DNA from: Candidatus Krumholzibacteriia bacterium
GTDB taxonomy: Bacteria; Krumholzibacteriota; Krumholzibacteriia; LZORAL124-64-63
DNA length: 37,113 nt
Assembly (NCBI GenBank): GCA_023270185.1
Contig: JAGLCY010000079.1
Location: 1-37,113, forward strand
Direction of reading: 5' to 3'
Shown here: piece by piece, positions 1-37,113 of the stretch
Layout of the letters: every line of letters begins with the position of its first letter
Position numbering within the stretch: position 1 is the stretch's first letter
The notes under the pieces: generated by a model
Database searches by the model: none
What the model saw: the letters and a program-made list of their open reading frames with translations, nothing else
Told to the model about the DNA's origin: nothing
Translations under genes and position numbers: made by a program

Positions 1-133
1 CACTGCTGTCCCAACGTTTAATACATAAAACACTCTAACCCATTATCCGGAAGTAGGCTACGACGAAAGATGACCTGCATCGACTTCAAATTGGATGTAC
101 GTTTCCCCAACCTCTTTCTGGAAGGTTGGACGG

Positions 134-645
134 ATGTACACCGGGAAAATCGTGTTTTCACAGGTCATGGACTTGGTTCCGGCTCGCAGGTTTCACACCT
201 GCGTCAAGCGATACCGCGGCAACTACAAGGTGAAGAAGTTCTCCTGCCTCGACCATTTTCGCGTGATGGCTTTTGCCCAACTTTCCCATCGAGAAAGCTT
301 GCGGGATATCGAAGTCTGCCTGCGTGCGATGCATTCAAAACTGTACCACATGGGCATCCGCAGCACCGTGTCGAGGAACACCCTCGCCAACGCAAACGAA
401 GTCCGCGATTGGCGGATCTATGCCGACTTCGCCCAGGTTCTTATTCATCGAGCCCGACGACTTTACGCAGACGAGGATTTTGGAAAAGAACTGGAGGATT
501 TCACTCTCTACGCGTTGGACGCGTCTACCATCGACCTGTGTTTGTCACTGTTCCCCTGGGCTCATTTCCGGCGACACAAGGCCGCAATAAAGCTCCACAC
601 ATTGATGGATCTGCGCGGCAGCATCCCAACCTTTATCCACATATC
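134..645 (+). pseudogene. IS4-family transposase, 3'-truncated
   Basis: This is the N-terminal part (about 170 residues) of an IS4-type transposase of the class with a DUF4372-like N-terminus. The opening MYTGKIVFSQVMDL and the segment FAQLSHRESLRDIE are characteristic of that class. The first catalytic Asp is seen in YALDASTIDL, and the next conserved block, HTLMDLRGSIPTFIHIS, is the last recognisable one. Family members run to about 370-390 residues, so the second Asp and the Glu of the DDE triad are missing. The frame stops matching at about base 645, exactly where the IS3-type inverted repeat begins, and continues only by chance to a TAA at 677-679. I chose ATG 134 because GGAAGG lies about 9 bases upstream and the family usually starts at this point. 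The remaining 3' half is not found on the far side of the IS3 element. The gene is inactive. Confidence 0.8.
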
Positions 646-714
646 TGAGCTGGTCCCCAAATCCTGGACAGTATGTTAAGGTGGCTCCCTTCCAATTTCC
701 GAAGGAGAGTAACG

Positions 715-996
715 ATGGCAAAACGACGCAATTTTTCCGCAGAGTTCAAGGCCCGAGTGGCCCTCGAAGCGTTGTCCGGTGCCTATACAATGGCCGAGTT
801 GGCCTCCAAGCACAAAGTCCACCCGAACATGATCGGCCAGTGGAAACGCAAGGCTCAGGAGAGCCTACCTGAACTGTTCGCCAAAAACAACGAGCGCAAG
901 GATGCTGATCGGGATGCGGAGGTGAAAGAGCTCCACGCCAAGATCGGCCAGTTGACGGTGGAGAACGATTTTTTGTCAAAAGCCTTCGGCCGCTGA
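715..996 (+). CDS. IS3-family transposase OrfA (helix-turn-helix)
   Basis: OrfA is a 93-residue DNA-binding subunit that recognises the element ends. It opens MAKRRNFSAEFKARVALEAL, the standard OrfA start, followed by a helix-turn-helix around MAELASKHKVHPNMIGQWK and a C-terminal leucine-zipper-like helix ending VENDFLSKAFGR. ATG 715 is preceded by AAGGAGAG at a good distance and matches the family N-terminus. An in-frame upstream ATG at 673 would add residues encoded by the terminal repeat and is unlikely. The orf ends in TGA at 994-996. OrfB lies in the -1 frame, as expected for production of an OrfAB fusion by frameshifting. Confidence 0.88.
   Translation: MAKRRNFSAEFKARVALEALSGAYTMAELASKHKVHPNMIGQWKRKAQESLPELFAKNNERKDADRDAEVKELHAKIGQLTVENDFLSKAFGR
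969..975 (+). other. Putative programmed -1 frameshift heptamer (T TTT TTG)
   Basis: In the orfA frame the codons are GAT TTT TTG, so bases 969-975 form T TTT TTG, a workable X XXY YYZ slippery heptamer. The -1 frame is open without a stop from here through the orfB ATG at 1017. Slippage would therefore give one OrfAB protein, which is how IS3-family transposase is normally made. No stimulatory pseudoknot was examined in detail. Confidence 0.55.
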
Positions 997-1016
997 GCCG
1001 CGATCGAAGGACAACG

Positions 1017-1838
1017 ATGGTCCGCAAGGATCACCGGAGGCTCAGTATCGTCCGCCAGTGCAAATTGCTCGGGCTGAAGCGGTCGACCCTTTACTACAAA
1101 GGAAAAGGCGAGAGTCCTCTGAACCTGAAGTTGATGCGCATCATCGACAAGCAGTTCATGGATACTCCCTTTTTTGGCTCACGCCAGATGGCTCGTTGGC
1201 TTCGCCGGCAGGGATACAAACTTGGCCGCAAACGAGTTCGGCGTCTGATGCGATTAATGGGGCTTTCGGTGATCTACCAGAAGCCCAACACATCAAAGCC
1301 TCATCCGGAGCACCGGATCTATCCGTACTTGCTGCGGGGGCTGAAGATCGACCGACCGAATCAGGTGTGGTGCACGGACATCACCTATATCCCGATGCGC
1401 CGTGGGTTCCTTTACCTGGTGGCCATCATGGACTGGTCGACGCGGGCGGTGCTGTCATGGCGCCTGTCCAACACGATGGACTCGGACTTCTGCGTCCAGG
1501 CCCTGGAAGAGGCCCTGGCTCGCTTCGGCAAGCCGGAAATCTTCAACACCGACCAAGGGAGTCAGTTCACGAGCCACGCCTTCACCGGTGTCCTGAGGGA
1601 GGCCGGGGTAAGGATCTCGATGGACGGCAAGGGTCGCTGTCTGGACAACGTGTTCATCGAACGACTATGGCGTTCCCTGAAATACGAAAAGGTGTACTTG
1701 ATGGAGTTCGAATCAGGGCTGGAAGCCAGGCGAGAGATCGGGAACTGGTTCAGGTTCTATAACCGGGAGCGGCCCCACTCAGCCCATGCCGATGACAAGA
1801 CCCCGATGGAAGTGTACAATGAGAGAATAGCGGCATGA
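1017..1838 (+). CDS. IS3-family transposase OrfB (DDE integrase core)
   Basis: This is the 273-residue catalytic subunit of the IS3 element. An N-terminal HTH_21-like region with SRQMARWLRRQGYKLGRKRV precedes an rve integrase core. The catalytic triad is visible: Asp in WCTDITYI, Asp in FNTDQGSQFTS and Glu in DNVFIERLWRSLKYEK. The C-terminal block FYNRERPHSAHADDKTPMEVY is also typical. The length is normal and no stop or frameshift interrupts it, so the element may still be active. Its ATG lies 20 bases after the orfA stop, but it is probably expressed mainly as the OrfAB fusion through slippage at 969-975. Confidence 0.9.
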   Translation: MVRKDHRRLSIVRQCKLLGLKRSTLYYKGKGESPLNLKLMRIIDKQFMDTPFFGSRQMARWLRRQGYKLGRKRVRRLMRLMGLSVIYQKPNTSKPHPEHRIYPYLLRGLKIDRPNQVWCTDITYIPMRRGFLYLVAIMDWSTRAVLSWRLSNTMDSDFCVQALEEALARFGKPEIFNTDQGSQFTSHAFTGVLREAGVRISMDGKGRCLDNVFIERLWRSLKYEKVYLMEFESGLEARREIGNWFRFYNRERPHSAHADDKTPMEVYNERIAA

Positions 1839-1974
1839 TCAAGCACTGGGAGTCCACCTTAAACAAGCCGCTGACCTGTCCAAAGGATGGGGTCCACCTC
1901 ATAGTGACAAGCTATCCCATTACTATATTCTCTCCTGCATTTCCCTCCGACTTGCACCCGTAGCCCTCCTGTGC

Positions 1975-2133
1975 CTACCGTTTAATCCATCCGCCCAAAA
2001 TATCGACAGACGCCGAGAGCATGCTCCCGATTTGAGTACCGTAGAAACCCATGACCACAATGAATCTGATCTCGAGTGACGATTCCCGTCGCAGGTTATC
2101 TGCCTCCGTTGAATCGGTGGCATACCAATCCAT
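1975..2133 (-). CDS. Small hydrophobic ORF, unrecognised
   Basis: This 52-residue ORF begins MDWYATDSTEADNL and ends in TAG. Its second half (IRFIVVMGFYGTQIGSML and following) is hydrophobic and could form one membrane helix. It lies just downstream of the broken integrase gene on the same strand. I see no family match and no strong ribosome binding site. It may be a remnant of a gene destroyed by the insertions, or chance. The rest of 1902-2163 shows nothing else I can support. Confidence 0.22.
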   Translation of the reverse strand: MDWYATDSTEADNLRRESSLEIRFIVVMGFYGTQIGSMLSASVDILGGWIKR

Positions 2134-2163
2134 GTTGCTGACCAGATACTACGAGGAATTTTC

Positions 2164-3180
2164 CTACGCAGCTTCGCGATAATACCGATGATGCAGGCCG
2201 CCAAGCACAGGTCCGCTGATCATCGGGCCAGCATTGCAACGCTGGACAGGCCGCGAAATTGGCGCATCTTTCTTGAGACCCAAGTGTGTTCGCGCCTCAT
2301 GGTAGTAGGCGAAGTACTCACTGAGAACCCGCCTGAGGTGGCGATCGTTCAGTACGATAAGGTGGTCCAGGCATTCTCTTCGAATTGACCCGATGACGCG
2401 CTCGCAAAATCCGTTCTGCCACGGTGATTGTCGCGAGATCACGACTTGTTTGATCTCGAGATTATTAATCGTATCGACGACCTTTTGACCGTATATCCCA
2501 TCCCGATCGCGGATCAAAAACCGTGGTGCCGAGTCGAACGGAAATGCTTGAGTCAATTGCAGGCTTGTCCATTCTGCCGTTGGATTTGTCGTGACGTTGA
2601 AGTGAATAACTCGTCGCCGTTCAAGAGACAGAATCACGAAGACATGGATGGTTTTGAAAGTCGCCGTGTGAACCGACAAGAAATCGACAGCGACCATCTC
2701 TGACATGTGATTCCGGATGAACGTCCGCCAGGTTTGGGTTGATGGACCTGGATTTCTAACCATGTATTTGGCGAAGGTGGTTTCGCAGATATCGTATCCG
2801 AGTTTGAGCAACTCTCCGTGAATGCGCGGCGTCCCCCAAAGTCGGTTCTCATAGGACATATGACGAATCAATGCACGGACCTTAGCAGTAACTTTCGGCC
2901 TTCCTGGTTCTGGTTTGCTCTTCCATCTCCAATAGAGCCGCCAACCGACCCGATGCCAGCGGACGACGGTATCTGGCTGGACGATTGTCAGGTGTTGTCA
3001 CCAATTGGGCAAAGAACGGGATAGAATAGCCCAAAGAACCCGATCATTTGGTTTCAATCGTGGAAGTTTGGCATTTCGCTGGAGAACTTCCAGCTGATGT
3101 CGGAGGGTAATATTTTCCAGGGCCAACGCTTTTCGGGATTTGAAAAACGAAAGCAGGAAATCCAGTAAGAGTTTTGGCAT
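2164..3180 (-). pseudogene. Integrase-core (DDE) transposase with in-frame TGA
   Basis: This is a roughly 338-codon gene of the widespread helix-turn-helix plus integrase-core transposase family. The start MPKLLLDFLLSFFKSRKAL and LENITLRHQLEVLQRNAK are typical. The middle reads VQPDTVVRWHRVGWRLYWRW, and the catalytic core has VDFLSVHTATF, LIRDRDGIYG and SPWQNGFCERVIGSIRRECLDH. The C-terminus GGLHHRYYREAA is also that of the family. The reading frame is continuous from 3180 to 2164 except for one TGA at 2998-3000. It falls after PNW, where family members carry Arg, so a single CGA-to-TGA change explains it. TGA is a normal stop elsewhere in the window, so readthrough is unlikely and the gene is probably dead. 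No terminal repeats of its own were identified. Confidence 0.85.
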
Positions 3181-3302
3181 AATGTAGGGTATCGTCAGAG
3201 TGGGCTAAGTCGTTGGATTTGGGTGTGAACGGAATAAATGGTAGCCACAGGACCACAAAGCGATCCATCAGGCGAAGCCAACGGCGACAAATACCCGTCG
3301 GA

Positions 3303-4127
3303 TTACTGGCTGACCGTATAGACGCCGTGAAAATTAATCGTGCCGTCTGCGACCAGGGTCAGGACTTCCGTAGCTGGTGTGTTCCATCCATCGACAGTAT
3401 TCCAGGTTATAGTGTATTCGCCGGGAACGACAAAGTGGCTTAGCAGGGCGAATCCTCCGGTACTGCCGGAGCTGAAGCTGCCCGGTCCGACCATGTTCCA
3501 GCCGTCGCAGATACCATCGGGCTCGCTGGTGACCAGGATCGTATTGGGGCCGGGAGTATAGAAGGCCTCGAAAACGATGGTTCCACCGGCGGTGAGTGCC
3601 AGGGTCTCCGGGGAGGGAGTGATCCAGTCATCTTGTTCTCCCCAGGTGATGGTGTAATCACCGATCGGACGGTCGGGAATAGTGGTCTCTTCCCAATAAT
3701 CCAGATTGTAACCATTCGGGCCGGTCAGATTCCACCTCACGTAGAGTTCGTCCGGATCGTTTTCGATTACTATTGTTCCGAGCGCCTCATTGTAGGTGCC
3801 TGTAAATTCCACTGTATGACCGGCTGTCAGGCTGAGAGTTTCCTGCGCCGGTGTGACATAGCCGCTGACATCGTCCCAGGTGATAGAAAAGTCGCCTGGC
3901 GTGAGGCTTTTCAGGGTGGTGTCGCCCGTGGCGTCGCAATTGTAACTGCCGGGTCCGGACAGGTTCCAGGAAGGATCGATCCCGGCCGGATTGCAAATGA
4001 TAGACGCGCTGCCGGTGGTCGAAAGTTTTGGTTCGGTACTGTCGCTGCAACCGATCAGCAGAGAGGATGTAGTAAACGCGATCGTCAACACAGCCAGAAT
4101 TAATATCGATCGTATCCTGATCTTCAT
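3303..4127 (-). CDS. Secreted lipoprotein with three PEGA-like repeats
   Basis: This is a 274-residue predicted lipoprotein of unknown function. The N-terminus MKIRIRSILILAVLTIAF is a signal peptide ending in the lipobox LLIGC, with the lipidated Cys at residue 27. The mature part contains three divergent repeats of about 70 residues (roughly 42-112, 118-190 and 197-270). Each has the pattern 'W.L.GP..Y.......L..L..GDY.ITW....GW.TP..ETL.L.AG.TI.F...Y', resembling PEGA or other beta-sandwich surface repeats. I chose ATG 4127 because GAGGAG lies just upstream and the signal peptide begins there; an in-frame ATG at 4148 would add seven charged residues. The gene stands alone, with decayed mobile DNA downstream. 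Confidence 0.78.
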   Translation of the reverse strand: MKIRIRSILILAVLTIAFTTSSLLIGCSDSTEPKLSTTGSASIICNPAGIDPSWNLSGPGSYNCDATGDTTLKSLTPGDFSITWDDVSGYVTPAQETLSLTAGHTVEFTGTYNEALGTIVIENDPDELYVRWNLTGPNGYNLDYWEETTIPDRPIGDYTITWGEQDDWITPSPETLALTAGGTIVFEAFYTPGPNTILVTSEPDGICDGWNMVGPGSFSSGSTGGFALLSHFVVPGEYTITWNTVDGWNTPATEVLTLVADGTINFHGVYTVSQ

Positions 4128-4192
4128 GCTCGGCTCCTCATTGTCCAATAAAGAAAAGCTTCATTCCCGATTTGTCCTTCGCGGCCAGTATC

Positions 4193-4498
4193 CTAGCCGC
4201 TCTCCTGCTCGATTATCTCCTCGAGCATCTCCGCCGCCTCGCGGTTGAACCCCAACAGATCCCTGCAGTAGCAATTTTCGAACCATTTGTTGAACTTTTC
4301 GACGAATTCGTGGACGAGTCGGTAGTTTTTCTCCTTCGCATCGGTGTTGCCTGCGACAACGCGCCCGAACTTCAGCCCGAGGACCATCATCCCGTCCGTT
4401 AATGCCCCGCAGGTATCGCCCATCTGCGCCATACCGGCGCCGAAGCTCGATGATATCCTGAGCGCTGTCTCCAGATCGATGCCCTCCAGGTGGCGCAA
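4193..4498 (-). CDS. C_GCAxxG_C_C-type redox protein, 5' end uncertain
   Basis: The 101-residue product matches the C_GCAxxG_C_C family, small proteins with conserved cysteines thought to bind metal or act in redox. Seen are ETALRISSSFGAGMAQMGDTCGAL, with the central Cys-Gly-Ala; MVLGLKFGR; and the C-terminal pair in NCYCRDLLGF. The first usable start is TTG 4498, with no clear ribosome binding site. However, the frame stays open upstream to a TAA near 4712 and contains a Cys-x-Gln (codons at 4520-4528) where the family's first conserved Cys-x-Gln should be. There is no ATG, GTG or TTG in that extension. Either the start has been lost and the gene is decaying, or it begins at a rare codon. 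The segment upstream overlaps the dispersed repeat at 4633-4872. Confidence 0.5.
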   Translation of the reverse strand: MRHLEGIDLETALRISSSFGAGMAQMGDTCGALTDGMMVLGLKFGRVVAGNTDAKEKNYRLVHEFVEKFNKWFENCYCRDLLGFNREAAEMLEEIIEQESG

Positions 4499-4779
4499 CA
4501 GGCCCGGGATAAGATGGGGCTGCCGGCACGGGCGCCGCCCCAGGTGGAAATGGACTTTGACCAGGGCGGAGCCGGCCCGGAAGAGTGGCCGGACATGGAT
4601 CAGACGGCGGGCACTGGAAGCGCCACTTGGGAGTGAATCACCGGGCAGGACAGGGACCCGGGGAATGGTCCGCCAATCGGAAAGAGGGCGGTCGGGGGAC
4701 CGGTGTGTCCTTAAGATGGGGGCGAAAACGGAAATTGAGGAGGATTCATGCCGTTTGAGCTCGGAAGGGGGCTGTTTAT

Positions 4780-4809
4780 TTGACAGCGGACGTTCATCAA
4801 TGATAGAAT
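4780..4809 (+). promoter_or_regulatory. Sigma70-like promoter in repeat copy A
   Basis: A perfect -35 box TTGACA (4780-4785) and a -10 box TAGAAT (4804-4809) are separated by 18 bases. Both boxes and the spacing are kept in copy B. It would transcribe the leader ORF at 4843 and probably the beta-helix gene at 4950. Prediction from sequence only. Confidence 0.55.
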
Positions 4810-4842
4810 CAATTAATCAAGCGACCGAACGGAGGGTGAAAT

Positions 4843-4869
4843 ATGCGGTTGTCTTTACTATCCCTCTAG
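4843..4869 (+). CDS. Possible 8-residue leader peptide (MRLSLLSL)
   Basis: ATG 4843 follows GGAGGG with proper spacing, and the ORF ends in TAG after eight codons. The homologous ORF in copy B (15438-15458) shares MRL and the ribosome binding site but encodes MRLNSF. It may be a real leader peptide, or the relic of a signal-peptide start left when a gene 5' end was duplicated. Confidence 0.3.
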   Translation: MRLSLLSL

Positions 4870-4949
4870 ATTGATGCGGTAATTGACTCTGGCGGCTAGC
4901 TATATCACAGGCGGGTTCAAATCCGTTACCACCCAGCAGGAGAAACAAC

Positions 4950-7436
4950 ATGAAAATCGGACTTATGCTTGTCTTTTACCTGGTAATCGCCACAAACTCG
5001 CTGGCCACGAATCTCCTTGTCTACCCGGACGGGTCAGGTATCTACCCCACCATCGAAGACGCCGTGGATGCGGCGATGCCCGGTGATGTCATCCTTCTGC
5101 AGCCTGGAGTGTTTACCGGGCCGGGCAATCGTGGCATCGATATAGAGAAGGTTGTCGATATCCAGGCTCCCGACGGATGTGTGATCGATTGCGAAGGTTT
5201 GAGCAGAGCATTCCAGGTCGCAGATTTCGAGGTATCGTTTCAGGGGTTGACGATCCGCAACGGATCGGCGACCACCGGTGGTGCCATCAATGCGGTTGCG
5301 TCCCAGATTACCCTCGCCGATTGTGTTTTCGAGGACAACTTCTCAAGTGGTGACGGCGGTGCCATCTACGCCGATGAGAGCAACATCCAAACCAATTCCT
5401 TGATCTTCTCCGCCAACCGGGCCGGCGGCGACGGTGGTGGGTTCTACCTGACCAACGACTCCGTACTGTCGCTCTACCAATCCACAATGATCCGCAACGG
5501 GGCTCATGAGGGTAACGGCGTCTACTTGGAAATGGACTCCAGCTGTTCAATTCTCAATTCGATCATCGTCTACGGAGTTGAGGGCTCGGCTTGTTCCGAT
5601 TATTACAGTAACAACTACATCGTCCAGTGCACCGATGTGTACGGCAACCGCGACGGCGACTGGATTCACAGCTTGCAAGGTATGAACGGCACCAACGGTA
5701 ACTTCAGCATCCAGCCACTGCTATGCGACCCCATGGCCGATCCCATCAATGTGGATTTGACGCGGTTTTCTCCCTGTGCGGACGCGGACGGTTGTGGCCT
5801 GGTGGGTGCTGGTGCCTACGATTCAGGCTGGTACTATCCGCACTACTGCGTTTCGCCGGATGGCTACGGCATGTTCGCCACCATCCAGGACGCCTTCGAT
5901 GCCGCGACTGCGCGTGTCTTCGTTCTGCTTGAAGACGGGGTATACACCGGCACCGGTAATCGGGACCTAAATCCTGCAGGAAAATCGATGTTCGTGACAT
6001 CCCGCAGCGAATCCGCTGAAACATGTATTCTCGATTGTCAAAGCATCCTAAACACCGACGAACATCGGGTCCTAATTCTTGATGTGGAGGATGGGGGGGG
6101 CTTGGACTTTTCCGATCTGACTTTCCGCGGCGGCAATAACTCCGGTCCCGGTGGCGCTGTTCTGGCGACCGGAAACATCTCTGTCACATTTTTCAAAATC
6201 TTTTTCGATGGAAACCTCAGCGAGGGTTTTGGCGGTGCCATCAGAATCGATGCCGAGTCCACGGCCCCTGCAGACGTCGGTTTTTTCGACTGTGAATTTT
6301 CTGGAAATCAGAGCTGGGGCGGTGGAGCCATCAACGGCATGTATTGGGTTGGTTCTGTCAACAACTGTCTTTTCGATGCGAACTCGGCAACCTCTGGTGG
6401 TGCAATAAGTAGTTCGAGCCGATGCCCCACCATATCCCATTCTACCTTCATCGGGAATACCGCAACTTCTTATGGCGGTGCCATCTTGTACAACAATGGA
6501 AACAGCAGCATTATGGAGGACTGTATCCTCAAGAACAATACAGCGGTTTATGGCGGCGGAATTCACATGCTCGGCGGCAACCATGAGATCACCAGCACTT
6601 GGTTCGAGGCAAACATTGCCACCGACACCGGCGGCGCTGTCGATTATATGACGAGTGCAAGCGACAAAGACGTGACGGTCACCGGTTGCACCTTTTTGAA
6701 CAACGCAGCCTCCAGCTACGGGTCCGTCATGAACTTTGATATCGATGTAAACCTGCAAGTTACAACCTCAACCTTTCACGGCAATACAACTGTAGATCCC
6801 GATCCGACAACGGCCAGTCAGATCCACATGGACCGTGGTAACGCGGGAGTGACCACCAGCACGATCAGTGGCGGCATCGGGGGGCCACTTTTTCTGGTGG
6901 ACAATGGGGGAATCGTTTCCATGGACCGTACCAACGTCTGGGGCAATGATGCCGGTGATTATGTGGGGCCCATCGCGGGTCTCAACGGCATGCTCTGCAA
7001 TATGTCCGTGGACCCGATTTTTTGTGATGCCGCCGCTTCGGACCTGACGCTTCGCAGCGATTCGGAATGTCTTGCAATCAACAACATCTGCAACGTGCAA
7101 TACGGTGTATGGGGCGAGGGTTGCAGCGCTTCTTCGGGTGTTGAATCCCTGCCGACCGCACCGGGACTGGCCCTGAGCAACCACCCCAATCCCTTCAATC
7201 CGATGACCACGATCCGTTTCGATCTCCCGCAGGCCGGAATGGTGTCGCTCAGCGTCTATGATGTGAGAGGTCGCGCCTTGTGCACGCTTGGCGATGGATT
7301 CATGGCCGCAGGCGCACACGAGATCGCATGGAACGGCCGCGATGACCAGGGACGTCAATTGGGCACGGGAGTATACTTCGTCAGGCTGGTGAGCGGCGGG
7401 GAAGTGGTGGCGCATAGGATGGCTTTGTTGAAGTAA
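4950..7436 (+). CDS. Secreted right-handed beta-helix protein with FlgD-like tail
   Basis: This 828-residue exported protein has a signal peptide, MKIGLMLVFYLVIATNSLA. Two parallel beta-helix domains follow, starting near residues 25 and 297. Both open with the same layout: 'V.PDG.G....TI.DA.DAA....V.LL..GV.TG.GNR', then 'CI.DC', then Gly-rich coils such as GGAI and GNTA. The C-terminal region from about 741, with NPFNPMTTIRFDL, VYDVRGRAL and GTGVYFVRLVSGG, is the FlgD-like Ig/sorting domain used by FCB-type bacteria for surface export. AGGAG lies 7 bases before the ATG. The role is probably surface polysaccharide binding or adhesion; enzymatic activity cannot be told. It is likely transcribed from the promoter in repeat copy A and ends at a hairpin terminator. 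Confidence 0.85.
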   Translation: MKIGLMLVFYLVIATNSLATNLLVYPDGSGIYPTIEDAVDAAMPGDVILLQPGVFTGPGNRGIDIEKVVDIQAPDGCVIDCEGLSRAFQVADFEVSFQGLTIRNGSATTGGAINAVASQITLADCVFEDNFSSGDGGAIYADESNIQTNSLIFSANRAGGDGGGFYLTNDSVLSLYQSTMIRNGAHEGNGVYLEMDSSCSILNSIIVYGVEGSACSDYYSNNYIVQCTDVYGNRDGDWIHSLQGMNGTNGNFSIQPLLCDPMADPINVDLTRFSPCADADGCGLVGAGAYDSGWYYPHYCVSPDGYGMFATIQDAFDAATARVFVLLEDGVYTGTGNRDLNPAGKSMFVTSRSESAETCILDCQSILNTDEHRVLILDVEDGGGLDFSDLTFRGGNNSGPGGAVLATGNISVTFFKIFFDGNLSEGFGGAIRIDAESTAPADVGFFDCEFSGNQSWGGGAINGMYWVGSVNNCLFDANSATSGGAISSSSRCPTISHSTFIGNTATSYGGAILYNNGNSSIMEDCILKNNTAVYGGGIHMLGGNHEITSTWFEANIATDTGGAVDYMTSASDKDVTVTGCTFLNNAASSYGSVMNFDIDVNLQVTTSTFHGNTTVDPDPTTASQIHMDRGNAGVTTSTISGGIGGPLFLVDNGGIVSMDRTNVWGNDAGDYVGPIAGLNGMLCNMSVDPIFCDAAASDLTLRSDSECLAINNICNVQYGVWGEGCSASSGVESLPTAPGLALSNHPNPFNPMTTIRFDLPQAGMVSLSVYDVRGRALCTLGDGFMAAGAHEIAWNGRDDQGRQLGTGVYFVRLVSGGEVVAHRMALLK

Positions 7437-7454
7437 AAGGGAACGGCTTCTATA

Positions 7455-7496
7455 GGGCGGGCTGTCAAGACATCCATTGTCTGCCCGCCGGGTTTT
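7455..7496 (+). terminator. Rho-independent-type terminator after beta-helix gene
   Basis: GGCGGGC at 7456-7462 pairs with GCCCGCC at 7483-7489. A second inner pairing is AGACA with TGTCT. The stem is followed by GGGTTTT. The T-tract is short, so efficiency is uncertain. Confidence 0.55.
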
Positions 7497-7622
7497 AATA
7501 CCCCTGAATGTCCGGGTAAATCAGCTCACGATTTCCCCGTGCAGCTACCCGCTAACGCTGTGTTGCTATTCCGCTTAAGATTACAAAATGTCCCTCACGC
7601 CAGGGAGGTTTGGCGGTCACAA

Positions 7623-8450
7623 CTAGTTTACCTCACCCTTTCCACGCCAGCGCAGGCGGCAATGTCTGGCCTCGCCAGGGACGGCAGCGGTGGCCAGCCA
7701 ATCCAGGGCCGATTCCAGGACCGCGTCGTGAAGAGTGCCATTGCCCGGATCCCCGCAGGGTGAGCCGAAAGGGAATCGCACATGCAACGGTCGCGGAGCG
7801 CCCACGTATTCGGCCAACTCCGGCAGCAATGAAACCATCACCGTGGGTAATCCCCGGCGTTCCAACTCCACCGCCATCAATGCGATGGTCTGGACGCAAA
7901 GAGAGCAGGTTGGAAGCAGCACGACAGCGTCGACTCCGTCGGCTGTCATCAATTCGGTCAGCTGTTCCGCGGTGTCCTTTACTCCTGGCAACGGACGCAA
8001 AATACCTTCGCACAGGCTGAAATGTCTAGGAGCGGCCTTCCCCGCCAAGCCACGGGAGACCATTCGGTCCAGGGCCGCCATGGGCAGGGTCACTTCCGGA
8101 TCCTTGCCGATGTATTTTTCATCAACATACTCGGCATCGAGATCCAGCTCTTGGGCAGCAGTGCCATGGGGGACGATTCTGAAACTCGTGTCACCCCAGG
8201 GTGAGTCCATCACGTCAAAGGGATCTTCCCCGCGCAAGTGAAGTCCGCCGCTGGAGACCAGGGCCACCATCGCAGAGGCCGGATTCTGTGCGGGTGACCA
8301 GGGAATCGGTCGTACGTGCTGGAATTCGAATTCCGGATCCCGCTCCTGGCGAACGATGCGCAGGATGCGGTTCAGCAGGGCTGTGCGGAAAGGTCCAGCG
8401 GGATCGTCGCCGGGATCGTCGGTGGGTGGAGGGAGACGGTCTTCGTTCAC
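7623..8450 (-). CDS. Selenoprotein B (GrdB)-family oxidoreductase, Cys form
   Basis: This 275-residue protein belongs to the glycine/sarcosine/betaine reductase selenoprotein B family. Diagnostic blocks are VRPIPWSPAQNP, VALVSSGGLHLRGEDPFD, GDTSFRIVP, DPEVTLPMAALDRMV, APRHFSL and DGVDAVVLLPTCSLCVQT. In relatives the last block carries the active-site U-x-x-C; here it is C-x-x-C (Cys182, Cys185), so this is a non-selenocysteine form. The family reduces small C-N or C-X bonds through a selenol or thiol, but the substrate here is unknown. It is the last gene of the leftward operon, 16 nt after the ATP-grasp gene, and no GrdA, GrdC or GrdE partner is present. The setting suggests it acts on the peptide or on a peptide-bound intermediate. 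The family is fairly sure; its role in peptide maturation is inference. Confidence 0.72.
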   Translation of the reverse strand: MNEDRLPPPTDDPGDDPAGPFRTALLNRILRIVRQERDPEFEFQHVRPIPWSPAQNPASAMVALVSSGGLHLRGEDPFDVMDSPWGDTSFRIVPHGTAAQELDLDAEYVDEKYIGKDPEVTLPMAALDRMVSRGLAGKAAPRHFSLCEGILRPLPGVKDTAEQLTELMTADGVDAVVLLPTCSLCVQTIALMAVELERRGLPTVMVSLLPELAEYVGAPRPLHVRFPFGSPCGDPGNGTLHDAVLESALDWLATAAVPGEARHCRLRWRGKGEVN

Positions 8451-8466
8451 GACAGGCCTCTCTTTA

Positions 8467-9414
8467 TCAGAACGGACTGACCGGTCGAGGAGGACTGATC
8501 AGAAAATCCGCCAGTTCCCCCGTAATCGGCACGCCGGTCTGCTTCTCGAAATTCACGAAGAAAGGAGCCGAGTTGCACTCCAGGATCAGGTGGCTCCCGC
8601 TGGCCGCATCGATCATGAAGTCCACCGCAGTGAATATCATGCCCCAGTGGCGGGCGGCCGAAATGGCGACCTGGGCAGCGGAATCCGGCAACTCGTAACG
8701 GCGAACGTCATGTGTGTCGCGACGCGAATCGGTGTCGTCAGCCAGAGCCGGCACCACTACCGCGGCCCCCAGAATTCGTCCGTCCAGAACATAGGCTCGC
8801 ACATTGTCGCCGGCCACCCGTTCCTGCACCAAAAGAGGCCCGTCACCCAGGGCTTCCTTGGCTTCATCCTGATTTCCGGGCGGCGTGAACGACTCGGTAT
8901 AGCTGACACCTCCGACCAGGCCCTTGCGAATCCAGGCACCGCTCCGGGAGGACGGAGGAGATTGAACGGTGGCCACATCGTTGGTGCTCAGGGTGACCGG
9001 GTGGTCCAAGCCCAGGCGCGCATAAACAGCCATTTCCCAGGGCTTCAGCCCGTGCAGGTCGTGGCTGCGGGGAGGATTCACTACCGGTCCCCGTCGTCTC
9101 AGGCGTTCCAGCACGGCGTTCCAGATCGCCAGCTGCCGGCGGGAGGCATCAAGGGCCTCGAGGCTGGCCCCGGGATCCGGGACGCCTTGATCATCCAGAA
9201 CATAGGGTCGGCGCAGAGCCAGGTCCGCGACATAGCAGGCGCTGAGTTCACTCAAATCTTCACCGCAGGCGAAAACGTGGGTGGGATCCATGGCGATGGC
9301 CGCATCTTCACGGGGGTCCAGAAACACCGGTTCGGCCCCGCGCTCCTCCAGCCGGATGGCAAGGCGCACGAGCTCGTCGCGGTCTGCCGGACCAATCAAA
9401 CCCACGCGTTTCAT
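8467..9414 (-). CDS. ATP-grasp ligase (RimK-like), RiPP maturation
   Basis: This 315-residue predicted ATP-dependent ligase would form an amide, ester or peptide bond through an acyl-phosphate. The N-terminal pre-ATP-grasp domain starts MKRVGLIGPADRDELVRLAI. Then come NPPRSHDLHGLKPWEMAVYA, a likely ATP-binding Lys in WIRKG (about 164), LLVQERVAGDNVRAYVLDGR, and FTAVDFMIDAASG followed by LILECNSAPFF. The acidic E-x-N (Glu279, Asn281) and Asp265 fit the metal-binding residues of the fold. Its ATG overlaps the radical SAM stop by 1 nt (TGATG), showing translational coupling. In RiPP clusters such enzymes make macrolactams or macrolactones or add amino acids; which reaction occurs here is not known. 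Confidence 0.8.
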   Translation of the reverse strand: MKRVGLIGPADRDELVRLAIRLEERGAEPVFLDPREDAAIAMDPTHVFACGEDLSELSACYVADLALRRPYVLDDQGVPDPGASLEALDASRRQLAIWNAVLERLRRRGPVVNPPRSHDLHGLKPWEMAVYARLGLDHPVTLSTNDVATVQSPPSSRSGAWIRKGLVGGVSYTESFTPPGNQDEAKEALGDGPLLVQERVAGDNVRAYVLDGRILGAAVVVPALADDTDSRRDTHDVRRYELPDSAAQVAISAARHWGMIFTAVDFMIDAASGSHLILECNSAPFFVNFEKQTGVPITGELADFLISPPRPVSPF

Positions 9415-10772
9415 CAGGCCTTCCCCCGGCGGCTCTCGGACTGGTCCGGAACACTAGCCTCGGTCAAATACTTGAGTTCCACGATCCCGTTGAGATGATA
9501 CAGATAGGGGTCGCAGGAACCGCGATCGGCGTCCACTTTTTCCATGGCCTCCAGGGGGCAGCCACCGTGACACAGGGGCAAAATGGAGCAGCTACGGCAA
9601 GCGCTCTTCTCCAGGGCGTCCCACTTGAGCCAGAAGTCCTCGTTGTTTTTCTGGAAGGGCTCCTGCTCTTGGTCCAAGACCGATCCGATGGCCCCGTCCG
9701 GATTCATCGTGACCTCATGCCAGCACTTGAAAATCTGTCCACCCGGAGCGATCACATACCCGTGGAGACGCTCCGCGCTGCAATACGCGCCCTCCACGCG
9801 CGAGGGGTATTTGCTCAACGGAAGGCCCCGTCTGGCAGCCTCGGCGTAGGTCTCCAGTTCTATCCGGGCGAAGTCCTCGCTGCTGTAGCACATCTCCTGG
9901 ATGTTGCCACAGACGGCGCTGTCCACCGTGACCATGGCCAGATACAGGCGCATCTTGTCAGCCAGGCCCTGGTCTTGCAGGTATTGAGTCACCTCGAGGG
10001 CACTATCGGTGTTTCGCTGGTCAACATTGATACGCAGCTGGATATCCACCAGGTCCACGATCGAGGCCAGGTTGGACACGATCCGTTCAAAGGTACCACC
10101 GCCGCCAACAAGGGGCCGGCGCTGGTCGTGAATTTCCTGGGGTCCGTCCAGGGTGATTTGCACCATCTCCACACCCAATTCCACCAGTCGCTTCATTTTC
10201 GCACGGTCCAGCAGGTATCCGTTGGTTACCATCTGGGCCGAGTAGGTCAGATTCTTTTCGGTGGCCAGGGAAAGAAAGTCACTCGACATGGCCTCGATGG
10301 CGGCCAAGGATCTGGGCAACATCGGCTCACCGCCGTACCAGATGACGTGCAGTTCCCGGCTCAGCTCGGTTTTCTGCCGAACCCAGCGACCAATGGCCGC
10401 CTGGACAGGCTTGGACATACTGATCCGCTTGAGGTCCTCATAGCAGTAGTCGCAGCGGAAATTGCAGTCCAGGGTGGGAGCGATGGTCAGATGCAGTGCC
10501 TCGGTACTGAACCGGTCTCGCAGCAGATCCGCCTTGAGAGTGCCCACCTCGTCCATGCCGTCGTCGATCAGAAAGTGGGATTGGACCATGGCCTCGCGCA
10601 TTTCGCGCTTGGTGCTCGTGTCACAGGCGGTGGTGTCCGGGGCTTCCAGCAGGGCTCGAAAAAACCCCAGCTCATCCGGCTCAATGGTGGCCAAGGCGGT
10701 GGTCCAGGTGTTAAAGGCCAGCCAGGTCCCGTCCCGGGCCTGGAAGAGTCGATTGTACCGTGAGGCTTTCAT
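9414..10772 (-). CDS. Radical SAM/SPASM peptide maturase
   Basis: This is a 452-residue radical SAM enzyme. The N-terminal region starts MKASRYNRLFQARDGTWLAF, followed by the cluster motif CNFRCDYCYE (Cys103, 107, 110) for the 4Fe-4S that cleaves S-adenosylmethionine. YGGEP and QITLDGPQEIHD also belong to the radical SAM core. The C-terminal SPASM domain has cysteines at about 331, 350, 392, 395, 401, 405 and 420 (YCSAERLHG, FKCWHE, CRSCSILPLCHGGCP), enough for two auxiliary clusters. Enzymes of this architecture install thioether, C-C or ether crosslinks, or epimerise residues, in ribosomal peptides. The likely substrates are the two small peptides encoded divergently at 11952 and 12069. The start overlaps the upstream gene's stop by 4 nt (ATGA). 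The precise modification cannot be predicted. Confidence 0.88.
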   Translation of the reverse strand: MKASRYNRLFQARDGTWLAFNTWTTALATIEPDELGFFRALLEAPDTTACDTSTKREMREAMVQSHFLIDDGMDEVGTLKADLLRDRFSTEALHLTIAPTLDCNFRCDYCYEDLKRISMSKPVQAAIGRWVRQKTELSRELHVIWYGGEPMLPRSLAAIEAMSSDFLSLATEKNLTYSAQMVTNGYLLDRAKMKRLVELGVEMVQITLDGPQEIHDQRRPLVGGGGTFERIVSNLASIVDLVDIQLRINVDQRNTDSALEVTQYLQDQGLADKMRLYLAMVTVDSAVCGNIQEMCYSSEDFARIELETYAEAARRGLPLSKYPSRVEGAYCSAERLHGYVIAPGGQIFKCWHEVTMNPDGAIGSVLDQEQEPFQKNNEDFWLKWDALEKSACRSCSILPLCHGGCPLEAMEKVDADRGSCDPYLYHLNGIVELKYLTEASVPDQSESRRGKA

Positions 10773-11659
10773 ACTGTTTTTCCTTCGGATGTGGAAGCGA
10801 GGATCGCCAACCTCTGGGCCAGCACGGCTCCGAGACCGCCAGCTAACAACTCATTCCAGACGCCAAGTCTCGGGGCTGCATCTGCACCCAACAATAAGGG
10901 ACCCCCTTCCCCATAGGCGCAGGCCACCTGGATCATTTCCAGGTTCAGGATCTCGGCGGCACGTTTCCCGAGTAGCTCCAGATCAGCAGGCGCATTGATG
11001 ACCGTAGGTGTGGATTGGGGCGCGACCCACGCTGGGCCGTCGTTCCACAGAAAAGTACCGGCAATCTTGTCTCCAATTACGAGCATCTCGTACACCGGAC
11101 CATCCACCGCTGCGAACCCAAGGCGTGGGGCGGTATCCGGCAATGCTTCTGCGGGATGCCAGCGGTCGCGGCCGGTAGCGTCCAGGATCAGCTCCCCCGT
11201 TTCCGGTGGCGACCCCAGGGACCAGGGCTGGATCGGTAGGCCGGCCGAGCCGAGAAGATCCAGCGCCACAGTAGGGGCCACAGCCAGATGGGAACTGGCG
11301 GGATGATTCATTATCGGGACGTGGTCCGCTGCCAGGGCAAGGGCAGAGGAAGCAAGCGCCCGGGATTCCCGTTGATAGGTGTGCCAGCGCCGGAAGTTCT
11401 CCGTGTCGGGTATGGGGAAAGGAGGCGGCAAGGCCTGGGGCCAAGGAAAGACGGGCATCTCCAGCCAGATCGCTGGGGCCTCATGCAGGGCGCAACCCTG
11501 CCAGATGGCTCCAGCTTCGTTTACGGTGACAGGTTCCCCCTCCAGGGTGGCGTCCAGATCGAGGTTCGTAACGGACAAACCCTGTTCGTTGAGCCGTCGA
11601 GATACACCGGCAGCCACAGACGAATCCGGGAGACTGATTAAGACGATAGAAGAAACCAT
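10769..11659 (-). CDS. ATP-grasp-like protein lacking catalytic residues
   Basis: This 296-residue protein is not obvious by itself but follows the layout of the 315-residue ATP-grasp in the same operon. It has a Rossmann-like N-terminus (IVLISLPDSSVAAGVSRRL), then a 'R.S....A..........P..N.P..S' segment, a 'VYEMLVIGDKIAG' strand pair matching 'NVRAYVLDGRILG', and a final 'AAEILNLEMIQVACAYG' helix-strand. Where the active partner has E-C-N-S-A-P this one has LLLGADAAP, so the metal ligands are missing. It is probably a pseudoenzyme that binds the peptide or partners the active ligase. I prefer ATG 11659, which begins the first strand; an ATG at 11698 is also in frame. It is first in the four-gene operon and its stop overlaps the next start. 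The assignment rests on alignment by eye. Confidence 0.58.
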   Translation of the reverse strand: MVSSIVLISLPDSSVAAGVSRRLNEQGLSVTNLDLDATLEGEPVTVNEAGAIWQGCALHEAPAIWLEMPVFPWPQALPPPFPIPDTENFRRWHTYQRESRALASSALALAADHVPIMNHPASSHLAVAPTVALDLLGSAGLPIQPWSLGSPPETGELILDATGRDRWHPAEALPDTAPRLGFAAVDGPVYEMLVIGDKIAGTFLWNDGPAWVAPQSTPTVINAPADLELLGKRAAEILNLEMIQVACAYGEGGPLLLGADAAPRLGVWNELLAGGLGAVLAQRLAILASTSEGKTV

Positions 11660-11951
11660 CACTACAATTCTGGACCAAAGGAGGTGGAATGTCGGCATCC
11701 AAGTTCCGGGTCAGGGAACCGTGCCCCTGATGTCTACGGATTATGTCACAGGATGAGTGGGCTCACCAGAAAAATCAGGCTTCTGGCGCCCCGAGAACTG
11801 AAATAAAAATTATTGATGTCATTTAACCAGTGGTGTAAACTCCCCATGCGTTCGCCTTGCCCCCGACAACTTCAGGTGACCAACTATTTGTGGGGTGGGT
11901 TGAAAACGGTGACAGGGCTCTATCGCCCTTACGCACATAGGAGGATTTTCA
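11660..11951 (+). promoter_or_regulatory. Divergent control region of the RiPP locus
   Basis: This 292-bp region separates the leftward enzyme operon from the rightward precursor genes. For the rightward side a candidate promoter is TTGATG (11813-11818), 17 bases, TAAACT (11836-11841), with an A/T-rich run just upstream at about 11801-11813. A small hairpin, AGGGC (11914-11918) with GCCCT (11925-11929), lies shortly before the precursor ribosome binding site. AAAGGAGGT with ATG 11689 opens a 13-codon ORF (MSASKFRVREPCP) that has no similarity to the precursors and is probably chance. No convincing promoter for the leftward side and no operator repeat was found. Confidence 0.4.
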
Positions 11952-12044
11952 ATGAAATTCATAGTCAAACCATTGGACAAGAAGGGCAAGGGTCGTATCA
12001 CCATGTGCTGGAAATGCGGCGAAGATCCCCGTGCCTGCTGGTAG
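11952..12044 (+). CDS. Candidate RiPP precursor peptide 1 (30 residues)
   Basis: This short gene encodes a 30-residue peptide that I propose as the substrate of the divergent maturation enzymes. It starts MKFIVKPLDKKGKGRIT, a basic leader-like part. It ends MCWKCGEDPRACW, with three Cys (19, 22, 29) and two Trp (20, 30), where Cys29-Trp30 is the C-terminus. AGGAGG lies about 7 bases before the ATG. Support comes from position between the maturases and the exporter, from the strong ribosome binding site, and from a second homologous copy 117 bp downstream. There is no Gly-Gly leader cleavage site, and no peptidase is encoded nearby, so leader removal, if any, is unexplained. I know no described peptide family with this sequence. 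Confidence 0.8.
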   Translation: MKFIVKPLDKKGKGRITMCWKCGEDPRACW

Positions 12045-12068
12045 TCAAAGCCTTATCGGGAGGAGATC

Positions 12069-12140
12069 GTGAAGTTCATGGTCAAACCTTTGGACAAAGA
12101 AGGCAGGTGTTCCATCACCATGTGCTGGGAATGCTCCTAA
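12069..12140 (+). CDS. Candidate RiPP precursor peptide 2, shortened by TAA
   Basis: This is a second copy of the precursor gene, starting at GTG 12069 (an in-frame ATG at 12078 is possible) after GGGAGGAG. The 23-residue product reads MKFMVKPLDKEG, then RCSITMCWECS, and stops at TAA 12138-12140. It aligns without gaps to precursor 1: KPLDK, ITMCW and the next Cys are kept, and there is an extra Cys at position 14. After the TAA the same frame goes on as DPRVCWDYL before a TAG at 12168-12170, matching DPRACW of precursor 1. The stop falls at the codon that is GAA (Glu24) in copy 1, so one G-to-T change made it. It may be a decaying duplicate or a shorter working variant. Confidence 0.68.
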   Translation: MKFMVKPLDKEGRCSITMCWECS

Positions 12141-12185
12141 GATCCCCGCGTGTGTTGGGATTACCTGTAGCCCGTTCACTCCCGT

Positions 12186-12219
12186 GACGGCACCCTTTTT
12201 GGGGGGTGCCGTCGCTTTT
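12186..12219 (+). terminator. Strong hairpin terminator after the precursor genes
   Basis: GACGGCACCC (12186-12195) pairs perfectly with GGGTGCCGTC (12204-12213), with loop TTTTTGGG and a following GCTTTTCCCC. It sits 16 bases after the last precursor stop and 51 bases before the adaptor start. It probably limits readthrough, so that precursors are made in excess over the exporter. Confidence 0.75.
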
Positions 12220-12270
12220 CCCCTAATTGTCTCCGCGCTGGTCGCTGTCTTCGCGGGATCCGGTAACAAT

Positions 12271-13353
12271 ATGCGTCGCCGCCTGCCTCTTATCCGTCCC
12301 CTGATAGCTCTTTCTTCGGTCTTTTTCCTGGCCGTCCTGGCTGTTTTCGCCCTGATGAGAGTCGATCATGTGGTGGTGGCCCGGGGCGCGTTTGCCGGGG
12401 GCACGTTGGCCGTCCGCGCGCCCCTGCAAGGCCGGATTATCCATGTAGCGGTGACACCGGGACAATGGGTCGAACCAGGGCAGGAATTACTGCGGTTCGA
12501 AGATGGGCCACTGCTGGCTGAAATCGGACTTGCTGAGGCGCGGGTCCTGAATCTGGGAAGGCGGCTTGACGAATTGGGGGACGAGATTGGGAGACTGAGG
12601 TCAGACATCCATCCCGTAGAGGCCGAGCAGGCAGCTCACGAGGTGGAGCGCAGCAGGCTGGCCCTGGACAACGCCGGTGTTATCCAGGACAGGACTCGGT
12701 CATTGGTGGAAAACGGGCTTGCACCCGCAGAGGAATATGAAAAGGTCGACCTCGCTCTGCGCATGGCCAAAATCGAGCTGGCCAACAAAACGACCGCGGA
12801 TCTTCTCCTAGGCAGACAGCAGGCCGAAACCGTGGCCGCATTGCAGGTGGAGATCGCCGCGGCCGCCGCGGAATTGAATACTGAGCGCCTGGAACAAGAG
12901 GAGCGGCGGAGACTGCTGGCCCTGTGCACGGTTGCCGCTCCGGACAGTGGAATCGTCGTAGGACCCGGCCTGTTTGAAATGGATCAGACCCATGTTGACG
13001 AGGGGTCCGAACTCCTGCGCATTGAGTGCGGCGAGGCCGCCCGTTTCGAAGGTTGGCTGGACGACCATGGGCGAGCCAATGCCCGTCAGGGACGAGACGT
13101 AAAGATCCGATTGGACGGTTACCCCTGGCTGCTGTACGGCACGGTTCGAGGCAAGGTGGAGTTCGTGGCCAGTCGTCGCGAAAAGGGTCCGGGCGAAATC
13201 ACCGGTTTCCCGGTAGTCGTCTCCTTTGATCCGGAGTCCGGACCGGGACCGCTGCTGGATGGCATGACCGGTGAAGCCAGGATCATGGTCGGTCATCGTG
13301 TGTCGTTGGGTAAGTTGCTACTGGAACGGACCATGGGCGTGGATTCTCAATGA
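12271..13353 (+). CDS. HlyD-family periplasmic adaptor
   Basis: This 360-residue membrane-fusion protein would link the ABC exporter to the outer membrane. MRRRLPLIRPLIALSSVFFL begins one membrane helix. A biotinyl-lipoyl-like half (APLQGRIIHVAVTPGQWVEPGQ) follows, then a long Glu/Arg/Ala-rich coiled-coil hairpin at about 90-220, the returning lipoyl half (TVAAPDSGIVVGPGLF) and a beta-barrel region with GTVRGKVEFVAS. An upstream in-frame ATG at 12184 would run through the terminator hairpin, so I place the start at ATG 12271. The stop overlaps the ABC gene start by 4 nt (ATGA). No TolC-type outer-membrane channel is encoded in the window. Confidence 0.82.
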   Translation: MRRRLPLIRPLIALSSVFFLAVLAVFALMRVDHVVVARGAFAGGTLAVRAPLQGRIIHVAVTPGQWVEPGQELLRFEDGPLLAEIGLAEARVLNLGRRLDELGDEIGRLRSDIHPVEAEQAAHEVERSRLALDNAGVIQDRTRSLVENGLAPAEEYEKVDLALRMAKIELANKTTADLLLGRQQAETVAALQVEIAAAAAELNTERLEQEERRRLLALCTVAAPDSGIVVGPGLFEMDQTHVDEGSELLRIECGEAARFEGWLDDHGRANARQGRDVKIRLDGYPWLLYGTVRGKVEFVASRREKGPGEITGFPVVVSFDPESGPGPLLDGMTGEARIMVGHRVSLGKLLLERTMGVDSQ

Positions 13354-15089
13354 CGGTTCCGGAGATACCGAGTGGCCTGGTGCGCCGATTCTTCCGGGAG
13401 CAGGTCCGTCCCTATCTCGGGCTTCAACTTGAGATTGGCGTCTGCATGGTGGCGCTGGTCATTCTGGAACTGGTGGACCCGCTGATTCTGCGCTCCATCA
13501 TCGACCGCGCCCTGGGTGATGGGGACCGCGGCTTGTTGGTAATGTTGGTGGGGCTGCTGTTGGCGTTAATGGTATTCCGGATCGGCTTCCGGGTGATCAG
13601 TGTTTGGCTCTACAGCTATTCGGGGCTACGCATCCTTTTCGACTTCCGCCAGAAACTGTTCGAACACATTGAAAATCTCTCGCCGTACACCCTCGGCAGC
13701 GATCGGGCCGGAGATCTCCTTTCGCGCCTTACATCTGACATTGATCTTCTACAACGGGCGGCCGCCCACACCTTCGTCAAGGCCGTGCAGGACATCTTGA
13801 CCATCGTGGGTATCCTGGGGGTGTTGTTCTGGTTGGATGCCCGCCTGACGCTGCTGCTGTTGCTGGTCTATCCCGTTCTGGTATTGCTTCTGTTGGGAGT
13901 GAACTCGCGAGTCCGGACCGAGGGCATGCGGGCCCGGGTGGCCATGGGGAATCTGTACGCGTTTCTGGAGGAAAGGCTCGGAGCCATTCGCCTGATCCAG
14001 GAGTATCGGCGACAGAAAGCCGAAGCGCGAGCCCACGTAGGAGTGTCGCGGCCCGTCATCAGCAGCAACCTGGCCCTATCGGTCTGGGCATCGGCCCAGA
14101 TTTCCCTGGCCGACGTGATGACGACTTCCGCCTTTGTACTGGTCTTTCTCGTTGGCGGGAACAAGGTTCTCGGCGGCTCTCTGAGCTTGGGTTCCCTGGT
14201 TGCCTTCTATACCCTGGCCACACGCCTGTATCGGCCCCTGTCTCTGCTCATCGACGTCAACGTGGATCTACAAGTGGCACGGGCTTCCTTGATGCGGGTC
14301 TACGAGGTGCTGGATCGCATACCGGAGATCCAGGACAGTGCAGGAGCCGTGCCTCTGGCTGAACCGGCGGGAAGTATTGAGTTGCAGGGAGTCGACTTGA
14401 CCTGGCCCGACGGCACCGTTGCTCTGCGTGACATTGACCTGACGGTGTCGACGGGACAACACTTAGCCCTGGTCGGACCCTCGGGAGGCGGTAAGTCCAC
14501 TCTGGCGGCCTTGATCGCTCGCTATCTGGATCCGGGTTCCGGATGCGTGAAGCTTGGCGGACAGGATCTACGGGACGTTACCCTGGCCACCCTGCGTCGC
14601 ACCGTCGGGCTCGTGCCCCAGGAAACCCAGCTCTATCACGACACGCTGGGTGCGAACCTGCGACTGGCGAAGCCCCGAGCCACGGACGAGGAGTTGATTG
14701 CCGCCCTGAGAGCTGCCAGCCTGGACGAGTTTCTGAGCGGACTACCGGAGAGTCTGGAAACCGTGGTAGGCGAGGACGGTATGCGTTTATCCGGGGGCGA
14801 ACGCCAGCGTCTGGCCCTGGCTCGCGCCCTGCTCAAATCACCTGAAATTCACATTCTGGACGAAGCCACGTCCGCCCTGGACAGCCGCACCGAAAGAGAC
14901 GTCCTGACCCGGTTTTTCGAGGCCGCCAAGGGCCGCACGGTTCTGACCATCGCCCATCGCCTGGAAACGGTGGTCGCAGCAGACTGCATTATAGTGATCG
15001 CCGGCGGAAGAATTGTCGAACGGGGCACCCACACCGAACTCATGGGTCTAGATGGCCTCTACCGCGAACTCCACCATGCTCGGCAGTGA
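13350..15089 (+). CDS. ABC exporter, fused membrane and ATPase domains
   Basis: This 579-residue type I half-transporter probably exports the mature peptide. The membrane domain has six predicted helices in about the first 310 residues. The ATPase domain has Walker A GPSGGGKST (about 375-383), the Q-loop VPQETQLYHDT, the signature LSGGERQRLALARALL, Walker B IHILDEATSALD and the H-loop IAHR. There is no N-terminal C39 peptidase domain, which agrees with the absence of a Gly-Gly leader in the precursors. It is translationally coupled to the HlyD-type adaptor. No strong terminator follows; the next 140 bases show nothing I can support. Confidence 0.88.
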   Translation: MTVPEIPSGLVRRFFREQVRPYLGLQLEIGVCMVALVILELVDPLILRSIIDRALGDGDRGLLVMLVGLLLALMVFRIGFRVISVWLYSYSGLRILFDFRQKLFEHIENLSPYTLGSDRAGDLLSRLTSDIDLLQRAAAHTFVKAVQDILTIVGILGVLFWLDARLTLLLLLVYPVLVLLLLGVNSRVRTEGMRARVAMGNLYAFLEERLGAIRLIQEYRRQKAEARAHVGVSRPVISSNLALSVWASAQISLADVMTTSAFVLVFLVGGNKVLGGSLSLGSLVAFYTLATRLYRPLSLLIDVNVDLQVARASLMRVYEVLDRIPEIQDSAGAVPLAEPAGSIELQGVDLTWPDGTVALRDIDLTVSTGQHLALVGPSGGGKSTLAALIARYLDPGSGCVKLGGQDLRDVTLATLRRTVGLVPQETQLYHDTLGANLRLAKPRATDEELIAALRAASLDEFLSGLPESLETVVGEDGMRLSGGERQRLALARALLKSPEIHILDEATSALDSRTERDVLTRFFEAAKGRTVLTIAHRLETVVAADCIIVIAGGRIVERGTHTELMGLDGLYRELHHARQ

Positions 15090-15374
15090 TTGAACCACTC
15101 TACGCAAACAAGAGTTTCGGTTTCGGACTGATCCGGATCGCATCGGGGCCCGGCTGTAAGCTGACAGCAACGTTGGCCGGTACGTCTGTTATTTAATCAT
15201 CCCTATTTTTTCTATGGCGACGCCTACGAATGAACCACCGAGCAGGGCAGGGACTGAGGGAGTAGTCCGCAAACTGGAAAGAGTGCGGTCGGGAGATCGG
15301 TGTGTCCATGATGTGGCCGAAAACGGGGAGTTGAGGTGGGTGATCCCCTCTAGGGCCGGAATCGATCGGCGGGT

Positions 15375-15404
15375 TTGACGGCGTTCATTCATGAATGGTA
15401 AAAT
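15375..15404 (+). promoter_or_regulatory. Sigma70-like promoter in repeat copy B
   Basis: TTGACG (15375-15380) and TAAAAT (15399-15404) are separated by 18 bases, the same spacing as in copy A. The spacer is also similar (GCGTTCATTCATGAATGG here). It would drive the leader ORF at 15438 and probably the zinc-ribbon gene at 15582. Confidence 0.5.
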
Positions 15405-15437
15405 CACGCATTCAGGTGGTTGAACGGAGGGCAAAAT

Positions 15438-15458
15438 ATGCGGTTGAATTCCTTTTAA
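15438..15458 (+). CDS. Possible 6-residue leader peptide (MRLNSF)
   Basis: ATG 15438 follows GGAGGG with good spacing and the ORF stops at TAA after six codons. It corresponds to the 8-codon ORF in copy A. A GC-rich imperfect hairpin, TCGGCG pairing with CGCCGA, follows at about 15492-15518 before the zinc-ribbon gene. Whether it is translated is unknown. Confidence 0.28.
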   Translation: MRLNSF

Positions 15459-15581
15459 TCTTCTAGGATATTGTTGTTGAAGTCGGCGAGGCTCAATGAC
15501 ACCCCGCCGAGCCGAATGGCCGAACTACTCGGACATATGAAAATTGAGGAAGTGTGGGGCGTGTGAGCCCGGGAGTTGACC

Positions 15582-15767
15582 ATGAATTATCCTGATTGCA
15601 AAAAATGTAACGACGGACTTCTGCTGCCCCTATCTGATTACGGGCGGGACGGCGCGGCCATCCGCTACAAGGCCTGGGTGTGCCATAATCCGGAGTGCGG
15701 ATTCAGCATTCGCATCGACAACGGGGAAATCAGCCTGGGCAAGAGCCTGCGCGAATCCGCCAAATAG
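15582..15767 (+). CDS. Small zinc-ribbon-like protein
   Basis: This 61-residue protein starts MNYPDCKKCNDGLLLPLSDY and has Cys pairs in CKKC and CHNPEC, spaced like a zinc ribbon, followed by GFSIRIDNGEISLG. Such small proteins are common in this kind of genome and usually have no assigned function; nucleic-acid or protein binding is possible. I chose ATG 15582, with GGGAG about 7 bases upstream. It stands alone, 124 bases after the leader ORF of repeat copy B, and ends before a palindrome-rich spacer. Confidence 0.6.
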   Translation: MNYPDCKKCNDGLLLPLSDYGRDGAAIRYKAWVCHNPECGFSIRIDNGEISLGKSLRESAK

Positions 15768-15824
15768 ATTGCGTCTCTGGATTATCGTTCCAGGCGTTTT
15801 GGGATATTGGATATCATTGCGGGA

Positions 15825-15844
15825 ATCGCCCCCCGGGGGGCGAT
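15825..15844. repeat. Perfect 20-bp palindrome
   Basis: ATCGCCCCCC is followed directly by its complement GGGGGGCGAT, with no loop bases. It lies 58 bases after the zinc-ribbon stop in an otherwise AT-rich spacer. There is no T-tract, so it is not a standard terminator. Confidence 0.75.
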
Positions 15845-15849
15845 CTGGG

Positions 15850-15897
15850 ACAATATATATGTTGTTATGCATGCATGTTTGACAACAAATATATTGT
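15850..15897. repeat. Long AT-rich hairpin (16-bp arms)
   Basis: ACAATATATATGTTGT (15850-15865) is the inverted match, 15 of 16 bases, of ACAACAAATATATTGT (15882-15897). The loop contains the palindrome ATGCATGCAT. It is much more AT-rich than the rest of the window. Confidence 0.7.
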
Positions 15898-15960
15898 AGA
15901 AAGCACCATGCTAGACAGATTGAAATTTTAACACATTGAAAACAAAGAGTTTATCAGAGA

Positions 15961-15982
15961 AAAGTGCCCCCGGGGGCACTTT
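15961..15982. terminator. Perfect 22-bp palindrome, likely bidirectional terminator
   Basis: AAAGTGCCCCC is followed directly by GGGGGCACTTT. It lies between the convergent zinc-ribbon and CPBP genes, and its A-rich and T-rich flanks would allow weak termination both ways. The lack of loop bases is unusual. Confidence 0.5.
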
Positions 15983-16055
15983 GCAAAGACAACCTCTTGA
16001 TAACAAATAAGTTAACACGTCGCCCAATTGACGAAGCCATCACGGACTTACCTGA

Positions 16056-16904
16056 TCAAGGGTTCTCCGTCCGCGCGCGCGCTTTGCCCATGGCCAGCAA
16101 AAATTTCCCCACCAACACCATGCCAACCACCGACGCGGCAGCCAGCCCCCAATCCTGAGCGGTAATGCTCTGGGATTCGGCAATCCCGTCCTCGTTGCCC
16201 AGCATCGCCCACAGGGAAATGGAATTGTGCACGGCATGGGCCACCCAGCAGGCGGTCACCGACCGGGTGGTTTCGTAGACAAACGCCAGCATGATTCCCA
16301 CGCCGATCAGGCCGAACAGGAACCAGGGTTCTCCGTGAACGATCCCGAATACGAGGGCCGAGACCACCGCCGCGGGCGCCGCGCCCCACATGGACGAAGT
16401 CAGGCGGTGCAGCAATCCGCGGAAAATTATTTCCTCGGCCAAGGGCGCCACAGCCACGACCGTGATCACAGCCAGAAGGATCTCGAAGGTGGTGGTGGGC
16501 AGGTGATCCTGGAAAAAACTCTCCCACTGGGGATCCACCGGGCGCAGGCGCATGGACAACTCGGCCAGCAGCGATGTCGGGATCAGGGAGCACAGAGCCA
16601 TCAGCGCGGAGGCGACCAGAACCAATGGGTGGGGGAGGGACAGGCTGAACGTGCGGCGGAACGAAAAGCCGAACCGGCGTGCGATCAGGAATGCCGGCAG
16701 CAGGACGCCGAGCACTGATCCGGCCAGCACCGGCAGGAAAAGATCCTCGCGGGCCAGGTAGAACAGGATCTGGAAAAAGAAATTCCCGGCCATCAGCAGG
16801 ACCGCCAGGCCCAGGATCTGTCCCCTGCCCCAGGTTTCCCACAAACCCTTTGGTTGGTCCGGTTGGTGGTCGTTGGTATTATTCAGGTAGTACATGCGCT
16901 CCAT
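16056..16904 (-). CDS. CPBP-family intramembrane glutamic protease
   Basis: This 282-residue polytopic membrane protein belongs to the CPBP (CAAX protease and bacteriocin-processing) family. It shows the three catalytic motifs: LAEEIIFRGLLHRL (EExxxR), FGIVHGEPW (FxxxH) and HAVHNSISL (HxxxN). About eight hydrophobic segments are visible. Start candidates are ATG 16904 and ATG 16895 (MYYLNN); further upstream the frame overlaps the divergent HAD gene and is not coding. Substrate unknown. Some members process or protect against peptides, but this gene is separated from the RiPP locus by about 1 kb and a zinc-ribbon gene, so a link is only a possibility. Confidence 0.8.
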   Translation of the reverse strand: MERMYYLNNTNDHQPDQPKGLWETWGRGQILGLAVLLMAGNFFFQILFYLAREDLFLPVLAGSVLGVLLPAFLIARRFGFSFRRTFSLSLPHPLVLVASALMALCSLIPTSLLAELSMRLRPVDPQWESFFQDHLPTTTFEILLAVITVVAVAPLAEEIIFRGLLHRLTSSMWGAAPAAVVSALVFGIVHGEPWFLFGLIGVGIMLAFVYETTRSVTACWVAHAVHNSISLWAMLGNEDGIAESQSITAQDWGLAAASVVGMVLVGKFLLAMGKARARTENP

Positions 16905-17006
16905 GGTCCGGGATCGGTGGCCCGGGATCAAACGAATATTTGCCGGCGGTGGTTCCGCTGGGCATTCCATGCCCAAAAAGGTTATTATTCCCCTACGGAA
17001 AAACAA

Positions 17007-17768
17007 ATGAAAGGTGCCGCCGTGCCGCGTAACGAGGACCGCCACATCCAAGCCGTGATCTTCGATCTCGACAATACCCTGACCGACTTCATGAAGGCCA
17101 AGGAAAATTCCATCACCGCCGCGGTGGATGCCATGATCGACGTGGGTCTGCCGCTGTCGCGCGAGGAAGCCACCGAGAAGATTTTCGCCATCTACAGGAA
17201 AGAGGGTATTGAGCACCAACGGGTTTTCAACATCTTTCTGGAGCAGACCGTCGGCAAGGTGGATTATCGCATGTTGGCCGCCGCGGTGGTGGCCTACCGA
17301 AGGGGCAGGGAAGGGTCACTGGTGGCCTATCCCCACGCCAATCTGGTTTTGAACCGCCTGCTCAAGGAAGGGTACAAGCTGGCCGTGGTCAGCGACGCGC
17401 CGGGTTACGAAGCCTGGCTTCGCCTGACAGCGCTTGGAATGCAGCACACCTTCGACGTGGTGCTTACCTTCGATGAAACCGGATGCCACAAACCCGATCC
17501 CGCCGGCTTTCTGATGGCACTGGATAAATTGCAGGTTGCGGCGGACCGGACGGTTGTCATCGGGGACTGGAAGGAACGGGATATCCTGGGCGGGCGCAAC
17601 GCCGGCCTTCATACCGTTTACGCAAGATACGGTGACCAGTATTCCAAGTACGCGGACAAGGTCGTGGGTGATCCCACGGAACCGGATTTCGTGGTCGACG
17701 ATCTGCACCAATTGCTGGATGTACTGGATGAGTTGAACGGGCCCGACCACATGGGAAAGGAAATCTGA
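17007..17768 (+). CDS. HAD-superfamily phosphatase (subfamily IA)
   Basis: This is a 253-residue phosphohydrolase. Motif I is VIFDLDNTLTDF (nucleophile and general-acid Asp), motif II VVSDAPG, the motif III Lys is in CHKPDPAGF, and motif IV is VIGDWKERDILGGRNAG. A helical cap lies between motifs I and II. The closest remembered class is the TIGR02253 type, of unknown substrate. ATG 17007 has a weak ACGGAAA upstream; a GTG at about 17022 is an alternative. It ends one base before the nnr start, so the two are co-transcribed. Confidence 0.78.
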   Translation: MKGAAVPRNEDRHIQAVIFDLDNTLTDFMKAKENSITAAVDAMIDVGLPLSREEATEKIFAIYRKEGIEHQRVFNIFLEQTVGKVDYRMLAAAVVAYRRGREGSLVAYPHANLVLNRLLKEGYKLAVVSDAPGYEAWLRLTALGMQHTFDVVLTFDETGCHKPDPAGFLMALDKLQVAADRTVVIGDWKERDILGGRNAGLHTVYARYGDQYSKYADKVVGDPTEPDFVVDDLHQLLDVLDELNGPDHMGKEI

Positions 17769-17769
17769 G

Positions 17770-19419
17770 ATGCGGGTTTGCACAGCTAAACAGATGGCGG
17801 CCATTGACCGCGAAACCATTGCCGGGGGCATCGCCGGTGAAGCCCTGATGGAACGGGCGGGACAGGCCATGACCGAAGCGCTGCTCGGCTTCCTGGACGA
17901 AACGGAGTCCGGGGCGGAGGACCATGATCACGGGACGGACGGTGAAGGCGGGCCTGGTGTCCTGGTCATCTGCGGCAAGGGAAACAACGCGGGGGACGGC
18001 CTGGTCGTGGCTCGCCTGACGGCCCAACAGCAGTGCTCCGTTACGGTGATGTTGTTGAGCGATCCCGATGAATTGAGGACCGAGGCCATGCTGAATTTCG
18101 GACGGTTGCCCGAAAATGTCACCGTTGCCATTCCGCCGGCCGATCTCTGGCCGGAGGTTTTTGAAGAGTTGGCCGAAGAGGCCACCATCGTGGTGGACGC
18201 CATTTTCGGCACCGGCGTCAAGCCCCCTTTGCGCGGCCCCTATGTGGATCTGATCCGGGCCGTCAACGATGCGGGAATGCCGTGCCTGTCACTGGATGTC
18301 CCTTCGGGCGTTTCCGGGGATGACGGCCGAGTGGACCCAGTGGCCATGGCTGCCGACCTGACTGTTACCGTCGGCCTTCCCAAGCTGGGGTTGCTGCTGG
18401 CGCCGGGCCGGGATTTTGCCGGGGACATCGAAGTGGTGGACATCGGTTTTCCGGATGACATCTGCCGCAAGCACGCGAGTGAACTGAACTGGCTGCCCCG
18501 CGAGGATTACCTGGCGATGTTGCCGCCACGTCCGGGCACCACCCACAAGTACAAGACCGGACGCATGCTGATCGTTGCCGGTTCGCGGGATTACGGTGGC
18601 GCCGCCCATCTGGCCGGCCTCGGGGCCCTGCGTTCAGGCGCGGGCCTGGTTGTGATGGCCGTTCCCCTGTGCCTGGAGACAGTCACCCGGGTCATCCTGC
18701 CTGAAGCGGTGACGAGGGCCGTGGCGGAGACAGATGCCGGGACGATCGCTCCCCTGTCCCAAACGGTGATGGACAGCATGATCGAGAATCAGCGGGCCCT
18801 GGCCGTGGGGCCGGGCCTGGGAGCTGATCCCGCCACCGATAGCTGGGTAGTGGACCTGGTCAAGAACCTGGCCTTGCCCATGGTGGTGGACGCCGATGCC
18901 CTGAGCGCTTTTGCCCGAATCGGGGCCGAGCCCGCCTTTGGATCGGACCAGGTGGTCCTTACACCCCATGCGGGAGAACTGGCCAGGATGACGGGTCTGA
19001 GCAGCAAAGAAATCGAGAGCCGGCGCCTTCAGCTGACCGGGGAATTGGCAGCCCGTTGGAACGTGGTGCTGATGCTCAAGGGATCCCCCTCATTGATCGG
19101 GGCGCCCGACGGTCGGGTGTTCATCAATCCCGCCGGGGACGATGCCCTGGCCCGGGGTGGTTCCGGGGATGTGCTGACCGGATTGGTGGGAGGATTACTG
19201 GCCCAGGGCACCGGCGCCCTGGAAGCGGCCCTGCTCGGCGCCTATCTTCACGGCCAGGCCGGCACCGTGGCCGCCAGGGGCCGCAGCAATCGAAGTGTGT
19301 TGGTCAGGGAGATCGCCGCGGCCATCGGCCCTGTTTTCGAGGAAATGGAGAAGGAAGCCAGCGCGACCTCCTCGCTGCGTGAAAAAATCTGGCCCATCAA
19401 CCCGGAAGCGACTCCATGA
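17770..19419 (+). CDS. nnr: Bifunctional NAD(P)H-hydrate epimerase/dehydratase
   Basis: This 549-residue enzyme repairs hydrated NADH and NADPH. The N-terminal NnrE half epimerises the R and S forms; it has ALMERAGQAM, VLVICGKGNNAGDGLVVARL and DVPSGVSGDDG. The C-terminal NnrD half dehydrates the S form using ATP or ADP; it has HKYKTGRMLIVAGSRDYGGA, AVGPGLG, VVDADAL, LTPHAGELARM, LKGSPSLIG and ARGGSGDVLTG. Both halves are intact. A stretch of about 20 acidic and Gly residues (ETESGAEDHDHGTDGEGG) forms an unusual insert near residue 45. It overlaps the tsaD start by 4 nt, giving an operon HAD-nnr-tsaD. Confidence 0.93.
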   Translation: MRVCTAKQMAAIDRETIAGGIAGEALMERAGQAMTEALLGFLDETESGAEDHDHGTDGEGGPGVLVICGKGNNAGDGLVVARLTAQQQCSVTVMLLSDPDELRTEAMLNFGRLPENVTVAIPPADLWPEVFEELAEEATIVVDAIFGTGVKPPLRGPYVDLIRAVNDAGMPCLSLDVPSGVSGDDGRVDPVAMAADLTVTVGLPKLGLLLAPGRDFAGDIEVVDIGFPDDICRKHASELNWLPREDYLAMLPPRPGTTHKYKTGRMLIVAGSRDYGGAAHLAGLGALRSGAGLVVMAVPLCLETVTRVILPEAVTRAVAETDAGTIAPLSQTVMDSMIENQRALAVGPGLGADPATDSWVVDLVKNLALPMVVDADALSAFARIGAEPAFGSDQVVLTPHAGELARMTGLSSKEIESRRLQLTGELAARWNVVLMLKGSPSLIGAPDGRVFINPAGDDALARGGSGDVLTGLVGGLLAQGTGALEAALLGAYLHGQAGTVAARGRSNRSVLVREIAAAIGPVFEEMEKEASATSSLREKIWPINPEATP

Positions 19420-20426
19420 AAGTTCTCGGCATCGAAACTTCATGTGACGACACGAGCGTCGCGTTGTACGACAGCGACAGCGGCGTGGCGGAAAACCTGG
19501 TGTCGTCCCAGGTGGATCTGCACGATCATTTCGGCGGCGTGGTGCCCGAACTTGCCAGCCGCGCCCATCTCGTGAATCTCCTACCTTTGGTCGATTACCT
19601 TCTTGAACGGCAAAAGGTCACGTTGAAGGATCTGGACGGGGTGGCCGTCACCGCCGGTCCCGGATTGATCGGCGCGCTGCTGGTGGGACTGTCCACCGGT
19701 AAGGCCCTTGCCGCCGCCGCCGATCTGCCCCTTGTCGGGATCCATCACATCGAAGGACATATCCTGGCCAATGCTTTGACTTCGGATTTGGTTCTGCCCG
19801 CGGTGGTGCTGGTGGTTTCCGGCGGCCACACCGAGGTGGTTTATATGCCTGAAGTTGGCCGGTACGAACTGCTGGGCGGAACCTTGGACGACGCTGCCGG
19901 CGAAGCGTTCGACAAGACGGCCAAGCTGTTGGGGTTGCCCTATCCCGGCGGACCCCAGATCGATCGCATGGCCAAGAAGGGGATCCCCGGCCGGTTCAAA
20001 TTTCCGCGACCCCTGAAAAATGATCCCCGCATCGTTTTCAGTTTCAGCGGCCTGAAAACCGCCGTGCGGGTGGTGGTCGACGACCTGCCTCGTCCCCTGT
20101 CGGATCAGACGGTGGCCGATGTCAGCTACGAGTTGCAGGAAGCCATCGTGGATTCTCTTTGCCACCGTTTGTTCCAGGCGGCGCGGCGCAAACATGTTCC
20201 CGCGGTCTATCTGGCCGGCGGTGTTTCCGCCAACGGACGTCTGCGCGCAAGGGTGGCCGAAGAAGCCATGCGTCTGAATCTCCATTTCCGGCCACCGGAG
20301 CCGGTTTACTGCACCGACAACGCGGCCATGATCGCCTATGCGGGATGGTGTCATTTGGATGCCGGGCGCCGTGACAGCCTTGACCTGGACAGTTTTCCCC
20401 GAAAACCCCTCTCTTCCTGGCGTTAG
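19416..20426 (+). CDS. tsaD: tRNA N6-threonylcarbamoyladenosine synthase TsaD
   Basis: This 336-residue essential enzyme transfers the threonylcarbamoyl group to A37 of ANN-decoding tRNAs, working with TsaB, TsaE and TsaC, which are not in this window. It begins MKVLGIETSCDDTSVALYD. The metal-binding His pair lies in GIHHIEGHILAN, with VVSGGHTEV, GEAFDKTAKLLGLPYPGGP, FSFSGLKTAV, YLAGGVSANGRLR and CTDNAAMIAYAG all present. The length is normal. It is coupled to nnr by the ATGA overlap. Confidence 0.96.
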   Translation: MKVLGIETSCDDTSVALYDSDSGVAENLVSSQVDLHDHFGGVVPELASRAHLVNLLPLVDYLLERQKVTLKDLDGVAVTAGPGLIGALLVGLSTGKALAAAADLPLVGIHHIEGHILANALTSDLVLPAVVLVVSGGHTEVVYMPEVGRYELLGGTLDDAAGEAFDKTAKLLGLPYPGGPQIDRMAKKGIPGRFKFPRPLKNDPRIVFSFSGLKTAVRVVVDDLPRPLSDQTVADVSYELQEAIVDSLCHRLFQAARRKHVPAVYLAGGVSANGRLRARVAEEAMRLNLHFRPPEPVYCTDNAAMIAYAGWCHLDAGRRDSLDLDSFPRKPLSSWR

Positions 20427-20541
20427 GTCCAGCGAAATCCCTCCAACCTGAAATTAGGCATACGGTTCGCATGAGATCTGCCGATAAATATGCAGAATCT
20501 TAGTGGGGCAGTGTGCCCGGCTTCCGACGAAGAGGGAAAAA

Positions 20542-21552
20542 ATGATCGCGAAAGCGCGCATTCTTGTTGCGGACGACGAACCGCACATCAGGCGAATCCT
20601 GCAATTCCTGCTGGAGCAGGAAGGGTTCGAAGTCCATATGGCCGAAGACGGGGAAGAGGCCTGGAAGGCGGTGGCCAGCTTCCAGCCGGATCTGGTTCTG
20701 CTGGATGTGATGATGCCCCGCATGGACGGTTTCGCCGTCCTGGAAATTATTCGCGCCGGGTTCGAGACGGCGCGTCTGCCGGTGATCCTGCTGACGGCCA
20801 AGGGTGAAGAACAGGACAAGGTCAAGGGTTTGGCCGGCGGGGCGAACGATTACCTCGTCAAGCCGTTCAACCACGATGAACTCCTGTTGCGGGTCAGCAA
20901 CCTGCTGGAAGCCACGCGGCGGGAACGTGAAGCGAACCCCCTGACGGGTTTGCCGGGAAACCGGGCCATCGACCGGGAGGTCCAGGACCGTATCACCGCT
21001 GACCAGGAATTCGGTTTCATGTACATCGACATAGACCGGTTCAAGAGCTTCAATGACAAGTACGGCTATTCCCGGGGTGATCGGGCCATTTCCTTCCTCG
21101 CCGGAGTTCTGGTTGGTATTACCCAGAAATACGGATCCGGCCGTGAGTTCGTGGGCCATGTCGGTGGTGATGATTTCGTGGTGGTGGCGACTTCGAAGGA
21201 CGCCGAGCGGTTGTCCCGACGCATCATCCAGGAATTCGATGAAGGCAAGTTGGACCTTCATGACGAAGAGGATTCCCGCAACGGTTATCTGGAAATCGAG
21301 AGCCGCAGCGGGAAGATCGAACGCTTTCCATTGATCACCCTGACCCTGGCCCTGGTCTCCGAATGTCGTGGTCGCTTCGAACATCCTGCCCAACTGAGCG
21401 ACACACTGGTCGAATTGAAACGGTACGGCAAGGCGAAGCTCCACAGCGTGGTCGTCAAGGAACGTCGGTCGACAGACAATAAACCGGAATTGATAACCAT
21501 TAATGCGGGTCGGGATTCCAAGGAAGACCCGACCGGCAATCCGGCCTCCTGA
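20542..21552 (+). CDS. Response regulator with divergent GGDEF domain
   Basis: This is a 336-residue two-domain regulator. The receiver (about 4-120) has the acidic pair in LVADDEPH, the phosphoacceptor Asp55 in LVLLDVMMPRMDG, Thr in LLTAKG and Lys in DYLVKPF. The second domain resembles a diguanylate cyclase: LTGLPGNRAIDREV, FMYIDIDRFKSFNDKYGYSRGD, and GGDDF at about 208-212 where active enzymes have GG(D/E)EF. The Glu-to-Asp change and absence of an RxxD inhibitory site make cyclase activity uncertain; it may be a c-di-GMP or GTP sensor. AGAGGG precedes ATG 20542. It heads a five-gene signalling run. Confidence 0.82.
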   Translation: MIAKARILVADDEPHIRRILQFLLEQEGFEVHMAEDGEEAWKAVASFQPDLVLLDVMMPRMDGFAVLEIIRAGFETARLPVILLTAKGEEQDKVKGLAGGANDYLVKPFNHDELLLRVSNLLEATRREREANPLTGLPGNRAIDREVQDRITADQEFGFMYIDIDRFKSFNDKYGYSRGDRAISFLAGVLVGITQKYGSGREFVGHVGGDDFVVVATSKDAERLSRRIIQEFDEGKLDLHDEEDSRNGYLEIESRSGKIERFPLITLTLALVSECRGRFEHPAQLSDTLVELKRYGKAKLHSVVVKERRSTDNKPELITINAGRDSKEDPTGNPAS

Positions 21553-21565
21553 CCGGATGGAAACC

Positions 21566-23971
21566 ATGAGCGGAAACGCCGATAACGCCGTAGCGATGTC
21601 CCGGACCGATGACCCGGTCGACCAGGTCATGTCCATGATCAGCTCCGTCGAGGGGTTGCCCGACCTGGCTGGGCTGGCAAAAACTTTTTTGACCCTCTGG
21701 TCACGGCAGTCCGGGGTAAGAGCCTGTGCGGTTGCTACGAATCCCTCCGGAATGCTCTCATCGGATCCATTCTGCAGCGGAAATGGTGAATCCTGGTTGG
21801 TTACGACCCGGGAACTGTCCGCGCGGACGGGGGAGCCCTGTCGGGTGGAACTGGACTGCCAGTGGTCGGATTTTGCCGCGTCCTGGGCCGCGTCCGGACT
21901 CGGGGATTCGCTGGTGATTCAGGGTGAAGGCCCAATACCTGGTGGAGAACCCTGGGCTGAGCCGGGCAACGGCTTCAATTCGGTGTCGTGCGCTGGTTGG
22001 CTGGCTGCTCCCATCGAATTGCGCGGCCAGGTGGAATTAGTGTTCGTGCTGGGTATGGAAGGGAATCCCGAACATCTCTCGGGGATTCATGAATCCCTTG
22101 TTCGCCTGGTGAAGGCCCTGTCGCCGGTGGTGGGGGTCTGGTCCGAAGCACTGGCCCTGAACGCGCGCCTGCGACAGGCCGACGATGAGAACAGGGCACT
22201 GGCCCGGCTCAACCGGCTGCAAGGGCGGTTCGTGGCTCTGGCCAGCCACGAATTCAAGGCTCCCCTGACCTCGATCACCGCCTATACCGATGTTCTCGGT
22301 CAACGGTTGACGGACGCCGAATTTCCTCATGCGGGGGAATTTCTCGGCGTTATCCGCAACGAAGCGGGCCGTCTGCTACGGATGGTGAATCGGATCCTCG
22401 ATTTCACGCGCATGGAACACGGGTCTCCTCTTCTGGCCCTTAAACCGGTGGATATGGAGCCCCTGGTCCAGGAAACGGTCCGGTCCCTGGGCCCCAAGAT
22501 CACAAGCAAGGATTTGGTCGTCGCCATCGAATCGCCCGCCGGATTGCCTCGGGCCGAAGTGGATCCCGACCTGATCCGCCAGGTGCTGGTTAACCTTCTG
22601 CACAACGCCGTGAAATTCACGCCGCAAGGTGGAAGGGTCACCATCCGATTGCAGGAAGAGGAATCGGCGGTCGCGGTCAGCGTGATGGACGACGGGCCCG
22701 GTATTCCTCCCGAAGACATTCGTCGCATATTCGGGGAGTTCTACAGGGCGGAAGGTGGGACATCCCACGAGGAAGGGACAGGCCTTGGCCTGACCATTGC
22801 CCGGCATATCGTCAATCTTCACGGGGGCCATATCGAGGTCGAACGTCGACCGGAAGGCGGATCCGATTTCAGGTTCCTGGTTCCCAAGGAAATGGGTTCC
22901 ATGGCTGCGCTGGCAGACGTACTGCGTCGACCGGTGGATCAGGAGCAGGGCGCGCGCCTGGTGGAAAATCTGCTTTTCCTTCTGGCGGAAATGACGGGGT
23001 CACGCACGGTGGTCATGCTGCTGCGGGACGGCAACGGGGCGCTGGTGCCCGTGGGAGCCATCGGATTGGACATGGACGCGGTCAAACCCCTTCCCCTGAT
23101 CGAAAACGAGGGATGGACCCGGTTCCTGGAACAAGGGGAGGCGGTGACCGACCCGGGTTCCCTGGTCGGTGACCTCGGCTGGTGTCCGACGAAATGCGCA
23201 ACGGAAGGCAGTCGGATGTACGCGCCGCTCGGCGCCGGAGAAAATGCCCTGGGCTGTGTCATCCTCGGTCGTCGGCGGGGACTGGAAATATATGATCAGG
23301 CCGATCTGGTCCAGTTGTCGGTCCTGACTGAGATCGTCAAGACCGCCTTGAGTGATCTTGAAACAGGTCTTGCCCGGACAACGGATACGGTAAGGCTTCT
23401 GCTCCGGATCCGACGAAACGGAGTGCCCACGGCGACGGCGAAATCGTTGGCCCTGGCTGGAAAACTGGGCGACAGGATGGGTCTGAACAAGACCGAGATC
23501 AAACGCCTGCAACTGGCCGCAGTGCTGCACGACGCCGGTATGGCGCAGGTGGAGGAAGAGATCGTCCTGGGTGAATCGGAGCTCAGCCTGGATGAACGGG
23601 ACGAGGTGAATCGCCACGTCGATCAGGTGGTGGATCTGCTGGGGCCCCTGCTGACGGACGCGGACATTGAAAAGATCGTTCGTCACCATCACGAACAGTT
23701 CGACGGGACGGGATATCCGGACGGCTTGAGTGGGGAAGACATCCCCCTGGGCTCCCGGCTCATGGCGGTGATAGATACCTGGTTCTCCCTGACGAGCCCG
23801 CGCCCCTTCCGCGATGGCCTGTCTCCGGAAGCGGCCCTCAGAGAAATTTCCGCCCATGCGGGCACCCAGTTCGACGGACGGATCGTCATCGAATTCACCA
23901 AGGTTTTACACAACGAGGGCGTTTTGACCGACGCAACCGGGCCCGTCTGTCCGGTTCTCGAGGAGAGATAA
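21566..23971 (+). CDS. Histidine kinase-GAF-HD-GYP hybrid
   Basis: This 801-residue cytosolic protein has an unusual order. An N-terminal GAF-like sensor (about 20-200) is followed by a HisKA domain with the phospho-His in ALASHEFKAPLTSITAYTD (about 228). The HATPase has NLLHNAVKFTPQGG, DDGPGIPPEDI and GTGLGLTIARHIV. A second GAF spans about 450-600. The HD-GYP domain has AAVLHDAG (His-Asp about 655-656), HHHEQFDGTGYPDGLSGEDI and LTSPRPFR. HD-GYP proteins hydrolyse cyclic-di-GMP, so phosphorelay and c-di-GMP turnover may be joined in one chain. ATG 21566 has GGATGG upstream; ATG 21557 is also possible. It starts 13 bases after the preceding stop and overlaps the next gene by 1 nt. Confidence 0.85.
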   Translation: MSGNADNAVAMSRTDDPVDQVMSMISSVEGLPDLAGLAKTFLTLWSRQSGVRACAVATNPSGMLSSDPFCSGNGESWLVTTRELSARTGEPCRVELDCQWSDFAASWAASGLGDSLVIQGEGPIPGGEPWAEPGNGFNSVSCAGWLAAPIELRGQVELVFVLGMEGNPEHLSGIHESLVRLVKALSPVVGVWSEALALNARLRQADDENRALARLNRLQGRFVALASHEFKAPLTSITAYTDVLGQRLTDAEFPHAGEFLGVIRNEAGRLLRMVNRILDFTRMEHGSPLLALKPVDMEPLVQETVRSLGPKITSKDLVVAIESPAGLPRAEVDPDLIRQVLVNLLHNAVKFTPQGGRVTIRLQEEESAVAVSVMDDGPGIPPEDIRRIFGEFYRAEGGTSHEEGTGLGLTIARHIVNLHGGHIEVERRPEGGSDFRFLVPKEMGSMAALADVLRRPVDQEQGARLVENLLFLLAEMTGSRTVVMLLRDGNGALVPVGAIGLDMDAVKPLPLIENEGWTRFLEQGEAVTDPGSLVGDLGWCPTKCATEGSRMYAPLGAGENALGCVILGRRRGLEIYDQADLVQLSVLTEIVKTALSDLETGLARTTDTVRLLLRIRRNGVPTATAKSLALAGKLGDRMGLNKTEIKRLQLAAVLHDAGMAQVEEEIVLGESELSLDERDEVNRHVDQVVDLLGPLLTDADIEKIVRHHHEQFDGTGYPDGLSGEDIPLGSRLMAVIDTWFSLTSPRPFRDGLSPEAALREISAHAGTQFDGRIVIEFTKVLHNEGVLTDATGPVCPVLEER

Positions 23972-24360
23972 TGATGGATTTGTCGCGGATCCTCATCGTG
24001 GACGATGAAAAACCCATTTCCACCCTGCTTGCCCAGACGTTTGAGCAGGAGGGGCACGAGGTGGCCAATGCCTACGATGGTATCGACTGCATGAACAAGA
24101 TGGCCACCTTCCGACCTGACGTGGTGATCATGGACATCATGATGCCCAAGCTGGACGGGGTGGACACAACCCGGCTCATTCGCCGCAACCGGAGCTACAG
24201 CGACACCATCGTCGTGGCGCTGTCCGCCAAATCGGACGAGGAGACTCGTCGCCGGATGAAGGATGCCGGCGCCAATCTGTTCATGAGGAAGCCCTTCGTC
24301 ATCGCCAAGCTCCTGGCCAGGGTTTCGCACATGCTGGAAATCCGTTCGGAATCGCACTGA
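23971..24360 (+). CDS. Single-domain response regulator
   Basis: This 129-residue receiver domain has no output domain. The acidic pair is in ILIVDDEKP, the phosphoacceptor Asp in VVIMDIMMPKLDG, the Ser in VALSAKSDEE and the conserved Lys in MRKPFVIAKLL. Its ATG overlaps the kinase stop (TAATG), so the two are coupled and it is the probable phosphate acceptor of one of the flanking kinases. ATG 23974 is an equally good start. Confidence 0.9.
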   Translation: MMDLSRILIVDDEKPISTLLAQTFEQEGHEVANAYDGIDCMNKMATFRPDVVIMDIMMPKLDGVDTTRLIRRNRSYSDTIVVALSAKSDEETRRRMKDAGANLFMRKPFVIAKLLARVSHMLEIRSESH

Positions 24361-24370
24361 GGTACTGAGA

Positions 24371-26983
24371 ATGATGATGGTCGCAACCACAACGACGTTG
24401 ACGGTTCCCTTCATGGGAATAGTTGCCGCCGTGACGGTGCCGGCCTCCTTGGTCGTGCTGCTGGTGGCCGTTACGGCCGTCGGTGTGTGGGCATCCATGA
24501 TGTGGCTGAGAATGGTGTCGGGCCGCCGGCGCCTGAAGCAGAAGGCCGAAATCCAGCGCGATCGAACCCGTGCCCTGGAAAACATCCTGATGGTGTCAGC
24601 CCGCATCAACGCCACGCGTAACCTGTCCGAACTGGCCGACAAGGTAACCGCTGCCGTGGAAGAGGTCAGTGGATTCAGGCGGGTCGTTTTGTACTTGTGG
24701 TCCGATACGACGAAGGCATTCGAGGCCCGGGCCATGGCGGGCGTTCCCGCGCGTGAGCAGGCCGAACTGGCCGGGAACCAGATCCTGGCCTCGGACTATG
24801 ACGAGTTGACCCGGGATGAGTGCCGGTATTCCAATTGTTACCTGTTGGACGCGGTGGGTGATGCCAGTCGTGATTCCAATGACGGACTGGATCTCCTGCC
24901 CGATTCCCGGCGTTGGAAACCGGGCCAGCGCCTGATAGCGCCGTTGGCGTCGGGTGTGGGTGAGGTCGTGGGATATCTCGACTTGGACCAACCTGTTTCA
25001 GGGATGGTTCCGTCACGGTCGGCCATCCGTCAACTCGAGTTCCTGACGCGCCAGGCGACCACCGCCATCGAATCCGCCGAGGTCTACGACCACTTGGCCC
25101 TCAACAACGCCGAACTGTCCGCGGCTTCGGAAAAGCTGAAAAGCCTGGCGGACATGAAGAAGAATTTCGTGGCCAACATCAGTCACGAGTTGCGCACTCC
25201 CCTGACTTCCATTTCGGCCTACTCCGAACTGTTGCAAAAGAACCTGAACACCCTGTCACCCGAATCACTGGACGAGTTCCTGGAGGTCATCCACGACGAA
25301 AGCGTCAAGCTGACCGGAATCATCAATGACATCCTGGATCTGAGCCAGATGGAGAACAACCGTCCGTCCATGAAGCAGGTGGATACCGATGTGGTCGGGT
25401 TGGTGCGGCATCTGGAGGAGTCCTGGCGTAGCCGCGCCCGAAAGATGAACATCGACTTTTCCCTCGACGCGGGGGCGGAGTTCATCAGGCTGCCCCTGGA
25501 TCCTCTGCTTATCCAGCAGATGTTGACCCATCTGGTGGGCAACGCCTTCAAGTTCACTCCCGAGGGGGGACAGGTAAGGGTCGGGCTCCGCGAGACCGGC
25601 ACCGCGGTATGCCTGACCGTGCAGGATACCGGCATCGGAATTCCCGAGGACAAGCTCGGGAATATCTTCGAGAGCTTTTACCAGGTGGATTCCTCGGCAA
25701 CCCGCCAACACAACGGCCAGGGTGTGGGGCTGGCGATCTGCCAGGATATCGTCATCCATCACGACGGCCGTATCTGGGCGGAAAACATCGAACCCCGGGG
25801 GACCCGGATCACCGTGCTGTTGCCGCGGCGTCCGGCGGTCCTGCAACCGACGGATCCGGATTCGCTGACGGGCCTGCCCTTCGAGGCGGGAGAGTTGATG
25901 GAACGGCTGATGCACTGGGTGAGCGAGAGCCTCGGCATCCAGGTGGCCACCCTGATGGTGCCGGACAAGGGTGGTAATCATCTGACCATCCGCGCGGCCA
26001 TCGGCCTGCCGGAATCCGTGGTGCAAAGCGCCAGGGTGCGCAAGGGATCGGGCTTCGCCGGTCGTGTCTGGGCAGACGGGGAAACCCTGCTGGTCGACGA
26101 CCTCACGAGCGACACGCGCTTCCGTCGCGAACTGAATGAACCCCGCTATTCCACGTCCTCGCTGCTGTGTGTTCCCTTGCGGGATGGGGAAGATCTGGTG
26201 GGTGTCATCTCCGTAAACAACAAGATCGACGGGACCGCCCTGGATCACGACGATATGGTGTTCCTGGAATCACTGGCACCACGTATCACGCGTCTGCTGA
26301 CCCGATACGAAAGCTGGCAGGACGGCGCGAGGGATTTCGAGGCCATTCGCGACACCCTGCGCTCCACGACCGCGGTGGGACATCTGCGACACGAAAGCCT
26401 GCTGGAAGTATGCCAGGAAATCTGTCTCGCCTCGGCCCGCCGGATCATGTTGCCCGGCGAGGAGCTGGAACACCTGGCTTTCTCGCTTCAGTTCTACGAC
26501 GTGGGTCTGGGCACGGTACCTCCCCAGGTTTTGAGTAAGCCGGGCAAACTGGACCAGGAGGAACGGCGGCACGTGGAAAAGCACGTGGACGCGGGACTGG
26601 GTATCCTTGAATCGCTTCAACTCGATACGAAAGTGCGGCAGCTCATCCTGCACCATCACGAAAACTACGACGGGTCCGGTTATCCCGGGGGACTGGCCGG
26701 CGAGGCCATTCCATTGGGATCCCGCCTGATCAGGTTGGCCGACACCCTGTCGTCCCTGCTGAGTCCGCGTCCCTGGCGCCCGGCCATGGATTTGGATGAA
26801 GCCATGAATGTTATCCGGGGGGGCGTCGGACGGGAATTCTGTCCGAGGATGTCCGACGTGTTCCTGGCCGAAACCGATGTCCGCCGTGGACGCATCATGG
26901 ATCTTCAGGCCAAGAACGGCGCGATCGCCGATCCGAACAGAATGTCCCTGGACCGCACCGCCAAGGTTCCGGTTCTGACCTGA
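24371..26983 (+). CDS. Membrane histidine kinase-GAF-degenerate HD-GYP hybrid
   Basis: This 870-residue paralogue of the 801-residue hybrid is membrane anchored by a hydrophobic segment at about 15-45. A GAF-like sensor (70-235) and a HisKA domain follow, with His272 in NISHELRTPLTSISAYSELL. The HATPase has LVGNAFKFTPEGG, DTGIGIPEDKL and GVGLAICQDI. A second GAF lies at 505-645. The C-terminal HD-GYP-like domain (660-835) keeps HHHENYDGSGYPGGLAGEAIPLGSR, but the catalytic His-Asp is changed: LQFYDVG (Tyr709-Asp710) stands where HD is expected. It is therefore likely inactive as a phosphodiesterase and may only bind c-di-GMP or a partner. Confidence 0.85.
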   Translation: MMMVATTTTLTVPFMGIVAAVTVPASLVVLLVAVTAVGVWASMMWLRMVSGRRRLKQKAEIQRDRTRALENILMVSARINATRNLSELADKVTAAVEEVSGFRRVVLYLWSDTTKAFEARAMAGVPAREQAELAGNQILASDYDELTRDECRYSNCYLLDAVGDASRDSNDGLDLLPDSRRWKPGQRLIAPLASGVGEVVGYLDLDQPVSGMVPSRSAIRQLEFLTRQATTAIESAEVYDHLALNNAELSAASEKLKSLADMKKNFVANISHELRTPLTSISAYSELLQKNLNTLSPESLDEFLEVIHDESVKLTGIINDILDLSQMENNRPSMKQVDTDVVGLVRHLEESWRSRARKMNIDFSLDAGAEFIRLPLDPLLIQQMLTHLVGNAFKFTPEGGQVRVGLRETGTAVCLTVQDTGIGIPEDKLGNIFESFYQVDSSATRQHNGQGVGLAICQDIVIHHDGRIWAENIEPRGTRITVLLPRRPAVLQPTDPDSLTGLPFEAGELMERLMHWVSESLGIQVATLMVPDKGGNHLTIRAAIGLPESVVQSARVRKGSGFAGRVWADGETLLVDDLTSDTRFRRELNEPRYSTSSLLCVPLRDGEDLVGVISVNNKIDGTALDHDDMVFLESLAPRITRLLTRYESWQDGARDFEAIRDTLRSTTAVGHLRHESLLEVCQEICLASARRIMLPGEELEHLAFSLQFYDVGLGTVPPQVLSKPGKLDQEERRHVEKHVDAGLGILESLQLDTKVRQLILHHHENYDGSGYPGGLAGEAIPLGSRLIRLADTLSSLLSPRPWRPAMDLDEAMNVIRGGVGREFCPRMSDVFLAETDVRRGRIMDLQAKNGAIADPNRMSLDRTAKVPVLT

Positions 26984-27028
26984 TCCCGCGGGAGGGATCC
27001 GGTCTGCACAACAACGAGAGGGTTGACC

Positions 27029-27403
27029 TTGTACAAGGTTCTGGTAGCCGACGACGAACACAACATCCGCAATATCCTCGATTTCAGCCTTCACGCCGAA
27101 GGTTTCCTCGTTATTTCCGCCCTGAACGGGGAAGACGCCTTCAAACTGGCCGTCGAGTCATCGCCCGACCTGATCATCCTGGACGTCATGATGCCGGGGC
27201 AGGGAGGCGTGGAAACCTGTCGGGCCCTGAAGGCGGACAACCGCACTTCGTCCATTCCAGTCATTCTCTTGACAGCCCTGGCTGGCCGGGAAGACAGGGA
27301 TGCCGGCAGCGAAGCGGGATCCGACGCCTACATCACAAAACCCTTCAGTCCTCAAAAGGTCATTGACGTTGTGCAGGAACTGCTCGGTGTGGTCACCGAC
27401 TGA
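27029..27403 (+). CDS. Single-domain response regulator
   Basis: This 124-residue receiver has the acidic residues in VLVADDEHNIR, the phosphoacceptor Asp in LIILDVMMPGQGG, the Thr in ILLTALAG and the Lys in YITKPFSPQKV. The start is TTG 27029, with GAGAGGG about 7 bases upstream; TTG 27023 is a second choice. It closes the signalling run, 45 bases after the membrane hybrid kinase, and is a likely acceptor for it. Confidence 0.88.
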   Translation: MYKVLVADDEHNIRNILDFSLHAEGFLVISALNGEDAFKLAVESSPDLIILDVMMPGQGGVETCRALKADNRTSSIPVILLTALAGREDRDAGSEAGSDAYITKPFSPQKVIDVVQELLGVVTD

Positions 27404-27477
27404 CAGCGTGATGGACTAGCCGGCGCGGGCGCTGTAGAATCCGCCCCTGATTATTCCGGCCGTCAAAACGGCTACCG

Positions 27478-29526
27478 GTGAATTCCCGCGTGGGGTCTGA
27501 GGCTTCCTTGTGTCAGCTTGTTGAAATAGTATTGCCCGTGCCATTGGCCCAGGTGTTCTCCTACCGGCACCAACGGGACCCGGAGGCGGACCAGGAGTCT
27601 GCCCTTCAACCAGGTGATCTGGTGGCCGTGCCCTTCGGTCGGCGGAAGAACGTGACGGGGCTGGTGGTGGGTGTGCGGGATCTGGCGCCGGATGTCCGTG
27701 AAGTCGACGGAGTCAAACTGCGGGATGTCTCGCGGGTTTTCCCGGCGGAGTACAGGATCACCGGTGATCGAAGGCGTCTGGCCGACTGGTTGGCCTCATA
27801 TTATATCCTGCCTCTGGGCGAAGTCGTCCCACTGTTTCATCCTCCCTCACCCGGTACGCGGGCCCGTGGCTCGGGGCAGGACACGGCACAGAGTCCGTAC
27901 CCCTGCGTGGATCCCGAAAACATAACTCTTACCGATGCCCAGGAACGGGCAGTGAAATCAGCCGAAAAAATCCTGGATTCCAGGTCCTTCGGCGCCCTTT
28001 TGCTGCATGGGGTGACCGGCAGCGGCAAGACCGAGGTCTACCTCAACATCATTTCCCTGGCGTTGGCCGCGGGCCGCGGCGCGATCTACCTGTTGCCTGA
28101 AATCGCCCTGACCCCGCAGACCCTGTCCCGGATCTCGGCCCGATTCGGGGATCGCGTGGCGGCCATTCACAGCGGAATGTCCGCCGGGCGGCGCTGCCGG
28201 GTGCACGAGCAGGCGGCCAAAGGGGAGATCCAGGTGGTGGTCGGACCCCGCTCCGCCCTTTTCGCGCCGGTGCGCGATCTGGGCGTGATCATCATCGACG
28301 AGGAACATGAAACCTCCTACAAACAGGATGAAAAACCCCGTTATCACGCCCGCCACGCCGCCCTGGTCCGGGGTCGTGAAAACAAGGCCGTGGTGATGCT
28401 GGGATCGGCCACCCCGGATCTGGAATCCATGGTCAACGCCCTGGACGGACGGTTCGAACTGCTGGAACTGCCCGACCGGATGGGGAGCGAACTGCCCTCG
28501 GTCGAGGTGGTGGACATGCGGGGTGGCGGGAACCTCGAGGGTTTCACGCCGGCTTTGACCGAAGCGGTGAACGACACCCTGGAGAAGGGGCGTCAGGTCA
28601 TCCTTTATTACAATCGTCGGGGATTCGCCAGGGTCCTGCAATGCCGGGATTGCGGAGAGGTGGTCATGTGTCCCCACTGCGACATCGGCGTCACCTACCA
28701 TCTGCGGCCGCGGCGTCTTCTGTGCCACTATTGCGGATTCACTCGCAAGGTTCCCGATACCTGTCCTGACTGCGGCGCCGAAGAATTTTTGCCCGCGGGC
28801 GGCGGCACGGAAAAAGTGGAGCTGAACCTGCAGGCCCATTTCCCCGATGCCAGGATCCTGCGTCTGGACCACGACACCACTCGGCGACGTGGCAGCCATC
28901 ACCGCATCCTGACGGCCTTTGCCCGGGGGGAAGCGGATATCCTGGTGGGGACCCAGATGGTGGCCAAGGGTCATCATTTTCCCAAGGTGGGTCTGGTGGG
29001 TGTCCTGGCGGCCGACGACGGTTTGTGCCTGCCGGACTATCGTTCCGCCGAGCGATCCTTCCAACTGTTGACCCAGGTGGCCGGCCGGTCGGGTCGGACC
29101 GAGGCGGGCCGGGTCATCTTCCAGACGTGGCGGCCCGATGATCCGGTCATCCAGGCGGCGGCCGCTCATGATTACCAGGCTTTCCTCGCCGCCGAAACGC
29201 CCGAGCGAAAAGCCCTGGGTTATCCTCCTTTCAACCGTTTGCTGCGGTTGGGGGTAACCGGCCGTCGGTTGGGCCACGTCGAAGAGGCGGCGGGGCAACT
29301 CGCGGAGGCCGTTCGCGCCAGTTTGAACGGCCCGGGTATTGAGATTCTCGGCCCCGCGCCGGCCGTATTTCCCCGTCTGAAGGACAGGTATCGCTTTCAG
29401 ATCCTGATCAAGGGGAAACTGGGAAAAAAGGAAAAAGACTGGCTTGGGGAGTGTCTGCGGAGCTTCAAGGAGGGGTTCAAGGGTGTGGATGTGGTTCACG
29501 ATGTGGATCCGGTCTCGATGTATTGA
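27478..29526 (+). CDS. priA: Primosomal protein N' (replication restart helicase PriA)
   Basis: This 682-residue 3'-to-5' DNA helicase reloads replication forks. The N-terminal DNA-binding domain (VEIVLPVPLAQVFSYRH) precedes the Walker A GVTGSGKTEVY, the DEEH box in IIIDEEHETSYKQ, LGSATPDLESM, and the eight-Cys zinc-binding insert running from CRDCGEVVMCPHC to TCPDCG. Then come VGTQMVAKGHHFPKV and QVAGRSGR. All motifs are intact, although the protein is a little short compared with typical 730-residue PriA. The start is GTG 27478 or a nearby GTG or TTG; there is no strong ribosome binding site. Confidence 0.94.
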   Translation: MNSRVGSEASLCQLVEIVLPVPLAQVFSYRHQRDPEADQESALQPGDLVAVPFGRRKNVTGLVVGVRDLAPDVREVDGVKLRDVSRVFPAEYRITGDRRRLADWLASYYILPLGEVVPLFHPPSPGTRARGSGQDTAQSPYPCVDPENITLTDAQERAVKSAEKILDSRSFGALLLHGVTGSGKTEVYLNIISLALAAGRGAIYLLPEIALTPQTLSRISARFGDRVAAIHSGMSAGRRCRVHEQAAKGEIQVVVGPRSALFAPVRDLGVIIIDEEHETSYKQDEKPRYHARHAALVRGRENKAVVMLGSATPDLESMVNALDGRFELLELPDRMGSELPSVEVVDMRGGGNLEGFTPALTEAVNDTLEKGRQVILYYNRRGFARVLQCRDCGEVVMCPHCDIGVTYHLRPRRLLCHYCGFTRKVPDTCPDCGAEEFLPAGGGTEKVELNLQAHFPDARILRLDHDTTRRRGSHHRILTAFARGEADILVGTQMVAKGHHFPKVGLVGVLAADDGLCLPDYRSAERSFQLLTQVAGRSGRTEAGRVIFQTWRPDDPVIQAAAAHDYQAFLAAETPERKALGYPPFNRLLRLGVTGRRLGHVEEAAGQLAEAVRASLNGPGIEILGPAPAVFPRLKDRYRFQILIKGKLGKKEKDWLGECLRSFKEGFKGVDVVHDVDPVSMY

Positions 29527-29715
29527 AAATGAAAAAAAACTTCCATAAAACAATATGATAAAAATTAAATAAAACAGACAAGAATGACAAATGGATTGCC
29601 GATAATGATTTTATTATATTGATGACCACCCCATTCTGGGCCAATGCCGGAGTGTCTTCCGGTTGCCCTGTGTCCGCACCTCCCATCGATGCATGGGTGT
29701 GAAAGGAAGTCCAAG

Positions 29716-32700
29716 TTGCGATTCACCAACAGTACCCGCTTATCCCCGCGGGGATTCCTTCTGCTGTCGAGCCTGATTCTGATGGTGGCCCTGTCTTCGG
29801 TCGCCATCGGCCAGGACGCCCCCGACATCCAGGATCTGCGGCGTCAGATCGACGCCAACGGATGGAGTTTCGAAGTCGACGACCACTTCTCCAAAACCCT
29901 GACCCCCGAAATGCGGGCCAATATGCGGGGCTTCAATCCTCCGGAGGGTTACGAGCAGGAATGGGAGCAGCATCTGAAGATCTATCCCATCGACAAGGAC
30001 GAACTTCCCTCCAGTCTGAGTTGGCGTGATCTGGACGGCATCACCCCAGTCAAGAACCAGGGGTCATGCGGCTCCTGCTGGGCGTTCGCCGCCACCGCGG
30101 AGATGGAAGCCTTCATCAAGATCTATTATGGGATCGAGACCGACCTTTCCGAACAGCAGTCCATTTCCTGCAACCCCTACGGGTCCGGTTGCAGCGGTGG
30201 TTGGGCCGGCGCTTCCTATCACGTATTCCAGAATTACGGGGCCGTGCTGGAAAACTGTTCACCCTACCTGGCGGCGGATCCACCCGTCGCGCCCTGCACC
30301 CAGGACGATTTCATGAAATACGGGACCATCACCGGCTATAACTCAATCAGCAACGATGTCGATCAGATCAAGGCGGCCCTGCAGTACGGCCCGGTCTGCA
30401 CGGGCATCGACGCCGGTTCCGCCTTTGAGGCCTACGGCGGCGGTTGCTACGATGTTCCAGGGTATGGGACCAACCATCTGGTGCTGATCGTGGGCTATGA
30501 TGACCGGAGTTGCGGTGGCAACGGGGCCTGGCTCATCAAGAACAGCTGGGGATATGGCTTTGGTGACGGGGGTTACATCACTGTTCAATACGGGGCCGGT
30601 AACGTCGGCGCTGGCGTGACCCAGTTGCAGTATTCGGTGCCGCCGGTATCCATTGTCATGAACAAGGAAATCGAAGAGGCGCCCCTGTACGGAGACCAGT
30701 CTGTGGAGGTTCAGTGGGCCACCGCGGGAGATCCGGTCAGCACAGTGGACATCTGGATGGGTGTCGATGGGGATTGTCATGACATTCTGGTAGAGGAAAA
30801 CGTTCCCAATACGGGATCCTATTCCTGGATGGTGCCGAACCTGGGCACCAATTTCGCCAGCCTGGTCATTTTCCCCAGTTCTGGAATCGAAACGGGTTAC
30901 GATTATACCGAATCGCCCCTGACGATAATCGGCCACAAGACCCGCTATGTTTCGACCGCGGGCAGCAATACGCCTCCCTATGAAACTCCCGGGACCGCTG
31001 CTCATACCATCGGGGAGGCGGTTACCGCCTGCACCGGCATCGATACGGTCCTGGTCGCCGGCGGGGATTACATCGGCACCGTGACGGTCAGCACGACGGT
31101 CAAGATTCGCGGTTCCTGGGACCCGACCTTCAGCGTCCAGGATTTGGAAAGTTATCCGACCCGGCTTCAGGGCGGTAGTTCCAGCCTGCGATTCTTCTCA
31201 GGGGCGGGAGACTTCGGTGGTGTAGAGGATGTCGTGTTCCACGATTGCACCGGCGGCAATACCTCAGTGCCCGCGAGCGGTCAGCATGGGGGCGCCATCT
31301 ACAGCCTGGGTGCTTCGCCCACCATCCGGAACTGCGTGTTCGAGAACAACCGGGCTGCCCACGGGGCCGGCATCGGTTTCGGCGGGGCCCTCTGTTTCAT
31401 AGACGGGACACCCATCGTGGAGAATTGTGAATTCACCGGGAACATCGCCAGCAGCGGCGGCGCCGCGGGCGTGTTCGGCACCGCGGTGGCGACGTTCACC
31501 AATTGCACGTTCACCGGCAACGGGTGCAGCGAAGTCATGGATGGATACCACGGCGCCGTCTTCTACGTCGAGGGAGCTTCCCTGACCGTGAACGACTGCA
31601 CCGTGTCCGGCAACCTCAATGTGTTCAAGGGCGGAGCCCTGGCCATGACCGGAGGTCAGGTGGTCCTGGACCGGGTCCTGATGGAGGATAATCTGACCAC
31701 CAACGGTGGTGGCGCCATTCTGGCCGAAGGGGGAACTCTCGAACTGCGCAATACGGCTCTGGTCGGCAACCAGGGCGGCTCCGGCAACGGTGGGGGCGTG
31801 GCAACCACGGGCACCCAAATCGTTTTCCGCAACACCAGGATCAGCGGAAACACCACAAACAATATCGGGGGCGGCGTCTGCGCCTTCTCGGCCACCGGAG
31901 TGGTCGAGAACTGTCAGGTCGACGGCAACACCGGTTCCAGTGTCGGCGGCATGTTTCTGATGAGCGATGGCTATCTCCAGATCCGGAACAACATGGTATT
32001 CGCCAATAATTCCGGTGGTCTGCTGGCTTCAGGGGCCGAGGCGGCCGAGGACTGGAACAACATCTGGAACAACACCGGTGGTGATAACATGTCCAGCACG
32101 CCGGGCGCCAATGATCTCAGTCTTGACCCCCTGTTCGTCGATGCGGGTGCCGGGGATTTCGGACTGGCCTGCTATTCTCCCTGCATCGACGGGGGCGAAA
32201 TCGATCCCCTCTGTGTGGACCCCGACGGTTCCCGGGCGGACATCGGTTTGCTGGGTGGACCGAGCGCGGATTTCGTGGCGCCCGCGGCGGTGGGTGGCCT
32301 GGTTCTGGAAGATCTGGGTGGCAGCGGGATCCGACTGACCTGGGATCCGGGCAGCGAACCCGACCTGGATCGTTATGTCATTTTCCGGGACTCCACCGAA
32401 GTGTTCATTCCCAGTCAGGACAAGGCTCTCGCCTCTGTCCAACATCCTACCGCGACCTTCGACGACGTCCCGCCGGCGGGTGACTGGTACTACCTGGTGG
32501 CCGCGGTCAACGACGGCGGTTACGGCGGCGGGTATTCCGACAAGGTTCACACCAGCGGCGTCTCGGCCGTTGGCGATGGCATGCCCAGGATCATGGCCAT
32601 CACCCGTATCGCGCCCAACCCGTTCAATCCCCGGACAACCATCCATTTCGATGTGAGTCGTCCCGGTTCGGTCCAGTTGGGGATTTATGATGTGCGGGGA

Positions 32701-32865
32701 CGCCTGGTGAAGGATCTGGTGACAGGAGTCCTGGCGTCCGGACGGCATGAGGTTGTCTGGAACGGGCGTGACCGGAGTGGACGTTCGGCCGCTGCGGGAG
32801 TCTATTTCGTCAGGATGACCGGGGAAGGAAAGTCCCTGACCGCAAAAATGGTACTGGCCAAGTAA
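29716..32865 (+). CDS. Secreted papain-like protease fused to beta-helix and FlgD-like tail
   Basis: This 1049-residue exported protein starts at TTG 29716, with GAAAGGAAG upstream. The signal peptide is at residues 1-35 (FLLLSSLILMVALSSVAIGQ). A propeptide of about 75 residues precedes a C1A papain domain with the oxyanion Gln and Cys in VKNQGSCGSCWAFAAT (Cys about 121), His in GTNHLVLIVGYDD (about 253) and Asn in WLIKNSWGYGFGDGGYI (about 275). A Gly-rich beta-helix follows (about 410-840, for example HGGAIYSLGASPTIRNCVFE), then a fibronectin-III-like domain and the C-terminal NPFNPRTTIHFDV / AAGVYFVRMTGEGKS domain shared with the 828-residue beta-helix protein. It is probably a surface or secreted protease with a binding stalk. 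The AT-rich 190 bp upstream probably holds its promoter, though no clear boxes were found. Confidence 0.88.
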   Translation: MRFTNSTRLSPRGFLLLSSLILMVALSSVAIGQDAPDIQDLRRQIDANGWSFEVDDHFSKTLTPEMRANMRGFNPPEGYEQEWEQHLKIYPIDKDELPSSLSWRDLDGITPVKNQGSCGSCWAFAATAEMEAFIKIYYGIETDLSEQQSISCNPYGSGCSGGWAGASYHVFQNYGAVLENCSPYLAADPPVAPCTQDDFMKYGTITGYNSISNDVDQIKAALQYGPVCTGIDAGSAFEAYGGGCYDVPGYGTNHLVLIVGYDDRSCGGNGAWLIKNSWGYGFGDGGYITVQYGAGNVGAGVTQLQYSVPPVSIVMNKEIEEAPLYGDQSVEVQWATAGDPVSTVDIWMGVDGDCHDILVEENVPNTGSYSWMVPNLGTNFASLVIFPSSGIETGYDYTESPLTIIGHKTRYVSTAGSNTPPYETPGTAAHTIGEAVTACTGIDTVLVAGGDYIGTVTVSTTVKIRGSWDPTFSVQDLESYPTRLQGGSSSLRFFSGAGDFGGVEDVVFHDCTGGNTSVPASGQHGGAIYSLGASPTIRNCVFENNRAAHGAGIGFGGALCFIDGTPIVENCEFTGNIASSGGAAGVFGTAVATFTNCTFTGNGCSEVMDGYHGAVFYVEGASLTVNDCTVSGNLNVFKGGALAMTGGQVVLDRVLMEDNLTTNGGGAILAEGGTLELRNTALVGNQGGSGNGGGVATTGTQIVFRNTRISGNTTNNIGGGVCAFSATGVVENCQVDGNTGSSVGGMFLMSDGYLQIRNNMVFANNSGGLLASGAEAAEDWNNIWNNTGGDNMSSTPGANDLSLDPLFVDAGAGDFGLACYSPCIDGGEIDPLCVDPDGSRADIGLLGGPSADFVAPAAVGGLVLEDLGGSGIRLTWDPGSEPDLDRYVIFRDSTEVFIPSQDKALASVQHPTATFDDVPPAGDWYYLVAAVNDGGYGGGYSDKVHTSGVSAVGDGMPRIMAITRIAPNPFNPRTTIHFDVSRPGSVQLGIYDVRGRLVKDLVTGVLASGRHEVVWNGRDRSGRSAAAGVYFVRMTGEGKSLTAKMVLAK

Positions 32866-32889
32866 CGGAACGTGGGGGAGGTCGCGGAA

Positions 32890-34071
32890 TCAATCAAGCC
32901 ATTTGGTTATTTCCGCGATCGCAACCCGTCCGTTGATATCCATTTTTCCGATCCGCTCGGGAAGCACCCATCGGAGGTCTCCCCGGGCGGATTGTTTTTT
33001 GTCCCCGGCCAAAAGTCGTTCCAGGCTGTCGGCGCCCGGCGAAGAGTGGGTGACGGGAAGGCCGCAGGCTTCCAGGATTTCGATCACCTGGACGGCCGTG
33101 GCCACGGGGCAGGTACCTCTCTCTGCTGCGATCCGGAATACCACGGCCATGCCCACCGAGACTGCCTGGCCGTGACTCAGGGGGCGGTCCGTCTCCATGC
33201 TCCATGCTTCGAGCGCGTGGCCCAGGGTGTGCCCCAGATTCAAGGTCCGTCGCAGACCATTTTCCCGGAAGTCCCGGTTCACGATGTGGGCCTTGACGGC
33301 TGCTGTCTGGCCGATCATTTGTTGCCAGGGAAAGGCGCCCAGGATGCCCGGTATGGGTTCGTCCGGACTTCCGGACCCGATCGATTCGGCCAATCGGGCG
33401 CGCCAATGGTGCAGAGAGGCGAACAGGCGGGGGTCGCCGATGGCGGCGGTCTTGATCATTTCGGCCAGACCGTCCCGCCAGGCGCTTCTGGTCAGGGTGG
33501 CAAGGAAACCGCAATCGGCCAGGATGCCCGCGGCGGGATGGAAAACCCCGACCGGATTCTTGAGGCCGGCCGCGTTCAGGGCTGTCTTGCCGCCGATCGC
33601 CGAGTCCACCATGGCTAGAAGAGTGGTGGGGATGGCGACGAAATTCACACCCCGCCGCCAAGTTGCCGCGGCCATGCCGGCCAGGTCGAGAACCGTTCCG
33701 CCACCGACGGCAACGATCGTTCCGTCCCGGGAGACTTTCCGGGCACCGAGCCAGTCGTAGACCTCGGCCAGCCGGGCCAGGGTCTTGGCCTTTTCTCCCC
33801 CCCTCACGGCCAGGGTATCGTGCCGGTAACTGTCGCAGCCTTCCTGGATCTGTTCCACCCAGCGAGGATGCAATTCCGCCACCGCCTCGTCCATGATATA
33901 CACCGGTGGAGGATGAGGCACGAAGCGTCCCAGATCGAGGCAGGCCAGAGGTCCGAGGACGAAACGGCTGGGGTGTCCGTCCAGGATCATGTCGAAGATC
34001 TGTGATTCATCCCGCCTCAATCGAAATCCTATCGTTCCGGTTCCGTATGGAGACTGTTCCTGTGGGCACAA
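32890..34071 (-). CDS. aroB: 3-dehydroquinate synthase
   Basis: This 393-residue enzyme converts DAHP to 3-dehydroquinate, the second step of the shikimate pathway, using NAD+ and a divalent metal. NAD-binding residues are in GEKAKTLARLAEVYDWLGARK and VAVGGGTVLDLAGMAAATWRRG. IPTTLLAMVDSAIGGKTALN is diagnostic. The metal ligands are Glu in GLAEMIKTA and His in NLGHTLGHALE and SHGQAVSVGM. The listed start is a TTG with AGGGGA too close for an ideal site; an internal start such as the ATG of MILDGHPSRF (residue 28) is possible. No shikimate partner gene is adjacent. Confidence 0.92.
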   Translation of the reverse strand: MCPQEQSPYGTGTIGFRLRRDESQIFDMILDGHPSRFVLGPLACLDLGRFVPHPPPVYIMDEAVAELHPRWVEQIQEGCDSYRHDTLAVRGGEKAKTLARLAEVYDWLGARKVSRDGTIVAVGGGTVLDLAGMAAATWRRGVNFVAIPTTLLAMVDSAIGGKTALNAAGLKNPVGVFHPAAGILADCGFLATLTRSAWRDGLAEMIKTAAIGDPRLFASLHHWRARLAESIGSGSPDEPIPGILGAFPWQQMIGQTAAVKAHIVNRDFRENGLRRTLNLGHTLGHALEAWSMETDRPLSHGQAVSVGMAVVFRIAAERGTCPVATAVQVIEILEACGLPVTHSSPGADSLERLLAGDKKQSARGDLRWVLPERIGKMDINGRVAIAEITKWLD

Positions 34072-34245
34072 ATCCCCTGTAATGCAATGATTTTCACAAT
34101 CAACACAATCAGGATTTGGTCCGCCGTTTTTCTTGTATCATCCGGACAAGATAGCTACTTTTCGCTTGCCCGGGGGTATCGATTTTAAACCCTCGCGGCT
34201 TCATTTTCCACCAACGCCCTGGATTTTCAATAAGGAGTGTTGCTG

Positions 34246-34827
34246 ATGGCAAGTCAGATGGTTGAAATCCGCTGGCATGCGAGGGGTGGGCAAGGGGCCA
34301 AAACGGCCGCCATGTTCCTGGCCGAGGCTGTCCTGAGCAAGGGCAAGTTTGGCCAGGGATTTCCTGAATACGGTCCCGAACGACGGGGAGCTCCCATGCG
34401 GGGCTTTACGCGTATTTCCGAAACCCCCATTCGCAGGCATTGTATGATCGAACGGCCCGGAATCGTTATCATCCTGGATCCCTCGCTCATGGACAGCTCC
34501 GCCGCCGGTGTCACCGCGGGTACGGACAAGGATACGGTTTTCCTGGTCAACACCACCGAGAGTCTCGACGCCACCCGAAAAAAATTGGGTGTCAAGGGTG
34601 CCACGGTTCACACGGTTGACGCCACGGGCATTGCCCTGGATTCGATCGGGCGTCCCATTCCCAACATGCCCATGATCGGCGCCCTGCTGGCTGTCGACGA
34701 CATGATGACCATCGACGAGCTCAAGGCTGAGCTGGTTGACAAACTGGGAACCAAGTTTTCCCAGGTCATCATCGACGGAAACCTGGCCGCCGTGGAGCGT
34801 GCCAACAAGGAGCTGGTGTCCGCATGA
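34246..34827 (+). CDS. porC: Pyruvate:ferredoxin oxidoreductase, gamma subunit
   Basis: This 193-residue subunit of the four-subunit 2-oxoacid:ferredoxin oxidoreductase has the family opening [24 protein letters not shown], then [20 protein letters not shown]-like text (read here as [20 protein letters not shown]) and [12 protein letters not shown]. The enzyme splits pyruvate to acetyl-CoA and CO2 with reduced ferredoxin, or runs in reverse. AAGGAG lies 12 bases before ATG 34246. The gene order gamma-delta-alpha-beta is the same as in Thermotoga-type por operons. It overlaps the delta gene by 4 nt (ATGA). The 170-bp AT-rich gap upstream presumably carries the operon promoter, but no clear boxes were identified. 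Confidence 0.9.
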
Positions 34828-35132
34828 GTTTCATCAAGACCGACGATCTGCATGAAGGCGGGATCATTCGGGATGCCGGTAATACAGCCGACTACGTGAC
34901 GGGGGACTGGCGTACCTTCGTGCCCAAGTTCATCGAGGAAAACTGCATCCAGTGCATGTTCTGCTGGATCTACTGTCCGGACAACGCCATCGAAATCGAT
35001 ACGTCAGGTGACAAGCCCATCATGAAGGGCATCATCCTGGATCACTGCAAGGGGTGCGGCATCTGCGCCCACGAATGTCCTCCCGCCAAGAAGGGCAAGT
35101 CCGCCCTCGTCATGGTGCGGGAAGAGAAATAG
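34824..35132 (+). CDS. porD: Pyruvate:ferredoxin oxidoreductase, delta (ferredoxin-like) subunit
   Basis: This 102-residue electron-transfer subunit has two 4Fe-4S binding motifs, [12 protein letters not shown] and [12 protein letters not shown], each a CxxCxxCxxxCP set. It relays electrons from the TPP-bound intermediate to ferredoxin. It starts within the gamma gene stop and ends 25 bases before the alpha gene. Confidence 0.93.
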
Positions 35133-35157
35133 GCAATAGCCGGAAAGGATCCGAGTC

Positions 35158-36333
35158 ATGGAACAGAAACTCGTGGCACTGTCCGGCAATGAGGCCGTGG
35201 CCTACGCTTTCAAGCAGGCCAAGCCTCATGTCGCGGCAGTCTTCCCCATCACTCCCCAGACGGAGATGATGCACAAATACGCCGAGTTCGTGGCCAACGG
35301 CGAATCGACCACGGAGATGATCCTGGTCGAAAGCGAACATTCGGCCATGAGTGCCGCGGTTGGCAGCGCCGCCGCCGGCGCCCGCACGTTCACCGCCACC
35401 AGCAGCGCCGGGTTTGCCCTGATGTGGGAAGTGGTGTACATCGCCGCTTCGCTGCGTCTGCCCATCTGCATGGGCCTGGTCAACCGGGCCCTGAGCGGGA
35501 ACATCAACATCCACTGTGACCACAGTGATTCGATGGGTGGTCGCGACGCCGGGTGGATCCACCTGTTCAGCGAAAACGCGCAGGAGAGCTATGACAACGC
35601 GGTCATGGCGTGGCGTATCGCCGAACACATGGATGTCCGGCTGCCGGTGATGGTCAACTACGACGGTTTCATCATCAGCCACACCGCCGACGCCCTGCAC
35701 ATGTTGCCGGACGACGCGGCCTACGACTTCATCGGCAAGTTCAAACCCAATTACACCCTGCTGGACCCGGAGAATCCGATCACGGTCGGACCCCTGGATC
35801 TGACCGACTACTATTTCGAGCACAAGAGCAGCCAGTTGGCCGCCTACGACAAGGTGCCCGGGGTGATCCAGGCCGTCAGCGAGGAATTCGCCGCCATGAC
35901 GGGCCGGCATTACGGTTTCTGCGAAGAGTACAAGATGGACGACGCGGATATGGTGATGATCATGCTGGGCTCGAGCGCGGGCACGGCCAAGGACGTCATC
36001 GACGAATACCGCGAGAAGGGCGTGAAGGTCGGTATGCTGAAGATGCGCACCTTCCGGCCTTTCCCTCACGCGTACATCGCCGAGAAACTGGCCGGACGCA
36101 AGGCCGTCTGTGTGTTGGACCGCAGCGCGAGCTTCGGCGGCCAGGGTGGTCCGGTGTTCATGGAAGTCCGCTCGGCCATGTACGGCCAGCAGATTCCCAT
36201 CCACGGGTACATCTACGGCCTGGGCGGACGAGATTTCGATCTGAAGCAGGTCGCGACGGTCATCGAGGATCTCCAGAAGGTCGCCGCCGGCGGCGCGATA
36301 AACGACATCAACCTCCTGGGTATCAGGTCCTAG
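35158..36333 (+). CDS. porA: Pyruvate:ferredoxin oxidoreductase, alpha subunit
   Basis: This 391-residue subunit opens MEQKLVALSGNEAVAYAFKQ and has VFPITPQTEMMHKYAEF, ILVESEHSAMSAAVGSAAAG, FTATSSAGFALMWEV and DHSDSMGGRDAGWIHLFSE, the pyruvate-binding and pyrimidine-type core of PorA. GKAVCVLDRS-type text (RKAVCVLDRSASFGGQGG) and GLGGRDFDLKQV complete the C-terminal transketolase-like domain. AAAGGA precedes the ATG. Specificity for pyruvate rather than another 2-oxoacid is from overall resemblance and gene order. Confidence 0.91.
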   Translation: MEQKLVALSGNEAVAYAFKQAKPHVAAVFPITPQTEMMHKYAEFVANGESTTEMILVESEHSAMSAAVGSAAAGARTFTATSSAGFALMWEVVYIAASLRLPICMGLVNRALSGNINIHCDHSDSMGGRDAGWIHLFSENAQESYDNAVMAWRIAEHMDVRLPVMVNYDGFIISHTADALHMLPDDAAYDFIGKFKPNYTLLDPENPITVGPLDLTDYYFEHKSSQLAAYDKVPGVIQAVSEEFAAMTGRHYGFCEEYKMDDADMVMIMLGSSAGTAKDVIDEYREKGVKVGMLKMRTFRPFPHAYIAEKLAGRKAVCVLDRSASFGGQGGPVFMEVRSAMYGQQIPIHGYIYGLGGRDFDLKQVATVIEDLQKVAAGGAINDINLLGIRS

Positions 36334-36349
36334 GAAAGGAGGCATCACC

Positions 36350-37113
36350 ATGGCAACTAATCTCAAACAGTTGACAGGACACGAAGACCTCCTGGCCGGG
36401 GGACACCGCGCCTGCGCGGGATGCACGGGGACGAACATCCTCAAGCAGATCATGCTGACCGCGGGCGTCGACACGGTGGTCGGCGGGGCGACCGGGTGTA
36501 TGGAAGTGGTCACCACCATCTTCCCCTACACGGCCTGGAAAACCTCGTTCATCCACACTGCCTTCGAAAACTGCGCCGCCACGATCAGCGGCGTGGAGAC
36601 TGCCTTCCGCTCGCTCAAGAAACACGGCGATTTGCCGGTCGAACGGGACCACATGAACTTCATCGCCTTCGGCGGTGACGGTGGCACCTACGACATCGGT
36701 CTGCAGTCCCTGTCCGGAGCGATGGAACGCGGTCACAACATGCTCTACGTCTGCTACGACAACGAGGCATACATGAACACCGGGATCCAGCGTTCGAGCG
36801 CGACGCCCCTGGGCGCCCACACCTCGACCGCGCCCGCGGGTTCGGTCAAGCAGGGCAAGGAGCAGAACCGCAAGGACCTGACCAAGATCATGGTCGCGCA
36901 CAACATTCCCTACGTGGCCCAGACAACGCCTTTCCATTGGAAGGATCTGGCCATGAAGGTGGAAAAGGCGCTGGCCTGCGACGGTCCCGCGTTCCTGAAC
37001 ATCCTGATGCCCTGCACCGTGGGTTGGCACTTCGATCCGGCCATCGGGATCGAGCTTTCCAAGGAAGCGGTGGAGACCAACTTCTGGCCCCTGTTCGAAG
37101 TCGAGAACGGGAT
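36350..37113 (+). CDS. porB: Pyruvate:ferredoxin oxidoreductase, beta subunit (partial)
   Basis: The gene starts at ATG 36350 after AAAGGAGG and runs open to the window edge, giving 254 residues without a stop. It carries the thiamine-diphosphate binding subunit. Visible are GGHRACAGCTGTNILKQI (two Cys of a cluster), GGATGCMEVVTTIFPYTAWK, FENCAATISGVETAF, the TPP motif AFGGDGGTYDIGLQSLSGAM and CYDNEAYMNTGIQRS. A complete PorB is about 310-330 residues, so the missing end is small. Confidence 0.92.
   Translation, partial: MATNLKQLTGHEDLLAGGHRACAGCTGTNILKQIMLTAGVDTVVGGATGCMEVVTTIFPYTAWKTSFIHTAFENCAATISGVETAFRSLKKHGDLPVERDHMNFIAFGGDGGTYDIGLQSLSGAMERGHNMLYVCYDNEAYMNTGIQRSSATPLGAHTSTAPAGSVKQGKEQNRKDLTKIMVAHNIPYVAQTTPFHWKDLAMKVEKALACDGPAFLNILMPCTVGWHFDPAIGIELSKEAVETNFWPLFEVENG

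Follow-up and report, generated by a model that had tools for sequence, protein, structure and literature searches.

We identified a locus in the genome of a Candidatus Krumholzibacteriia bacterium that probably serves the biosynthesis and export of an undescribed RiPP family by the mechanism proposed below. The locus combines two kinds of candidate crosslinking enzyme, a radical SAM protein and a graspetide ligase, with a dead ATP-grasp paralogue and a PrdB/GrdB-family protein, and these four enzymes very probably remodel a cysteine-rich peptide. That this is a new RiPP family is well supported, and the proposal of the initial annotation that the enzyme set and precursor belong to no described RiPP class held for the literature searched and the family libraries. 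We established directly which genes make up the set and that they are inherited together, as well as the precursor family, the family assignments and the catalytic residues kept or lost.

Gene content and organisation

Within the window, by which we mean the whole 37,113-nt stretch of DNA analysed, the locus comprises the following features:

7623..8450, minus strand: PrdB/GrdB-family protein with a CxxC motif
8467..9414, minus strand: graspetide-type ATP-grasp ligase, PsnB-like, with D265/E279/N281 and K164 intact
9414..10772, minus strand: radical SAM/SPASM peptide maturase with CX3CX2C and seven SPASM Cys
10769..11698, minus strand: pseudo-ATP-grasp with a predicted graspetide-synthetase fold, catalytic residues lost
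11952..12044, plus strand: precursor peptide 1, MKFIVKPLDKKGKGRITMCWKCGEDPRACW, 30 aa, with leader MKFIV and core T-x-C-x-x-C-G-E-D-P-x-x-C
12069..12170, plus strand: degenerate precursor copy 2, which reads VKFMVKPLDKEGRCSITMCWECS (23 codons), then TAA, then DPRVCWDYL in frame
12184..13353, plus strand: HlyD-family periplasmic adaptor
13350..15089, plus strand: ABC exporter, MsbA-like

The four leftward enzyme genes face the rightward peptide, HlyD and ABC exporter genes. Junctions in the enzyme operon are ATGA, TGATG and then 16 nt preceding a GTG start; re-reading of the sequence reproduced these junctions as first annotated, and the positions of the six large ORFs and of peptide 1 also stand. 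The gene for peptide 1 is preceded by an AGGAGGA ribosome-binding site. Two tandem peptide genes had been annotated, of which copy 1 is intact, whereas copy 2, with 79% identity to copy 1 over an 89-nt body, is broken by a TAA (12138-12140) that takes the place of the invariant core Glu codon.

Recurrence and genomic context

Genes for the pseudo-ATP-grasp, radical SAM, ATP-grasp and PrdB-like proteins can be found in the same order in nine loci from seven genomes and three phyla, namely Krumholzibacteriota, to which the present genome belongs, Acidobacteriota and Planctomycetota. This count includes one locus (L037) in which the contig end cuts off the pseudo-ATP-grasp. The initial annotation had proposed, as a check on its reading, to look in related genomes for the peptide beside these enzymes; the two did occur together across these nine loci, where, as in RiPP loci, small precursor genes are inherited along with those for modifying enzymes and an exporter. 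The radical SAM, ATP-grasp and PrdB-like proteins share 45-57% identity across loci, and the ABC exporter is 56-63% identical to the ABC protein at five other loci of the system.

All radical SAM proteins of the system form one clade (support 100/100), and among the loci compared there was no member of this clade without the partner genes. When 80 radical SAM loci from GTDB were scanned, partners were present only at the three in-clade loci and missing from the 77 outside the clade; near relatives at L038, L039, L126 and L131 (37-41%) have neither the partner genes nor the motif. A same-phylum search found the radical SAM protein in 1 of 80, this genome only. The nearest PrdB relatives in 146 related genomes (27-31% identity) had no related radical SAM gene nearby, and the PrdB-like gene is therefore a poor probe for loci of this system, while the radical SAM gene is a good one.

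The region around the locus is variable: transposases lie nearby, copies of a dispersed 73-nt repeat stand on either side, and the syntenic site in a sister species lacks the locus. Contamination was rejected as the source of the locus, since it runs without interruption into backbone sequence with synteny to that species. These surroundings would suit a neighbourhood assembled by chance or hitch-hiking on a mobile island, in which the radical SAM enzyme alone modifies the peptide and the ATP-grasp and PrdB-like proteins come from another pathway. However, strict co-inheritance in the same gene order across nine loci and three phyla, together with the lack of any in-clade radical SAM gene without partners, makes this explanation very improbable, and we strongly disfavour it.

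Precursor peptides

The precursors (n = 23) share a leader, M[KR]x[IV]V, and a core, T-x-C-x-x-C-[SGA]-E-x-P-x-x-C; they range from 30 to 42 aa, with up to 5 per locus. A search with the leader pattern only, which gave a sample without core bias, returned 17 precursors, and the core T, C, C, E, P and C stood at fixed spacing in every one. The core-pattern search added six at separate sites in two genomes (G716 and G146), each with the leader (6/6). In total, the core pattern matched 23 times in the seven enzyme-bearing genomes and not at all in three genomes that encode a related radical SAM protein but not the other enzymes, and its reversed form, used as a control, gave 0 matches; the recurrence is far beyond chance. 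The motif ITMCW.C......CW, originally put forward as the conserved element, did not survive this comparison: its tryptophans vary across the 23 relatives, which rules them out as motif positions, and the true core is the one given above.

With the core numbered T1-x-C3-x-x-C6-x-E8-x-P10-x-x-C13, T1 and E8 are conserved in 17/17 leader-found and 23/23 total precursors and are the sole invariant hydroxyl/carboxylate pair, spaced i to i+7. A Thr/Ser donor and an Asp/Glu acceptor are thus conserved in the core, as in graspetides, and this invariance suggests that T1 would be the donor and E8 the acceptor.

The C-x-x-C and the third Cys are likewise invariant in all precursors, which could point to a peptide that is mainly thiol- or metal-binding, with the radical SAM and ATP-grasp enzymes rigidifying a metallophore and the invariant redox CxxC of the PrdB-like protein keeping its cysteines reduced. 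The peptide does match a treble-clef zinc finger weakly (E 0.036), but this falls under the Pfam cutoff, the genes flanking the locus in this window include no metal transporter, receptor or metal regulator, and thioether formation by the radical SAM enzyme, if real, would consume some of the cysteines. We consider this reading unlikely, if the least so of the alternatives.

Modifying enzymes and exporter

The radical SAM protein carries a CX3CX2C motif (C103, C107, C110) and SPASM cysteines at C331, C350, C392, C395, C401, C405 and C420, all invariant in 9 homologues. Its profile matches CteB (5wgg; E 5.5e-20) and also the Clo7bot, TIGR04463 and PapB families. The match to the PapB model (E 3.9e-33) is under that model's cutoff, and the scores of 313.6 of 525 bits for TIGR04463 and 301.4 of 600 bits for TIGR04334 (Clo7bot) miss both cutoffs, as do the precursors with 12-14 of 31 bits against the TIGR04333 peptide model. 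The protein is a SPASM radical SAM maturase related to PapB/CteB, the enzyme type of ranthipeptides. Grasp-with-spasm models were absent from all ATP-grasp matches and from the best radical SAM matches. In PADLOC, the radical SAM protein showed only a generic radical SAM (viperin) similarity.

The profile of the ATP-grasp protein matches PsnB of plesiocin (7drm; E 3.8e-35), and K164, D265, E279 and N281 are invariant in 9 homologues, leaving a graspetide-type ligase with intact ATP/Mg residues. Its score against TIGR04187 is 77.5 bits, far short of the cutoff of 350; none of the three modifying enzymes assigned in this way, the ATP-grasp, radical SAM and PrdB-like proteins, attains its NCBIfam cutoff. 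Its nearest relatives by far are the graspetide macrocyclases (PsnB, TIGR04187), with RimK/LysX/ArgX families as secondary matches of both this protein and the pseudoenzyme fold. These secondary matches and the invariant precursor Glu would be compatible with a reusable carrier peptide, to whose Glu the ATP-grasp would attach either an amino acid or a small molecule (cf. LysX/ArgX on LysW) for the other enzymes to modify, and a small-molecule substrate would suit a PrdB-like reductase. Yet the margin in favour of the macrocyclases, the invariant Thr and three Cys, which fit crosslinks, and the multiple precursors with a dedicated exporter, which fit secreted peptides, make a carrier quite improbable.

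The annotation of the first operon gene as an ATP-grasp-like pseudoenzyme was borne out by hhalign profile-profile comparison with the neighbouring ATP-grasp (E 1.7e-9, probability 96%, 8 sequences; 25% in an earlier comparison with 3 sequences only) and by a fold search in which PsnB gave the top PDB matches (E 3e-8) to a low-confidence model (pLDDT 52). Model and independent sequence profile agree on a predicted graspetide-synthetase fold. The catalytic Asp/Glu/Asn and Lys are not retained at the aligned positions.

Proteins of the PrdB/GrdB family have a role in amino-acid reduction, and their usual partner is a pyruvoyl subunit (PF09338). The PrdB-like protein matches PrdB over its full length (E 9e-26), with 90.7 of the 300 bits set as cutoff. 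Its CxxC (C182, C185) recurs without exception (9/9) among the PrdB-like proteins and aligns with the PrdB/GrdB active-site motif; selenoprotein relatives have a TGA at the position of the first Cys, so that Cys replaces Sec here. No PF09338 or PrdA/GrdE-type partner was found in the seven system genomes by a search that recovered PF09338 in 2/6 control genomes as a positive control. The protein thus has neither the curated-cutoff score nor the PF09338 partner of a D-proline/glycine reductase. A fold search with its model (pLDDT 75) gave no significant PDB match, and its profile found no credible relative among PDB sequences. The RiPP literature searched contained no PrdB/GrdB-family protein, and the enzyme type looks new to such peptides.

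The membrane domain of the ABC exporter begins at about residue 30, leaving no N-terminal C39 peptidase domain, and no leader peptidase is conserved among the system loci. Two further genes were considered as members of the system and rejected: a CPBP protease (16056-17219), which has no conserved counterpart at other loci, and a metallopeptidase-like gene at L037, which is absent from other system loci and has no Pfam match.

Proposed biosynthetic pathway

We infer all chemical steps of the following pathway. Recognition of the M[KR]x[IV]V leader probably falls to the N-terminal part of the radical SAM enzyme, to the dead ATP-grasp paralogue or to both. The SPASM enzyme may then form thioether crosslinks from C3, C6 and C13, by analogy with its distant ranthipeptide relatives. 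The PsnB-like ATP-grasp would phosphorylate E8 and close a side-chain ester with T1, so that the ligation first suggested for this enzyme is better read as an intramolecular Thr-Glu macrolactonisation. The pseudo-ATP-grasp may act as a partner or substrate-presenting subunit of the ATP-grasp. Through its CxxC, the PrdB-like protein could carry out thiol-redox chemistry or a reduction, either on the cysteines or close to the invariant Pro; such a step would be without precedent in RiPPs, which counts against the pathway we prefer, as do the negative search for a PF09338 partner in the system genomes and the lack of a conserved leader peptidase. The product would be exported by the ABC/HlyD pair.

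More speculatively, and with little likelihood in our view, the PrdB-like protein might reductively open the ring of the invariant core Pro (N-C-alpha bond) without a pyruvoyl subunit. If true, this would keep the chain intact and introduce a 5-aminovaleryl unit, and with it a backbone modification that would be new, into a peptide doubly crosslinked by thioether and ester, and the GrdB/PrdB family would gain a role outside amino-acid fermentation. The locus bears more generally on the function of Cys forms of selenoprotein-B relatives outside fermentation. The compact, strictly co-inherited gene set and the very short precursors, in which six residues never vary, allow a direct prediction per residue and enzyme.

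Comparison with known systems

Like D-proline/glycine reductase component B (PrdB, GrdB), the PrdB-like protein matches the family over its full length and has CxxC at the relatives' UxxC position; it differs in its Cys for Sec, the lack of a PrdA/GrdE-type partner in system genomes and its peptide-modification operon. With Clo7bot/TIGR04463 systems and ranthipeptides (PapB, CteB/SCIFF) the locus shares its nearest radical SAM relatives, the M-x-[FYW]-[IV]-V-K-P type of leader, Cys-rich short peptides and SPASM Cys, whereas their neighbourhoods contain neither ATP-grasps nor a PrdB-like protein and their core motif differs.

Graspetides (plesiocin/PsnB; TIGR04187; microviridin MvdC/MvdD) resemble this system in their short ribosomal precursor, conserved Thr and Glu and intact PsnB-like ATP-grasp, but the second, dead ATP-grasp, three invariant Cys, Clo7bot-type radical SAM, PrdB-like protein and low TIGR04187 score set the present locus apart. 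A SPASM protein also accompanies some graspetide groups, namely group 14 (PMC13097080) and branch 5 of Bacteroides (PMC8939145). The latter, the Bacteroidota grasp-with-spasm systems, also direct an ATP-grasp and a SPASM protein at a single precursor in which Thr/Ser, Asp/Glu and Cys are conserved; in contrast, the present system has no GG leader, occurs in other phyla, adds a pseudo-ATP-grasp and a PrdB-like protein, and its radical SAM and ATP-grasp proteins rank elsewhere. Rosaritide MirB/MirC indicates that a graspetide synthetase may be unable to work without a partner protein (PMC13097080); MirC is a PpiC-type isomerase, whereas the partner here would be a dead ATP-grasp paralogue.

Organization of the locus

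Re-inspection of the window confirmed the coordinates, junctions and reading frames of the initial annotation. The leftward genes for a pseudo-ATP-grasp, a radical SAM/SPASM enzyme, an ATP-grasp and a PrdB/GrdB-like protein overlap or nearly overlap (junctions ATGA, TGATG, then 16 nt), and diverge from a peptide gene of 30 codons, preceded by a strong ribosome-binding site and followed by HlyD and ABC exporter genes. Two tandem peptide genes had been described; the first is intact, and the second has decayed: its DNA is 79% identical to the first and keeps the frame, but TAA replaces the Glu that all intact relatives have.

Transposase genes occupy the left end of the window, and further features surround the cluster:

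4779-4851 and 15374-15446, direct repeat: copies (75% identical) of a dispersed 73-nt element, bracketing the cluster
15582-15767: small Cys-pair ORF (MNYPDCKKCNDGLLLPLSDYGRDGAAIRYKAWVCHNPECGFS...), conserved in a sister species, G001 (88% nucleotide identity)

The 73-nt element, which has eight copies in the genome, looks like a promoter (in the right copy, TTGACG and TAAAAT spaced by 18 nt) with a ribosome-binding site and the start of a short ORF (ATGCGGTTG) behind it, and may be a dispersed promoter or a mobile leader. Synteny with G001 runs from 15552 rightward (76-88% nucleotide identity), with no similarity to G001 to the left. Judged from this one-sided synteny, the cluster is part of a variable region attached to the native backbone rather than of a contaminating contig. 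The Cys-pair ORF marks the start of the backbone common to both species.

The window genome also carries another radical SAM/SPASM locus, distantly related to the first (L018, contig C131; radical SAM gene 8428-9837, minus strand). It has its own HlyD and ABC exporter genes downstream, a 78-aa Cys-rich ORF upstream (10026, plus strand) and, after the ABC gene, a small ORF, SSCWDCGERPDD, which recalls the core of the window peptide.

Co-occurrence of enzymes and precursors

One scan of approximately 85,000 species genomes, with a radical SAM alignment as the query, returned 80 loci. The ATP-grasp and PrdB-like protein were present in the nearest three (53-54% identity; Acidobacteriota and Planctomycetota), as was the pseudo-ATP-grasp in the two with a sufficiently long contig, while none of the partner enzymes was found in the remaining 77. 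Additional loci from 392 Planctomycetota and 396 Acidobacteriota genomes brought the total to nine, two genomes having two apiece. All nine share the gene order pseudo-ATP-grasp, radical SAM, ATP-grasp, PrdB-like (in locus L037 the pseudo-ATP-grasp position is off the contig), and six have the ABC/HlyD pair on the opposite strand; a leader peptidase conserved among the loci was not found. In a maximum-likelihood tree the nine radical SAM enzymes form one clade (100/100), in which that of the window branches deepest; related maturases that lack the partner enzymes fall outside the clade. The system is rare (at most about 1% of the genomes sampled) and patchily distributed, a pattern that suggests horizontal spread.

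Small ORFs in these loci, sought by the leader pattern M[KR]x[IV]V alone, yielded 17 peptides, all of which carry the core T-x-C-x-x-C-[SGA]-E-x-P-x-x-C; no leader-bearing small ORF found in this way lacked it. Searched across whole genomes, the core matched 23 sites in the seven system genomes, each in a short ORF with the leader; three genomes having only a related radical SAM gave no match, and neither did a reversed-pattern control. For the six peptides found by the core pattern only, core invariance is by construction. The co-occurrence of peptide and enzymes in other genomes, suggested as a check in the initial annotation, is thus borne out by nine loci, with core peptides in seven genomes. 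In the acidobacterial genome G716 (that of locus L130), five precursors lie on five contigs (C2, C4, C7, C42 and C90), none near the enzymes; a single enzyme set may therefore act on several unlinked precursors. At least one of these (C2) is near a Ser/Thr-kinase-like gene.

Other precursors were seen in related radical SAM loci. In a zixibacterial sister clade of the radical SAM enzyme (L038, 11328-11700) they have an MMRYIVKP leader, matching in type, and differing, Pro-rich cores (RFFPILPP). Clo7bot-like loci in two Clostridia MAGs (L048 and L061) contain Cys-rich precursors in tandem, three to eight per array, which start like Clo7bot leaders.

Enzyme assignments

The first gene, previously called an ATP-grasp-like pseudoenzyme, has zero matches in NCBIfam and Pfam. 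Judged by its eight-sequence profile, which aligns to the adjoining ATP-grasp over near full length (E 1.7e-9), it is a degenerate ATP-grasp, as had been proposed; the active-site Asp, Glu, Asn and Lys positions are lost in this alignment. A low-confidence structure model ranks the plesiocin synthetase PsnB top, followed by ArgX, MdnC, MdnB and RimK.

The nearest NCBIfam/Pfam models are TIGR04463 and TIGR04334 (Clo7bot) for the radical SAM enzyme, TIGR04187 for the ATP-grasp and PrdB (TIGR04483) for the fourth protein. All three score far below the curated NCBIfam cutoffs, so each represents a subfamily without a name; identity of these subfamilies to characterised enzymes is low. Against solved structures, the ATP-grasp profile matched PsnB (E 3.8e-35) and the radical SAM profile CteB (E 5.5e-20). 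Both enzymes retain their catalytic residues, which do not vary among nine homologues.

The PrdB-like protein keeps a CxxC whose first Cys aligns with the TGA-encoded Sec of selenoprotein relatives. A search of the system genomes for pyruvoyl partners of the PrdA/GrdE type found none, although the identical search was positive in two of six genomes with PrdB/GrdB relatives, and a proline or glycine reductase role is therefore unlikely. PrdB-like selenoproteins with UPLC or UPMC motifs (L019, L020, L021 and L029, in genomes G110, G049, G117 and G041, where no PF09338 partner was found) may be the lineage from which the RiPP-associated Cys form was derived.

Proposed chemistry and comparison with known systems

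We infer each of the chemical steps proposed here. Relatives of the PsnB-like ligase join Thr to Glu side chains, and T1 and E8 are the sole invariant hydroxyl and carboxylate in the core; the simplest prediction is thus a single T1-E8 ester, which would have the i to i+7 spacing of the plesiocin outer ring. CteB and PapB, relatives of the radical SAM enzyme, make thioethers, and the three invariant cysteines would be natural substrates for similar thioether formation by the SPASM enzyme. The PrdB-like protein could carry out a thiol-redox or reductive step on the peptide; since the core Pro is invariant, ring opening at this residue was considered as a long shot.

Graspetide loci with SPASM enzymes are already known (PMC8939145, branch 5; PMC13097080, group 14). 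No paper in the open-licence literature was found to join a RiPP, a radical SAM enzyme and PrdB or GrdB, and neither the precursors nor the pseudo-ATP-grasp are covered by an NCBIfam or Pfam model. Relative to that literature, we regard the locus as a new family of RiPPs, one of whose enzyme types had not been described for RiPPs before. The dead ATP-grasp may act as a partner subunit. Rosaritide has a partner-dependent graspetide synthetase (PMC13097080), although its partner is unrelated to the dead ATP-grasp.
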